Of a stretch of 64,000 bases of DNA, positions 1-64,000 are shown piece by piece. Numbering within the stretch: position 1 is the first letter of the stretch; the number at the start of each line of letters is the position of its first letter. Under the pieces are notes generated by a model. It did no database searches, was not told the DNA's origin, and worked only from the letters and a program-made list of their open reading frames with translations. This DNA comes from Bordetella sp. BOR01 (lineage in GTDB: Bacteria > Pseudomonadota > Gammaproteobacteria > Burkholderiales > Burkholderiaceae_B). The DNA lies in assembly GCF_019218885.1 (NCBI RefSeq), contig NZ_JAHUWT010000001.1:1-64000 (forward strand), written 5' to 3'. A program made the position numbers and the translations under genes.

Positions 1-103
1 TAGCAAGGTGGACCCACTCCTTCCCATCCCGAACAGGACAGTGAAACGCCTTCGCGCCGATGATAGTGGACTTCCCGTCTGTGAAAGTAGGTCATCGTCA
101 GGC
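1..103 (+). rRNA. rrf: 5S ribosomal RNA, 3' part (5' end outside window)
   Basis: The first ~103 bases match the body and 3' end of a betaproteobacterial 5S rRNA: the loop-A/B segment CCCATCCCGAAC near 25-36, and the 3' strand ending GTCATCGTCAGGCT. By analogy with known 5S genes about 14 bases of the 5' end lie outside the window. A rho-independent terminator follows directly, so this is the end of an rrn operon transcribed into the window. An ORF that can be read through it is spurious. Confidence 0.93.
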
Positions 104-114
104 TCTTATGCCCC

Positions 115-148
115 AAAACCCCAGCACGAAGTGTGCTGGGGTTTTGTC
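115..148 (+). terminator. Terminator of the rRNA operon
   Basis: AAAACCCCAGCAC (115-127) pairs perfectly with GTGCTGGGGTTTT (133-145) around a five-base loop. The T-rich 3' arm makes it a classical rho-independent terminator just after the 5S rRNA end. Confidence 0.9.
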
Positions 149-312
149 TTTGCGGCGCTACGAATGACCCACGTTCCTGCATCGCTGTCCATCGCTCTAA
201 AGTCGCCGGCGTCGCGACCCCGCCACACCCTTGCAGGGGGATTGCCTCTCACCCCCGAACAGGCGTCTTTGTGCGGTAAGATTCCCTAAATCTATTCGAT
301 GGAGCGGTTATC

Positions 313-678
313 GTGAGCGATCCCCAGATTCCTCAGCCCAGCACTTCGCCCGATTTGCGCACGCTGACCCATGTGGCCTATGGCCTGTACGCCCTGGGTT
401 TTCTGACAGGCGGCTTTCTTGGCATCGCAACGCTGGCTGCAGTGGTACTGATGTACGTGAAGCGCGCGGATACCGCCGGCACGATGTACGCCGCCCATTT
501 CGACTGGCTGCTGCGCACCTTTTGGTGGGCCTTGCTGTGGTTGGCCATCAGTGCCATTGCCACGCTGGTCTTCATCGGCTGGATAGGCTTGGCGGCCACC
601 GTGGTGTGGGTGCTGTACCGCCTGATCAAGGGCTGGCTGGCCTTGTTGGAGGGTGCCGCGCCCACCCCGTACGCCTGA
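313..678 (+). CDS. Small inner-membrane protein, DUF4870-like
   Basis: This 121-aa protein starts at a GTG. It has a polar N-terminus rich in Pro and Ser, then about three hydrophobic helices: roughly residues 23-48, 68-90 and 91-110. The segment around 60-72 (HFDWLLRTFWW) resembles the conserved loop of small DUF4870-type membrane proteins. Its function is unknown. It stands alone between the rRNA terminator and its own terminator at 697-728, so it is probably monocistronic. No clear -35/-10 pair was found in 150-312. Confidence 0.75.
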   Translation: MSDPQIPQPSTSPDLRTLTHVAYGLYALGFLTGGFLGIATLAAVVLMYVKRADTAGTMYAAHFDWLLRTFWWALLWLAISAIATLVFIGWIGLAATVVWVLYRLIKGWLALLEGAAPTPYA

Positions 679-696
679 GGGGCAGTGCCATCAAAT

Positions 697-728
697 AAAA
701 ACGGCTGACCAAGAGGTCAGCCGTTTTT
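697..728 (+). terminator. Rho-independent terminator
   Basis: AAAACGGCTGACC pairs with GGTCAGCCGTTTT around a short AAGA loop and is followed by further T residues. It ends the transcript of the 313-678 gene. The flanking A-rich and T-rich tracts mean it could also work on the minus strand, where it faces the SWIB gene ending at 892. Confidence 0.88.
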
Positions 729-891
729 ACTTTGGCGCCGACTTGACGGAAGGCTGGCCCCCGTTGGGGCCAAGCTTGCGCGGCAAGGCGATTCTGAAAA
801 GGGGCGGGCCAGATAAGGCCTGCACAACCGAAGGCGTATACGCCGGACGGCCAAGTATGGCAGGGACGTACCGGGTACGCCCTTTGCCTGC

Positions 892-1170
892 TTACTTCAG
901 GTGGGCGTTGACCAGCTTGGTCAGTTCGAACATCGTGACTTGATCTTTGCCAAAGATCGGACGCAGCTTGGCATCGGCGTTGATGTTGCGCTTGTTGCTG
1001 GCGTCTTGCAGGTTGTGCTTTTTGATGTATTCCCAGATCTTCTTGGTGACCTCGGTGCGCGGCACGGCCTCGGAACCGATGACAGCGGCCAGCTCGGCAC
1101 TGGGGGTCAGGGGCTTCATGAATGCGGCGTTCGGCTTGCGTGCGGTCGCGGGTTTGGAGGTTGTAGCCAT
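892..1170 (-). CDS. SWIB/MDM2-domain protein
   Basis: This 92-aa basic protein is a SWIB/MDM2 domain almost end to end: after an Ala/Thr/Lys-rich tail of about 20 residues comes the fold with KKIWEYIKKHNLQD and the later FGKDQVTMFEL segment. SWIB domains are known from eukaryotic chromatin remodellers and from chlamydial and proteobacterial proteins, where they are probably DNA-associated; the bacterial role is unsettled. The ATG at 1170 is chosen because GAGAAGGAG lies just upstream. A longer reading up to 1269 would lose that site and run over the promoter. It is a single-gene unit. Confidence 0.88.
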   Translation of the reverse strand: MATTSKPATARKPNAAFMKPLTPSAELAAVIGSEAVPRTEVTKKIWEYIKKHNLQDASNKRNINADAKLRPIFGKDQVTMFELTKLVNAHLK

Positions 1171-1218
1171 AATGCGGCGCTCCTTCTCTGGCTGTTGGAA
1201 AAATTGTCCTGCGGCCGG

Positions 1219-1247
1219 AGCATAACTTGTCTCCCCGGCAAAGACAA
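1219..1247 (-). promoter_or_regulatory. Sigma-70-type promoter of the SWIB gene
   Basis: On the minus strand TTGTCT (1247-1242) and TATGCT (1224-1219) are separated by exactly 17 bases. The predicted start near 1212 gives a leader of about 40 nt before the ATG at 1170. Confidence 0.7.
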
Positions 1248-1316
1248 AGGCATTTATGCTCTGTAGCAACTAAAATGGGGACTTCGACACCCCCATATCA
1301 AGGTGTGTAACGTCAC

Positions 1317-2510
1317 ATGTACGCGAGATCTGCGCTGGAATCGATCCGGCTTTTTCATGACGAATTGACGGCTTTGCGCCGCGATTTGCACGCTCATCCT
1401 GAGCTGGGCTTCGAAGAGGTGCGCACCTCGGGCATTGTTGCCGGCGCGCTGGAGGCCCTGGGGCTGGAGGTGCATCGCGGTATCGGGAAGACGGGTGTGG
1501 TTGGCGTGATCCGCGGCCGTGGCCGCGACAGCGGCCGCATGATCGGCCTGCGCGCCGACATGGACGCGCTGCCCATGACCGAGGATAACAATTTCGGCTA
1601 CAAGTCGAGCAAGCCAGGACTGATGCATGGTTGCGGGCATGACGGCCATACCGCCATCTTGATCGGGGCGGCACGGTATTTGGCGCAGACGCGCAATTTC
1701 GATGGCACCGCAGTGTTGATATTCCAACCCGCCGAAGAGGGGCGCGGCGGCGCCAAGGCGATGTTGGAAGATGGGCTGTTCGACACTTTCCCGTGCGATG
1801 CCATTTATGCCCTGCACAATTGGCCAGGACTCAAGCCCGGCACCGTTGGCATCAACCCCGGCCCCATGATGGCGGCGGCCGATCGCTTCGAGGTGACCAT
1901 TACCGGTCGCGGCGGCCATGGCGCGCATCCTTACCAGACCATCGATCCCGTCACGATCGCGGGGCACGTGATTACCGCGTTGCAGACCATCGTGTCTCGC
2001 AATGTGAATCCGCTGGATTCGGCCGTGCTGTCCATTGGTTCGCTACAGGCCGGCCATCCCGGCGCAATGAGCGTGATACCGCGCGAAGCCAAAATGGTGG
2101 GCACGGTGCGTACATTTCGCAAGTCGGTGCAGGAAATGGTCGAGACGCGCATGCGCGAACTGGTGGGTGCGGTGGCCGGCGGCTTTGGCGCAACCGCCGA
2201 GATCGAGTACCAGCGCATCTATCCCGCCACGCTGAACACGCCCCAGCACGCGAACCTGGTGGCCGACATTGCCACGGATATGGTCGGCAAAGAAAACGTG
2301 GTGCGCGACCTGGTACCGTCAATGGGCTCGGAAGATTTCTCGTTCATGCTGCAAGCCCGGCCTGGTGCGTATTTCCGTCTGGGCCAGGGCGGAGCCGAGT
2401 CTGGCTGCGTGTTGCATAATTCGCGTTTCGATTTCAACGATGCCGTGATCCCACTGGGCAGTGCGATGTTCTGCGCGCTGGCCGAGCGCGGCATGCCCCT
2501 GGCAGAATAA
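1317..2510 (+). CDS. M20-family amidohydrolase (hippurate hydrolase-like)
   Basis: This 397-aa cytosolic metallopeptidase-fold enzyme hydrolyses amide bonds of N-acylated amino acids in its better-known relatives (HipO, ILR1-type). Visible features are the N-terminal [12 protein letters not shown] segment, the metal-site motif HGCGHDGHT near residue 103, the QPAEEG carboxylate pair, a dimerisation lid with GGHGAHP, and MGSEDF near the C-terminus. Length and motif order are typical. pyrC starts 19 bp downstream, so the two are probably co-transcribed. The substrate cannot be read from the sequence. A second M20 gene lies at 39856-41064. Confidence 0.88.
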
Positions 2511-2529
2511 ACCGCCATTGTTCCTGTTC

Positions 2530-3591
2530 ATGTCCTCTGCTCAAAACCCTTCGCAACTTATCATTACCCGCCCCGACGACTGGCATTTGCACCTGCGCGA
2601 TGGTGCAGCGTTGCAGGCAGTGGTGGCCGACACCGCGCGCCAGTTCGCGCGCGCCATCATCATGCCCAATCTGCGTCCGCCGGTGACGAGCACCGAGCAG
2701 GCCCTGGCCTACCGGCAACGCATCGAAGCGGCCCTGCGCCCGCATGAGGGGGTTGCCGCGTTCACGCCCCTGATGACGCTTTACCTGACCGACAATACTC
2801 CCGCAGACGAAATCGCGCGTGCACATGAGTCGGGCCAGGTGTTTGCCGTGAAGCTGTATCCGGCGGGGGCCACCACCAATTCTGATGCCGGCGTGACCGA
2901 CTTGCTGGGCAAGTGTGGCAAGGCCTTGCAGGCCCTGGAGCGCTGCGGCATGCCATTGCTGGTGCACGGCGAAGTCACGGACCCCGGGATCGACGTATTC
3001 GATCGCGAGGCGGTGTTCATCGATCGGGTCATGCAGCCGCTGCGCCGGGCGTATCCCGGCCTGAAGGTCGTGTTCGAGCACATTACCACCAAGGATGGCG
3101 CCGACTACGTGCGGGATGCCGAAGGTCCGATCGCTGCCACGATCACGCCCCAGCACATGCTATACAACCGCAATGCGATTTTCCTGGGCGGCGTGCGTCC
3201 GCACTGGTATTGCCTGCCCATCTTGAAGCGCGAAGTGCACCGGCAGGCGTTGGTCGAAGCGGCCATCAGTGGCAACCCGCGTTTTTTCCTGGGCACCGAC
3301 AGCGCGCCCCATGCCCGTGGCCTGAAAGAGCACGCCTGCGGCTGCGCCGGCTGCTATACCGCGCTGCATGCCATGGAGCTGTACGCAACTGCTTTTGAAC
3401 GAGCGGGCCGGCTGGACCGGCTGGAGGCTTTCGCCAGCTTCCATGGCCCCGACTTCTATGGCCTGCCGCGCAACACGGGCACCTTGACGCTGCAGCGCGA
3501 ACCCTACCAGATTCCCGACGAAGTGCCGTTCGGCGACACCTCGCTGGTACCGTTGGCAGCCGGGGAATCGCTGGACTGGCGCGCCGTGTAG
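2530..3591 (+). CDS. pyrC: Dihydroorotase
   Basis: This 353-aa enzyme interconverts carbamoyl-aspartate and dihydroorotate, the third step of pyrimidine synthesis. It is of the short class II, E. coli-like type. The metal-binding HLHLRDG has H19 and H21, and the carbamylated lysine lies in [20 protein letters not shown] carries the catalytic Asp, and the GCAGCYTA segment is typical of this class. The ATG at 2530 is preferred over an earlier in-frame ATG at 2461 because the family starts just before the TRPDDWHLH segment and the upstream stretch overlaps the amidohydrolase gene. Confidence 0.95.
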
Positions 3592-3598
3592 GGTGCGT

Positions 3599-3624
3599 GC
3601 CGGCCATCCGCAAGGGTGGCCGGC
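3599..3624. terminator. Strong hairpin between convergent pyrC and the ABC-F gene
   Basis: GCCGGCCATCC (3599-3609) pairs with GGGTGGCCGGC (3614-3624), with one G-U pair, around a GCAA tetraloop of the GNRA type. There is no T-run on either side, so it may be a bidirectional transcript end or an RNA-protecting stem rather than a classical terminator. Confidence 0.45.
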
Positions 3625-3661
3625 GGTTAAAGGTATCAGACGGGCTTGCGCTGCCGGCGCT

Positions 3662-5476
3662 TCAGGCGTCTGTGCGCCGTGCCTCGAGCAATTCCCAGCG
3701 CGCGAACTTTTCTTCCAGCTCGGTTTCCAGCCCGGCCAGTTCTTTATTGATGCGCTCGACTTCAGCTGGAGCGTCGCGATACAGGCTGCCGTCGGCGAGT
3801 TGCGCCGATAGTGCGGCCTGGCGCGCTTCGATGTCGGCAATGGCCTCGGGCAGGCCTTCGAGTTCGCGCAAGTCCCAGGCGCTGAGCCTGGCGGCGCGGG
3901 CCGGACGTGCCCGAGGCGAGGGTGCCGGGGCGGGGGCATCGTCGGCCGCGGCGCGCGCCGGTTTGGCGGCCTGGCGGGCAGCCGGGCGTTGGGCAACCCA
4001 TTCGTCGTAGCCGCCCACGTAGTCGCGCCAATGGCCTTCGCCCTCGCTGGCGATCGTTTGGGTGACGACGTTGTTCAGGAAGGCGCGGTCGTGGCTGACC
4101 AGCAGTACCGTGCCGGCGTATTCCTGCAGCAATTCTTCCAGCAGCTCCAGGGTTTCGATATCCAGGTCGTTGGTGGGTTCGTCCAGCACCAGGATATTGG
4201 CGGGTCGCGCGAACAGGCGCGCCAGCAACAGGCGTGCGCGTTCGCCGCCCGACAGGCTGCTGACCGGCGAGCCGGCCCGCGCCGGTGAAAACAGGAAATC
4301 GCCCAGGTAGCTCATGACGTGCTTGCGCGCTCCGCCGATTTCCACCCATTCGCTGCCCGGGCTGATCACGTCGGCCAGTGTGGCGTTTTCGTCGAGCTGC
4401 GCCCGCATCTGGTCGAAGTAGGCGACGGCCACATTGGTGCCCAGCCGCGTCGATCCGTTGTCGGGCGAGAGTTCGCCCAGAATGAGCTTGAGCAGCGTGG
4501 TCTTGCCTGCGCCGTTGGGTCCGACGATGCCGATGCGGTCGCCGCGCAGGATCGTCGTACTGTAGTCGCGTACCACGATCTTGTCGCCGAACGCCTTGTC
4601 GACATGCTTCAATTCGGCCACCAGCTTGCCAGACCGTTGGCCCTGGGCCAGGGCCAGGTTGACGTTGCCCATGCGCTCGCGGCGCTCTGCGCGTTCGACG
4701 CGTAGCTGTTCCAGCCGGCGTACCCGGCCCTCGTTGCGAGTGCGGCGCGCCTCGACGCCTTTGCGGATCCAGACTTCTTCCTGGGCCAGCAGCTTGTCGA
4801 AGCGTTCTTGTTCCAGGCGTTCGGATTCCAGCCACTGTGCTTTACGCTCTTGCCATTGCGAAAAGTTGCCCGGGAAGCTGAGCAGGTGGCCGCGGTCGAG
4901 TTCGACAATGCGCGTGGTTACTGCGTCGAGGAAGCGGCGGTCGTGGGTGATGATGACGGCGGCGCCTTTCCAGTTGCGCAGCAGATCTTCCAGCCAGGCG
5001 ATGCCGTCGAAGTCCAGGTGGTTGGTCGGTTCGTCGAGCAACAGAAGGTCGGGTTCGTCGACCAGCGCGCGCGCCAGCGCCACCCGCTTGCGCATGCCGC
5101 CGGACAGGCCGGCAACCTCGGCGTCGGCCGGCAGCCCCAGCCGTTCCAGGGCGGCGTGCACCCGTGCAGGCCGTTGCCAGTCTTCGTGGTCGCCGTCGAT
5201 GGCGTGGACGACGTCGAACACGGTAAGGGTGTCGTCCAGCACGGGTTCCTGTTCGACCGTGGCGACGCGCAAGCCCGACAGGCGCGCCAGGTCGCCGTCG
5301 TCGGGCTGGGTCCGGCCGTCGAGCAGGCGCAGCAGAGAGGACTTGCCCGCGCCATTGCGGCCGATCAGGCCGATGCGCTCGCCGGCCTGGATGGTGAAGT
5401 CTGCGTGATCGAGCAGCGCGTGGTGGCCATAGGCCAGTTGAACGCTGGTGAGCGTAATGAGAGTTGCCGAAGCCAT
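3662..5476 (-). CDS. uup: ABC-F ATPase, Uup-like
   Basis: This 604-aa protein has two ABC domains and no membrane domain. Walker A motifs are GRNGAGKSS (first) and GPNGAGKTT (second), and both halves carry LSGG signatures and LLDEPTNHLD / VLDEPTNDLD Walker B motifs. A basic linker joins the halves, and a C-terminal Ala/Pro-rich stretch leads into a short coiled coil ending ELLEARRTDA, as in Uup. ABC-F proteins bind ribosomes, and Uup is also linked to DNA-branch stability. The ATG at 5476 opens the conserved SVQLAYGHHALLD domain; an upstream in-frame start at 5614 would run through rnpB and is rejected. Confidence 0.9.
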   Translation of the reverse strand: MASATLITLTSVQLAYGHHALLDHADFTIQAGERIGLIGRNGAGKSSLLRLLDGRTQPDDGDLARLSGLRVATVEQEPVLDDTLTVFDVVHAIDGDHEDWQRPARVHAALERLGLPADAEVAGLSGGMRKRVALARALVDEPDLLLLDEPTNHLDFDGIAWLEDLLRNWKGAAVIITHDRRFLDAVTTRIVELDRGHLLSFPGNFSQWQERKAQWLESERLEQERFDKLLAQEEVWIRKGVEARRTRNEGRVRRLEQLRVERAERRERMGNVNLALAQGQRSGKLVAELKHVDKAFGDKIVVRDYSTTILRGDRIGIVGPNGAGKTTLLKLILGELSPDNGSTRLGTNVAVAYFDQMRAQLDENATLADVISPGSEWVEIGGARKHVMSYLGDFLFSPARAGSPVSSLSGGERARLLLARLFARPANILVLDEPTNDLDIETLELLEELLQEYAGTVLLVSHDRAFLNNVVTQTIASEGEGHWRDYVGGYDEWVAQRPAARQAAKPARAAADDAPAPAPSPRARPARAARLSAWDLRELEGLPEAIADIEARQAALSAQLADGSLYRDAPAEVERINKELAGLETELEEKFARWELLEARRTDA

Positions 5477-5542
5477 GAATGAGAATGCCTGATGCGGTGC
5501 AACCCATATTGTCGCAGGAAGCGTGCTGCCCGCCGGGTGTAC

Positions 5543-5548
5543 TAAAAT
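5543..5548 (+). promoter_or_regulatory. Probable -10 box of rnpB
   Basis: TAAAAT lies seven bases before the predicted 5' end of RNase P RNA. No good -35 hexamer at 16-18 bases upstream was seen, so this is only a partial promoter call. Confidence 0.45.
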
Positions 5549-5552
5549 GGCA

Positions 5553-5972
5553 GCGCAAGACAGGTCGGGCAATCGCGGCGGATGCGAATCCATCGAGGAA
5601 GGTCCGGACTCCATAGGGCGGGGTAGCGGCTAACGGCCGTCCGGTCCTGCCGGCAGGCTTGCCTGCAGGCGGGGCCGAGGAACAGGGCCACAGAGACGAG
5701 TCTGCGAAGCGGGCGTGCCAAGCGCGCACCGGCACGGCCATCTCCGTGCCGCGCGGTCCGGTAACGGGCGGCGGCATCGCAGGGTGAAACGCGGCAACCT
5801 CTACCCGGAGCAACACCAAATAGGCATGCGTGCGGCTTTCGGGCCCAAAGGGCGGCTCGCCCGAGCATGCGGGTAGGTGGCTACAGCGGTCCAGCAATGG
5901 CCCGCGCAGAGGAATGATTGCCCGCCGGGGCGACCCGGCGTACAGAATCCGGCCTATAGACCTGTCTTGCAA
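5553..5972 (+). ncRNA. rnpB: RNase P RNA, bacterial class A
   Basis: The RNA subunit of RNase P matures tRNA 5' ends. The P1 helix is visible as GCAAGACAGGTC (5555-5566) pairing perfectly with GACCTGTCTTGC (5959-5970). The near-invariant GAGGAAGGTCCGGACTCC core starts at 5595, the ACAGAATCCGGCCTATAGACC 3' core begins at 5942, and the total of about 420 nt is normal for the family. It is divergent from the ABC-F gene. Exact ends are inferred from P1 and may be off by a few bases. Confidence 0.93.
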
Positions 5973-6001
5973 CTGAATCCGGGCCTTATGGCCGGTCTTG
6001 C
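5941..6001 (+). repeat. Imperfect ~30-bp tandem repeat of the rnpB 3' end
   Basis: The last 30 bases of rnpB (5941-5970) are followed by a diverged copy at 5971-6001. Both contain GAATCCGG (5945 and 5975, period 30), a CCT-AT core, and a terminal GTCTTGC (5964-5970 and 5995-6001). The second copy's end then forms a hairpin with GGCAAGACC (6005-6013), which also repeats the 5' strand of P1. Seen directly; the consequence is discussed under findings. Confidence 0.75.
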
Positions 6002-6081
6002 CACGGCAAGACCGAACGTAAAACAATGAAAGGGCTGCCGATACGGGCCACTTCTGAAGAAGGACTTTTAATTGTTACCGC

Positions 6082-6114
6082 AACCCCCTGATTTATCAGG
6101 GGGTTTTTATTTTT
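6082..6114 (+). terminator. Rho-independent terminator after rnpB
   Basis: AACCCCCTGA (6082-6091) pairs with TCAGGGGGTT (6096-6105) around TTTAT-type loop bases and runs into TTTTATTTTT. It separates rnpB from the dcw cluster. Confidence 0.92.
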
Positions 6115-6198
6115 CGAAATCGCGGAAGTGCTCTAAGTCCTTGTTGTGATTGAAAAAATTGCAACCACGCGCTTGACCCCGTTTGCCCATTACCGTAG

Positions 6199-6234
6199 AG
6201 TGGGAAAAAGTAGGAATTTGTGCAATTAAGTGGG
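6199..6234 (+). promoter_or_regulatory. MraZ-box array (autoregulatory operator of the dcw cluster)
   Basis: Four units repeat with an exact 10-bp period: AGTGGG at 6199, AGTAGG at 6209, a degenerate TGTGCA at 6219 and AGTGGG at 6229. MraZ is known to bind direct GTGGG-type repeats with 10-bp spacing ahead of its own gene. The last box overlaps the presumed ribosome binding site (GGGGTG) of mraZ, so MraZ binding here would cover transcription start-proximal DNA. Confidence 0.72.
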
Positions 6235-6243
6235 GTGAATGTG

Positions 6244-6672
6244 GTGTTTCAGGGAAGCAGCGCGCTGACGCTCGATGCCAAGGGACGGATCTCGATTCCG
6301 ACCCGGCATCGTGACGCGCTGAGCGCGCAAGCCGAAGGTCGGCTGACCCTGACCCGCCACCCTGACGGCTGCCTGTTGGTGTACCCGCGGCAAGAGTGGG
6401 AAAAGAAGCGCGAGCAGATCGCCGCCTTTCCCATGTCGGCGCGCGCGCTCCAGCGGTTGCTGCTGGGCAATGCCCAGGACGTCGAGCTCGACGGTTCTGG
6501 TCGTGTGCTCATCGCGCCTGAACTGCGCAACGCTTCCGGTATGACGCGCGATGTGATGCTGCTCGGTATGGGCGCGCACTTCGAGCTCTGGGATGCCGCT
6601 TCCCTGGCCCGCCGCGAGGCGGAAGACTTGGCACAGGGAATGCCGGACGTGTTGAACCAGTTTTCGTTCTGA
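6244..6672 (+). CDS. mraZ: Transcriptional regulator MraZ
   Basis: This 142-aa protein has two SpoVT/AbrB-like swapped-hairpin domains, each with its signature: [10 protein letters not shown] near residues 10-19 and LDGSGRVLI near 84-92. MraZ forms a ring-shaped oligomer, binds DNA and represses the dcw operon. The GTG at 6244 gives [10 protein letters not shown], the usual family start. In-frame GTGs at 6220 and 6241 are less likely; the first lies within the box array. rsmH follows after 8 bp. Confidence 0.93.
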
Positions 6673-6680
6673 AACCGAGT

Positions 6681-7772
6681 ATGGAATTCGAGCATCGGCC
6701 CGTGCTGCTGGAGCCGACGGTGGATGCGTTGCTGCTGGCCGGTTTCGGCGGCAAGGGCGCGGCACGGTCGGCTGGGCAGGATGGTGCGCAGGCCGACGCG
6801 CGGGCGCAGCGAGGTGTGTTCGTCGATGGCACCTTCGGGCGCGGCGGCCACAGCCGCGAGCTGCTGGGGCGGCTGGGGCGCGAGGCGCGGTTGGTGGTGT
6901 TCGACAAGGATCCCCAGGCGATTGCGGTGGCCACCGAACTGGCCGCACGCGACACCCGGGTGACGGTCGTGCATGAGGGGTTTGCCACCATGCGCGAAGA
7001 GTTGGCGGCGCGCGGCATCGAGGCAATCGATGGCGTGATGCTGGACCTGGGGGTGTCTTCCCCTCAGTTGGATGATGCCGGGCGGGGTTTTTCGTTCATG
7101 CGCGAAGGCCCGCTCGACATGCGAATGGATACGACCCGCGGCCCCACGGTTGCGGATTGGCTGGCGCAAGCCAGCGTGGATGAGATGCGGGAGGTCATAG
7201 CAGATTATGGCGAAGAACGGTTTGCTTTTCAGGTTGCAAAGGCGATTGCTGCTCGCCGCGCAACACGGCCGCTGCGCACCACGCTCGAGCTTGCCGAGTG
7301 CGTCGCCAGCGCCGTCCGCACGCGCGAAAAGGGGCAGCATCCGGCCACACGCACCTTTCAGGCTCTACGGATTTACATCAATCGGGAGCTCGAAGAGCTC
7401 GCGCGCGCCCTCGCGTCAGCTTTAGAGCTGCTTGCCCCGGGGGGGAGGTTGGCGGTGATCAGCTTTCATTCGCTTGAAGACCGCATGGTCAAGCAGTGCA
7501 TCGCGGCGGCGGCCAGGCCGGCTGCCGCGCATGCGCGCCTGCCCCTGCGCGAAAGCGAGTTGCCGCAGCCACTGGTACGTTCCCTGGGGCGTGTGCAGGC
7601 CGACGATGACGAGATTGCCGGCAATGCGCGGGCCCGATCGGCCGTGTTGCGGGTGGCCGAACGCACCGCGACGCCGCTGGATACTGACAGTGCGGCGCGA
7701 TTCGTGCCCGCGATGCGCGTACCGGGCGAAGCTGCGCCTGTGCGGCGCGGTGCCAAGCGGAGGCCGCACTAA
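6681..7772 (+). CDS. rsmH: 16S rRNA (cytosine1402-N4)-methyltransferase
   Basis: This 363-aa SAM-dependent enzyme methylates N4 of C1402 in the ribosomal P site. It starts with the family segment [16 protein letters not shown] and has the SAM loop [11 protein letters not shown], the [10 protein letters not shown] motif and the C-terminal [11 protein letters not shown]. Between residues ~19 and 43 there is an Ala/Gly/Arg-rich insertion not needed for the fold, and the C-terminal tail after the core is also extended, which explains the length above the ~310 usual. Its stop overlaps the ftsL start by 1 bp. Confidence 0.95.
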
Positions 7773-8062
7773 TGGGACGCGTGAGCCTGTTCCTGGCTAC
7801 CTTGCTCATGTTGTCGGCGATTTCGCTGGTGACCAGCCGGTATCAGTCACGTCAATTGTTTATTGAATTGGATCGCAGCAACGCCCAGGCGCGCACGCTG
7901 GACACCGACTGGCGCCGCTTGCAGCTCGAGCGCGCCGAACTGGCGCGCAACGCTCGCGTCGACCACGCGGCACGCCAGGATCTGAAGATGATCCCCATCG
8001 TGCCGGATCGCACGCTGTATGTGAACCAGGCGCCCGTGCCGGCCACCGGAGGCGCGCAATGA
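7772..8062 (+). CDS. ftsL: Cell division protein FtsL
   Basis: This 96-aa bitopic membrane protein has one N-terminal transmembrane helix (about residues 4-21) followed by a periplasmic coiled coil (LDRSNAQARTLDTDWRRLQLE). FtsL works with FtsB and FtsQ to activate FtsWI at the septum. Sequence similarity in this family is low, so the call rests on size, topology and position between rsmH and ftsI. Translational coupling is likely: 1-bp overlap upstream and ATGA overlap downstream. Confidence 0.88.
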   Translation: MGRVSLFLATLLMLSAISLVTSRYQSRQLFIELDRSNAQARTLDTDWRRLQLERAELARNARVDHAARQDLKMIPIVPDRTLYVNQAPVPATGGAQ

Positions 8063-9789
8063 AGCGCGTGCCGTTCTTCGACAACCCCGTACTGCGCGGG
8101 CAACTGCCCACGTGGCGGGCCCGCCTGGTGTTGGTGATGCTGTTCGGCGGTTTTGCCGTGCTGGCCGGCCGTGCCTTGTATCTGCAGGGGCTGTCGACCG
8201 AATTCCTGCAGCAGCAGGGCGAGCGCCGTTACGAACGCACCCTGACGCTGGCGGCCACCCGGGGCAAGATCCTGGATCGCAACGGCGTGGTGCTGGCATC
8301 CAGCGTGCCGGCGCGCGCCATCTGGGCCATTCCCGAAGACGTCAAGCCCGCCACCGGTGCGCAACTGGCCGATCTGGCCAAGTTGCTGGAGACCTCGGTG
8401 GCCGACCTGCGCGGCCGGCTGGCCGACGAGGATCGCAACTTCGTGTACCTGAAGCGCCAGGTGCCCATGGAGGTGGCCGACCAGATCAAGAAGCTGGACG
8501 TGCCCGGTATTCACCAGCAGCCCGAGACGCGGCGCTATTACCCCGACGGGGAGGTCACCGCGCATCTGGTGGGTTTCACCAGCGTCGAAGACAAGGGCCA
8601 GGAAGGGGTCGAACTGACGTTCGATGACCTGCTGTCGGGTACGCCCGGCAGCCGCCGCGTGATCAAGGACCGGTTGGGTCGCGTCATCGAGGACGTCCAG
8701 GCCGTGACCTCGCCGGTCAATGGCCGCGATCTGAACCTGTCGATCGATACACGGCTGCAGTACCTGGTATATCGCGAACTGAACGAAGCCATGCAGCGCC
8801 ACCAGGCTGGTGCGGCCAGCGCCATCATCATGGATGTGCGCACCGGAGAGATCCTGGCGCTGGCCAGCCTGCCCACGTTCGACCCGAATCGCCGCGAAAC
8901 TTTTCACACGCCCAATCTGCGCAACCGCGCCATTACCGATACGTTCGAACCCGGCTCGATCATGAAGCCCTTCACCGCCGCGCTGGCGCTGGACCTGGGC
9001 CGCATCAACATGAGCACGCAGTTCGAGACCGGCAATGGCGCCTTCCGCTATCAGGGCAGCACCATTCATGACGTCAGCCGCAACGGTACGCTGACGGTGG
9101 GCGGCGTGCTGCGCCGTTCCAGCAATATCGGCATGACGCTGATCTCGGAAAAACTCGAGTCGCGCGAGATGTGGGAACGCTTTACCGAACTGGGCTTTGG
9201 CCGTGCGCCGCAATTGGGTTTCCCCGGCGCCGCGCCGGGGCGCCTGCGCCCCTGGGACCGCTGGCGCCTGATCGAAAAAGCAACCATGGCCTATGGCTAC
9301 GGGCTGTCCGTTTCGCTGCTGCAGGTGGCGCGTGCCTATACCGTGTTCGCCCGCGACGGCGACATGGTGTCGCCCACGCTGATCAAGCGCGACAGCGATC
9401 CGACCAGCGTCAAGGTTTACAACCCCAAGGTGGCCCAATTGGTGCGCACCATGCTCGAGGCCGCCGCTGGTCCGGATGGTGCCAAGGCGGCGCAAGTGCA
9501 GGGCTATCGGGTAGCCGGCAAGAGTGGCACGGCGCGCAAGATCGTCGATGGCAAGTACAGCATGCAGCGCTATCGCAGCTCGTTCGTCGGGTTTGCGCCG
9601 GTGTCCAACCCGCGCATCGTGGTGGCCGTGACCATCGACGAGCCCAAGGTGGGCGGCTACTACGGCGGCGCCATCGCCGCGCCGCTGTTCTCGACCATTG
9701 TGGGCGGCAGCTTGCGCATGATGGGCGTGCAGCCCGATGCGCCGTTCGAGTCGACCATCGTGGCAGGCGTAAAGGAGCCGGCGCGATGA
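8059..9789 (+). CDS. ftsI: Peptidoglycan D,D-transpeptidase FtsI (PBP3)
   Basis: This 576-aa septal class B penicillin-binding protein cross-links septal peptidoglycan with FtsW. There is one membrane anchor near residues 25-45, the N-terminal pedestal with RGKILDRNG, then the transpeptidase domain. Active-site motifs are complete: S300-I-M-K303, S354-S-N356 and K488-S-G490. It starts within ftsL (ATGA overlap) and ends overlapping murEF by 4 bp. Confidence 0.96.
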   Translation: MKRVPFFDNPVLRGQLPTWRARLVLVMLFGGFAVLAGRALYLQGLSTEFLQQQGERRYERTLTLAATRGKILDRNGVVLASSVPARAIWAIPEDVKPATGAQLADLAKLLETSVADLRGRLADEDRNFVYLKRQVPMEVADQIKKLDVPGIHQQPETRRYYPDGEVTAHLVGFTSVEDKGQEGVELTFDDLLSGTPGSRRVIKDRLGRVIEDVQAVTSPVNGRDLNLSIDTRLQYLVYRELNEAMQRHQAGAASAIIMDVRTGEILALASLPTFDPNRRETFHTPNLRNRAITDTFEPGSIMKPFTAALALDLGRINMSTQFETGNGAFRYQGSTIHDVSRNGTLTVGGVLRRSSNIGMTLISEKLESREMWERFTELGFGRAPQLGFPGAAPGRLRPWDRWRLIEKATMAYGYGLSVSLLQVARAYTVFARDGDMVSPTLIKRDSDPTSVKVYNPKVAQLVRTMLEAAAGPDGAKAAQVQGYRVAGKSGTARKIVDGKYSMQRYRSSFVGFAPVSNPRIVVAVTIDEPKVGGYYGGAIAAPLFSTIVGGSLRMMGVQPDAPFESTIVAGVKEPAR

Positions 9790-12617
9790 GCGCGATCCTA
9801 CCCTTGGCCCCCGCAACCGTCGAGGCGCTGGCCTGGCTGCGCGCGCGCGTTGCGGCAGGCGCGCAGTTGCGCCTGGACTCGCGCGAAGTGGCCTCGGGTG
9901 ATGTGTTCGTAGCCTGCTCCGGCGGCTCTGCCGACGGGCGTTCTTATATTGGCCAGGCGTTCGCCCGCGGCGCGGCAGCCGTGCTGTGCCAGGCGCCGGT
10001 GCCGGCCGGCGTGGGCGACGACGCGCGCGTGCATGCCGTGCCCGATTTGCGTGCCCTGCTCGGCGAACTGGCCGACGACTGGTACGGGCAGCCTTCGGCC
10101 GCCTTGAGCGTCGTGGCCATTACCGGCACCAATGGCAAGACCTCATGCGTTCAATGGGTGGCGCAGGCATTGACCGACGCCGGCAAACCGTGCGGCAGCA
10201 TCGGCACCCTGGGTGCGCTGCTGCCCGACGGCAGTTCGTTGGGCGGCAACCTGACCACGCCGGACGTGCTGAGCGTACATCGCATCCTGGCTGCCATGCG
10301 TGCCGCCGGCGCCCAGGCGGTGGCCCTGGAGGCTTCGTCGATCGGGGTGGAGCAGGGCCGGCTGGACGGCGTACGCATAGGCGTGGCCGGCTTTACCAAC
10401 TTGACGCGCGACCATCTCGACTACCACGGCTCGATGGAACGCTACGAGCAGGCCAAGGCCAGGTTGTTCCACTGGCCCGGGCTGGCTGCGGCGGTCATCA
10501 ATGCCGACGATGCGGCCGGCGAGCGCCTGTTGCGGGCATTGCCGCGCGAGCTGGCGCTGAGCTATACCCAGCAAGATATTCCCGCGGCCTTCCAGGCGCG
10601 CGATCTGCAGGCCACCGCGCACGGCCAGGTATTCACCCTGACTTCGCCCGATGGCGAGGCGCAGATCGTGACTTCGCTGCTGGGCCGCCACAACGTGTCC
10701 AACCTGCTGCTGGTGGCGGGCGTGCTGTACAAGCTGGGCTGGCCGCTGGCCCAGCTTGCCCGCGCGCTGGCGGCCACCCGGCCGGTCGATGGCCGCTTGC
10801 AGGTGGTCGTGCCGCTGCCGCTGCGTGCCCTGACCTCGGCCGGCCGTGGCCCGCTGGTCGTGGTGGATTATTCTCATACGCCCGATTCGCTGGTGCGCGC
10901 CTTGACGGCGCTGCGACCGGTGGCCGACGCGCGCGGCGGACGCCTGGTATGCCTGTTTGGCTGCGGCGGTGAACGCGATGCGGGCAAGCGGCCGGAAATG
11001 GGCCGTATTGCAGCCGATCTGGCCGACAAGGTCACTGTGTCCAGCGACAACCCGCGCGGCGAGGATCCGGCCGCCATCATCGCGCAGATTTTGCCGGGTA
11101 TTCCGCGCGGAGCACGCCTGTACGTCGAACCCGATCGCGCACGCGCCATCATGCAGACGATCTGGGCGGCCGATCCGGACGACGTTGTGCTGCTGGCCGG
11201 CAAGGGGCATGAAACCTACCAGGAGATCGGCGGGGTCAAGCTGCCGTTCGACGACCGCGAGTGGGCGCGCCTGGCCTTGCTGCTGCCGCACGCCGGCGCG
11301 TTGTCCACCGATTCCCGACGTATTGGCGCCAACGAAGTCTTCCTGGCGCTGGCTGGCGAGCAGTTCGATGGCCATGATTACCTGGCGCAAGCCGAGGCCG
11401 CGGGTGCGTGCGCCGCGGTGGTGGCGCGCCCGGTGGACGGGGCCTCGCCGCCGCAACTGGTGCTGGGCGATACGGGACAGGCGCTGCAGCGCATCGGCGC
11501 GGCGTGGCGGGCCCGGTTTGCGCTGCCGGTCATCGGTGTGGCGGGCAGCAACGGCAAGACCACCACGAAAGAAATGATCGCCGCGATCCTGGCCGATTGG
11601 CAGGGCGAGGCAGGCCGCCTGGCTACGGCGGGCAATTTCAATAATGACATTGGAGTGCCGCTGACGCTACTGCGCCTGCGTGCGCAGCACCGCGCCGCTG
11701 TGTTCGAGCTGGGCATGAATCATCCGGGGGAAATCGCGGTGCTGGCGGCCTTGGCGGCCCCGTCCGTGGCCCTGATTACCAATGCGCAGCGTGAACACCA
11801 GGAATTCATGCATTCGGTCGAGGCCGTGGCGCAAGAGAACGGCGCCACTATTGAAGCCTTGCCGCAAGACGGCGTCGCCGTGTTTCCTGGCGATGATCCC
11901 CACTGCGGGATCTGGGAAGTCCAGGCCGGCGCGCGCCGCGTACTGCGATTCGGATTGCAACCCGGGCTGGATGTCTACGCCGAGAATATCGAGGCTACGC
12001 CGCAGGATACGCGTTGCCGGGTGGTGACGCCGGCCGGCAGCGCCGACCTGGTGTTGCCGGTTCCGGGCGTGCACAACCTGCGCAATGCGCTGGCGGCCAT
12101 TGCCGCGGCGCTGGCCGCTGGTGCGCCGCTGGCAAGCGCCGTGCGCGCGTTGGCTGCGTTCAGCGCCGTGGCTGGGCGCATGCAGCGCAAGGCCCTGGAC
12201 GACGGCACGATATTGATCGACGACACCTACAACGCCAACCCGGATTCGGTACGCGTTGCGGTAGACGTGCTGGCGCAACTGCCGGCGCCGCGAGCCCTGG
12301 TGTTGGGCGACATGGGCGAGGTCGGCGACAACGGCCCGGCGATGCACCGCGAGGTCGGAGAGTACGCCCGCCAGCATGGCATCGATGCGTTGTACACCCT
12401 GGGCGATGCCGGCCGCGACGCGGTAGCCGCGTTCGGGTCGGGCGCGCAGGCGTGCGAATCGGTGGACGAGATCGTGGCGGCGCTGCGCAGCACGCGACCG
12501 GCCAGCATATTGGTGAAAGGTTCGCGCTTTATGCGCATGGAGCGGGTAGTGAAGGTGCTGGCGACCAACAATAACAAGACCGCGGCCGAGCGCCAGGGAG
12601 ATCAGCATGCTGCTTGA
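9786..12617 (+). CDS. murEF: Fused MurE-MurF ligase
   Basis: This single 943-aa reading frame holds two complete Mur ligases. The N-terminal half (to about residue 495) is MurE, adding meso-diaminopimelate to UDP-MurNAc-L-Ala-D-Glu: ATP loop GTNGKTS at 114-120 and the DAP-specificity motif DNPR at 421-424. The C-terminal half (from about 503) is MurF, adding D-Ala-D-Ala: a second ATP loop GSNGKTT at 587-593 and the NANPDS segment. There is no stop, frameshift or long linker between them. A MurE-MurF fusion is known in Bordetella. The ATG at 9786 overlaps the ftsI stop; the frame is open far upstream but that part is out-of-frame ftsI. Confidence 0.95.
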
Positions 12618-13776
12618 AATCGCCCGCTGGCTCTCCGATGACGTGCGCGCGATTGGCGTGCTGGAATACATCACCATGCGGGCTGTGCTGGCCTGCGCCA
12701 CCGCACTGCTGATCGGCCTGGTAGCCGGCCCGCGCGTGATTCGCAAGCTGACCGAGATGAAGATCGGCCAGGCCGTGCGTGCCTACGGGCCCGAGTCGCA
12801 CCTGGTCAAGACCGGCACGCCCACCATGGGCGGTGCGTTGATCCTGATCGCGGTCGCCATCAGCACGCTGTTGTGGGCCGACTGGACCAACCGTTTCGTG
12901 TGGGTGGTGTTGCTGGTGACCTTCGGCTTCGGCTGGATCGGCTGGATGGACGACTACCGCAAGGTGGTCCATCGCGATCCCGAAGGCATGCCGGCGCGGC
13001 AGAAATTCTTCTGGCAAGCCACCATCGGCCTGGTGGCCGCGGTGTACCTGGCCTTTGCGGTCTCGGCCCCGGCCAATACCGAACTGTGGCCCTTGTTCAA
13101 GGCCTGGGTCAGCAGCGGCTTCGCCATGCCGTTGCCGACCCGTGCCGACCTGATCGTGCCGTTCTTCAAGTCGGTCAGCTATCCGCTGGGCGTGCTGGGT
13201 TTCGTGGCCTTGACCTGGGCGGTCATCGTGGGCACCAGCAACGCGGTGAACCTGACCGACGGCCTGGACGGCCTGGCCATCATGCCTACCGTGATGGTGG
13301 GCAGCGCCCTGGGCATTTTTGCCTACGTGGTGGGCCGGGTCGACTATTCCAAGTATTTGCTGTTCCCGTATATACCGGGGGCCGCCGAACTGATGGTGCT
13401 GTGCGCCGCCATTGCCGGCGCGGGCCTGGCATTCCTGTGGTTCAACGCCTATCCGGCCCAGGTATTCATGGGCGACGTCGGGGCGCTGGCGCTGGGTGGC
13501 GCGCTGGGCACTATCGCGGTGATCGTGCGGCAAGAGATCGTGCTGTTCATCATGGGCGGCGTGTTCGTGGTCGAGACGCTGTCGGTGATGATGCAGGTCA
13601 CCTGGTTCAAATATACCAAGCGCAAGTACGGGCAAGGACGGCGCATTTTCCGCATGGCGCCGTTGCACCACCATTTTGAAGTCGGCGGCTGGAAAGAAAC
13701 CCAGGTCGTCGTGCGTTTCTGGATCATCAGCATGATGCTGGTGTTGATCGGCCTTTCCACTTTGAAGTTGCGATGA
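12607..13776 (+). CDS. mraY: Phospho-N-acetylmuramoyl-pentapeptide transferase MraY
   Basis: This 389-aa polytopic inner-membrane enzyme transfers phospho-MurNAc-pentapeptide to undecaprenyl phosphate, forming lipid I. About ten hydrophobic helices are seen. Diagnostic motifs are TPTMGG near residue 74, the Asp pair of [18 protein letters not shown], and the C-terminal APLHHHFE that binds nucleotide. The start overlaps murEF by 11 bp, consistent with coupled translation; murD starts in an ATGA overlap at the end. Confidence 0.96.
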
Positions 13777-15302
13777 ACAGCCCCGAGCCCTTCCGCGCCG
13801 ACGCGCCGCTTGTCCTGATCCTTGGGTTGGGCGAGACGGGTGTGGCTGCCGCGCGCTGGTGCGCCCGGCAGGGTGCGGCGCTGCGCGTAGCCGATACGCG
13901 GGCCGAACCGGGTGGGCTGGCTGCCTTGCGCGCCGCACTGGGCGATGCGCAGGTTGATTACCGCCTGGGCTGCGGCGACGTCTTCGACCCGGCCTTGCTC
14001 GATGGCGTGTCGCAATTGGTACTGAGCCCCGGGCTGGCGCCCGGTCAGGAACCGGCCCGCGCGCTGCTGGAGCAGGCCGTCGAACATGGTATCGAAGTCG
14101 TGGGCGAGATCGAGCTGTTCGCCCGAGCCCTGGCCGAACTGGCCGAGGCGCGCGACTATCGCCCGCGTTTGCTGGCCGTGACCGGTACCAACGGCAAGAC
14201 CACGGTCACGGCGCTGACGCGCCAACTGGTCGAGGCCGGTGGCCTGACGGTGCGTGCCGCCGGTAATATCGGTCCGGCCGCGTTGGCTGCGCTGATCGAC
14301 GCGCTGGAGGCCGGCGATCTGCCGCAGGTATGGGTGCTGGAGCTGTCCAGCTTTCAGCTCGAGACGACTCGCAGCCTGGCGGCCGATGCCGCCACGGTGC
14401 TCAATGTGACGCAGGACCACCTTGATTGGCACGGCGGCATGGATGCCTATGCCCAGGCCAAGGCGCGCCTGTTGAAGCTGGCGCGTGTCGCTATTGTCAA
14501 TCGCGACGATCCGCGCGTGACCGCCATGGTCGACACGCTGGCGGCCATGGATGTGCGCAGTTTCGGCCGCGACATGCCGGGCCTGGTCGGCGACATGGGC
14601 CTGGAACCGGGTCAGGGCATGGCGTGGCTGGTGGCTTGCGAACCCAACGATTTCGATGAGCCCGCACCGCCGGTGCGTCGCAAGAAAGATGCGCCGCCGC
14701 CGCGCCGCGGCGCCGGGCGCGTCAGTCGCCTGATGCCCCTGGATGCGCTGCGCATCCGGGGCCAGCACAACGGCCTGAATGCCCTGGCGGCACTGCAACT
14801 GGCACGGGTATTGAATATCGGCTGGGGCCCCTTGCTGCGCGCCTTGCGCGAATACACGGGCGAGCCCCATCGAGCCGCGTTCGTGCGTAGCATAGGCGGG
14901 GTCGATTACATCAACGACAGCAAGGGCACCAATGTGGGTGCCACGGTGGCCGCCCTGGAAGGGCTGGGCCAGCCGGTCGTGCTGATTGCCGGCGGCCTGG
15001 GCAAGGGGCAGGATTTTTCGCCGTTGGCGCCAGTCGTGGCGCGCCATGCGCGCGCGGTGGTGCTGATCGGCACCGATGGTCCCGAGATAGGGCGCATGCT
15101 GGCCGACACCGGCGTGCCTTGCGTGGCCGCACAAGACATGCGCGATGCCGTACGGCGCGGCGCCGAACTGGCGCAGCCCGGCGATGCCGTGCTGCTGTCG
15201 CCGGCATGCGCCAGCATGGACATGTTCCGCAACTACCCGCATCGCGGCGCGGTGTTCGCGGAAGAGGTCGAAGACCTGGCCCGCGACCGGGGAGAGGTGT
15301 AA
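13773..15302 (+). CDS. murD: UDP-N-acetylmuramoyl-L-alanine--D-glutamate ligase MurD
   Basis: This 509-aa cytosolic ligase adds D-Glu to UDP-MurNAc-L-Ala. The Rossmann start is [15 protein letters not shown], the ATP loop GTNGKTT lies near residue 139, and the substrate motifs include [12 protein letters not shown] and NDSKGTN. At roughly 470-ish residues minus the insert it would be near normal; the extra length is an Asp/Glu-then-Pro/Arg/Lys-rich stretch at about residues 290-318 in the central-to-C-terminal region (see findings). It is joined by 4-bp and 1-bp overlaps to mraY and ftsW. Confidence 0.94.
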
Positions 15303-16495
15303 TGAGCCTGTTCGCCGACCTGACCGCCAGTGTCAACGCCGTGCGCCCCGGGCGCACCCGCATGCGCAACTACGATGCGCCGCTGGTGCTGTGCACGACG
15401 ACGCTGTTGCTGCTGGGGCTGTTGATGGTGTATTCGGCCTCGATCGCCTTGGCCGATGGCCCGCGCTATGCATCATACGGGCGCTATTACTTTATCTTGC
15501 GCCACGGCTTGTTCCTGTGCGCCGGGCTGATGGCTGGCGCGGTGGTCGTGGCAGTGCCCATCCGGGTCTGGCAGCGCCTGGCGATGCCGGGCTTCATGGT
15601 CTCGCTGGCCTTGCTGGTGCTGGTGCTCATTCCCGGCATCGGCCGTGAAGTCAATGGCGCGCATCGTTGGATTCCGCTGGGCCCGGTGAGTTTCCAGCCC
15701 TCTGAATTGATGAAGCTGGCTGCCTTGCTGTATGCGGCCGACTACACGGTGCGCAAGCAAGAGCACATGCAGGCTTTTTCGCGCGGCTTCCTGCCGATGG
15801 CCTGCGCCCTGGGCGGGGTGGGCATGCTGTTGCTGCTCGAGCCCGACCTGGGTGCGTTCATCGTGATCGTTGCCATCGCCGTGGGCATCCTGTTCCTGGG
15901 CGGTATCAACGGCAAGTATTTCAGCAGCCTGCTGGCTGTGCTGGGGGGCACATTCCTGGCGCTGATTTGGCTGTCGCCGTGGCGTCGTGCGCGCCTGTTC
16001 GCGTACCTGGATCCCTGGAACGATGCCAATGCGTATGGCAGCGCCTATCAGTTGTCGCATTCGTTGATTGCGCTGGGACGCGGTGAATGGCTGGGCGTGG
16101 GCCTGGGCGCCAGCGTCGAGAAGCTGCATTATCTGCCCGAGGCGCATACCGACTTCCTGATGGCCGTGGTGGGCGAAGAACTGGGTTTCGCCGGGGTGGC
16201 GCTGGTGATCGTGCTGTTCGTGGTCTTGATCCAGCGCGGCTTCGACATTGGCCGCCAGGCCATCGCCATGGAACGTACTTTCGCCGGCCTGGTCGCGCAC
16301 GGCGTGGCGATCTGGTTCGGCGTGCAGGCGTTCATCAATATGGGCGTATGCCTGGGCCTGCTGCCCACCAAGGGGCTGACGCTGCCGCTGATGAGCTACG
16401 GCGGATCGGGCATCGTGATGAATCTGTGCGGGCTGGCGCTGATGCTGCGCGTGGACATCGAGAACCGCATCATGATGCGGGGAGGGCGCACATGA
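15302..16495 (+). CDS. ftsW: Septal peptidoglycan glycosyltransferase FtsW
   Basis: This 397-aa SEDS-family polymerase forms glycan strands at the septum with FtsI. About ten membrane helices are seen, with the family landmarks [17 protein letters not shown] (the SEDS loop), [10 protein letters not shown] with its key Asp, and the closing [16 protein letters not shown]. The ATG at 15302 overlaps the murD stop by one base. An upstream in-frame start at 15119 would translate murD in another frame and is rejected. Confidence 0.95.
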
Positions 16496-17565
16496 ATACG
16501 CGCACCGTCCTTATCATGGCTGGCGGCACGGGCGGGCACATCATGCCGGGCCTGGCGGTGGCTGACGTGCTGCGCGAGCGAGGCTGGCGCGTGCTTTGGC
16601 TGGGCAATCCCGACAAGATGGAAGGCCGGCTGGTGCCGCCGCGCGGCATCGACCTGGTACCCCTGTACTTCCAGGGTGTGCGCGGCCGTGGCGCGGCCGC
16701 CATCCTGAAGTTGCCGTTCTTGTTGCTGCGTGCCTGCGTGCAGGCCTGGCGCCATCTGTCGCAAGTACGGCCGGACGTGGTGCTGGGCATGGGCGGCTAT
16801 GTGGCTTTCCCGGGCGGCGTGATGGCTGCCGTGCGCGGCCTGCCGCTGGTGGTGCACGAGCAGAATGCCGTGGCCGGCACCGCCAATCGTTGGCTGGCCC
16901 GCCTGGCGCGCCGGGTGCTCAGCGGTTTTCCGAACGTTTTGCCGCGCGGGGAAGTGCTGGGCAACCCCGTGCGCAACGACGTATGCACGCTGCCCGAACC
17001 GGCGGCCCGCTATGCAGGGCGCGGCGGACCGCTGTGCATGCTGGTCGTGGGCGGCAGCCTGGGTGCGCAGGCACTGAACGCCACGCTGCCGCGTGCCCTG
17101 GCCCTGATCGAGCCGCAGGCGCGGCCGCATATCACGCACCAGGCCGGCGAACAGCATCTGCAGTCCTTGCGCGATGCCTACGCCCAGGCTGGCGTACAGG
17201 CCGATTGCCGCGATTTTATCGACGACATGGCGGCGGCCATGGCCCAGGCCGACCTGCTGGTGTGCCGCGCCGGTGCCATGACGGTGGCTGAAGTGGCGGC
17301 GGCCGGCGTGGCTGCGCTGTTCGTGCCATTCCCGCACGCCGTCGACGACCATCAGACGGCCAATGCGCGCTTCCTGAGCGATGCACAGGCTGCCTGGCTG
17401 TGTCCGCAAGCGGACCTGACTGCCGAGTGGCTGGCCGATTGGCTGCGCCAGCGCACCCGCCCCGAACTTCTGGCCGTGGCCGAACGGGCGCGCCAACGGG
17501 CGCGTCCGCAGGCTGCGGCCCATATCGCCGATGTCTGCGAACAGGCAGCGAGGCGCTCATCATGA
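16492..17565 (+). CDS. murG: UDP-GlcNAc:lipid I N-acetylglucosaminyltransferase MurG
   Basis: This 357-aa GT28 enzyme adds GlcNAc to lipid I on the cytoplasmic face of the inner membrane to give lipid II. It shows the N-terminal [10 protein letters not shown] loop, the [11 protein letters not shown] segment, VVGGSLGAQ starting the C-terminal Rossmann domain, and the UDP-binding [15 protein letters not shown]. It overlaps ftsW by ATGA and is itself overlapped by murC. Confidence 0.95.
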
Positions 17566-18968
17566 AACACAGAATCCAGCATATTCATTTCGTCGGTATC
17601 GGCGGCTCGGGCATGAGCGGCATTGCCGAGGTACTGCTCAACCTGGGCTACACCGTCAGCGGGTCCGACTTGCAGGAATCGGCCGTGACCCGCCGCCTGG
17701 CCAGCTTGGGTGCACACGTGGCCGTGGGCCATACCGCCGCCAACGTGGCCGGCGCCGGCGCCATCGTGACCTCGACGGCCGTGGCGGGTGACAACCCCGA
17801 AGTCATCGCCGCGCGGGCGGCCGGCATTCCGGTGGTGCCGCGCGCCATCATGCTGGCCGAGCTGATGCGCCTGAAGCGCGGCATCGCAGTGGCCGGCACG
17901 CATGGCAAGACCACCACCACCAGCCTGGTGGCCAGTGTGCTGGCGGCTGGCGGGCTGGACCCCACGTTCGTGATTGGTGGCCGCTTGAACTCGGCCGGCG
18001 CCAATGCGCGGCTGGGCCAGGGCGAATACATCGTGGTCGAGGCCGACGAGTCGGATGCCTCGTTCCTGAACCTGCTGCCGGTGATGGCGATCGTGACCAA
18101 CATCGACGCCGATCACATGGACACCTATGGCCATGATGTGGCGCGCCTGAAAAGCGCCTTCATCGAATTTACCCAGCGCCTGCCGTTCTACGGCAGCGCG
18201 GTGCTGTGCGCCGACGATGCCAATGTGCGCGAGATCATGCCATTCGTGTCGCGGCCCATTACCACCTATGGCTTGAGTCCCGATGCACAGGTGCGCGGCG
18301 AGGATGTACAGGCCGACGGCACCCGCATGCGCTTCACGGTGCAGCGCAAAGATCGCACCACGACACTGCCGCCCCTGGCTGTCGAGCTGAACCTGCCGGG
18401 CCTGCACAACGTGCGCAACGCGCTGGCGGCGGTGGCCGTTGCCACCGAGCTGGGCGTGCCCGACGATGCCATCAGCCAGGCCCTGGCTTCGTTCAAGGGC
18501 GTGGGCCGGCGCTTTACGCAGACCGGCGAATTCGCCGTGCCGGCCGCGCATGGTGGCGGCACGTTCACCCTGATCGACGACTACGGCCACCATCCCGTAG
18601 AGATGGCCGCCACCCTGGCGGCCGCTCGCGGCGCCTGGCCCGAGCGGCGCATCGTGCTGGCTTTCCAGCCGCACCGCTATACCCGCACGCGGGATTGTTT
18701 TGAAGATTTCGTCCGCGTGCTGGGCGGGGCCGACGCCGTGCTGCTGACCGAGGTCTATTCGGCCGGCGAGGCACCTCTGGTGGCAGCCGACGGCCGCGCA
18801 CTGTCGCGGGCCCTGCGGGTGGCCGGCCGGATCGAACCTGTATTCGTGGACGACGTGGCCGACTTGCCGCGCGCCGTGCTGGATTTCGTGCGCGACGGCG
18901 ACGTGGTGGTGGTGATGGGTGCCGGATCGATCAGCAAGGTACCCGGCCTGGTAGGAGAACTGGCATGA
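17562..18968 (+). CDS. murC: UDP-N-acetylmuramate--L-alanine ligase MurC
   Basis: This 468-aa enzyme adds L-Ala to UDP-MurNAc, the first peptide step of the pathway. [15 protein letters not shown] opens the nucleotide-sugar domain, GTHGKTTT near residue 113 is the ATP loop, and the DDYGHHPVE segment marks the C-terminal domain. Length is typical. The ATG at 17562 overlaps murG; a longer in-frame reading from 17400 is murG in another frame. Confidence 0.96.
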
Positions 18969-19945
18969 ATCAATCCGTGACGCAGCCCGGCCCCGATGTG
19001 AAAGCGTTCGGCAAAGTGGGCGTTCTGTACGGCGGCCGTTCGGCCGAGCGCGAAGTCTCGTTGATGTCGGGCCAGGGCGTGCACCAGGCATTGCTGTCGG
19101 CGGGCGTCGACGCGCATCTTTTCGATACCGGCGAGCGCACGCTGGCCGATTTGGCCACGGCCGGCTTCGACCGCGTGTTCATTGCCCTGCATGGCCGTTA
19201 CGGCGAAGACGGCACCCTGCAGGGTGCGCTGGAATTGCTGGGCCTGCCCTATACCGGCAGCGGCCCGATGGCGTCCAGCCTGGCCATGGACAAGACCATG
19301 ACCAAGCGCGTGTGGTTGCAGCATGGCTTGCCCACCCCGGCTTTCGAGGTGCTCGACGCGCAGGCCGAGTTGCGCACCGTGCCCGACCGGTTGGGGTTGC
19401 CGCTGATCCTGAAGCCGCCGCACGAAGGCTCCACCGTCGGCATCACCAAGGTGGTTGGCTATTCCGACATGAAGGAAGGCTATGCGCAGGCCGCGAAGTT
19501 CGATGACGAGGTCCTGGCCGAGCAGTTCATCGCCGGACGCGAACTCACCGTGGCCGTGCTGGGTTCGGGTCGCTCGGCGCGCGCGCTGCCAGTGATCGAG
19601 ATCGTGGCACCCGGCGGCAATTACGACTACGAGCACAAGTACTTCTCGGACGACACCCAATATTTCTGCCCGGCCGATCTGCCTGATGCGGTGGCCCTGC
19701 AGGTGGCCGACCTGGCAGAGCGCGCCTACCGCGCGCTCGACTGCGCGGGTTGGGGCCGTATCGATTTCATGCTGGACGCCGCCAACCAGCCCTGGCTGCT
19801 GGAGGCCAATACATCGCCCGGCATGACCGGCCATTCGCTGGTGCCGATGGCGGCCAAGGCAGTCGGCATGAGCTATGCCGAACTGTGTGTATCCATTTTG
19901 TCCGAGGCTGCCTGCAAAGTGCACAGCCCCGCCCGCAACTCTTGA
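18965..19945 (+). CDS. ddl: D-alanine--D-alanine ligase
   Basis: This 326-aa ATP-grasp enzyme makes the D-Ala-D-Ala that the MurF half of murEF then uses. Visible are [17 protein letters not shown] near the N-terminus, [22 protein letters not shown] for ATP binding, and the Mg-binding [13 protein letters not shown] near the C-terminus. It belongs to the ddlB position of the dcw cluster and overlaps murC by 4 bp. ftsQ follows after 12 bp. Confidence 0.95.
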
Positions 19946-19957
19946 CCGGAACGATCC

Positions 19958-20782
19958 GTGTGGAACGATGCTCGCACCACCAACCTGATCGCCAACACGC
20001 TGGCCGTGCTGGCGGTGGTGGCCATGCTTGCCGCTGGCGTAGCGTGGGTGGCGCATCGCCCGTATTTCACGCTGTCGGCCATCGAGCTCGAGGCGGCGCC
20101 CGATACCGACTTGCGCTACGTGTCGCCCGAGGCCGTGCGCGCAGTGATTGCGCGACGCTTCCAGGGCAATTTTTTCACGGTCGATCTGGATCAGGCGCGC
20201 GAGGTATTCGAGTCGGTACCTTGGGTGCGGCGCGCCTCTATCCGGCGCATCTGGCCCGACACGCTGCGCGTGCGCATCGAAGAGCAGCAGCCGCTCGCGC
20301 TGTGGAACGAGAACCAGATGATCAACACCTGGGGCGAGGCTTTCACGGCCAATACCGGCGAGCTGGACGACGATTCCACGTTGCCGCAGTTCTCGGGCCC
20401 CGAAGGGTCCGAGGGATTGGTGGTGCAGCGCTACGCAGAGCTGGCGCGCTGGTTCGCGCCGTTGGACTTGCACGTGCGCGAACTGGACTTGAGCCCGCGC
20501 TACGCGTGGAAGGCCACGCTGTCCAACGACATGGTGCTCGACCTGGGCCGCGATCCGGGGGCAGATGCACCCGACCCGCACGGATTGCCGGGTGCGTTGC
20601 CGTTCGCTGCACGCATCCAGCGATTCGTGCAAGCCTGGCCAGCGGTAACCAGCCGTCTGGAAGGCCGCAGCGTCACGCAGGCCGACCTGCGTTACCCGAA
20701 CGGATTTGCCCTGGCCCTGGCGCCGTTGCCGGAAGGGCATTCCAAATCGAAATCTCCATCCACATCTTCGAAGAAGCGTTAA
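19958..20782 (+). CDS. ftsQ: Cell division protein FtsQ
   Basis: This 274-aa bitopic protein has a short cytoplasmic tail, one transmembrane helix (about residues 9-29), then the POTRA domain (HRPYFTLSAIELEAAPDTDLRY region) and the beta domain with LRVRIEEQQPLALW. FtsQ links FtsBL to the early divisome. Translation starts at GTG 19958, which fits the gap after ddl; no better ATG with the membrane helix intact exists. Confidence 0.92.
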   Translation: MWNDARTTNLIANTLAVLAVVAMLAAGVAWVAHRPYFTLSAIELEAAPDTDLRYVSPEAVRAVIARRFQGNFFTVDLDQAREVFESVPWVRRASIRRIWPDTLRVRIEEQQPLALWNENQMINTWGEAFTANTGELDDDSTLPQFSGPEGSEGLVVQRYAELARWFAPLDLHVRELDLSPRYAWKATLSNDMVLDLGRDPGADAPDPHGLPGALPFAARIQRFVQAWPAVTSRLEGRSVTQADLRYPNGFALALAPLPEGHSKSKSPSTSSKKR

Positions 20783-20786
20783 CGCC

Positions 20787-22013
20787 ATGACCCGTGACAT
20801 CAAGGACCTCATCGTCGCCCTCGATATCGGCACCAGCAAGGTGGTGGCCGTGGTCGCCGAAATCCTGCCGGAGGGGCGCTTCGAAGTGCTGGGCCTGGGC
20901 CAGCACGAATCGCGCGGGATGCGCAAGGGGGTGGTCGTCAATATCGAGACCACTGTCAATTCCATCCAGCGTGCGCTCGAAGAAGCCGAGCTGATGGCGG
21001 ATTGCAAGATCCGCGATGTGTATACCGGCATCGCCGGCAGCCACATCCGCAGCTTCAATTCCAGCGGCATGGTCGCCGTGAAAGACAAGGAAGTCACTGC
21101 CACCGACGTGGCGCGTGTGATCGAGACCGCCAAGGCCGTCAACATTCCCACCGACCAGCAGGTGCTGCATGTGCTGACGCAGGAATTCATCGTCGATGGC
21201 CAGGAGGATATCCGCGAGCCCATCGGCATGAGCGGCCTGCGCCTGGAAGTGCGTGTGCACATTGTGACCGGGGCGGTCAGCGCGGCGCAGAACATCGTCA
21301 AGTGCGTGCGTCGCTGCGGACTGGAAGTGCAGGACTTGATCCTGCAGCCGCTGGCCTCCAGCCTGTCGTGCCTGACGGCCGACGAGAAGGAACTGGGCGT
21401 AGTGCTGGTGGACATCGGCGGTGGCACCACCGACGTGGCCATCTTCACCGGCGGCGCGATTCGCCACACGGCGGTGCTGCCGATCGCCGGCGACCAGATC
21501 ACCAACGACATCGCGGCCATGCTGCGCACGCCCACGCCGGATGCCGAGGAGATCAAGCTGCGCTATGGCGTGGCCAAGCAGGTGCTGGCGCGCGCCGACG
21601 AAACGGTCGAGGTGCCCGGCCTGGGCGACCGCGGCCCGCGCCAGGTCAAGCGCCAGGCACTCGGGGCGGTGATCGAGCCGCGCGTCGAAGAATTGTTTTC
21701 GCTGGTGCAGCAAGTGGTGCGGGATTCGGGCTACGAAGACCTGCTGGCCTCGGGCGTGGTACTGACCGGCGGCACAGCGCAGTTGCCCGGCATGATCGAA
21801 CTGGCCGAAGACGTGTTCCTGAAGCCGGTGCGCGTGGCGGTACCCGAGTACGAAGGCAGCCTGTCCGACGTGATGCGCAATCCGCGCTTCTCGACGGTGA
21901 TGGGCTTGTTGCTGGAAGCGCGCATGCAGCGCGTGAGGGGCCGCAAGGTGGCCGCGCAGACCGGCAGTTTCAAGACGCTGCTGGCCCGCATGAAGGAATG
22001 GTTCATGAATTGA
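20787..22013 (+). CDS. ftsA: Cell division protein FtsA
   Basis: This 408-aa actin-like ATPase tethers FtsZ to the membrane. It shows the phosphate-1 loop ALDIGTSKVVAVV, a phosphate-2 segment DIGGGTTDVAIF, the adenosine motif LTGGTAQLPG, and a C-terminal amphipathic helix ending RMKEWFMN that serves as membrane anchor. The ATG at 20787 lies 4 bp after ftsQ. Upstream in-frame codons belong to ftsQ in another frame. Confidence 0.95.
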   Translation: MTRDIKDLIVALDIGTSKVVAVVAEILPEGRFEVLGLGQHESRGMRKGVVVNIETTVNSIQRALEEAELMADCKIRDVYTGIAGSHIRSFNSSGMVAVKDKEVTATDVARVIETAKAVNIPTDQQVLHVLTQEFIVDGQEDIREPIGMSGLRLEVRVHIVTGAVSAAQNIVKCVRRCGLEVQDLILQPLASSLSCLTADEKELGVVLVDIGGGTTDVAIFTGGAIRHTAVLPIAGDQITNDIAAMLRTPTPDAEEIKLRYGVAKQVLARADETVEVPGLGDRGPRQVKRQALGAVIEPRVEELFSLVQQVVRDSGYEDLLASGVVLTGGTAQLPGMIELAEDVFLKPVRVAVPEYEGSLSDVMRNPRFSTVMGLLLEARMQRVRGRKVAAQTGSFKTLLARMKEWFMN

Positions 22014-22134
22014 TCGCAGGGGCAGACTGGGGCCTGCTCCTGGCCCGTGCCGCCCGACAGGGCGGGGCGGGCCGAAAGGGGAGACGCTTCAAACTCGTTG
22101 CGGACCATACGGCCGGCGTCGACTTTGAGGCGAT

Positions 22135-22168
22135 TCACAAAAGATAGGTTGTTGGGGAATTTTTGTGA
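22135..22168 (+). promoter_or_regulatory. Inverted repeat in the ftsZ leader
   Basis: TCACAAAA (22135-22142) and TTTTGTGA (22161-22168) form a perfect 8-bp dyad with an 18-bp spacer, 32 bp before the ftsZ start. The surroundings are unusually T-rich for this genome. It could be an operator or an RNA hairpin; no function is shown. Confidence 0.4.
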
Positions 22169-22199
22169 TTTGCAAATTCAGACTTGTGAGGGAGTCATC

Positions 22200-23381
22200 A
22201 TGATGAACTTTGAGATGCTTGAGAACAACACCAAAGGGACCGTTATCAAGGTCGTGGGTGTTGGTGGCGCCGGCGGCAATGCCGTCGCGCACATGATCCG
22301 TAACGGCGTCAATGGCGTGGATTTCATCTGCGCCAACACTGACGCGCAGGCGCTGGCGGCGACCAATGCCCCGGTGCAGATCCGCCTGGGCCGTACCGGC
22401 CTGGGTGCCGGGGCCAAGCCCGAGCAAGGCCGCGCATCGGCCGAAACCGCCCGCGAGGAAATCCGGTCGGCCCTGACCGGCGCGCATATGGTGTTCATTA
22501 CGGCCGGCATGGGCGGCGGTACGGGCACGGGCGCGGGCCCCGTCGTGGCCGAGGTTGCCAAGGAATTGGGCATCCTCACCGTTGGCGTGGTCACCAAGCC
22601 GTTCACCTTCGAAGGCAACAAGCGCCTGAAGATGGCCGAGGACGGTATTGGCGAACTGGCCAAGCACGTGCATTCGCTTATCGTGGTGCTCAATGAGAAC
22701 CTGTATGAGCTGATGGACGAGGACGCGACGCAGGAAGACTGCTTCAGGTCTGCCGACGATATCCTGCACAATGCATGCGCCGGTATCGCCGAAATCATCA
22801 ACGTCGAAGGCAATGTCAACGTCGACTTCGAAGACGTCAAGACAATCATGGGCGAGCAGGGCCAGGCCATGATGGGCACGGCAACCGCCGGCGGCGCCGA
22901 CCGCGCCCGGGTGGCGGCCGAACAGGCCATCGCCTGCCCGCTGCTGGAAGGCGTGGACCTGAACGGCGCTCGCGGCGTGCTGGTCAATATCACCGCCAGC
23001 CGCACGCTGAAGATGCGCGAAACGCGCGAAATCATGGAAACGATCCGCAGCTACGCTTCGGAAGACGCCACCGTGATCTTCGGCACGGCCTACGACGAAG
23101 CGATGGGCGACAACCTGCGCGTGACGGTGGTGGCTACCGGCCTGGGCCGCAATGCCGTGCGTCCGCAGTTGGTGCAGAATGTCGCCGAAGGGCTGCGCAC
23201 CGGTACCGACAACCTGCCCATGGGCGGGATGGCCGGCCAGCAGGGCGACTACCGCAATCTGGACATGCCGTCGGTGATGCGCAATCCGCGCACGCAGGCG
23301 TCGGCCCAGGTGCGCGCGCTGGAAAGCTCGGGTATGGATCACTTCGATATCCCCGCTTTCCTGCGCAAGCAAGCGGATTGA
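22200..23381 (+). CDS. ftsZ: Cell division GTPase FtsZ
   Basis: This 393-aa tubulin homologue polymerises into the Z-ring. The GTP-binding tubulin signature GGGTGTGAGP is intact, as are GVGGAGGNAV at the N-terminus and the T7-loop NVDFED with catalytic Asp. A short linker leads to the C-terminal FtsA-binding peptide DIPAFLRKQAD. Start: tandem ATGs at 22200 and 22203 follow GAGGGAG; I use the first. It is separated from ftsA by 186 bp, unlike the overlapping genes upstream, which suggests its own promoter or leader control. Confidence 0.96.
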   Translation: MMNFEMLENNTKGTVIKVVGVGGAGGNAVAHMIRNGVNGVDFICANTDAQALAATNAPVQIRLGRTGLGAGAKPEQGRASAETAREEIRSALTGAHMVFITAGMGGGTGTGAGPVVAEVAKELGILTVGVVTKPFTFEGNKRLKMAEDGIGELAKHVHSLIVVLNENLYELMDEDATQEDCFRSADDILHNACAGIAEIINVEGNVNVDFEDVKTIMGEQGQAMMGTATAGGADRARVAAEQAIACPLLEGVDLNGARGVLVNITASRTLKMRETREIMETIRSYASEDATVIFGTAYDEAMGDNLRVTVVATGLGRNAVRPQLVQNVAEGLRTGTDNLPMGGMAGQQGDYRNLDMPSVMRNPRTQASAQVRALESSGMDHFDIPAFLRKQAD

Positions 23382-23392
23382 TGTAGCTGTAC

Positions 23393-23482
23393 CGGGCCGG
23401 GGAACCGGCCCGACTCCCTCGGCGCCGGCCCGTCTTCCCCCAAGGCGGGCCGGGCGCGGGGCGGCGCATGCGTGCGCCGCCC
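23393..23482 (+). repeat. Three consecutive GC-rich hairpins after ftsZ
   Basis: Hairpin 1: CGGGCCGG (23393-23400), loop GGAA, CCGGCCCG (23405-23412). Hairpin 2: GCCCGTCTT (23428-23436), loop of five C, AAGGCGGGC (23442-23450) with one G-U. Hairpin 3: GGGCGGCGCA (23459-23468), loop TGCG, TGCGCCGCCC (23473-23482). None has a T-run on the + strand, so they may be a transcript end or RNA-stabilising array rather than a classical terminator. Confidence 0.6.
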
Positions 23483-23612
23483 AAAAAGGGGACGCATTTG
23501 TCGGTAAATGTTACGCGCCCATGGTGCCGAGCGTTCCGGCGAGGTTACAATACGTACTTATGCCGGTGATTTCATTGGTTTTTGCCGGCACTTGGCTTAC
23601 AGCACAGATCCC

Positions 23613-24536
23613 ATGTTTCGACAGCGCAGCATCCAGAATCTCGTCCGTACCACCGGCGTAGGCGTCCACTCGGGGCGTCGGGTCGAGCTCACCCTGCGTC
23701 CTGCTGAAGCAAATACCGGCATCGTTTTCCATCGCGTCGACCTGCCGCAGGTCGTCGACCTGCCTGCCCAGGCCGTCGGCGTGGGCGACACCCGCATGGC
23801 CTCGGTGCTGCAACAGGGCGATGTACGGGTTTCCACGGTCGAACACCTGATGTCCGCATTGGCGGGCCTGGGTATCGACAACCTGCACGTCGATCTTACG
23901 GCCGAAGAAGTCCCCATCATGGACGGCAGTGCGGCCACGTTCGTGTACCTGCTGCGCTCGGCCGGCATCGTCGAACAGAACGCACCCAAGCAATTCATCA
24001 AGGTGCTCAAGCCCATCGAAGTCCGCGAGGGCGAGGGCCGCGGCCTGAAATGGGCGCGCCTGGAGCCGCATGAAGGATTCTCGCTGGCATTCTCCATCGA
24101 CTTCCGCCATCCGGCCATCGATTCCACCGCGAACTTCGCCGAAATCGACTTCGCCACTCATTCATACGTGCGCGAAATCGCTCGCGCGCGCACCTTCGGT
24201 TTTGTCAACGAGGTCGAGGCACTGCGTTCCATGGGCCTGGCCCGCGGCGGCAGCCTGGACAACGCTATCGTCATGGACGAATACCGGGTGCTCAATAGCG
24301 ATGGCCTGCGTTACGACGACGAGTTCGTCAAGCACAAGATCCTTGACGCCATCGGCGACCTGTACTTGCTGGGCAAGCCCCTGGTGGCCCGCTACGTGGC
24401 ATGCAAGTCGGGCCACGGGTTGAACAATCAGTTGGCGCGCGCGCTGCTGGCCCAGCGCGATGCCTGGGAAATGGTCACGTACGAGTCGCAGGCAGCCGCT
24501 CCGCAGGCGTTCCGCCACGAATGGAAGCTGGCCTAA
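23613..24536 (+). CDS. lpxC: UDP-3-O-acyl-N-acetylglucosamine deacetylase LpxC
   Basis: This 307-aa zinc amidase carries out the committed step of lipid A synthesis. It starts with the family segment [19 protein letters not shown] and contains [10 protein letters not shown] with a zinc-ligand His, [15 protein letters not shown] with the second zinc site and the catalytic SGHGLNN. The ATG at 23613 is chosen because it opens the conserved fold; earlier in-frame codons run into the intergenic hairpins. A TACAAT hexamer at 23546-23551 may be a -10 box, but I see no convincing -35. Confidence 0.95.
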
Positions 24537-24547
24537 GGTAAGGCCGG

Positions 24548-25036
24548 CTAGCGGCTTTTGTGGTGCGCCAGCAGCTTGGCCACCGCATCGGCCAGCGGTC
24601 CCGGCCGCAATGTTCCGCGCAATTGCTCGAACGCGCCCAGCGCCGTGTCGCCGAGGGGCTCGGCCTCTTTGGGGGGGCGGGGCTGTTTTGCGCCAGGTTT
24701 GGGCATTCCCGCTTGAACCCTGACGGCAATTTCGTTAAGGTTCCAGCCTTGGGCGCAGAGTGTCTGTGCGATGCGCGGGGCCAGCTGGCGCAGCTTGGCT
24801 GCATGCGCGGCGCTGGGCACTGCCAGTTGCAGCCGCTGGCTTTCCAGTTTGGCCACCACGCACACGGCGCCCAGCGCCGGTGGCAGCACGGCGGCCACAG
24901 CATGTTGTATTTGAAGATGCGTGCGTGCAGTCGCCAGTACGCCGGCGCCGCGCGCATCATGACCCAGCCATCCCAGCGCGGTGTTTTCTCCCCGCCGGCT
25001 GGCAGAACGGAAGCGGTATGAGGCAGGTTTGTTCAT
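24548..25036 (-). CDS. DUF721 family protein (DciA-like)
   Basis: This 162-aa protein contains the DUF721 fold: the N-terminal region GWLGHDARGAGVLATARTH and the VVAKLESQRLQLAVPSAAHAAKLRQL segment. The C-terminal part is Pro/Lys-rich and then helical. DUF721 proteins in many bacteria are DciA, which loads the replicative helicase DnaB where DnaC is absent; whether this one does so is inference. It is convergent with lpxC and divergent from the M23 gene. The same order lpxC-DUF721-M23-secA is known from Pseudomonas. The ATG at 25036 fits the N-terminus of the domain. Confidence 0.82.
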   Translation of the reverse strand: MNKPASYRFRSASRRGENTALGWLGHDARGAGVLATARTHLQIQHAVAAVLPPALGAVCVVAKLESQRLQLAVPSAAHAAKLRQLAPRIAQTLCAQGWNLNEIAVRVQAGMPKPGAKQPRPPKEAEPLGDTALGAFEQLRGTLRPGPLADAVAKLLAHHKSR

Positions 25037-25063
25037 GCCGGCTCGAATAACAGGATACGTACC

Positions 25064-26068
25064 TTGAAAATCGTGATTATGCACGCCCGCGACGGGCAGT
25101 CCGGCCAGGTGCTGCTGAACGGCACGGGCCTGGCCCTGGTACTGGCGGCCGTGCTGGCTACGGCGGCACTGGTTGGCGCCACCATACAACGCTACCTTAC
25201 TCCTGTTGCGCCGCCCTCGTATTCCGTCGACTGGGCCACCTACGCCCAAGACACCGAACCGGCCCGCGAAGCCGCCTTCCTGCGCGAGAATGTCGGCCTG
25301 CTGGCCGCCAAGGTGGGCGAGATGCAGGCCAAGCTGGTGGGTATCGATGGCCTGGGCCGGCGCGTGGCACAGGTGGCGGGCGTGGCCTATACCGACCCCG
25401 AATTGGCTGCCGAGATCAATGCCCCGGCCCAGGCTGGCCAGGTGATGGACAATCTGTTCACCGATCGCCAGCCGCCGTCGGCCGAGTCTGCCGAAGAACT
25501 GGGCCGCCAGCTCGATGAACTGCAAGCCCGCCTGGCACAGCAAACCGACAATCTGCGCATGCTGGATGTGGCACTGACGCGCCGCTCGGCCGACCAGGCC
25601 CGCCTGCCCTCGACCATGCCGGTCTCGGATTATCCCTTCCTGAGCTCTTCATACGGCTGGCGGCGCAACCCGGTCACCCACCGCTATGCCATGCACGAGG
25701 GCCTGGATTTCGCCGCCCCGTCAGGCACCCCCATCATGGCCGCCTCGGGCGGTGTCGTGCTGGAAGCCAGCTACCTGGCCGGCTACGGCAATACGGTCGA
25801 GATCGACCACGGCGACGGGCTGATCACCCGCTATGCCCATGCCTCGAAACTGCTGGTCAAGCCCGGCGATCTGGTCGGGCGCGGCCAGGAAATCGCCCGG
25901 GTCGGCTCGACGGGGCAGTCTACCGGCCCGCACCTGCACTTCGAAGTCCGCCTGGCCGGGCAGCCGCTCGACCCCCGCCTGTTCCTGCAGTCGCCCGATG
26001 CGCGCCCGCCGGTGGTTGCGCAGGCGCCTGCCGCCGCTGTCGCTGCCAGCCAGCCGGTTACCCGCTAG
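25064..26068 (+). CDS. M23-family peptidase, membrane-anchored
   Basis: This 334-aa protein has one N-terminal transmembrane helix (about residues 20-42), a helical region with coiled-coil character at ~75-185, and a C-terminal LytM/M23 domain. The zinc and catalytic residues appear complete: H211-x3-D215 (HEGLD) and H290-L-H292 (HLHFEV). It is likely a periplasmic murein endopeptidase or a regulator of one. The TTG at 25064 is preferred over the ATG at 25079 because AGGA lies about ten bases upstream and relatives begin with a similar hydrophobic stretch. The -27 bp gap to the divergent DUF721 start leaves room for little more than the promoters. Confidence 0.87.
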   Translation: MKIVIMHARDGQSGQVLLNGTGLALVLAAVLATAALVGATIQRYLTPVAPPSYSVDWATYAQDTEPAREAAFLRENVGLLAAKVGEMQAKLVGIDGLGRRVAQVAGVAYTDPELAAEINAPAQAGQVMDNLFTDRQPPSAESAEELGRQLDELQARLAQQTDNLRMLDVALTRRSADQARLPSTMPVSDYPFLSSSYGWRRNPVTHRYAMHEGLDFAAPSGTPIMAASGGVVLEASYLAGYGNTVEIDHGDGLITRYAHASKLLVKPGDLVGRGQEIARVGSTGQSTGPHLHFEVRLAGQPLDPRLFLQSPDARPPVVAQAPAAAVAASQPVTR

Positions 26069-26233
26069 GAATGCGCGCATCTCCTTTTGCGGCTTGCCGG
26101 GTCGCCGGGGCGCAGGTGCGTTAAACTCGATTGTTTCCCAGCGGGCTTGCCTCGCTCAACCCAATAAAATTCCGCCCCGGGCGGAGCCCAGCCCCACGGG
26201 GTCGGGGCGCCACCGGGGCCGCCACCGACACGC

Positions 26234-28981
<2,748 letters not shown>

Positions 28982-28986
28982 CCCCG

Positions 28987-29706
28987 ATGCTGCATAGCGC
29001 CGACCGCACCGAATTCGACCATGCCGTGGTCATGGTGCGCGATCGGCTTGACGAGGTGGCGCCGCATTTCGAGCGGCAAGGCTTTCACCTGAGCGACAAG
29101 GCCGTGCACAACCTGGGGTCGTGCAACCGCCTGGTCGTGCTGGACAGCACCTATATCGAGCTGCTGGGATGGCCGCCGGGCGCACCGCCTGCCCGCAAAG
29201 AGATCGCCGATTCGCCTTTTGGCCTGGAAGCCCTGGTGTTTCGCACCCATGACGCCGAAGGCACCTATCGACGTTTGGGTGATGCCGGTTTTGCCGTCAA
29301 TCCGGTGCAGGAACTGACCCGTGCCGCGCAGCTCGACGGCCGCGAAGTGCAGGCGCGTTTTCACACCGTGCGGTTTTCCCGGCAACCCGTGCCGGGCATC
29401 CGCATGTATTTCTGCCGCCACCTGACGCCCGAGTGCATCTGGGCGCCGGCGCTGATGGCGCATCCCAATGGGGCGCAGCGCATACATCGCATCGAGGTCC
29501 GTGCCGCCGACGCGCGTGCGGTCGCGCAGCAATTGGGCGCAGTGGCCGACATCGTTGCCGAGCCGGCGGAAGATGGCTGGCGCTTGTCGCTGGGCAATTT
29601 GCAGCTGCATGTGGCGCCTGACGCCGGTGCCGTGCAGCCGGCATTGTCGGCCCTGGTGCTCGAGAACCGCGACGGCGCGCATTACGCGCTGGATACGGGC
29701 TTGTAG
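28987..29706 (+). CDS. Glyoxalase/vicinal-oxygen-chelate fold protein
   Basis: This 239-aa soluble protein resembles the glyoxalase-like family (PF13468 type): the N-terminal EFDHAVVMVRDRLDEVAPHFERQGFHLS segment with a possible metal-ligand His is followed by a second half with FCRHLTPECIW and RIHRIEV. The reaction is unknown. It starts 5 bp after secA and could be read from the same transcript, although its function is not linked to export. The ATG at 28987 opens the domain; the upstream GTG-like alternative overlaps secA. Confidence 0.75.
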   Translation: MLHSADRTEFDHAVVMVRDRLDEVAPHFERQGFHLSDKAVHNLGSCNRLVVLDSTYIELLGWPPGAPPARKEIADSPFGLEALVFRTHDAEGTYRRLGDAGFAVNPVQELTRAAQLDGREVQARFHTVRFSRQPVPGIRMYFCRHLTPECIWAPALMAHPNGAQRIHRIEVRAADARAVAQQLGAVADIVAEPAEDGWRLSLGNLQLHVAPDAGAVQPALSALVLENRDGAHYALDTGL

Positions 29707-29807
29707 CTGTAGCAGCCGGCGCCGCCGTGCCAGGCTCTGTGCAGCCCGGTGGGCAACGGCCATGATGCGCGCTCAGCCGTGCAAGCATGAGGGGCCAAGG
29801 GGCGGAC

Positions 29808-31070
29808 ATGAAAGTCGCAGTACTGGGGGCAGGGGTAGCCGGCATTGCCGCGGCCTATTACTTGTGGCGCGACGGCCACGAGGTCACCGTGCTTGAACGC
29901 CAGCCCGGGCCGGCGCTTGAAACCAGCTTTGGCAACGCGGGCGGCCTGTGTCCCAGTTTTGCCGGCCCCTGGGCCGCGCCCGGCATGATCGGCAAGGTAC
30001 TGAAAATGGCCTTGCAGCGCCAGGCACCGATCCGGTTTTCGCTATCGCCCAGTCCGCGCAAGCTGGCCTGGCTGGCGCGCTGGCTGGGCAATTGCAATGC
30101 CGAACGCTTTCGGGCCAACAAGCTGCGCATGCAGCGGGTGGCGCACTACAGCGATGCCTGCCTGCGCGAACTGGCCGGTTCCGGCCTGCCCGTGGATTTC
30201 GACTACCACCAGGACGGCACCTTGCAGGTCTTTCGCAGCGAAGCTGATTTGAAGGCGGTGGCGGCCATCACGCAGGCCCTGGACGAATACGAAGTGCCCT
30301 GGCAACTGCTGGACAATACCGGCGCGCGCCGCCTGGAGCCTGCCCTGGCCGCCTCTCGTGCGCCGATCGCGGGGGCGCTGTACCTGCCCCTTGACGGTTC
30401 GGGCGACAGCCACAAGTTCGCTACCGGGTTGGCCACCTATCTGGCCGGGCAGGGCGTGTCGTTTCGCTACGGTACGCAGGTGCGCGCGCTGGTGCTTGCG
30501 GGCGACCGCATCCAGGGCGCGCAGCTCGCGGGCCAGGCCGGCCTGGTAGCGGCCGATGCCTATGTGGTGGCCCTGGGGCCGCAGGCGCCGTTCCTGCTGC
30601 GTCCGCTGGGCCTGGCGCTTCCTGTGTACCCCCTGAAGGGTTATTCGATTACCGCCCGCGTCGATGATCCTGCCTGTGCGCCGCGCGTGGCCATCATGGA
30701 CGAGTACAACAAAGTCATGATCTCGCGTCTGGGCGGGCGCATACGCGCCGCCGGCATGGCAGAACTGAAGGGCTACGGGCTGGCGGTCGACCCTGCGCGC
30801 GTCGCTTTCCTGAAAGACGTGGTGCGCGAGTGGTTTCCCCGGGGCATAGGACTGGACGACGCGCAGCCCTGGGCGGGCCTGCGGCCCATGACACCCGACG
30901 GCCCGGCCATCCTGGGCAAGACACGCTACGCCAACTTGTACCTGGACTGTGGGCACGGCTCCAATGGCTGGACGCAGGCATGCGGAACCGGCAAGATCGT
31001 GGCCGATATCGTTGCCGGCCGCGCACCGGAAGTCGATCTGGACGGCCTGACCGCCGAGCGCTTTAGCTGA
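29808..31070 (+). CDS. D-amino-acid dehydrogenase, DadA-like
   Basis: This 420-aa FAD-dependent enzyme belongs to the DAO family. The dinucleotide loop GAGVAGIAAAYYLWRDGHEV opens the chain, FGNAGGLCPS is the DadA-type second motif, and GLRPMTPDGPAILGKT with CGHGSNGWTQACGTGK closes it. DadA oxidises D-amino acids, feeding electrons to the respiratory chain at the membrane. No alanine racemase is adjacent, so the substrate is open. The ATG at 29808 follows AAGGGGCGGAC. It is convergent with mgtE. Confidence 0.85.
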   Translation: MKVAVLGAGVAGIAAAYYLWRDGHEVTVLERQPGPALETSFGNAGGLCPSFAGPWAAPGMIGKVLKMALQRQAPIRFSLSPSPRKLAWLARWLGNCNAERFRANKLRMQRVAHYSDACLRELAGSGLPVDFDYHQDGTLQVFRSEADLKAVAAITQALDEYEVPWQLLDNTGARRLEPALAASRAPIAGALYLPLDGSGDSHKFATGLATYLAGQGVSFRYGTQVRALVLAGDRIQGAQLAGQAGLVAADAYVVALGPQAPFLLRPLGLALPVYPLKGYSITARVDDPACAPRVAIMDEYNKVMISRLGGRIRAAGMAELKGYGLAVDPARVAFLKDVVREWFPRGIGLDDAQPWAGLRPMTPDGPAILGKTRYANLYLDCGHGSNGWTQACGTGKIVADIVAGRAPEVDLDGLTAERFS

Positions 31071-31120
31071 GCGCCATGGCGGCCGGCCGCCATCGGGAAA
31101 ATGCCATGCGGCGCTAAAGC
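31060..31120. terminator. Large dyad at the convergent dadA-like/mgtE ends
   Basis: GCTTTAGC (31060-31067) and GCTAAAGC (31113-31120) are perfect inverted copies enclosing an 18-bp perfect palindrome ATGGCGGCCGGCCGCCAT (31076-31093). Both stop codons lie inside: TGA at 31068-31070 on + and TAG at 31116-31114 on -. This fits a shared bidirectional transcript end. Confidence 0.6.
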
Positions 31121-32589
31121 AGGAAGATGGTAGCCAGGCCCAGGAAGATGAAAAAGCCCAGCGAATCGGTGGCAAAGGTAAGCAGCACCGACGAGCCGAT
31201 GGCCGGGTCTTTGCCGAAACGAGCCCGCACCATGGGCACCAGCACGCCGACCGACGCGCCTACCAGCATGTTGCAGATCATGGCGGCCATCATGACCACC
31301 GCAATCGCCAGCGAATGGGATATGCCCCACGCGAACAGGGCTGCCACGACGCTGCCGCACAGGCCGACCAGCAGGGTGACGAGCATTTCGCGCTTGACCA
31401 ATTGCCACAGGTTGCGGCCGGTGATGCGGCCCACCGCCAGCGCGCGGATGATCATGGTCATGGTCTGGTTGCCGGAATTGCCGCCGATGCCGGCCACGAT
31501 GGACATCAGGAACGCCAGGATCACGATGTGGCTGACAGTGTCCTCGAAGCGCGAGGCCACGAACGAGGCCGTGGCCGCAGTGCAAAGATTGAACAGCAGC
31601 CAGGGCGCGCGGTTGCGCAGCGCCATGGCCACGGGGGCGAAGATGTCTTCTTCTTGCAGACCTGCCCGCGACAGGGCCTGTTCCTGCGAGTCTTCGCGCA
31701 TGACGTCGACCACGTCGGCAATAGTGACCCGGCCGATAAGCCGGCCCTGGTCGTCCATGACCGGCGCCGACACCAGGTCGTAGCGCTCGAACGCGCCGGC
31801 CGCGTCGGCGTCGGAGTCCAGCGGATTGAGCGTCAGGAAATCGGTGCTCATCACGGCACGCACTTCGGTTTCCGGTTCGCTGACCAGCAGTTTCGACAGC
31901 GGCAGTACGCCTTGCAGCTTGTCTTGCCGGTCGACCACGAAGACCTGGTCGGTGTGGTCGGGCAATTCGTGCAGGCGGCGCAGATAGCGCAGGACGACTT
32001 CCAGCGTGACGTCTTCGCGCACGCGCACCATTTCGAAGTCCATGATGGCGCCCACGCTGTCTTCGGGGTAGCCCATGGCTTCGAGCAGTTGCGCGCGCTC
32101 TTCTTCGGTCAGGCCTTTCTGGACTTCGGCCACCACGTCGGGCGGCAGGTCGGGGGCCAAGTCGGCCAGCTCGTCGGCATCCATGTTGCCGGTGGCCGCG
32201 ACCAGGTCTTGGCGGTCCATCGCTTCGATGAGCGATTCGCGGACCCAGTCCTCGACTTCGAGCAGTACGTCGGCATCGTGCTCGGGGCTGACCAGGCGCC
32301 AGACTGCCTGGCGTTCGTCTTTGGGCAGCGATTCGAGAATGAAGGCGATGTCGGCCGGGTGCAGCGCATCGACCAGTGACTTGAGCTCGGCCTCATGCTG
32401 GCGGTGTACCAGGTCTTCGACCAGCGAGGCCTTGCTGTCGCCTTGTTCCTGCCGGTGGACCAGGTCTTCGACCAATTGCTGGCGGCGCAGGCGTTCCTGG
32501 ACTTCGGCCAGCGCGTGCTGGGCGTCTTCAGGATCTAGCCGGCGGGGCGTCGCGGGCGGCTTGGTCGCGGCGGCGGGCTGCTGCGTCAT
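31114..32589 (-). CDS. mgtE: Magnesium transporter MgtE
   Basis: This 491-aa Mg2+ channel has a long charged N-domain of helical repeats (to about residue 180), a CBS pair including VLPLSKLLVSEPETEVRAVM and LIGRVTIADVVDVM, and a C-terminal membrane domain of about five helices with GIGGNSGNQTMTM, the selectivity segment. Length is slightly above the ~450 typical because of an extended N-terminus rich in HRQEQ-type repeats (residues ~30-70). The adjoining thioesterase gene ends 12 bp upstream, so the two may be co-transcribed. No Mg-sensing leader was recognised. Confidence 0.92.
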   Translation of the reverse strand: MTQQPAAATKPPATPRRLDPEDAQHALAEVQERLRRQQLVEDLVHRQEQGDSKASLVEDLVHRQHEAELKSLVDALHPADIAFILESLPKDERQAVWRLVSPEHDADVLLEVEDWVRESLIEAMDRQDLVAATGNMDADELADLAPDLPPDVVAEVQKGLTEEERAQLLEAMGYPEDSVGAIMDFEMVRVREDVTLEVVLRYLRRLHELPDHTDQVFVVDRQDKLQGVLPLSKLLVSEPETEVRAVMSTDFLTLNPLDSDADAAGAFERYDLVSAPVMDDQGRLIGRVTIADVVDVMREDSQEQALSRAGLQEEDIFAPVAMALRNRAPWLLFNLCTAATASFVASRFEDTVSHIVILAFLMSIVAGIGGNSGNQTMTMIIRALAVGRITGRNLWQLVKREMLVTLLVGLCGSVVAALFAWGISHSLAIAVVMMAAMICNMLVGASVGVLVPMVRARFGKDPAIGSSVLLTFATDSLGFFIFLGLATIFLL

Positions 32590-32601
32590 ACGTGAAACGG
32601 C

Positions 32602-33009
32602 TTAAAGAGTGGGCAGGGGGCGGCTGCGCCGGGCTTCGTCGGTGGCGACGTAGGTCAGGGTTGCCTCGGTAACCTTGACGATTTCCGCGTCGAGCCGATG
32701 GCGCTCGGCATAGACCTCGACCGATACGGTAACCGAAGTCGTGCCAGTCTTTACTATTGTGGCGTAAAAGCTGAGCAGGTCGCCCACGAACACCGGTTGC
32801 TTGAACTGGAAGGCATTGACTGCCACGGTGGCGACCCGCCCGGCCGCGCGGCGCGCCGCCGGGACCGAGCCGGCGATATCGACCTGGGCCATGATCCAGC
32901 CGCCGAAGACATCGCCGTGGATGTTTGCGTCGGCCGGCATGGGCATGACACGCAGCACGGGATCCCGGCCGGCGGGCAGCTTCGTGGGAGGAATATTGGC
33001 GGAAGGCAT
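32602..33009 (-). CDS. Hot-dog acyl-CoA thioesterase, YciA-like
   Basis: This 135-aa protein shows the YciA/Acot signature: DANIHGDVFGGWIMAQVD, with the conserved Gly/Asp residues of the acyl-CoA thioesterase active site, followed by VAVNAFQFKQPVFVGDLLSFYA and the C-terminal strand ending TYVATDE. It hydrolyses acyl-CoAs in the cytosol in its homologues. It precedes mgtE in the same direction with a 12-bp gap, though no functional link is evident. Confidence 0.88.
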   Translation of the reverse strand: MPSANIPPTKLPAGRDPVLRVMPMPADANIHGDVFGGWIMAQVDIAGSVPAARRAAGRVATVAVNAFQFKQPVFVGDLLSFYATIVKTGTTSVTVSVEVYAERHRLDAEIVKVTEATLTYVATDEARRSRPLPTL

Positions 33010-33089
33010 GGGCCCGCTCCTGTCCAGGTGAAGACGGGCCGATTATGCAGGAAAACGCCGTCGCCTGCGGCACTGGCGGGGCCGCTCCG

Positions 33090-34133
33090 CTAGGCGGCCA
33101 GCTTGACGATGCCGTAGCCGCCCAGCAACAGCCAGGCATACAGGATCAGGCCCAGCGCCAGCACGCGCGGGCCGGCCTTGCGGATCTGGCTGAAGCGGGT
33201 TTCGATGCCCAGCGCGGTCATGGCCATGGTCAGCGCGAAAACGTCCAGCCGGCGGATGGCGTTGACCAGGTCGGGCGGCAGGATGGCCAGCGAGTTGACG
33301 ATGGCCAGCACCAGAAAGCCGACCGCGAACCAGGGGATGGGCAGGCGTGCCTTGTCCCGGCCCGGTTCGGCACGGGCTGCTGCGCTGCGCAGCCACAGGC
33401 CCAGTACCAGCAATACTGGCACCAGCAGGGCAACGCGCGTCATCTTGACGATGGTGGCGACTTCGGTCGTGGCCGGGTCGATGTTGCTGGCCGCGCCCAC
33501 TACCTGCGCGACTTCGTGCACCGTGCCGCCGATATAGATGCCCAGCGCCTGGGTATCCAGCGACAGCCAGCCGGCGTGATACAGCACCGGATACAGGAAC
33601 ATCGACAGGGTGCCGAACAACACGACGGTGGCCACGGCCACGGCGCTTTTGTGGGGGGCGGCCCGCAGGGTGGGTTCGAAGGCCAGCACGGCCGCGGCGC
33701 CGCAGATGGCGCTGCCGGCGGAGGTCAGCATGGCGGTGTCGCGGTCCAGGCCCAGCAGGCGTTGGCCCACGACCGTGCCCAGTACCAGCGTGCCCACCAC
33801 GACTGCCACGGATACGGCCAGCCCGGGCAGGCCCACGGCGGCAATCTGCTGGATGCTGATGTTCAGGCCATAGAAGGCCACCGCGATGCGCAGCAGCCGC
33901 CGGGCGGTGAAATTGACGCCGGCCGCCCAGTCGACCGGCATGGTGCCGCGCAAGAAGTTGCCATAGAGCATGCCGCACACGATGCCCACCACCAGCGGCG
34001 AGAAGCCCAGTTGGTGGATGGCCGGCAGGTCGCTCAACTGCATGACTGCAACCGTCATCAGGGCCACGAACAGCACGCCGTTGAGCTTGTCGCGCCAGGG
34101 GGTGGCCAGGGGCAAGGCGGTAGAAGAAGACAT
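33090..34133 (-). CDS. YeiH/UPF0324 family membrane protein
   Basis: This 347-aa inner-membrane protein has about ten hydrophobic helices. The family traits are the NFTARRLLRIAVAFYG segment and the GSAICGAAAVLAFEPT loop, followed by PVLYHAGWLSLDTQALGIYIGGTVHEVAQVVGA. YeiH family members are called putative sulfate or anion exporters; the substrate has not been settled. It is divergent from a LysR regulator, as yeiH is from yeiE in E. coli. Confidence 0.86.
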   Translation of the reverse strand: MSSSTALPLATPWRDKLNGVLFVALMTVAVMQLSDLPAIHQLGFSPLVVGIVCGMLYGNFLRGTMPVDWAAGVNFTARRLLRIAVAFYGLNISIQQIAAVGLPGLAVSVAVVVGTLVLGTVVGQRLLGLDRDTAMLTSAGSAICGAAAVLAFEPTLRAAPHKSAVAVATVVLFGTLSMFLYPVLYHAGWLSLDTQALGIYIGGTVHEVAQVVGAASNIDPATTEVATIVKMTRVALLVPVLLVLGLWLRSAAARAEPGRDKARLPIPWFAVGFLVLAIVNSLAILPPDLVNAIRRLDVFALTMAMTALGIETRFSQIRKAGPRVLALGLILYAWLLLGGYGIVKLAA

Positions 34134-34166
34134 TCGGGAATAGGTATATCTAAATAACTTATAGCA

Positions 34167-34236
34167 ATATTAAATCCGCGTGTATTATTTGAGAAATCTT
34201 TAATTTCGATATTAAATATAAGAAATTCCAATATCG
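34167..34236. promoter_or_regulatory. AT-rich operator/promoter region between yeiH-like gene and LysR gene
   Basis: The 111-bp gap is strikingly AT-rich. ATATTAAAT occurs twice in direct orientation (34167-34175 and 34209-34217), 42 bp apart, about four helical turns. The second copy also begins an inverted repeat CGATATT (34207-34213) with AATATCG (34230-34236). These are plausible sites for the LysR protein encoded to the right. Confidence 0.5.
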
Positions 34237-34244
34237 AGCCGCCC

Positions 34245-35135
34245 ATGACGCCAGACCAGCTCCTGACCTTCGCCTACGTGGCCGATACCGGCAATATCAG
34301 CCGGGCGGCTGGCATGCTGCACCTGTCCCAACCGGCCGTATCGGGCCAGTTGCGCCTGTTGCAGGACTGGTTCGGCGAACCGCTATATCGCCGCAGCGGC
34401 CACGGGGTGGCCCTGACCGCGGCCGGCGAGCGCCTGGCCGAGCAGGCGCGCCAGTTGCGCCAGGTGTACAACCAGGCGCATGCTGCCCGCGAAGCCTGGC
34501 GCGGCCTGGAAACCGGCACGCTGCGCCTGGGGGCCAGCACGACGCCGGCCAGCTATCTGCTGCCTGCCCTGGTGGCCGACTTCCGCCAGCGGTTTCCTTC
34601 GATAAGCCTGCACCTGTCCGACGGCAATACCCGCCAGATCGTCGAGCGCCTGCCGGTGCTGGATCTGGCCTTCATCGAGGGCGAAGTGCCGGTGGGCCTG
34701 CCGGCCGATACTGCCGTGCACGGTTGGCGGCAAGATGAGGTGGTGGCCGTTTCGCGCGCCGATCATCCCTTGGCGAGCAAGGGCGCGGCGCGCCTGCGCG
34801 ACCTGGCGGATTCGCCGCTGGTCATGCGTGAGCCAGGCTCGGGTGTACGCCAATTGGTCGAGCGCGCGTTCGATACCGCCGGGCTGTCGCCTGCGGTGGG
34901 GCTGGAGCTGGCGGGCGTCGAAGGAGTGAAGCAGGCAGTGCGTGCCGGCCTGGGCATCGGGTTCGTGTCCCTGATGTCGATGCGGCATGAAGACGGCACG
35001 CTGGCGGCAATACGAATATTGCCGCGGCCCCTGACCCGCACGCTGAGTATCCTGGTGCCGCACGCACATGCATCGGCACGGGCGGCCGAGCGCTTCCTGG
35101 ACATGTGCCGCGCGCAGGGCACGCGGCCGGATTGA
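34245..35135 (+). CDS. LysR-family transcriptional regulator (YeiE/CbbR-like)
   Basis: This 296-aa regulator has an N-terminal winged HTH (residues ~2-60, with ISRAAGMLHLSQPAVSGQLRLL as the recognition region) and a periplasmic-binding-like effector domain starting LRLGASTTPASYLLPALV. The divergent neighbour is the YeiH-type exporter, the usual target of such a regulator, so it probably controls that gene and itself through the AT-rich gap. The effector is unknown. Confidence 0.88.
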   Translation: MTPDQLLTFAYVADTGNISRAAGMLHLSQPAVSGQLRLLQDWFGEPLYRRSGHGVALTAAGERLAEQARQLRQVYNQAHAAREAWRGLETGTLRLGASTTPASYLLPALVADFRQRFPSISLHLSDGNTRQIVERLPVLDLAFIEGEVPVGLPADTAVHGWRQDEVVAVSRADHPLASKGAARLRDLADSPLVMREPGSGVRQLVERAFDTAGLSPAVGLELAGVEGVKQAVRAGLGIGFVSLMSMRHEDGTLAAIRILPRPLTRTLSILVPHAHASARAAERFLDMCRAQGTRPD

Positions 35136-35181
35136 GCCGCCAGCGTACGCACGAACGCCTGAAGGCGCCCACGCTACGGCT

Positions 35182-36195
35182 TCAGGCCGCCCGCGACGTG
35201 CACGATGCGCCGATGACAAGATCCCAGGGGATGGTGACCTTGCGCGGTTCGAGCGGCCCGGCGCCCGAGATGCGCTCCATCATCAGCTGTACGGTGATTT
35301 GGGCGCTGCGCTCAAAGCTATAGCGCAACGCGGTAACCGGCGGGCGCATCAGATCCAGTGTTTCCATGGTGCCAATGCCGATGACCGACAGGTCGCGCGG
35401 TATGGCCATGCCGGCCTCGTGAGCGACATGGATGGCGCCCGACAGCATGCGCGTGCCCAGCGCGATGATGGCGGTGGGCGGCGATGGCAGCGCCAGCAGC
35501 TGCGCCATGCGCTGGCGCGAGGATTCAATCCAGGAGTTCGGCATGTAGACCAGCGCATCGTCGTAAGGGATGCCTGCCGCATGCAGCGCTGCCTGGTAGC
35601 CGATGAGTTTCTCGCGGCCGGGCCGCAGGCTGGCGCTCGAGACGAACAGGGCGATGCGCCGGTGGCCCAGTGTCAAGAGGTAGTCGGTGGCTCGCCGCAT
35701 GCCATCGGCGTGATCGATCTGCACCGTGTCGAAGTCGTGTCCCATCGCGCGGTCGACGATCACCACCGGCAGCTTGCATTGCGTGAACGGGCATACCCGG
35801 GGGTCCGGATATTCGTAGCTGGGCGACGCAATGATGCCCTCGAGACGCCGGTTCTCGAAAAAGGCGACCAATTCGCGGTCGCGCGACGGATGCTCGGAAC
35901 TGCCGACCAACAGTGAATAACCCGCCGCCTGGGTCAGGCGTTCGACTTCGCTGAGATGCGCAGCGAGAAAAGGGTTGGCGATATTGGGCAGCAGGTAGCC
36001 GATAGTCTTGCTGCGGCCGGTGCGCAGATGCCGGGCCGTGAAGTCGGGTTCATAGCCGAGCCGTTCGGCCGCTTCCAGGACGCGGCGGCGCAGCGACTGG
36101 CTGGCATAGCCGCTGTCGTTGAGCACGCGCGAGACACTGCCGACAGCCACCCCCGCCGCGGCCGCGACATCCCTGACCGATATCCGTTTACTCAT
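35182..36195 (-). CDS. LacI-family transcriptional regulator
   Basis: This 337-aa repressor-type protein starts with a LacI HTH and hinge: SVRDVAAAAGVAVGSVSRVLND, then residues SLRRRVLEAAERLGYEPD. The C-terminal sugar-binding-type domain begins at about residue 62 (KTIGYLLPNIANPFLA). It is transcribed away from the ligase/SDR/Bug operon at 36354-39789, and two AAACGTT sites lie in the shared gap, so it probably controls that operon and itself. The effector is presumably the compound taken up or its CoA ester. Confidence 0.9.
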   Translation of the reverse strand: MSKRISVRDVAAAAGVAVGSVSRVLNDSGYASQSLRRRVLEAAERLGYEPDFTARHLRTGRSKTIGYLLPNIANPFLAAHLSEVERLTQAAGYSLLVGSSEHPSRDRELVAFFENRRLEGIIASPSYEYPDPRVCPFTQCKLPVVIVDRAMGHDFDTVQIDHADGMRRATDYLLTLGHRRIALFVSSASLRPGREKLIGYQAALHAAGIPYDDALVYMPNSWIESSRQRMAQLLALPSPPTAIIALGTRMLSGAIHVAHEAGMAIPRDLSVIGIGTMETLDLMRPPVTALRYSFERSAQITVQLMMERISGAGPLEPRKVTIPWDLVIGASCTSRAA

Positions 36196-36210
36196 GGTTT
36201 ACCAGAATAA

Positions 36211-36278
36211 AAACGTTCCACAGGATTGTGGTCGCTGCAAGCCAACTATAGGCTAATCCATACAACCTAGAAACGTTT
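36211..36278. promoter_or_regulatory. Two LacI-type operator candidates
   Basis: AAACGTT at 36211-36217 and AAACGTTT at 36271-36278 have CG centres exactly 60 bp apart. The second is a perfect 8-bp palindrome and the first is a partial one (AACGTT core). Even palindromes with a central CG are typical of LacI-family operators. One site overlaps the leader of the LacI gene, the other lies 75 bp before the ligase gene. Confidence 0.6.
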
Positions 36279-36353
36279 TCATATTTGCGTTGCAGGCACT
36301 CACGATAGCCGTGTGTATAGCAAGCGAATGGAGCAAGGGAACCGAGACAGACA

Positions 36354-37910
36354 ATGCAATTGATCGATTTCTTTGACCGGGGTGTGAGCCTGGGCGCGGA
36401 TGCGCCGTGCCTGGTCGAGCCCGGGGGCCGCACACTGGCATATGGGCAGGTGGCGGAACTGTCACATCGAATCGCCAATGGCCTGCACGCCGCCGGGGTA
36501 ACACGGTCCAGCCAGGTGGGCCTGTTGAGCGCCAATCATCTACTGACCATGGCGGCGGTGCTGGGCATTGTGCGGTCAGAAGGCGTCTGGCTGCCCGTGA
36601 ACGCGCGCAATGCCGCCGAAGAGAATGCCAATATCCTGGCGCGTGGCGGATGCGAATTCCTGTTCATCCATAGCGCATTTGCCGACCAGATTGGCCTGCT
36701 GCGCGCGGCCATGCCGCAATTGCGCGGCATCGTCTGCATCGATCAGGCGCTGGACTGCGTGCCGGACCTGGCAAGCTGGGCGTCCGCGCAGGACAGCACG
36801 CCGGTACGCACCGCGGCCATGCCGGATGATGTGGTGGCGATTCGGGGTACGGGCGGCACCACCGGCCTGCCCAAGGGGGTCATGGTGACGCACCGGGTGT
36901 ATGGCGCGTTGCTGGCCAACTGGTTCTCGTCCATGCCGGTGACCGCCCCACCCGTGCACCTGGCGGTGGCGCCGTTGTCGCATGCGGCCGGGGCGGTGGC
37001 TTTCGCCACCATGGCGTATGGCGGCGTCAACATCATCATGCCAACTACGGAAGCCGGCGCGATTCTGCGCGCGATCGAACAGTATCGCGTGACGCAGCTG
37101 TTCCTGCCGCCGACCCTGATCTACAAACTGCTTGCCCATCCCGATGTGCGGGCGCACGACTATCGCCACCTGCAGTACTTCGTGTATTCGGCCGCGCCTA
37201 TGTCGGTGGACAAATTGCTCGAGGCGCTGCAGGTGTTCGGTCCGGTGATGGTACAGGCCTATGGCCAGGCCGAGGCGCCATTTGTCTGTACCTGCATGAC
37301 AGCGCAGGACCACGCGCGCATCCTGGCCGATCCGGCACAACGCCATCGACTGGCCAGTTGCGGCCGGGCTTCGCCGTTGGTGCGCGTCGCCATCATGGAC
37401 CCAGAGGGACGCCTGCTCGGCCCGGGCGAACGCGGCGAGGTCGTGGTGCAGGGCGATCTGGTCATGAAGGGCTACTACCGCGATCCGGACAAGACGCGCG
37501 ACGCTTTGCGCCATGGCTGGCTGCATACGGGCGACGTTGGCTACATGGATGAGGCGGGCTATTACTACATCGTCGACCGTCTCAAGGATTTGATCGTGTC
37601 GGGCGGCTTCAATATTTCCCCCGGCGAGATCGAGCAAGTGCTGTGGTCGTTGCCCGCGGTGAGCGACTGCGCGGTGGTGGGCGTGCCTGACGAATTGTGG
37701 GGCGAGTCGGTGAAGGCCATCGTCGAGCTCAAACCTGGCTACGAATGGGACGGCGAGGCCGCGTTGGCCCACTGTCGCGAACGCCTGGGCGCCATGAAAA
37801 CGCCCCGCAGTATCGAGGTTTGGGAGCAGTTGCCGCGCAGCCCGGTCGGGAAAGTTCTCAAGCGGGAAATCCGTGAACGCTTCTGGACCGGCCGCCCGCG
37901 GCAAATCTGA
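36354..37910 (+). CDS. Acyl-CoA synthetase / AMP-dependent ligase
   Basis: This 518-aa ANL-superfamily enzyme activates a carboxylic acid to its CoA thioester through an acyl-AMP. The AMP-binding loop GTGGTTGLPKG lies near residues 164-175, YGQAEAP is the A5 motif, GWLHTGDVGYMDEAGYYYIVDRLKD holds the hinge, and PRSPVGKVLKREI supplies the catalytic lysine. The substrate cannot be read; relatives act on fatty, aryl and cyclic acids. It is the first gene of a three-gene unit with an SDR and a Bug protein, controlled by the divergent LacI regulator. Confidence 0.87.
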   Translation: MQLIDFFDRGVSLGADAPCLVEPGGRTLAYGQVAELSHRIANGLHAAGVTRSSQVGLLSANHLLTMAAVLGIVRSEGVWLPVNARNAAEENANILARGGCEFLFIHSAFADQIGLLRAAMPQLRGIVCIDQALDCVPDLASWASAQDSTPVRTAAMPDDVVAIRGTGGTTGLPKGVMVTHRVYGALLANWFSSMPVTAPPVHLAVAPLSHAAGAVAFATMAYGGVNIIMPTTEAGAILRAIEQYRVTQLFLPPTLIYKLLAHPDVRAHDYRHLQYFVYSAAPMSVDKLLEALQVFGPVMVQAYGQAEAPFVCTCMTAQDHARILADPAQRHRLASCGRASPLVRVAIMDPEGRLLGPGERGEVVVQGDLVMKGYYRDPDKTRDALRHGWLHTGDVGYMDEAGYYYIVDRLKDLIVSGGFNISPGEIEQVLWSLPAVSDCAVVGVPDELWGESVKAIVELKPGYEWDGEAALAHCRERLGAMKTPRSIEVWEQLPRSPVGKVLKREIRERFWTGRPRQI

Positions 37911-37968
37911 GCCCGCATGAGAGCGGCGGCGCATGGACGTATGACATTTCGATAACAGGAGACAAGGC

Positions 37969-38769
37969 ATGGCAGAACGTCTGCAAGGCAAGACGGCGTT
38001 GATTCTGGGCGCTGGCTGCGTCAGCGATGGCTGGGGCAATGGCAATGCGACTGCGGTGGCATTCGCGCGCGAGGGCGCGAACATCGTGTCGGTCGATCTC
38101 GACGAAGCGGCCGCGGCGCGCACCGCGGAACGGGTTCGGCAAGAGGGCGGGCAAGCGATTCACCTACAGGCCGACGTGGCGAACCAGGAACAGGTCGAGC
38201 GCGCGGTGCGGCTGGCCGTCGAACAGTTTGGCCGCGTGGACATCCTGCACAACAACGCTGGCGCCAACGTGAAAGGCGGGCCGGTGGAGACCAGCGAGGC
38301 AGACTGGGACCGTGTGTTCGATGTGAATGCCAAGGGCGCCCTGTTCGGCTGCAAGGCGGTGATCCCCGTCATGCAGCGCCAGGGCGGCGGCTCGATTATT
38401 CATGTCTCGTCGATTGCCAGCGTGGCCTGGACCGGGCATCCCTTCATCGCCTATCACGCTTCGAAGGCTGCCCTGAACCAGATGACCCGGGCGGTGGCGG
38501 TGCAGTACGCCGCCGAGAACATCCGCTGCAATTGCATCATGCCCGGCCTGATCGACTCGCCCCGCATTTACGGAACCATCCTGTCGTTCTACGGGGGCGA
38601 TGTCGAGAAGATGCGCCAGGCCAGGTCGGCATCCGTGCCCATGAAACGCATGGGTGATGTGTGGGACATCGCCCATGCCGCATTGTTCTTCGCATCGGAA
38701 GAGTCCAAATATGTCACCGGCGTGGTGATGCCCGTCGACGGCGGCATTACCTGCTCGTTGCCTCATTGA
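37969..38769 (+). CDS. SDR-family oxidoreductase
   Basis: This 266-aa NAD(P)-dependent dehydrogenase has the cofactor loop GAGCVSDGWGNGNA at residues 14-27, the NNAGA motif, and the catalytic Y162-x3-K166 (YHASK) with the Ser of HVSSIAS. The WGNG extension of the glycine loop is shared with the SDR at 57450-58250, which has the same length and catalytic positions, so the two are close paralogues in separate catabolic operons. It probably oxidises an alcohol or reduces a ketone in the same pathway as the ligase. Confidence 0.9.
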   Translation: MAERLQGKTALILGAGCVSDGWGNGNATAVAFAREGANIVSVDLDEAAAARTAERVRQEGGQAIHLQADVANQEQVERAVRLAVEQFGRVDILHNNAGANVKGGPVETSEADWDRVFDVNAKGALFGCKAVIPVMQRQGGGSIIHVSSIASVAWTGHPFIAYHASKAALNQMTRAVAVQYAAENIRCNCIMPGLIDSPRIYGTILSFYGGDVEKMRQARSASVPMKRMGDVWDIAHAALFFASEESKYVTGVVMPVDGGITCSLPH

Positions 38770-38790
38770 CGACAAAGGAGAGCCGTTGCC

Positions 38791-39789
38791 ATGAAAAATA
38801 CACTCGGAAAGTTGCTGTTGTTGTCGGCAGGGCTGTGCGCCGCCGGCGCGGCCGCCCAAGAAGCTTGGCCGTCCAAGCCGATCCGGCTGTTGGTCCCGCT
38901 GGCGGCGGGCGGCGCCACGGACCAGGCCGCCAGGCTGATGGCCGCGGCATTGAGCGAGGTGCTGGGTCAGCAGGTGGTGGCCGAGAACGTCACGGGTGCG
39001 GCGGGCGCGATTGCCCTGCAACGCCTGGCTGGCGCCGAGCCCGACGGCTATACCTTGGCAGCCACCGCCAACAGCCTGCACACCGTCGCGCCCCACACAT
39101 CGCGGCTGCCGTATGACGCGGTACGCGATTTTTCAATGATAGGTTCCTACGCGGCATTCCAGTATGTGCTGGTGGTGGGGGCGCAGTCGCCGATTGCCAG
39201 TGTGGCCGACCTGCTCGCCCGCGCACGTCAATCGCCCGGCCTGGTCACGTATGGCTCGTCCGGGGTGGGTACCGGCAATCACCTGGCTGGCGCATTGCTC
39301 GGCCAGATGTCCGGCACGGAGTTCAATGCCATTCCCTATCGCGGTGGCAGCCCGGCTATGGTGGACGTGCTGGCCGGCCGTACCGATTTCATGTTCGATG
39401 TGCTGGGCGGCGCCATGCCGCTGATCCAGGGGGGCAAGGCCAAGCCGCTCGGCACCAGCGGCAGTCAACGCGCCGCCTCGTTGCCGCAAGTGCCCGCCAT
39501 TGCCGAAACCGTCCCGGGTTATGACGCCGGGGGCTGGTTCGCGCTGATCGGGCCGGCCGGCCTGCCTGAGGAAATCGTCGGCAAATTGAACGATGCGCTG
39601 AACCGCATTCAGCAGGATTCCGCTTATCGCAAGCAGTTGGCCGCCATGGGCTATAGCGTGTTGCCGGGCAGTCCGGATGACCTGTCCCAACGGGTGGCTG
39701 CCGAATCCAGGAAGTGGGCCGACGTGGTGGGCAAACTGCCTTGCTCTTCGGTGCCGGCGCGCTGCGCGCCGGATTCAGCGTCCAAATAA
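38791..39789 (+). CDS. Bug/TctC-family periplasmic binding protein
   Basis: This 332-aa secreted protein has a signal peptide ending AAGAAAQE near residue 24. The mature part starts with WPSKPIRLLVPLAAGGATD, the hallmark of Bug proteins, and later has YGSSGVGTGNHLAG and PYRGGSPAM. Bug proteins bind carboxylated ligands and are numerous in Bordetella, where many lack cognate TctAB membrane partners. None is seen here. The last ~15 residues (CSSVPARCAPDSASK) are not typical of the family. It closes the ligase/SDR operon, implying the ligand is its substrate. Confidence 0.9.
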   Translation: MKNTLGKLLLLSAGLCAAGAAAQEAWPSKPIRLLVPLAAGGATDQAARLMAAALSEVLGQQVVAENVTGAAGAIALQRLAGAEPDGYTLAATANSLHTVAPHTSRLPYDAVRDFSMIGSYAAFQYVLVVGAQSPIASVADLLARARQSPGLVTYGSSGVGTGNHLAGALLGQMSGTEFNAIPYRGGSPAMVDVLAGRTDFMFDVLGGAMPLIQGGKAKPLGTSGSQRAASLPQVPAIAETVPGYDAGGWFALIGPAGLPEEIVGKLNDALNRIQQDSAYRKQLAAMGYSVLPGSPDDLSQRVAAESRKWADVVGKLPCSSVPARCAPDSASK

Positions 39790-39855
39790 GCAGGCGCCAG
39801 GGAACGTCGAAAACCTGGCATTCTGGGAAGCCGCCGCCGCCGTGAGGTGGGCGCG

Positions 39856-41064
39856 TCATGTTCCAGCGGCCGGCCGCGCCAGCCACTGGCGCGCCAGTTC
39901 GACCCAGTACGTGCCGCCCAACGGCAGCAGGTCGTCGTTGAAGTCGTAGCTGCCGTTGTGCAGCATGCAGGGGCCCATGCCGTGCCCGGCATCGCGGTGC
40001 CCGCCGCTGCCGTTGCCGATCCAGACATAGCAGCCCGGCATTTCCTGCAGCATGAAGGCGAAATCTTCGGCGCCCATGGTGGGCTGCACGTGGTCGTTGA
40101 CCTTGTCTGCGCCGACGATGCCGCGCAGTACCTCGGTGCAGAACGCGGCTTCGCGGGCGTGGTTGATGGTGGGCGGATAGTTGCGGCGGAAATCGAATTC
40201 GACGTCGCAATCGAGCGCCGCGCAGGTGTGGCGCGCGATTTCCTGCATGCGCCGCTCGATCAGGTCCAGTGTTTCGAGCGTGAAGGTGCGCACGGTGCCA
40301 CGCATGACGGCCTGGTTGGGCACGACGTTGTCGGCGCTGCCGGTATGGATTTGCGTGATGCTGAGCACCGCGGCATCGAGCGGGTTGCGATTGCGCGTAA
40401 TGATGGTTTGCAGCGATTGCGCCAATTGCACTGCCGTCATGACGGGATCGACGCCCAGGTGCGGCATGCCGGCGTGCGTGCCCTTGCCCTGGATGGTGAT
40501 GATGAACTCGTTGCTCGAGGCCATGATGGGGCCGGCTGTAAGGCCGAACTGGCCCACTTCCAGACCGGGCCAATTGTGCATGCCGAACACGGCTTCCATG
40601 GGAAAGCGCTTGAACAGGCCATCGTCGATCATGCGCTTGGCGCCGCCGCCGCCTTCTTCGGCCGGCTGGAAGATGGCATATACCGTGCCGGCGAAATCGC
40701 GATGCTGCGCCAGGTAGCGTGCCGCGGCCAGCAGCATGGCGGTATGGCCGTCGTGCCCGCAGGCATGCATCTTGCCCTGGATCTGGCTGGCATGCTCGAA
40801 GGTGTTGGCTTCTTGCATGGGCAGCGCGTCCATGTCGGCGCGCAGCCCCACGGCGCGCGGGCTGTCGGTGTCGCCACGAATGATGCCGACCACGCCGGTG
40901 CCGCCCAGGCCGCGGTCGATCTCGATACCCCATTCTTGCAGGCGGGCGGCGACCACGTCGGCGGTGCGGAATTCTTCGAAAGCCAGTTCGGGGTGGGCAT
41001 GGATGTCGCGCCGGATACTGGCGATATCGCGGTGCCATGCAACGATGGGTTCGAGCAGGTTCAT
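39856..41064 (-). CDS. M20-family amidohydrolase (hippurate hydrolase-like)
   Basis: This 402-aa cytosolic enzyme is a paralogue of the one at 1317-2510: DIHAHPELAFEE, the metal site [25 protein letters not shown], and MGAEDFAFML near the C-terminus. Known relatives cleave N-acyl amino acids and hippurate. It is convergent with the Bug operon and divergent from the FadD-type ligase, so it appears to be a single unit. The substrate is not evident. Confidence 0.9.
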   Translation of the reverse strand: MNLLEPIVAWHRDIASIRRDIHAHPELAFEEFRTADVVAARLQEWGIEIDRGLGGTGVVGIIRGDTDSPRAVGLRADMDALPMQEANTFEHASQIQGKMHACGHDGHTAMLLAAARYLAQHRDFAGTVYAIFQPAEEGGGGAKRMIDDGLFKRFPMEAVFGMHNWPGLEVGQFGLTAGPIMASSNEFIITIQGKGTHAGMPHLGVDPVMTAVQLAQSLQTIITRNRNPLDAAVLSITQIHTGSADNVVPNQAVMRGTVRTFTLETLDLIERRMQEIARHTCAALDCDVEFDFRRNYPPTINHAREAAFCTEVLRGIVGADKVNDHVQPTMGAEDFAFMLQEMPGCYVWIGNGSGGHRDAGHGMGPCMLHNGSYDFNDDLLPLGGTYWVELARQWLARPAAGT

Positions 41065-41143
41065 CGGAGTCTCGTTGGATTAGGGCAAGGCTAACAAAGG
41101 TATTATCAAGCAAAATCGCCAATAACATGCACGGAGGCCCAAC

Positions 41144-42817
41144 ATGTCACGTCCCTGGCTCGCGCAATATCCCGACGGCGTTCCCGCCGAGATCTCCATC
41201 GAACCCCATGCATCGCTGACCGGCTTGCTGGACCAGGCCTGCGCCCGCCATGCGCGGCGCGTGGCATGCACGTCCATGGGCACCGACCTGACCTACGCCG
41301 ACCTCGACCGCCACGCGCGTGCCTTCGCGGGCTGGCTGCAGGGCCTGGGGCTGCAGAAGGGCGCGCGCGTGGCCCTGATGATGCCCAATGTGCCGGCCTA
41401 CCTGGTGTGCATGCTGGGCACGCTGCGTGCCGGGCACGTGGTGGTCAATGTGAATCCGTTGTACAAGTCGGACGAACTGCAGCGGCAAATGCTCGACAGC
41501 GGCGCCGAAGTCATCGTCATACTGGAAAATTTCGCCCATACGCTGCAGGGCGTCGCCGACCGTGGTGCGCTGCGGCATGTGGTGGTCACCGGGCCGGGCG
41601 ACCTGCTGGGCGGGCTGAAGGCGCCGCTGGTGAACCTGGCAGCCCGCTATGTCAAGCGCATGATTCCCGCCTGGCACATCGACGGCGCGCTGCGCCTGCC
41701 GCAGGTGCTGGCCCGCGGGGCGGCCGCGTCGTTCACCCCGCCCACGCTGCGGCACGACGACGTGGCCGTGCTGCAGTACACGGGCGGCACCACGGGCGTG
41801 CCCAAGGGCGCCATGCTGTCGCATGGCAACCTGGTGGCCAACGTGCTGCAGCTCGAGGCGGTGGCGCGCCCCGCGCTGCGCGACCTGGAAAACACCCAAC
41901 TCACCATCATCAGCGCGCTGCCCCTGTATCACGTGTTCGCCATGACCGTCTGCGGCCTGTTCGGCATCTACGCGGGCATGCGCAACCTGCTGATCATCAA
42001 CCCGCGCGACCAGCCCGCCCTGATCAGCGCGTGGGGCAAGGCGGGCGTGAATATCTTCCCCGGCGTCAACACCTTGTTCAATGCGCTGGCCCACAACGCC
42101 GACTTCGCCAAGCTGGATTTCTCGGGGCTGCGCCTGACGCTGGGCGGCGGCATGGCCGTGCAGCGCCAGGTGGCCGAGCGCTGGCTGCAGATCACCGGGC
42201 ATCCCCTGATCGAAGGCTACGGCCTGTCCGAAACATCGCCCGTGGCCACCGTAAACCCGACCGACGCGCGCGAATATTCCGGATCCATCGGCCTGCCGCT
42301 GCCCTCGACCGACGTGGCCATACTGGATGACGACGGCAGGGCCGTGCCGCTGGGCGAACGTGGCGAAGTCTGCATCCGGGGCCCGCAAGTCATGCTGGGC
42401 TATTGGCAGAAGCCCGAGGAAACCGAGCGCTGCATGACCAGCGATGGCTTCTTCCGAACCGGCGACATCGGCATCATGGACGACAAGGGCTACACCCGTA
42501 TCGTCGATCGCAAGAAAGACATGATCGCGGTGTCGGGCTTCAAGGTGTACCCCAACGAAGTCGAAGCCGTTATCGCCTCTCATCCGGGCGTGCTCGAATG
42601 CGCGGTCGTGGGCGTGCCCGACGAGCATTCCGGCGAGGCCGTGAAGGCCTTTGTCGTGAAGAAAGACCCGGCCCTGACCGAAGCGCAGGTGATCGACTGG
42701 TGCAAGGAAAAGCTGACGGGCTACAAGCGGCCGCACGCGGTCGAGTTTCGCGACGAACTGCCCAAGAGCAACGTGGGCAAGATACTGCGCCGCGAACTGC
42801 GGCCCGATAACGCGTAG
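41144..42817 (+). CDS. fadD: Long-chain-fatty-acid--CoA ligase, FadD-like
   Basis: This 557-aa ANL enzyme activates fatty acids for beta-oxidation or lipid synthesis at the inner membrane. Motifs: YTGGTTGVPKGAMLSH near residue 212, YGLSETSP, GDIGIMDDKGYTRIVDRKKDMI, and the catalytic lysine in KSNVGKILRRELR. Length matches FadD (about 560). The ATG at 41144 follows ACGGAGG. It differs from the 518-aa ligase at 36354, which lacks the longer N-terminal lid region. Confidence 0.88.
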   Translation: MSRPWLAQYPDGVPAEISIEPHASLTGLLDQACARHARRVACTSMGTDLTYADLDRHARAFAGWLQGLGLQKGARVALMMPNVPAYLVCMLGTLRAGHVVVNVNPLYKSDELQRQMLDSGAEVIVILENFAHTLQGVADRGALRHVVVTGPGDLLGGLKAPLVNLAARYVKRMIPAWHIDGALRLPQVLARGAAASFTPPTLRHDDVAVLQYTGGTTGVPKGAMLSHGNLVANVLQLEAVARPALRDLENTQLTIISALPLYHVFAMTVCGLFGIYAGMRNLLIINPRDQPALISAWGKAGVNIFPGVNTLFNALAHNADFAKLDFSGLRLTLGGGMAVQRQVAERWLQITGHPLIEGYGLSETSPVATVNPTDAREYSGSIGLPLPSTDVAILDDDGRAVPLGERGEVCIRGPQVMLGYWQKPEETERCMTSDGFFRTGDIGIMDDKGYTRIVDRKKDMIAVSGFKVYPNEVEAVIASHPGVLECAVVGVPDEHSGEAVKAFVVKKDPALTEAQVIDWCKEKLTGYKRPHAVEFRDELPKSNVGKILRRELRPDNA

Positions 42818-42824
42818 CGGCAAG

Positions 42825-42843
42825 CCGGGCGCGTGGCGCCCGG
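42825..42843. terminator. GC-rich hairpin between convergent fadD-like and inositol phosphatase genes
   Basis: CCGGGCGC (42825-42832) and GCGCCCGG (42836-42843) pair perfectly around a GTG loop, lying between the two converging stop codons. A T-run is lacking, so termination is only inferred. Confidence 0.45.
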
Positions 42844-42844
42844 T

Positions 42845-43717
42845 TCAGAAAGCCTGCAGGTGCGGGCTTACCAATTCGTGCAGCGCATCGACAATGGCCG
42901 GGTTGCCGGCCACCACGCGCCCGCCCACGGGCCAGGGGTCTTGCCGATGCATGTCGTGGCATACGCCGCCGGCCTCGCGCAGGATCAGCGTGCCTGCCGC
43001 CACATCCCATGGGGCCAGGCCCATTTCCCAGTAGCCGTCGTACCGCCCGCAGGCAGTCCAGACCAGGTCCAGTGCGGCCGCGCCCATGCGCCGCACGCCA
43101 CGGGCGGTGCAGATGGCGTCTTGCAGCATGGGCATGTACTGGCTGGCGAACGAGAAATCGCGGAACGGGAATCCTGTGGCCAGTACCGCATCGCTTAGCG
43201 ACTGCGTGCGCGAGCATGAGATGCGCCGGCCATTGAGCCAGGCGCCGATGCCATGCACGGCGGTAAACAGTTCTTCGCGGCAAGGGTCGTAGACGACCCC
43301 GATCACCGGCGTGTCTTCGGAGAGCGGACCGCCGCCGGACACACGCGTACCGGCATGCGCGACCAGGGCGATCGATACGGCATAGTGCGGGATGCCGTGC
43401 AGGAAATTGGTGGTGCCGTCCAGCGGATCGATATACCAGGTGGCCGGCCCTTGCGCCGCGCCGCCGGTTTCTTCGGCCACGATGCCGAATTCGGGCGTGC
43501 GCGCCTGCAGCGATTCGATGATGGCCGTCTCGGCTTCGCGGTCGGCCTGCGATACCAGGTCGTTGCGGGCCTTGTGGTCGATCACCAGGTCTGCGCGGTT
43601 GTGCGCGTACGATTGCAGGATCGCGGCGCCTGTATGGGCCGCCGAGACGGCCGTGTCGATGGCGGCAGCCAAGTCCAGCGGTGGGGCCTGGGTCGTGGTA
43701 GGTTCTGTCGTCGGCAT
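42845..43717 (-). CDS. Inositol monophosphatase family protein (SuhB-like)
   Basis: This 290-aa Mg2+-dependent phosphatase has motif A (VAEETGG), motif B (YIDPLDGTTNFLHGIP) and the C-terminal WDVAAGTLILREAGG. SuhB-type members dephosphorylate inositol phosphates and also act in rRNA antitermination complexes; which applies here is unknown. The ATG at 43717 is preferred to an upstream one at 43753 because the latter adds a stretch outside the fold. It is convergent with the fadD-like gene. Confidence 0.88.
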   Translation of the reverse strand: MPTTEPTTTQAPPLDLAAAIDTAVSAAHTGAAILQSYAHNRADLVIDHKARNDLVSQADREAETAIIESLQARTPEFGIVAEETGGAAQGPATWYIDPLDGTTNFLHGIPHYAVSIALVAHAGTRVSGGGPLSEDTPVIGVVYDPCREELFTAVHGIGAWLNGRRISCSRTQSLSDAVLATGFPFRDFSFASQYMPMLQDAICTARGVRRMGAAALDLVWTACGRYDGYWEMGLAPWDVAAGTLILREAGGVCHDMHRQDPWPVGGRVVAGNPAIVDALHELVSPHLQAF

Positions 43718-43866
43718 GAAAGTCAGTGTAAGCCTATGCGGCTGCCCGCCCACCGATTGGCCGCAAATCGTGGCGTTCGGCGTGGCTTTCAGCCAACGTC
43801 ACAGGTTTGTCGCTTTGAGCATGCTGGCACCGCGCCACGCTTACCCCCCCAGATTGTCTTGTATCC

Positions 43867-45753
43867 ATGCCTGCTTACGTACCCCTGGTTCCCCCTGCCG
43901 CCGAATTTGGCCCCGATGGGCAATTCCGCAGCGCCTTGTACGGCGATGTCTACCATTGCACCGACAGCGCGCTGGGGCAGGCCGAGCATGTGTTCCTGCG
44001 TGGCAACGGCCTGCCGGAACGCTGGCGGGGCAGGCAGGGCTTCACGGTGTGCGAGACCGGTTTCGGCCTGGGCCTGAATTTCCTGGCGCTATGGCATGCC
44101 TGGCGCAACGACCCGGCGCGGCCGCGCAGGTTGCACATGCTGTCGATCGAGGCGCATCCGTTTGCCCAGGCGGCCTTGCGCGGCTGGCTGCGGCAATTGG
44201 CGCCCGAGGCGCTGCGGGGCCTGGTGGGCCAGTTGGCCGACCAATGGCCCGCCTGCCTGCCCGGCCTGCATCGCCTGGAATTCGAAGACGGGGCGGTGAC
44301 GCTGACCCTGGCATTCGGCACCGCGGCCGCGCTGGCACCGCAATTGCGCGCCAGCGTCGACGCCTATTTTCTGGATGGCTTCGCGCCTGATCGCAATCCG
44401 GATCTTTGGCAGCCTGCGCTGATGCGCGATCTGGCGCGGCTGGCCGCACCCGATGCCACGCTGGCTACGTGGGCCAGCGCGGGTCATGTACGCCAGGCTT
44501 TGCGAGATGCGGGGTTCCAGGTACGCAGGCAGGCTGGCTACGGCGGCAAATGGCATATGACAGCGGGCGTGCGCGCGCCCCAGTCCGCACCGGCGGTGGA
44601 CGATGCCTGGGCCGTGGCGCGCGCCGCCGATGGCGCGGGTAGCGGCGAAGTCCTGGTGGTGGGCGGCGGCCTGGCCGGGGCGGGCGTGGCCCAGGCCTTG
44701 GCCCTGCGCGGCCGGCAAGTATGCGTGATCGATGCTGCCGGACCCGATTCGGCGCACGCGGGGCACGTGGCCGCGGCGCTGACGCCGGTCATTGCGCGCG
44801 ACGACAATCCACGCGCCCGCCTGTCGCGGGCCGGCAGCCAGCGGGCGATGGCGCGCTGGGGCGCCTTGCCGCCCGGCGCGGCGCCCTGGCGTTGCGGCAC
44901 GCTGCAGCTCGAGCGCGATGCCGGCCGCACCGCGGCCTTGGAAGAAACGCTGCGGCAATTGCAATTTCCCGCCGACTGGGTGCGTACGGTCGACCGCGAC
45001 GAAGCGGCCGCGCTGGCGGGTGTGCCGCTGGCGCGGGGGGGCGTGTTCTTTGCCGACGGCCTGCTGGTACGGCCCGCGTCCCTGATTCCGGCCCTGCTGG
45101 ACACCCCCGGCGTGCGCCGGATCGGCGCGCAGGCGGCTGCGTTGCGCCGCGTGGCCGACGGCTGGCAGGTGCTGGCGGCCGGCGGGAAAGTCCTGGGGCA
45201 GGGCGCTACCGTCGTGCTTGCCAATGCGTTCGGCGCGCAGGCGTTGCTGCGCGCCAGCGGCCTGCTGGATGCGTTGCCGCGCATGGCACAGATGCACGCG
45301 CTGGCGGGCGAGGTCAGCCTGCTGCCCGCCCAGGGGTGGGCCGGGGGGCCGCGCTGCATCGTGGGCGGCGAGGGCTACCTGCTGCCCCCGGTCGACGGCT
45401 GGTGCGTGGCGGGCAGCACCTACGAACACGGCGCCGCAGTGGCCGAAGTCAGCGCCTGCGGCCAACAGGCCAATCTACGCAAGGCAGCCGGGCTGCTGGG
45501 CCAACTGCCCGCTGGGTGGGCGGGCCTGCAGCCCGGGCAGTTGCCCGGGTGGGCCGGCTGGCGGGCTGTGCTGCCCGGGCGCCTGCCCGCGGTGGGACCG
45601 CTGGCGCATGCGCCGGGGGTGTGGCTGGCTGCCGGTTATGCCTCGCGCGGGCTGAGTTGGTCGGCCTTGACGGGCGATTTGATCGCCGCTTGCCTGCAAG
45701 GCGAACCCCTGCCGCTGCCGGCTGATCTGCTGGCGGCCGTGGCTCCGCGCTAG
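43867..45753 (+). CDS. mnmC: Bifunctional tRNA 5-methylaminomethyl-2-thiouridine biosynthesis protein MnmC
   Basis: This 628-aa fusion modifies the wobble uridine of certain tRNAs. The N-terminal SAM methyltransferase domain (residues ~1-240) has [14 protein letters not shown] and the [10 protein letters not shown] motif. The C-terminal FAD oxidoreductase domain starts near residue 261 with [19 protein letters not shown]. Together they convert cmnm5 through nm5 to mnm5. Both halves are complete in length. It is a single-gene unit; the 110-bp gap before the phosphatase gene carries the divergent promoters. Confidence 0.93.
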
Positions 45754-45998
45754 GCCCCGCGGCCGCGCAGAAGCCATCGCGATACCGGACGATCACCGCA
45801 AAACCGTGCCGTAGCGCGCGTCCGGCAGCCTTGGGCGGGGCGAGAGTAAGTAGTCGTTGTGCCCGCCAGCATGGGGATTTCTGACGGGTCCCGCGTGTCA
45901 ATTCCACACGAAAAAAGGGACCGAGTTTATTTCGAAGGCCAAATCCGTCAAAATAGCGTCTTTTAATTGGTTTTTTGGCTTAAGCCGGGGGATGCTCT

Positions 45999-48224
45999 GT
46001 GCCGCCCAAATTCGACTATGCCCATACTACCCAGCTCGAATCCGTCGAGCTGCTGTCGTCGCGTCCAAGCCGCATCGATTTCGATGCGGGCGACGGTTTG
46101 CATCTGGTAGTCGAGGCGCATGCGCCTGGTGTGTTTCGCCTGCGCTGCGGCGAGGCGAATCTCCTTACTGACGAGAAGCCCGGCGCACGCGCGCGGGCCA
46201 TCGCTGAAATGCTGCTGGCGCGCCAAGAGGCCGTCAGCGAATGCACCATCGCGCCGCGTGACGACGGCAGCGGTTGGCGCATTGTCCAGGGCGATGTCGC
46301 ACTGGAAATCCAGTCCGATCCTGTGCGCATCACGCTGTATCGCGGCGACGCCCCGATTCTGGCGTCCGACGCTTCGGCGCACGAGCCCGCTTTCGGCCAC
46401 AACGCGCTCGATGAAGCCGAGCATGCCGTCTGGAACGCCGCGTTCGCGCTCGAGGCCGGTGAACGTGTCTATGGGCTGGGCGAAACCCCGGGCGACCTGA
46501 ACCGCCGCGACGAAGCGGTGGTGTCCGACGACCCGGAACATCGCGCCCTGCCGCTGGCCTGGAGCCCCCGGGGCTGGGGGGTGTACGTCAATACCATGCG
46601 ACGCGTGCAGCATGGCGTGGGTGTGACACCCGCCGACACCGCCTATACCGTGGCGGTCGAAGAGGGCGTGCTGGACCTGTTCCTGTTCGCCGGCGAACCC
46701 GGCGAGATCCTGAACCAATACACGGCCCTGACCGGCCGTGCCGGGCAGCCGGTGCTGTGGGCCATGGGTGCCTGGTTGCAGCAGGCCGAGGGCGAAATGC
46801 CCACGGAAACGGCGGCCCTGGTCGCCCAGATGCGTGAAATGCAACTGCCGCTGGACGCCGTCAAGCTGGCCCCGCCCGCGGCCTGGGGCTTCCAGGCCGA
46901 CAAGACCGTGTTCGAATGGGATGCACAGCGTTTTCCCGACGCGCGCCAGATGCTGGCCTTGTTCCACAAGCACCACGTGCACGTGGCCGCCACCGGCTTC
47001 CCGGGCGTGATCAAGTCCAGCCTGCTGTTCGAGGAACTGGAAGACCGCGGCTGGCTGCTGACGCGCGACGATGGCAGCGCCCAGGTATTCGACGGCAACG
47101 CCGTTACCGCCGGCCGGCCTTACGGCCTGCTGGACCTGACTTACCGCGACGTCTACAACCTGTGGATCGAACGCCACCGCCAGTTGCTCGAAGACGGCCT
47201 GGACGCGCCTGCATGTGACGCCCAGATCGCCATTCCCGACGGTGTCAGCGCGCGCAACGGCGAAACCGGCGCCGCGCTGCGCACCATGTACCCGCTGCTG
47301 GCGCGGCGGGCGTTGTTCGATGCCGTGGCCGGCCACAAGGTGCCGCCCGAAGGGGTGGTGCCCAGCACCGACCTTTTCCCCGCGGCGCAGCGCCTGCCCT
47401 GGCAAGTCGGCCCGCAAGTCACCAACGACTGGGCCGGCCTGCAGCACACCCTGCGTACGGCCTTGTCCATCGGCGCCAGCGGCGTGCCGGTGCAAGTGCA
47501 TTCCATCGGCTCGGCCACCGCGCCGCTGGACGGCATGACGCCCGAGCTGTACCTGCGCTGGCTGACGGCCGGCGTGTTCTCGGCCAATTTCTGCTTCCAG
47601 GGCGTTTCCGCCTTGCTGCCCTGGTCGTTTGGCGACGCCGCGCTCGGGCAGGCCCGCACCTGGCTGCAATGGCGCTATCGCCTGATTCCGTACGTGCTGG
47701 GCGCCATCGAAGATTCCGTGCGTACCGGCCTGCCCGTGCAGCGTTCCATGGCGCTGAGCTTCCCGCACGATCCCGCCGCCCACGACTGGGACCTGCAATA
47801 CCTGCTGGGCCCGGCGCTGCTGGTGGCACCGGTTACCCAGCCTGGCAACAGCGTGCGCGTATACCTGCCCAAGGGCGAGGCTTGGTGGGACCTGAACACC
47901 GGCCACCGCTATGAAGGCGGCACCACCTGGACGATCGAGTGCGGTACCGACAAGTTCCCGGTCTTTGGCCGCGAAGGGCACATGCTGTGCCTGGGGCCGG
48001 TGGCGCAGCATGCCGGCGAATTCAATTCGGCCCGCATCCTGGACGAAGTCTGGATGTTCGGCATGCCCATGCACAACCCCGTGGTCATGCGCAACAAGAT
48101 CCGCGTGATGCAGATGCAGGGCTCCAGCTATATCAAGGGCCTGGAAGGCCTGCGCATCCTTCCCTCTGAAGGCCTGGAGGTCAAGCGGCGCGGCGCCGAA
48201 GTTCGCATTTCGCGAGCTAGGTAG
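45999..48224 (+). CDS. GH31-family protein, probably catalytically degenerate
   Basis: This 741-aa protein has the GH31 architecture: N-terminal beta-sandwich (to ~250, with GERVYGLGETPGDLNRRD), TIM barrel (~260-575) and C-terminal beta domains. Aligned by eye to YicI-type alpha-xylosidases the key positions differ: the sugar-binding Asp of HLDxxW is A291 (KLAPPA), the nucleophile region KTDFGE is ACDAQI with only D407 left, the acid/base Asp of GGD is Q473 (GPQ), and HDIGG is HSIGS (S502). The frame is intact, so it is not a decayed pseudogene. Start is GTG 45999 after a G-rich stretch. A non-hydrolytic role is possible. Confidence 0.78.
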   Translation: MPPKFDYAHTTQLESVELLSSRPSRIDFDAGDGLHLVVEAHAPGVFRLRCGEANLLTDEKPGARARAIAEMLLARQEAVSECTIAPRDDGSGWRIVQGDVALEIQSDPVRITLYRGDAPILASDASAHEPAFGHNALDEAEHAVWNAAFALEAGERVYGLGETPGDLNRRDEAVVSDDPEHRALPLAWSPRGWGVYVNTMRRVQHGVGVTPADTAYTVAVEEGVLDLFLFAGEPGEILNQYTALTGRAGQPVLWAMGAWLQQAEGEMPTETAALVAQMREMQLPLDAVKLAPPAAWGFQADKTVFEWDAQRFPDARQMLALFHKHHVHVAATGFPGVIKSSLLFEELEDRGWLLTRDDGSAQVFDGNAVTAGRPYGLLDLTYRDVYNLWIERHRQLLEDGLDAPACDAQIAIPDGVSARNGETGAALRTMYPLLARRALFDAVAGHKVPPEGVVPSTDLFPAAQRLPWQVGPQVTNDWAGLQHTLRTALSIGASGVPVQVHSIGSATAPLDGMTPELYLRWLTAGVFSANFCFQGVSALLPWSFGDAALGQARTWLQWRYRLIPYVLGAIEDSVRTGLPVQRSMALSFPHDPAAHDWDLQYLLGPALLVAPVTQPGNSVRVYLPKGEAWWDLNTGHRYEGGTTWTIECGTDKFPVFGREGHMLCLGPVAQHAGEFNSARILDEVWMFGMPMHNPVVMRNKIRVMQMQGSSYIKGLEGLRILPSEGLEVKRRGAEVRISRAR

Positions 48225-48234
48225 GTTCCTCCCC

Positions 48235-48300
48235 GAAGCGCTGCGCGCTTCCCCCCAGGGGGCGACGCTGGCGGACCGGCGGAGCCGGCTCCGCTGCGTC
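48235..48300 (+). repeat. REP-like intergenic palindromic element
   Basis: Three stems lie close together: GAAGCGC (48235-48241) with GCGCTTC (48245-48251); a C-run/G-run stem near 48252-48262; and a perfect 16-bp palindrome GCGGAGCCGGCTCCGC (48279-48294) bracketed by GACGC (48264-48268) and GCGTC (48296-48300). The block closely follows the GH31 stop. The layout is that of a dispersed betaproteobacterial intergenic repeat, but copy number cannot be checked here. Confidence 0.5.
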
Positions 48301-48383
48301 CCCGGTCTAGTGGCACCTGTTTTGTGTGGCGGGGGGTGTGCTATGGTTCGGCGCGCGTCGGACCGCGCCCGGTCGCCTTTTTT

Positions 48384-48427
48384 ATAACTAAAAGTTATTA
48401 AAAAGAGAACAAACTGTCGTTCTCTTT
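48384..48427 (+). promoter_or_regulatory. Dyad-rich AT island upstream of metNIQ
   Basis: Two adjacent inverted repeats: ATAACT (48384-48389) with AGTTAT (48393-48398), and AAAGAGAAC (48402-48410) with GTTCTCTTT (48419-48427), a perfect 9-bp dyad with an 8-bp spacer. The island stands out from the GC-rich surroundings. It is a likely operator or leader structure for the methionine importer; no known SAM riboswitch core was recognised. Confidence 0.55.
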
Positions 48428-48457
48428 GGATGTGTGGTCCGCCACAATCGCAACGTC

Positions 48458-49546
48458 ATGATTCACATCGAAAACCTCTCAAAGACCTACGCTACCCCGC
48501 ACGGACGCTTTGAGGCATTGCGCGACATCAGCCTGCATATCGAGCCGGGCGAGGTGTTCGGCATCATTGGTCCCAGTGGGGCCGGCAAAAGCACCCTGGT
48601 TCAATGCATCAACTTGCTTGAGCGCCCCGATAGCGGCGAGATCGTCATTGGCGGCACGGCCCTGACCGGCCTGGACGAGGCCCGGTTGCGCAGTCAGCGT
48701 CGCCGCATCGGCATGGTGTTCCAGGGGTTCAACCTGCTGGCGCGCCGCACGGTGTACGGCAATGTGGCCTTGCCGCTGGAAATCGCCGGCTTGCCAAGCG
48801 CGCAGATCCCGGCCAAGGTGGAACGGCTGCTGGCATTGGTGGGCCTGGAACACCTGCGCGATCGCTATCCCAGCCAGATCAGCGGCGGCCAGAAGCAGCG
48901 GGTGGGCATTGCCCGGGCGCTGGCCAACGACCCGGATGTGCTGCTGAGCGACGAGGCCACGTCGGCGCTGGACCCGGAAACCACGCACAACATCCTGGCG
49001 CTGTTGCGCGACATCAACCGCCAGACCGGCGTTACCGTGGTGATGATCACGCACCAGATGGAAGTGGTGCGCGAGATCTGCGACCGGGTGGCCGTGCTGT
49101 CGCAGGGCGAAGTCGTGGAGATGGGCCGCACGCAAGATATTTTTGCCACGCCGCGCCACGAGGTCACGCGCGCCATGGTGTCGGCCGCCACGGCTTCGGA
49201 CCTGACCGATGCCACCTTGGCGGCCACCCGTGAACGCATTGCCGAGCTGCAGGCCGCGCGGCCCGACAGCGTCGTGCGCTTGCTGCGCTTGCGGCTGGCC
49301 GGCGGCGCCTCGGCGGGCACGTTGCTGTCCGACCTGACGCGCCAGCATGAGCTGGACGTCAGCCTGGTGCAGGCGCGCATCGAAGACATCCAGGGCGTTG
49401 CCGTTGGCACTTTGTTCGTGCTGGTGCAAGGCACACCCGCCGCACTGGGCCAGGCCCTGGCCGCGTTGGCCGCCCGAGATATTCCTGTAGAAGAAATAGT
49501 CCATGAGTCCGCAACTGATCGACCTGCTCGCCACTTCGCTGCTTGA
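48458..49546 (+). CDS. metN: Methionine ABC importer ATPase MetN
   Basis: This 362-aa subunit energises methionine uptake. Walker A is GPSGAGKST, the signature ISGGQKQR, Walker B VLLSDEATSALD, and the C-terminal NIL domain (about 270-350) senses methionine and inhibits transport in homologues. The ATG at 48458 gives the usual MI-IENLSKTY start; an upstream GTG at 48434 would add eight residues and cannot be excluded. It overlaps metI by 44 bp. Confidence 0.92.
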   Translation: MIHIENLSKTYATPHGRFEALRDISLHIEPGEVFGIIGPSGAGKSTLVQCINLLERPDSGEIVIGGTALTGLDEARLRSQRRRIGMVFQGFNLLARRTVYGNVALPLEIAGLPSAQIPAKVERLLALVGLEHLRDRYPSQISGGQKQRVGIARALANDPDVLLSDEATSALDPETTHNILALLRDINRQTGVTVVMITHQMEVVREICDRVAVLSQGEVVEMGRTQDIFATPRHEVTRAMVSAATASDLTDATLAATRERIAELQAARPDSVVRLLRLRLAGGASAGTLLSDLTRQHELDVSLVQARIEDIQGVAVGTLFVLVQGTPAALGQALAALAARDIPVEEIVHESATDRPARHFAA

Positions 49547-50156
49547 TACGCTGCTGCTGGTGGGCGTGCCCAGCCTTATCGCCGTGCTGGTGGGCATTCC
49601 GCTGGGCGTGGTGCTGGTGGTGACCGCGCGCGGTGCGCTGTTGCAGAACCTGGCCGTGAATCGTTCGCTGGGCGCGGTCGTCAACATTACCCGCTCGGTG
49701 CCGTTCATCATCCTGATGGTGGCCATCATCCCGTTCACGCGGCTGATCGCGCAGACGTCCATTGGCACCACTGCGGCCATCGTGCCCTTGTCGGTGGCGG
49801 CCATCCCGTTCATGGCCCGCATTGCAGAAAACGCCATGCGCGAAGTGGATTCCGGCCTGCTGACCGCCGCGCGCGCCATGGGCGCCAGCCCGCTGCAGAT
49901 CATCGTGAAAGTGCTGCTGCCGGAATCGCTGCCCGGCCTGGTGGCCGCCACCATCGTCACCGTGATCAGCCTGATCGGCTATTCGGCCATGGCTGGCGCC
50001 ATCGGTGGCGGCGGCCTGGGCGACCTGGGCATACGCTACGGCTACCAGCGCTTCCAGCCCGATGTCATGCTGGCCGTCGTGGTGGTGCTGGTGGTGCTGG
50101 TGCAAGTCGTGCAGGGCCTGGGCGACTGGCTGGTACGCCGCATGTCGCATCGCTGA
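49503..50156 (+). CDS. metI: Methionine ABC importer permease MetI
   Basis: This 217-aa permease has five hydrophobic helices and the EAA-type coupling loop SGLLTAARAMGASPLQIIVKVLLPE that contacts MetN. It is transcribed as metN-metI-metQ. The ATG at 49503 lies within metN and is preceded by GAAGAAATAG. Length is typical (217 in homologues). Confidence 0.93.
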   Translation: MSPQLIDLLATSLLDTLLLVGVPSLIAVLVGIPLGVVLVVTARGALLQNLAVNRSLGAVVNITRSVPFIILMVAIIPFTRLIAQTSIGTTAAIVPLSVAAIPFMARIAENAMREVDSGLLTAARAMGASPLQIIVKVLLPESLPGLVAATIVTVISLIGYSAMAGAIGGGGLGDLGIRYGYQRFQPDVMLAVVVVLVVLVQVVQGLGDWLVRRMSHR

Positions 50157-50193
50157 GTTTTTGCCAAGCTTTCTTACCCGGAACCTACCCAAC

Positions 50194-50991
50194 ATGAGCA
50201 CCAAGTTCTTCAAGTCGCTGGCCGCGCTGGCCCTGGGCGCCACCGCTTTCGCACAACCCGCGCTGGCGCAGGACAAGCCGCTGAAAATCGGCGTCACCGC
50301 CGGTCCGCATGCGCAGATTTTCGACCTGGTCAAGCAGGAAGCCGCCAAGCAGGGCCTGCAGATCGAGGTCATCGAGTTCACCGACTATGTGCAGCCCAAT
50401 GCTGCGCTGGCCGCGGGCGACCTGGACATGAACAGCTACCAGCACCAGCCATACCTGGATTCGGCCAATGCCGATCGCGGCTACAAGCTGGCCAGCATCG
50501 CCAAGACGGTGATTTTCCCCATTGGCATCTACAGCAAGAAGGTCAAGAAGCTGGACGAGCTGAAGCAGGGCGCCCAGATCGGCTTACCCAACGACCCCAC
50601 CAACGGCGGCCGGGCCTTGCTGCTGCTGCAGGCCCAGGGGCTGATCAAACTGAACCCTGATGCAGGATTGAAGGCCACCCCGATCGACGTGGCCGAGAAT
50701 CCGCGCAAGCTGCGCTTCGTGGAACTGGACGCCGCCCAGTTGCCGCGTTCGCTGGACGACACCGACGCTTCGGCCGTGAATACCAACTTCGCACTGGAAG
50801 CCGGCCTGGATCCCAACAAGGACGCCATCGCTCGCGAATCGTCCGAGTCGCCCTATGCCAACGTGCTGGTGGTGCGCGAACAGGACCAGGCCCGCCCCGA
50901 TCTGCAAAAGCTGGTCGGCATCTATCAGAGCCCCGTCGTGAAGGCGTTTATCGCCGAGAAATTCAAGGGCGCGGTGGTCGCCGCCTGGTAA
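50194..50991 (+). CDS. metQ: Methionine-binding protein MetQ
   Basis: This 265-aa periplasmic receptor of the NlpA family delivers methionine to MetNI. Signal peptide about residues 1-26 (ending PALAQDKP), then KIGVTAGPHAQIFD and the substrate-site segment LDMNSYQHQPYLD. Unlike E. coli MetQ there is no lipobox Cys, so it is likely a soluble periplasmic protein cleaved by signal peptidase I. The ATG at 50194 is chosen because the frame upstream is metI out of frame. Confidence 0.92.
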   Translation: MSTKFFKSLAALALGATAFAQPALAQDKPLKIGVTAGPHAQIFDLVKQEAAKQGLQIEVIEFTDYVQPNAALAAGDLDMNSYQHQPYLDSANADRGYKLASIAKTVIFPIGIYSKKVKKLDELKQGAQIGLPNDPTNGGRALLLLQAQGLIKLNPDAGLKATPIDVAENPRKLRFVELDAAQLPRSLDDTDASAVNTNFALEAGLDPNKDAIARESSESPYANVLVVREQDQARPDLQKLVGIYQSPVVKAFIAEKFKGAVVAAW

Positions 50992-50998
50992 GCGATTT

Positions 50999-51027
50999 TT
51001 GACAATTTGACCCGCATCAGCCATAAT
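50999..51027 (+). promoter_or_regulatory. Near-consensus sigma-70 promoter of tRNA-Lys
   Basis: TTGACA (50999-51004) and CATAAT (51022-51027) have a 17-bp spacer. The predicted start near 51034 is eight bases before the tRNA 5' end, leaving a very short leader. Confidence 0.85.
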
Positions 51028-51041
51028 CTCTGGCTTCGGTC

Positions 51042-51117
51042 GGGTCGTTAGCTCAGTTGGTAGAGCAGCGGACTTTTAATCCGTTGGTCGCGCGTTCGAG
51101 TCGCGCACGACCCACCA
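51042..51117 (+). tRNA. tRNA-Lys (anticodon TTT)
   Basis: A 76-nt cloverleaf: acceptor GGGTCGT (51042-51048) pairs with ACGACCC (51107-51113), followed by A and an encoded CCA (51115-51117). The D arm is GCTCAGTTGGTAGAGC, the anticodon arm CGGA-CTTTTAA-TCCG puts TTT at 51075-51077, and the T arm contains GTTCGAGTC. It has its own promoter and terminator. U34 of this tRNA is a substrate of mnm5 modification, in which the mnmC product at 43867 acts. Confidence 0.97.
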
Positions 51118-51132
51118 CGCAGAATCAGGAAC

Positions 51133-51166
51133 AACGCCGCTATGTATTTAGCGGCGTTTTTCTTTT
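51133..51166 (+). terminator. Terminator of tRNA-Lys
   Basis: AACGCCGCTA (51133-51142) pairs perfectly with TAGCGGCGTT (51149-51158) around a 6-base loop, then TTTTCTTTTT. It is a classical rho-independent terminator and faces the converging thioesterase gene. Confidence 0.9.
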
Positions 51167-51188
51167 TGCCTGGTCGTGCGTTCCACGC

Positions 51189-51617
51189 CTAACCGTCAGA
51201 TGCCGGCTTGGCCGCCGCGCGCACCGCGAACACCGCGTTCGCCTTCAGCATGACCTTGCCATCGACCTGCAGCAGGCAGGTTGCGTACAACAGCCTGCGC
51301 CCCTGCTTGTCGATGCGCACGTGGGCTTCCAGCCAGTCTCCGGGCTTGACCGCGTTCAGGTATTCCACCGACATCTGCACGGTTACCACCGACACCTGGG
51401 CTTCTTGCACGATGCAGTAGCCCAGCGCACTGTCAGCCAAGGTGGCCAGCAGGCCGCCGTGCGCGATGTTGTGCATGTTGGTATGCGGCATCGCCACGCG
51501 CATGGCCAGCACATTGCTGCCGGTACGCCGGTAGAAGGGGCCCAGGTCGGCCAGATGGGTCATGAAGCGGCTGCCGGGATGCCAGGGTTCGAAACCCTCG
51601 GGTATGGGATGCGTCAT
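51189..51617 (-). CDS. PaaI-type hot-dog thioesterase
   Basis: This 142-aa protein has the hot-dog helix and PaaI-like motif HNIAHGGLLATLADSALGY, followed by strands SVVTVQMSVEYLNAVKPGDWLEAH. Such enzymes hydrolyse aryl- or acyl-CoA thioesters. Context gives no substrate; the tRNA-Lys transcript and its terminator converge from one side, and modABC diverges on the other. The ATG at 51617 is used because the upstream in-frame extension to 51680 lies outside the fold. Confidence 0.82.
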   Translation of the reverse strand: MTHPIPEGFEPWHPGSRFMTHLADLGPFYRRTGSNVLAMRVAMPHTNMHNIAHGGLLATLADSALGYCIVQEAQVSVVTVQMSVEYLNAVKPGDWLEAHVRIDKQGRRLLYATCLLQVDGKVMLKANAVFAVRAAAKPASDG

Positions 51618-51742
51618 AGAGGAAGCGAAAGGCTGAAAGAGAGGCTTGCGCGCGGTATGCAGGGTTGGCGGGCAAGGCATAAGTATAAAAAGCCGCAGCG
51701 GCCTTGATTCACCGCAACAGTAACAGCAGTCGCTGGCTACAA

Positions 51743-52558
<816 letters not shown>

Positions 52559-52585
52559 CAACAAATTGAAGGGTAGTGCCGCCGC

Positions 52586-53263
52586 ATGCACCTGGACTCA
52601 TCCGACCTGGCGGCCATCTGGCTGACCATTCAGCTGGCGTCGCTGACGACCATCCTGCTGCTGATCATCGGCACGCCCATCGCCTGGTGGCTGGCGCGCA
52701 CGCGTTCCCGGCTGAAGGGGCCCATCGGCGCGGTGGTGGCCTTGCCGCTGGTACTGCCGCCTACCGTGCTGGGCTTTTACCTGCTGGTGGTAATGGGTCC
52801 GAACGGGCCGGTGGGGCAGGTGACCCAATCGCTGGGGCTGGGCGTGCTGCCCTTCACCTTTGCAGGCCTGGTGGTGGGCTCGGTGGTGTATTCGCTGCCG
52901 TTTGTGGTGCAGCCCTTGCAGAATGCCTTTGAAGCCATCGGCACACGACCGCTGGAAGCCGCCGCCACGCTGCGCGCCAGTCCGCGCGATTGTTTTTTCT
53001 CGGTGGTGCTGCCGCTGGCGCGGCCCGGTTTCATCACCGCGGGCATCCTGGGCTTTGCGCATACCGTGGGCGAGTTCGGCGTGGTGCTGATGATAGGCGG
53101 CAATATCGAAGGCAGGACGCGTGTGGTGTCGGTGCAGATCTACGACCACGTCGAAGCGCTGGAATACGCGCAAGCACACTGGCTGGCCGGCGGCATGGTG
53201 GTGTTTTCTTTCGTGGTGCTGTTGCTGCTTTACACGCGGCGGCGCGCCGTCAGCGTGTGGTAA
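52586..53263 (+). CDS. modB: Molybdate ABC permease ModB
   Basis: This 225-aa permease has five to six hydrophobic helices and the EAA loop [25 protein letters not shown]. It forms the transmembrane channel with ModC. The gene begins 27 bp after modA and is followed 5 bp later by modC, consistent with one transcript. Confidence 0.92.
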
Positions 53264-53268
53264 GCGCG

Positions 53269-54366
53269 ATGACCGACCCGATCGCTGGCATCGAGGCGCG
53301 TTTCCGCGTTGACTACGCCGATTTCTCGCTGGACCTGGACCTGCAACTGCCCGGCCATGGCGTGACTGCGCTGTACGGCCATTCGGGCTCGGGCAAGACT
53401 ACCTGCCTGCGCTGCGTGGCTGGCCTGGCGCCGGTGGCTCGGGGCTATCTGCGCGTCGATGGCGAGGTCTGGCTGGATACGGCAAGCGGCATCGACGTGC
53501 CCACGCATCGGCGGCCGCTGGGCTATGTGTTCCAGGAAGCCAGCCTGTTTCCGCACCTGACCGTGCTGCGCAACCTGCAATTCGGCCTGACGCGGGTGCC
53601 TGTCCGCGAACGCCGTGTGGATCTGGACCAGGCGGCCGAACTGCTGGGCATTGCCCATTTGCTGCAGCGCCTGCCGGCCGGCCTGTCGGGTGGCGAGCGC
53701 CAGCGGGTGGGCATGGCGCGCGCGCTGCTGACCAGCCCGCGCCTGCTGCTGATGGACGAGCCCCTGGCTTCGCTGGACATGGCGCGCAAGCAAGAGATCC
53801 TGCCGTACCTGGAACGCCTGCACAGCGAACTGGATATCCCGGTGCTTTACGTCAGCCACGCGCCGCAGGAAGTGGCGCGGCTGGCAGACCACCTGGTGCT
53901 GCTGGAAAACGGCCGCGCGACGGCCAGCGGTCCGATCGGGCCGATGCTCTCGCGCCTGGACTTGCCGCTGGCCAGGGATGACGAGGCATCGGTGGTGGTG
54001 GCGGGCACTGTGGCCGACTTCGACCCCGCCTATCGATTGATGTCGGTGCGCCTGCCGGGCAGCACCACCTGCCTGCGCATGGTGCATGGCGCGCGGCCGC
54101 CTGGCTACCCGGCGCGGCTGGCGATCAAGGCGCGCGATGTCAGCCTGGCGCTGGCGCATCCGCAGGACAGCAGCATCGTCAACGTGATCCCGGTGCGCGT
54201 GCTGGACATGACGCCCGCCGACAACCCCGACCATATCCTGGTGCGCCTGGATGCCGATGGCACGCCCTTGCTGGCGCGCATTACGCGCTATTCGCGCGAT
54301 CAACTGAAGCTGGCGCCGGGCACGCATGCCTGGGCGCAGGTCAAGGCGGTGTCGGTATTGGGTTAG
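53269..54366 (+). CDS. modC: Molybdate ABC importer ATPase ModC
   Basis: This 365-aa ATPase has Walker [10 protein letters not shown], the signature [10 protein letters not shown], Walker [13 protein letters not shown], and a C-terminal TOBE/molbindin domain (from ~295, with [25 protein letters not shown]) that binds molybdate and can block transport. The ATG at 53269 gives the normal length; upstream codons in the same frame are modB out of frame. Confidence 0.93.
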
Positions 54367-54396
54367 CCGGGCCGGCTGCAGCAGCGCGCGGCGCAG

Positions 54397-55296
54397 TCAG
54401 ATGAACAGTTGCCGCATGTCCAGCCCGCGGATGATGGCGGCCGTGGCTTCGACCAGTGCCGGCAGCGGATGGCGCATCGGCGTCGCCAGGGTCAGGTTGT
54501 TCATGATGATGGGGTCGACGATTTCCGAGCAGACCAGGTAGCTTTGCCCCGGCATGTCATGCAGGGCCGAGCGCGGCAGGATGGTGTAGAGGCTGTCCTG
54601 CGTCATGGTTTCCAGGATGGTGTGGACCACGTCGACCTCGGCCGCGATGTCCAGCACCACGTCCAGGTCGCGGCAGGTCTTGTCCACCAGGGCGCGGATG
54701 GTGTTGGGCGCGCTGGGCAGCACCAGCGGATAGCTGCCCAGGTCGCGCGCCCGCACGCGCGGCGGCGGCGCCGGCTGGCACGATTTGCCGTACGCCAGTA
54801 CCAGGTCTTCGCGATACACGGATTCGAACCGCACCAGCGTGGAGGGCGGTGGGTCGTACAGCAGCGCCAGGTCGACCCGGTCTTTGACCAGCCATTCGTT
54901 CATTTCAGAGCTCAGGCCTTCGGCCAGCGTCAGTGCCGCATCAGGGTGCTGGCGCCGGAACGCCTGCACGATCTGAGGCGCCAGGCGCCGCGCCACCCGG
55001 TGCGGCATCCCCAGCCGCACCTTGTCTTGCGTGGTCGAGGCGTACGCGCGCATATCTTGCCGGGCGTGCTGGGCCAGGGCGTCCAGCGCCTTGGCATGCG
55101 CCAGGAAGCGCAGGCCCGCGGGCGTGGGTTCGACGCCGCGGCCGGTGCGGGCCAGCAGATGGTGGCGCAATTCGGCCTCGAGCAACTGGATCTGCCGGCT
55201 GAGCGACGGCTGCGACAGGCCCAGCACCTCGGCGGCGCGGGACAGGCTGCGCATTTCGCAGGCCATGATGAAGTAGCGGATTTGCTTGAGATCCAT
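54397..55296 (-). CDS. LysR-family transcriptional regulator
   Basis: This 299-aa regulator has a winged HTH (residues ~2-60, SLSRAAEVLGLSQPSLSRQIQLLEAELRHHLLART) and an effector domain from about residue 92 (KVRLGMPHRVARRLAPQIV). It resembles the NAC/CynR-type group that control aromatic and small-acid catabolism. It diverges from the six-gene operon starting at 55412, its likely target. In the 115-bp gap TATAC and TATATC flank a T-run near 55307-55326, a possible LysR site, but the match is weak. Confidence 0.86.
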   Translation of the reverse strand: MDLKQIRYFIMACEMRSLSRAAEVLGLSQPSLSRQIQLLEAELRHHLLARTGRGVEPTPAGLRFLAHAKALDALAQHARQDMRAYASTTQDKVRLGMPHRVARRLAPQIVQAFRRQHPDAALTLAEGLSSEMNEWLVKDRVDLALLYDPPPSTLVRFESVYREDLVLAYGKSCQPAPPPRVRARDLGSYPLVLPSAPNTIRALVDKTCRDLDVVLDIAAEVDVVHTILETMTQDSLYTILPRSALHDMPGQSYLVCSEIVDPIIMNNLTLATPMRHPLPALVEATAAIIRGLDMRQLFI

Positions 55297-55411
55297 TCCG
55301 CCATGGTATACGTTTTTTCTATATCAGAAGTCAGCTTCGCGGCATTGCCGGGCTTGCGCGACCTGCGCATCATGCGGGGTTGACCATCATCCCGCTGTTC
55401 TTGCTGCTTCC

Positions 55412-56281
55412 ATGCCCGATTGCGCCCCCCCTCTTGCCCAGGTCACGTCCGCCAGCCAGGCGCTGCCGGCACATGCTTGCGATAGCCATTTCCACATTTT
55501 CGGCCCGGCCGACGTCTTTCCCTACGCCGACGACCGCCCCTATACGCCGCCCGACGCGTCCTTCGAACAACTGCGCAGCCTGCACCGGCAACTGGGATTC
55601 AGCCGCGGCGTCATCGTGCAGCCCGGTTGCCACGGCTACGATATGTCGGCCACGCTGGACGCGCTGGACAAAGGGGCGGGGCAGTACCGCGCGGTGGCGC
55701 TGCTGGCACCCGATGCCGATGAACGCCAGATCGCCGAATTCGACCGCCGTGGCGTGCGCGGCGTGCGCTACAACTTCGTGGCGCACCTGGCCAATGCCGG
55801 CTGGGACGAACTGGCCGCGGTTGTGCCGTGCATTGCGCCGTTCGGCTGGCATGTGTGCATCCATTCCGACCAGGCCTCGCTGCCCGGGCTGCTGCCGCGC
55901 CTTGCGGCCTTGCCCGTGCCGTTCGTGATCGATCACATGGGGCGTGCCGCTGCCGCGCAGGGAACCGCCGGTGACGCTTTCCAGGCGCTGCTGACGCTGC
56001 GCGACCACCCTGGTGCCTGGGTGAAAATTTCGGGGCTGGACCGCGTGTCCAGTAGCGGCAAGCGTCCCTTCCGCGATGGCGAAGCCCTGGTGGCGGCCTT
56101 GCTGGAAACCATGCCCGAACGCCTGCTGTGGGGCACCGATTGGCCCCATCCCAATGTGGCCGGCGACATGCCCGACGACGGCGAGTTGCTTAATACTTTC
56201 CTGCGCTTGTGCCCCGACCCTGCCCTGCAGCGGCAGATCCTGGTGGACAACCCGGACCGGCTTTACCGATTCGAACCCTAA
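55412..56281 (+). CDS. TIM-barrel amidohydrolase (LigI-like, 2-pyrone-4,6-dicarboxylate hydrolase-like)
   Basis: This 289-aa protein has the amidohydrolase-2 pattern: ACDSHFHIFGP with the HxH metal ligands near residue 27, VIDHMGR, a KISG segment and LLWGTDWPHPN with the catalytic Asp. Relatives hydrolyse lactones or decarboxylate aromatic acids. It is the first gene of a run followed by an unknown protein, a CMD-like protein, an SDR, an SMP-30 lactonase and a Bug protein. The ATG at 55412 is preferred to an in-frame codon far upstream that overlaps the regulator's promoter region. Confidence 0.85.
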   Translation: MPDCAPPLAQVTSASQALPAHACDSHFHIFGPADVFPYADDRPYTPPDASFEQLRSLHRQLGFSRGVIVQPGCHGYDMSATLDALDKGAGQYRAVALLAPDADERQIAEFDRRGVRGVRYNFVAHLANAGWDELAAVVPCIAPFGWHVCIHSDQASLPGLLPRLAALPVPFVIDHMGRAAAAQGTAGDAFQALLTLRDHPGAWVKISGLDRVSSSGKRPFRDGEALVAALLETMPERLLWGTDWPHPNVAGDMPDDGELLNTFLRLCPDPALQRQILVDNPDRLYRFEP

Positions 56282-56303
56282 CCCTCTTTTATAGAGAACA
56301 AGC

Positions 56304-56861
56304 ATGGACACAATGCTGATCAAATTTCCGGAAGAGACAGTCACCGCTGCTACCGTACGCGCCTTGCCTGGCGCGGGGCAGGGCGATATGTGGCTTTACC
56401 GGGCCGCCGATCACGCCGAGACCTATGCATTGCTGGCGGCCCCGGCCGATGCGCCGGCGCTGCAAGCCGCGTTGCGCGAACGACATCCTGGCGCCCAGGC
56501 CGTGGCGCTGGCGCAGGCCACCGATGTGGCGGGGCAGGCCGCCGGCCAGCCCGCGCCCTGGTTCTATGTGGTGGAAACCGACATCAAGCCGGGCGCCGAA
56601 GCAGACTTCGACCGCTGGTACGAAGAAGAACACTTGCCGGGGCTGGCCGCGGTGCCAGGCACCGTGCGCGCGCGCCGCTACCTGGCCCGCGAGGGTTCGC
56701 CGCGCTACTACGCCTGCTATGACCTGGCCAGCCGCGAGACCTTCGGCTCGCCGGCCTGGCTGGCCGTGCGCGGCACCGATTGGAGCAGCCGCGTGCGCCC
56801 GAATTTCATCAATACCAAGCGCACCATGTTCCGCCTGGTGCCCACCAACCAGGAGACCTGA
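56304..56861 (+). CDS. Unknown protein with two dimeric-barrel-like halves
   Basis: This 185-aa protein is not recognised. Its N-terminal half is weakly conserved; the C-terminal half from about residue 92 (WFYVVETDIKPGAEADFDRWYEEEHLPGL) resembles the ferredoxin-like alpha+beta barrel of small ethD or DUF4286-type proteins, with WYEEEHLP typical of that fold. It sits in the catabolic operon with 22 bp before it and 2 bp after it. A ligand-binding or enzymatic role in that pathway is plausible, not shown. Confidence 0.72.
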   Translation: MDTMLIKFPEETVTAATVRALPGAGQGDMWLYRAADHAETYALLAAPADAPALQAALRERHPGAQAVALAQATDVAGQAAGQPAPWFYVVETDIKPGAEADFDRWYEEEHLPGLAAVPGTVRARRYLAREGSPRYYACYDLASRETFGSPAWLAVRGTDWSSRVRPNFINTKRTMFRLVPTNQET

Positions 56862-56863
56862 CC

Positions 56864-57415
56864 ATGCCCCGCCTGAATCCCCCGGAAGTCGACGGTATGT
56901 CGGCGCACCAGCGCCGCATCCATGATGCCATCGCCAGCGGCCCGCGCGGCCGCGTGCGCGGGCCGCTGGCGGTCTGGCTGCACCGGCCGGGCCTGGCCGA
57001 GCATGCGCAGGCGCTGGGCCAGTACTGCCGCTACGACTCCAGCCTGCCTGCGCGTTTGTCCGAGTTGGCCATCCTGACCATGGCGGCGTGGTGGCGCTCG
57101 TCTTTCGAGTGGTGGGCGCATCACCCCATCGCGGTGCAGGCCGGGCTGGATGCGAACGTGGCCGAACAGATTCGCGTCGGCGACACGCCGGTGTTCGAGC
57201 AGGCCGACGAGTCCGCCGTGTACCGCTTCGTGCGTGCGCTGCTGGAGACGCGCCAAGTGCCTGACGCGCTGTACCAGGAAGCCGTGCAGGTGCTGGGCAC
57301 CGAAAGCGTCGTCGACCTGGTCGGCATCGCCGGCTACTACACGCTGATATCGATGACGATCAACGTCTTCGATATCCAGCCGACGGACGGCAGCACGGTC
57401 AGCTTCGAGCGCTGA
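56864..57415 (+). CDS. Carboxymuconolactone decarboxylase-like (AhpD-fold) protein
   Basis: This 183-aa protein resembles CMD-like proteins: an all-helical AhpD-type core with ARLSELAILTMAAWWRSSFEWWAHHPIA, where typical AhpD proteins have ExxxC/CxxC. Here no CxxC is present, so a peroxidase role is unlikely; the CMD family proper also lacks the pair. It starts 2 bp after the preceding stop and is probably translated from the same message. Confidence 0.78.
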   Translation: MPRLNPPEVDGMSAHQRRIHDAIASGPRGRVRGPLAVWLHRPGLAEHAQALGQYCRYDSSLPARLSELAILTMAAWWRSSFEWWAHHPIAVQAGLDANVAEQIRVGDTPVFEQADESAVYRFVRALLETRQVPDALYQEAVQVLGTESVVDLVGIAGYYTLISMTINVFDIQPTDGSTVSFER

Positions 57416-57449
57416 GCCGTCATTGCAACGCAACCATAAAGGACAGGTC

Positions 57450-58250
57450 ATGACAGGTCGATTGCAGGGCAAAGTGGCGATCGTGACGGGTGCCGGCAGT
57501 GTCGGGCCAGGGTGGGGCAATGGCCGTGCCATCGCCTACCGGTTCGCCCAGGAAGGCGCACGCGTGTTCGCGGTGGATATGAACGCGGATGCCATGGACG
57601 AAACCGTGGCGCGGGTGCACGAGGTGGGCGGCGAGATCGCCACCTGGCAGGCCGATGTCACGTCGTCGGATGCCGTGCGTGAGCTGGTGGGCGCCTGCAC
57701 CGATACCTGGGGCCGGGTCGACATCCTGGTCAACAACGTGGGCGGATCGCGCAAAGGCGGGCCGGTGAACCTGGATGAGCAGGCCTGGGACAAGCAGATC
57801 GACTTCAACCTGAAGAGTGTCTACCTGGGCTGCCGGCATGTGCTGCCGCTGATGGAGCGGCAGGGCGGTGGGGCCATCGTCAATATCGCGTCGACCTCGG
57901 GCACACGCTGGACCGGGTCGGCCCAGGTGGGCTACGCCAGCGCCAAGGCCGGCGTCATCCAGTTGTCGCGCGTGGTGGCGCTGGAATACGCCAAGAAAAA
58001 TATCCGATGCAATACCGTGGTTCCCGGCCAGATGCACACGCCCATGGTCGAAGTGCGGCTGGCGGGCCAGCGTGCCGGCGGCGACGTCGAGCAACTGCTG
58101 GCCCAGCGCCAGGCCCGCATTCCGCTGCCCTTCATGGGCGACGGCCTGGACACCGCCAACGCCGCGTTGTTCTTGGCGTCGGATGAAGCGCGCTTCATCA
58201 CGGCCACTGAAATCGTTGTCGACGGAGGCATGAGTGCACGCTGCGACTGA
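57450..58250 (+). CDS. SDR-family oxidoreductase
   Basis: This 266-aa NAD(P)-dependent dehydrogenase has the cofactor loop GAGSVGPGWGNGRA at residues 14-27, VNNVGG, and the active-site Y162-x3-K166 (YASAK). It is a near paralogue of the SDR at 37969: the same length, the same catalytic positions and the same WGNG variant of the glycine loop. It lies between the CMD-like gene and the lactonase gene. The ATG at 57450 follows AAAGGACAGG. Confidence 0.9.
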   Translation: MTGRLQGKVAIVTGAGSVGPGWGNGRAIAYRFAQEGARVFAVDMNADAMDETVARVHEVGGEIATWQADVTSSDAVRELVGACTDTWGRVDILVNNVGGSRKGGPVNLDEQAWDKQIDFNLKSVYLGCRHVLPLMERQGGGAIVNIASTSGTRWTGSAQVGYASAKAGVIQLSRVVALEYAKKNIRCNTVVPGQMHTPMVEVRLAGQRAGGDVEQLLAQRQARIPLPFMGDGLDTANAALFLASDEARFITATEIVVDGGMSARCD

Positions 58251-58263
58251 GGGTGCCAGTGCC

Positions 58264-59193
<930 letters not shown>

Positions 59194-59232
59194 GCGTCAA
59201 TTCTGCCAATAAGCACAAAGAGGAGAAAACCC

Positions 59233-60201
59233 ATGTTCAATATGCGCTATACCCGGATCTCGAGGTGCCTGGCCGCCGGCCTGCTGGGCCTGGCCGCCGC
59301 TGGCGCCCACGCACAGTCCAGCACCAGCCTGGTGGTGGCTTTTCCGGCCGGCGGTCCGGCCGATTCGCTGGCCCGCGTGGTGGCGGCCCAGTTGGAAAAA
59401 GAGCTGAAGCATCCGGTGCTGGTCGAGAACAAGCCCGGCGGCAATGGCGCCATCGCCGCTACCTATGTGGGGCGCGCGCGTCCCGACGGCCAGACGCTGT
59501 TCCTGAGTTCGGTGGGGGCCATCTCGATCAATCCGGCGCTGTATCCCAAGCTGATCTACGACCCCATCAATGACTTCGCGCCGGTGTCGCTGCTGGTGTC
59601 GGTGCCCGAGGTGCTGATCGTGGGGCCCGGCAGCACGCTGAAAGACGCCAAGAGTTTCGTGGCGCAGGCCAAGAGCGAAGGCCTGTCGATGGCATCGTCG
59701 GGCGTGGGCAGCATGCCGCACATGGCCATCGTGCAGTTGAAGAAGTCCACGGGCGCCAAGATTCTGCACGTGCCGTACAAGGGGGCCGCGCCGGCCATCA
59801 CCGATACCATAGGCGGCCAGGTGGCCGGCTTTATCGGCGACGTGTCGGGCCTGATGCCGCACATCAAGTCGGGCAAGGCCCGCGCGCTGGCGATCGCCGC
59901 ACCCAAGCGTTCGGCCGTGCTGCCCGACGTGCCTACCTTCGATGAGCTGGGCGTGCCCAACGTCTATGCCAACAACTGGTATGGCGTGTTCGCCCCCAAG
60001 GACACCCCGGCCGACAAGGTGGCCGAACTGAACGCGGTGATCGGCAAGGTGCTGGCATCGCCGGAACTGAAGGCCTACGAGGAATCCACCGGCGTGGAGC
60101 TCTCGCCTACCACGCCGCAGCAGTTCAGCGATATCGTGCGTGACGACGCCAAGAAGTGGGGGGAGTTGATTCGCGCCGAGGGTATTACGATGGATAACTG
60201 A
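59233..60201 (+). CDS. Bug/TctC-family periplasmic binding protein
   Basis: This 322-aa secreted protein has a signal peptide ending AHAQSS near residue 27 and the Bug hallmark VVAFPAGGPADSLARVVAAQLEKEL. The later segments VENKPGGNGAIAA and SGVGSMPHMA are typical. It closes the six-gene operon, implying that the operon's substrate is a carboxylated compound taken up from the periplasm. No TctAB permease genes are adjacent. RBS GAGGAG lies before the ATG. Confidence 0.92.
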   Translation: MFNMRYTRISRCLAAGLLGLAAAGAHAQSSTSLVVAFPAGGPADSLARVVAAQLEKELKHPVLVENKPGGNGAIAATYVGRARPDGQTLFLSSVGAISINPALYPKLIYDPINDFAPVSLLVSVPEVLIVGPGSTLKDAKSFVAQAKSEGLSMASSGVGSMPHMAIVQLKKSTGAKILHVPYKGAAPAITDTIGGQVAGFIGDVSGLMPHIKSGKARALAIAAPKRSAVLPDVPTFDELGVPNVYANNWYGVFAPKDTPADKVAELNAVIGKVLASPELKAYEESTGVELSPTTPQQFSDIVRDDAKKWGELIRAEGITMDN

Positions 60202-60344
60202 CGTTGGCCGGCTTATCCGTATTCTGATGGCGTCGTGACTGGACGGCCGTACGTTCGGCGGCGGGCGGGGGGCGTACAAAACGATTGTCGGCGGCCTGCG
60301 CCTTCCCGTAGTAGCATCGGCGATATCGCGTCAGGAGACATTGC

Positions 60345-60950
60345 ATGACCGTGCGTACCGATTTCCAGGATGGCCTGGTGCGTTGTTTCTGGGTAGACGA
60401 CTCTGCCGGTTATCAGCGCTATCACGATGAAGAATGGGGCCGTCCGGTCGGCGATGACCGCGGCCTGTTCGAGCAATTAAGCCTGGAAGGCTTCCAGTCG
60501 GGCCTGAGCTGGCGCACCATCCTGAACAAGCGCGATGCGTTTCGCCGTGCGTTCGCCAACTTCGACATCGACAAAGTGGCGCGTTATGGCGAGGCCCGCG
60601 TGCAGGCGCTGGTGGCCGATGCCGGCATCGTGCGTCATCGCGGCAAGATCGAGGCCGTGATCAACAACGCCCGCCGGGCTCAGGAAATGCGCGACCAGCA
60701 TGGGTCGCTGGGCGCTTTTTTCTGGCGCTATGAAGCTCCGGCCGGCAAGCGCGGCGCGCAGCCTGTGTCGGTATCGCCGCAATCGCAGGCCCTGTCCAAA
60801 GACCTGAAGAAGCTGGGCTGGAAGTTCGTCGGGCCCACCACGGTCTATGCCTTCATGCAGTCGGTCGGCATGGTCAACGATCATGGCGCCCGTTGCCATC
60901 ATCGCCCCGAATGCGAACAGGCCCGGGCACGTTTCGTGCGTCCCACCTGA
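60345..60950 (+). CDS. tag: DNA-3-methyladenine glycosylase I
   Basis: This 201-aa base-excision repair enzyme removes 3-methyladenine from DNA. Zinc ligands are C14, H27, H180 and C184, matching those of E. coli Tag, and the conserved GLSWRTILNKRDAFRRAF, DAGIVRHRGKIEAVINNA and KKLGWKFVGPTTVYAFMQSVGMVNDH are present. It is a single unit; the 143-bp gap upstream holds a GC-rich region with no certain promoter. Confidence 0.95.
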   Translation: MTVRTDFQDGLVRCFWVDDSAGYQRYHDEEWGRPVGDDRGLFEQLSLEGFQSGLSWRTILNKRDAFRRAFANFDIDKVARYGEARVQALVADAGIVRHRGKIEAVINNARRAQEMRDQHGSLGAFFWRYEAPAGKRGAQPVSVSPQSQALSKDLKKLGWKFVGPTTVYAFMQSVGMVNDHGARCHHRPECEQARARFVRPT

Positions 60951-61080
60951 AAAGCCCCGGCGGAATCGGGCAGATTTGGAAAAATCCGCACACATTCCTT
61001 GGCAAAAATCCCGGCCTCCGCCTATACCCTGATAGCCAGGCTGGACTGCATCAGGCGGGCCTGGCAAAGGAACTGCGGCC

Positions 61081-63333
61081 ATGACGCGTACGAAGAAAGT
61101 GCTGATCGGGCTGGGTGGCGCCATCGTCCTGGTGGTGGCGGCCCTGATAGTGGTGATCGCGCTGTTCGACTGGAACCAGCTCAAACCCACCATCAATGAA
61201 CGCGTGTCGGCCGCCATCGGCCGGCCCTTCGCCATCAATGGCGACTTGACCGTGCAGTGGCGGCGCCCCGACGGCGAACCCGGCTGGCGCGGCTGGGTGC
61301 CCTGGCCGCACATCGGCATGGATGACGTCACCATCGGCAATCCCGATTGGGCCAAAGAGCCGGACATGGCCACGCTCAAGCGTGCCGAGTTCAGCCTGTC
61401 GCCGTTGCCGCTGCTGACCCGGCACGTGGTCATCCGCCAGATCCAGCTGACCGCCCCGGCGGCCAGCCTGCAGCGCCTGAAAGATGGCCGCGCCAACTGG
61501 GTGTTCACGCTGCCCGAAAGTGGCGAGCCTTCGCCCTGGGTCATGGATATCGACGAAATCGGCTTCGACCAGGGGCAAGTCAAGTTCAGCGATGAAACCC
61601 TGCGTGCCGACATCGAGGCGCAGATCGACCCCCTGGGCAAGCCGATTCCGTTTGCCGACATCGCGGGCCAATCGGCTGGCCAGGACAAGGACGCGGCGTC
61701 GAAGGACAAGCCCGCCCAGGGCAAAAGCGTAGCGTCGAATGACACGCCGAAGGACAAGACATCCAACGCGAACAAGGCCTCGACAGGCAAGGCCCCAGCC
61801 GACCCGTCCGCCGCTGATGCAGATGCAGATGCGGGCAAGGCGCCGCAGCCAGCCCAGGCCACCGTCACGCCGCCCGACTACGTGTTCGGCTGGAAGGTAA
61901 AAGGACGCTACAAAGGCCTGCCGCTGCGCGGCGAAGGCAAGATCGGCGGCATGCTGGCGGTGCGCGACTCCAACCGGCCCTTCCCGCTGCAGGCCGATAT
62001 CTCGGTGGGCAATACACGCATCGCGCTGGCGGGCACCTTGACCGATCCCGCCAACCTGGGCGCACTGGAGCTGCGCCTGGAATTGTCGGGCGCCACCATG
62101 TCCGACCTGTTTCCCCTGACGGGTGTCACCTTGCCCGATACGCCGCGCTATGCCACCGACGGCCGGCTGATTGCACGCCTGCATGAACCGGGCGGGGCGG
62201 TGTTCCACTATCGCGATTTCAACGGCAAAGTGGGCGCCAGCGACCTGCATGGCGACTTGACCTTCACTGCTGGCCAGCCGCGCCCCAAGCTGGCGGGCAG
62301 CTTGAATTCCCGGTTGTTGCGGATGCGCGACCTGGGCCCGCTGGTGGGCGTGCAGCCGGGCGGCAAGGCCAAGAGCGAGTCGCGTGGCGACGACGCGAAG
62401 CGCCCGGCCCGAGGCAAAGTGCTGCCTACGCAGGAGTTCCGCACCGATCGCTGGCAGGTGATGGATGCCGACGTGACCCTGACTGCCGACCGCATCATCT
62501 ACGACGAAGATCTGCCTATCACCAAGCTCAACGTCCACCTGGTCATGGACAACGGCCTGCTTACGCTGGACCCGTTGCGTTTCGGCATGGCGGGCGGCAC
62601 GATCAACACCACGCTGCGGCTCGATGGCGGGCGCACACCCATGGCGGGCAAGGTGCAGATTGCCGCGCGCGGCCTGCGCCTGAAGCGGTTGTTCCCCAAG
62701 GTGGAATCGATGCAGCGGGCCCTGGGCCAGCTCAACGGCGACGCGGCGCTCAGCGGCACCGGCAATTCAGTGGCCGCGCTGCTGGGCACGGCCAGTGGCG
62801 ACACCAAGCTGCTGGTCAACGACGGCGTGATCAGCCGCGCGCTGATGGAGATTGCCGGGCTGAACGTGGGCAACTATGTGGTCAGCAAGCTGTTCGGCGA
62901 TGAAGAAGTCAAGATCAATTGCGGCGCGGCTGACCTGCAAATGAAGCGGGGCATCATGACGCCTCGGGTATTTGTGTTCGATACCGAGAACGCGGTGGTG
63001 CAGGTCGACGGCACCGTCAGTTTCAAGGACGAGACCCTGGACCTGGACATCACGCCCAAGAGCAAGGGCGTGCGTGTGTTTTCGTTGCGTTCGCCGCTGT
63101 ATGTGCGCGGCACCTTCGGCGATCCCAAGGCCGGCGTGCACGTACTGCCGCTGGCGGCGCGCGGCGCGGGCGCAGTAGCGCTGGGTGTGCTGCTGACACC
63201 GGTGGCCGGCTTGCTGGCGCTGGTGGCGCCCAGCGCAGGCGAAGACGACAACCAGTGCGCCACGCTGCTGCAACAAATGCACCAGCCGCCCAAGGCGCCA
63301 CCGGCCAAGGGCCGCGCGGGCGGCGGCAAATAA
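61081..63333 (+). CDS. AsmA-family protein
   Basis: This 750-aa protein has one N-terminal membrane helix (about residues 8-28), then the AsmA domain (KPTINERVSAAIGRPFAINGDLTVQW). A low-complexity linker rich in Lys, Ala, Asp and Ser occupies about residues 200-262. The C-terminal part from ~500 is the DUF748/AsmA_2-type domain, with a hydrophobic segment near 695-720. AsmA-like proteins bridge the periplasm and carry lipids to the outer membrane in E. coli. The ATG at 61081 opens the helix. Confidence 0.87.
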   Translation: MTRTKKVLIGLGGAIVLVVAALIVVIALFDWNQLKPTINERVSAAIGRPFAINGDLTVQWRRPDGEPGWRGWVPWPHIGMDDVTIGNPDWAKEPDMATLKRAEFSLSPLPLLTRHVVIRQIQLTAPAASLQRLKDGRANWVFTLPESGEPSPWVMDIDEIGFDQGQVKFSDETLRADIEAQIDPLGKPIPFADIAGQSAGQDKDAASKDKPAQGKSVASNDTPKDKTSNANKASTGKAPADPSAADADADAGKAPQPAQATVTPPDYVFGWKVKGRYKGLPLRGEGKIGGMLAVRDSNRPFPLQADISVGNTRIALAGTLTDPANLGALELRLELSGATMSDLFPLTGVTLPDTPRYATDGRLIARLHEPGGAVFHYRDFNGKVGASDLHGDLTFTAGQPRPKLAGSLNSRLLRMRDLGPLVGVQPGGKAKSESRGDDAKRPARGKVLPTQEFRTDRWQVMDADVTLTADRIIYDEDLPITKLNVHLVMDNGLLTLDPLRFGMAGGTINTTLRLDGGRTPMAGKVQIAARGLRLKRLFPKVESMQRALGQLNGDAALSGTGNSVAALLGTASGDTKLLVNDGVISRALMEIAGLNVGNYVVSKLFGDEEVKINCGAADLQMKRGIMTPRVFVFDTENAVVQVDGTVSFKDETLDLDITPKSKGVRVFSLRSPLYVRGTFGDPKAGVHVLPLAARGAGAVALGVLLTPVAGLLALVAPSAGEDDNQCATLLQQMHQPPKAPPAKGRAGGGK

Positions 63334-63349
63334 GGCGTCGCGCCGGCAG

Positions 63350-63964
63350 TCAGGGGGGCGTGCGGCCGGCCAGGGCATCCCAGGCGTGCATGGCCAGCCG
63401 GGCGGCTTGCTGCAGCGCCTTGCGCGAGACGCCATCGCGCGCCTGGATCGCCATGCCGTGCAGCACGGTGGCGTAGTAGCCGGCCAAGGCCGGCAGATCC
63501 GTTTTCGCAGGCAGCTCGCCGTGGCGTACGGCGTCGCGCAGCCGCTGAAGGATCAGCGCCTGTGTGTGGCGCCGGCTGTCGCACAGCATCTTGCGCACCG
63601 GGGCATGCTCGTCGGGGCCCGCGGGTGCGCCCAGCACGATCAGGCACCCACGGGGCCTGCCCGGCTGCGTGCCGCTGCGGGCCGCGGCCAGCAGCATGTT
63701 TTCGATACCGGCCCGGACGGTGGGCGCGCGCAGCAATTCGTCATGCGTGCAGGCGCCTTCGTGGCTGCCGTACCAGGCCACGGCCTCGCGGAACAACTGC
63801 GCCTTGGAACCGAAAGCGCTGTACAGGCTGGGGGCGTTGATGCCCATCGCGGCCGTCAGCTCGGCCAGCGAGGTGCCTTCATAGCCTCGTTCCCAGAACA
63901 GATCCATGGCTTGGCGCAAGGCAGTATCGCGGTCGAATGAGCGGGGGCGTCCTCGTTCTGTCAT
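63350..63964 (-). CDS. TetR-family transcriptional regulator
   Basis: This 204-aa repressor-type protein starts with a TetR HTH (residues ~8-52: FDRDTALRQAMDLFWERGYEGTSLAELTAAMGINAPSLYSAFGSKAQLF) and an Ala-rich effector domain with the CLIVLGAPAGP segment. The target is not in the window on the left; it may lie to the right, outside. It is convergent with the AsmA-family gene. Confidence 0.9.
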   Translation of the reverse strand: MTERGRPRSFDRDTALRQAMDLFWERGYEGTSLAELTAAMGINAPSLYSAFGSKAQLFREAVAWYGSHEGACTHDELLRAPTVRAGIENMLLAAARSGTQPGRPRGCLIVLGAPAGPDEHAPVRKMLCDSRRHTQALILQRLRDAVRHGELPAKTDLPALAGYYATVLHGMAIQARDGVSRKALQQAARLAMHAWDALAGRTPP

Positions 63965-64000
63965 GCTGGAATTCTACTCGCCGAGGCGCCGAGCTTGACG

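Follow-up and report, generated by a model that had tools for sequence, protein, structure and literature searches.

A GH31-family pseudoenzyme of the Alcaligenaceae with a strongly conserved C-terminal module and a syntenic link to an essential gene of Bordetella pertussis

A gene of Bordetella sp. BOR01 (positions 45999..48224, forward strand) encodes a 741-residue protein that has the fold of glycoside hydrolase family 31 (GH31), lacks most of the GH31 active site and is most strongly conserved across the Alcaligenaceae in its last 66 residues. The gene lies in a 64,000-nucleotide stretch of DNA (contig NZ_JAHUWT010000001.1, positions 1 to 64,000), hereafter the window. The fold is a known one and the protein is a pseudoenzyme; what is unusual is that a frozen C-terminal tail goes together with a connection to an essential gene whose function is unassigned, and the case is stronger than an earlier sequence-only reading of this DNA had stated. 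A non-enzymatic job for a gene with such a lost active site is very probable, and we consider it fairly likely that the product is an essential pseudoenzyme in which the GH31 body, now dead, serves to present the C-terminal module to a conserved partner.

Membership of GH31 is established by curated domain models and by a structural match. The barrel domain (PF01055; 46749..47696, forward strand), which is catalytically degenerate, scores 142.1 bits against a cut-off of 23.5, the C-terminal domain (PF21365) 87.7 bits against 24.4, and the N-terminal domain (PF13802) 42.4 bits against 27, while the equivalog model of YicI-type alpha-xylosidases (NF007940) gives 266.5 bits, below its cut-off of 606. 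The predicted fold is intact and matches YicI (1we5, 1xsi); model confidence is lower in the tail (pLDDT blocks of 73–89, and 46 at the last residue) than in the body. No signal peptide was seen by eye, and the protein is probably cytoplasmic. A long open reading frame on the opposite strand covers the same stretch and is in pieces in many relatives; shadow frames are common at high G+C content. The features of a pseudoenzyme, namely an enzyme fold, loss of the catalytic residues and selection on the gene across species, are all present, and the sequence-only description of a GH31-family gene with a recognizable fold and lost catalytic residues is confirmed by the Pfam models and the alignments.

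The catalytic columns were assigned by phmmer and MAFFT alignments to YicI, which agree, and were scored in 149 unique sequences of the family and in 21 non-family GH31s. A291 (46869..46871) occupies the column of YicI D306, which is Asp in 15 of the 21 non-family proteins and in 4 of the 149 family sequences; D407 (47217..47219) occupies that of the nucleophile D416, where 108/149 family sequences have Asp and the remaining 41 carry 12 different residues (N, S, T, V, Q, K, L and others). Q473 (47415..47417) stands in the column of the acid/base D482 and S502 (47502..47504) in that of D511 of the HDIGG motif, both of which are Asp in all 21 non-family GH31s and in only 10/149 and 11/149 family sequences, respectively (all positions on the forward strand). 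The acid/base column is thus without Asp in 139 of the 149 family sequences, where it holds 13 other residues. All four catalytic Asp occur together in 2 of the 149 sequences, two of them in 9, one in 107 and none in 31. The assignment by eye of A291, Q473 and S502 to catalytic Asp columns beside a lone D407 is borne out by both methods, the alignment to YicI placing Asp at the nucleophile and Gln at the acid/base column, and the loss proves to be general among the orthologues, only the two sequences just mentioned being complete.

A working retaining GH31 enzyme has an Asp nucleophile, an Asp acid/base and sugar-holding residues in the minus-one subsite; the window protein has the first of these (D407), has Gln for the second and has lost the third. 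Compared with the Escherichia coli alpha-xylosidase YicI, it has lost the acid/base, the two other Asp of the pocket and almost every sugar contact: F277, D306, W345, K414, R466, W479, D482, D511 and F515, which we take to be residues of the YicI subsite, are all replaced, and most of the replaced columns vary among orthologues. The tetrad is intact in ten relatives from other Burkholderiales (f22: L040, L042–L044; f38: L045, L047–L051), which are presumed to be active; all ten keep the subsite residues, with Tyr for F277. These relatives form the closest outgroup in the tree and show 28–37% identity, and the first part of the tail can still be aligned in them. L046 (f38), which is without the nucleophile and was therefore excluded from this set, is a non-family GH31 with a DADD pattern and DSAGGEH in place of KSDFGEQ, possibly a second, independently degenerating GH31.

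A retaining GH31 mechanism without the acid/base and the sugar contacts is implausible and, judged from these columns, would be very unlikely to operate. It could still be supposed that the protein has acquired a new catalysis with other residues, or retains some GH31 chemistry from D407 and a different acid. The nucleophile column keeps its Asp more often than drift alone might leave, D414, E451, R465, R520 and others are invariant in 41 aligned sequences, and two sequences of genus g31 have all four Asp; however, the 41 family sequences without the nucleophile Asp and the variety of residues in the acid/base column speak against such chemistry, and known GH31 lyases retain the sugar pocket. 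We regard this explanation as unlikely. A lectin-like or sugar-sensing protein, in which a non-catalytic pocket still binds sugar or glycan and signals its presence, would agree with the intact predicted fold and with three pocket columns that are conserved in the family (P293 in 148/149, H501 in 145/149, Q534 in 123/149). Sugar binding in the old pocket is nevertheless unlikely because the contact residues have been replaced and mostly drift across orthologues; moreover, the peak of conservation lies far along the chain from the pocket, and B. pertussis is stated not to use sugars as a carbon source (PMC8116675). This reading we consider rather improbable. The earlier proposal of a conserved pseudoenzyme kept for another job, such as glycan binding, sensing or scaffolding, therefore stands as regards the other job, which is supported by the retention of the gene, the selection on it and the Asp counts among orthologues, and is unlikely to hold as regards sugar binding in the old pocket.

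At E 1e-10, the window protein has a match in 243 of the family's 268 genomes; seven weak matches in genus g22 (E 8e-15 to 4e-19) were left out of the orthologue count, which leaves 236/268. L106 and L107, the two of these seven that were aligned, each keep three of the four Asp and represent other GH31 proteins. The 25 family genomes without a match belong to g10 (1), g21 (8) and g22 (9) or are G036, G177 and five more, by elimination G213, G214 (g37), G232, G256 and G258. The orthologue is absent from 16 genomes of g22, two of g37 and nine that are reduced (0.7–0.9 Mb), and is present in two genomes of 1.6–1.7 Mb (G217, G218). The job is therefore not universal even within the family, and the absence from the nine reduced genomes suggests that it lies outside the smallest core set. 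The family is the Alcaligenaceae, with Bordetella, Achromobacter, Pusillimonas, Candidimonas, Paralcaligenes and others among the best 80 of 187 confirmed loci. Three loci (L193, L207, L208) come from metagenome bins titled 'Bordetella parapertussis' whose labels look wrong, since their orthologues are only 60–61% identical to that of the window and stand far from the Bordetella isolates among those best 80 of 187. Across the order, 45 of 399 genomes match, and the 34 of these outside the family are all more distant.

The protein tree unites 36 representatives of the family in a single clade (support 100/100) with a long stem of 1.1 changes per site; within it, L077 of genus g31 branches off first (support 98/90). 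Both sequences with all four Asp (L077, L237) belong to g31, as do seven of the nine with two Asp, which have the pattern xDSD; the two complete sequences may, from their residues, be active. Because L077, with its four Asp, already has the frozen tail, the tail was fixed before the last catalytic residues were lost. A tree of S7 and part of EF-G, several forks of which are weakly supported, likewise places g31 (G193) first among 16 family genomes that carry the gene. It puts g21 and g10 next to the genome of the window, and their absences would thus be later losses, as far as the partly weakly supported forks allow. It also puts g22 outside, with other families, so that the assignment of g22 to the family is perhaps doubtful. 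Because no S7 was detected in G214 (g37) or G644, g37 has no place in this tree. In g22 and g37, where the orthologue is absent, the matches to mnmC are also only weak.

The gene upstream (43867..45753, forward strand), which we take to be mnmC, is the conserved neighbour: it lies on the same strand at a distance of 24–559 bp in 30 of 32 wide family loci, chosen mostly as one per genus, although the flanks beyond it change between loci. In the exceptions, it is 3.6 kb away (L076) or not adjacent at all (L108 of G086, a genome with an mnmC elsewhere). In seven wide loci of the intact-tetrad relatives, no mnmC, suhB or M20 neighbours were found, and ABC-transporter-type matches occurred in six of the seven. 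Downstream in the window lie metN, metI and metQ (48434..50991, forward strand; start of metQ approximate), in the same order as bp2816–bp2818 of B. pertussis. They directly follow the gene in the window and in only some of the genera, and the functional hint that they might have given was therefore dropped. A tRNA-Lys (TTT) was detected by the tRNA scan just after metQ (51042–51117, forward strand); its wobble base is a textbook target of MnmC, and the link is probably a coincidence.

The close and retained adjacency would suit a protein that works with MnmC on the modification of wobble uridines in tRNA, the genes staying together because their proteins act together. In G092 (L127), however, the mnmC match is in two pieces and the pseudoenzyme gene is whole, which argues against an MnmC-dependent job, as do the two exceptional loci above and three of eight g21 genomes in which mnmC is kept and the pseudoenzyme gene is absent; we find this explanation improbable. 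The G092 locus also has about 2 kb of extra sequence between its fadD-like and suhB-like genes.

The tail (residues 676–741; 48024..48221, forward strand) was compared with the body in 41 aligned sequences, from which L100 (G176), with its frame broken before the tail, was excluded, as it was from the identity and dN/dS comparisons. Invariant residues make up 33 of the last 66 positions, against 46 of the first 675. Among 36 family representatives, mean pairwise identity rises from 0.399 in the N-terminal part through 0.494 in the barrel and 0.670 in residues 567–675 to 0.894 in the tail, whereas in the ten intact-tetrad relatives the corresponding values are 0.474, 0.660, 0.541 and 0.331. Conservation is thus inverted: the presumed active relatives are most alike in the barrel and least alike in the tail, and the Alcaligenaceae pseudoenzyme is most alike in the tail. 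In 16 genomes, the mean identity of the tail (0.856) compares with 0.898 for S7, 0.855 for the EF-G part and 0.433 for the body; its worst pair, at 0.636, falls below those of S7 (0.819) and EF-G (0.772), so the tail is held less evenly than either. Even in L041 and L105, whose tails have diverged most, identity to the tail of the window protein is 73% and 79%, respectively. This shift of constraint to the C-terminal 66 residues had escaped the sequence-only reading and refines its picture of a pseudoenzyme.

Within the genus (36 pairs), dN/dS is 0.009 in the tail, with a dS of 0.81 that is not reduced, and 0.083 in the barrel, so the body is also under purifying selection. Four-fold sites are as variable in the tail as elsewhere (1.68 and 1.71 bits; 15 and 74 sites), and this freedom of the synonymous sites places the constraint at the level of the protein. 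A DNA-level cause of the frozen tail (an overlapping RNA, a promoter or an overlapping gene) was rejected on these four-fold sites, on a search of Rfam with window positions 43000–51000, which gave no match up to E 0.1, and on the tRNA scan. In G176 (g27; L125, approximately 6883–9095 on the gene strand), body and tail lie in different frames and the tail is 81% identical, which may be an assembly error or a real break. This one case might suggest that the tail is a separate small protein, or that the DNA there is a promoter or an overlapping RNA, with the rest of the gene a passenger, a view made highly improbable by the free four-fold sites, the empty Rfam search, the selection on the body and the fact that body and tail share one frame with the same end residue in 36 of 37 representatives, L100 of G176 being the exception.

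The tail carries 12 Lys/Arg and 6 Asp/Glu. Rather than an addition, it probably represents an ancient portion of the GH31 C-terminal domain, as the structural alignment reaches the end of YicI and the first part of the tail aligns to the f22 sequences. Searches with the tail matched 10 of 300 genomes of the order, nine of them in the family and one a weak match in f22 (E 0.006); a tail profile run against 369 genomes of the class, a sample with few family members, matched only the genome of the window itself. Plasmids, phages and Pfam gave no match, and PDB sequences gave three, the best at E 0.81. A mobile or shared domain was accordingly rejected, and in the searches made, the tail is confined to the family.

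In B. pertussis, 396 genes are essential in both Bvg phases, seven of which have no assignable process; BP2815, a putative glycosyl hydrolase of unknown substrate, is the only one of the seven with strong homology to a conserved domain (PMC8116675). The screen disregards insertions in the last 10% of genes (PMC8116675). The gene metN is bp2816, followed by bp2817 and bp2818 (MetQ) (PMC9976334), and BP2816–BP2818 form a putative methionine importer locus (PMC9858536). Since metN immediately follows the pseudoenzyme gene both in the window and in G092, and BP2815 is of the glycosyl hydrolase type and stands directly before bp2816, BP2815 is taken here as the orthologue, on gene order and domain and not on comparison with a labelled record. 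The essentiality reported for BP2815 would by this synteny suggest that the pseudoenzyme is essential. The available text of PMC8116675 describes BP2815 as an enzyme and mentions neither a missing active site nor a conserved tail, and none of the titles and abstract openings listed in a literature search names the gene as a pseudoenzyme. The earlier remark that this appears not to be a described function accordingly holds for the function; the gene itself, as BP2815, is already on record and reported essential.

The essential pseudoenzyme proposed at the outset may have arisen as follows. The ancestral GH31 glycosidase would have been active. At the base of the family, the gene would have come to adjoin mnmC, and residues 676–741, the distal beta module, would have come under extreme constraint at the protein level; the catalytic Asp tetrad and the residues that contact the sugar would next have been lost stepwise, leaving a pseudoenzyme that became indispensable in the Alcaligenaceae. 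Today, the GH31 body would have no hydrolase chemistry left and act as a carrier, and the C-terminal module would be the working part, most likely an adaptor or scaffold that docks on a single essential partner of high conservation, either protein or RNA. The sequences show the loss of the pocket, its order and the inverted conservation, and the tail was not found elsewhere in the searches made; essentiality is reported by others and linked to this gene by gene order, and the docking we infer. A bolder form of this proposal, which is possible but distinctly tentative, makes the protein a new lineage-specific essential core factor, with BP2815 having no counterpart elsewhere: its tail would bind tightly to universal machinery (the ribosome, RNA polymerase or the division apparatus) and so evolve nearly as slowly as a ribosomal protein, the body being only a carrier.

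A comparable case is MKIP1, a dead GH13 branching enzyme of the plastid MatK splicing complex, described as also combining a carbohydrate-active fold, lost activity, a requirement for viability and a specialized interaction segment (PMC13172542). MKIP1 differs in being a GH13 protein of plant plastids with a 150 aa insertion, whereas the window protein is a bacterial GH31 in which an existing C-terminal module would serve a presumed partner. From YicI, the window protein also differs in that its C-terminal module is frozen, a region that varies among the intact GH31 relatives.

One of the seven essential B. pertussis genes without an assignable process is carried as a putative glycosyl hydrolase (PMC8116675). 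If its active site is truly non-working, the search for a substrate would be the wrong experiment, and the 66-residue tail would be the place to look; if the tail is confined to the family, its partner would belong to lineage-specific core biology and could be sought directly. The proposal, if true, would clearly document how an enzyme fold becomes an essential non-enzymatic part, with intermediates in living species (four or two Asp in g31, one or none in most others), in a family most of which has lost the active site and to which B. pertussis, the agent of whooping cough, belongs.
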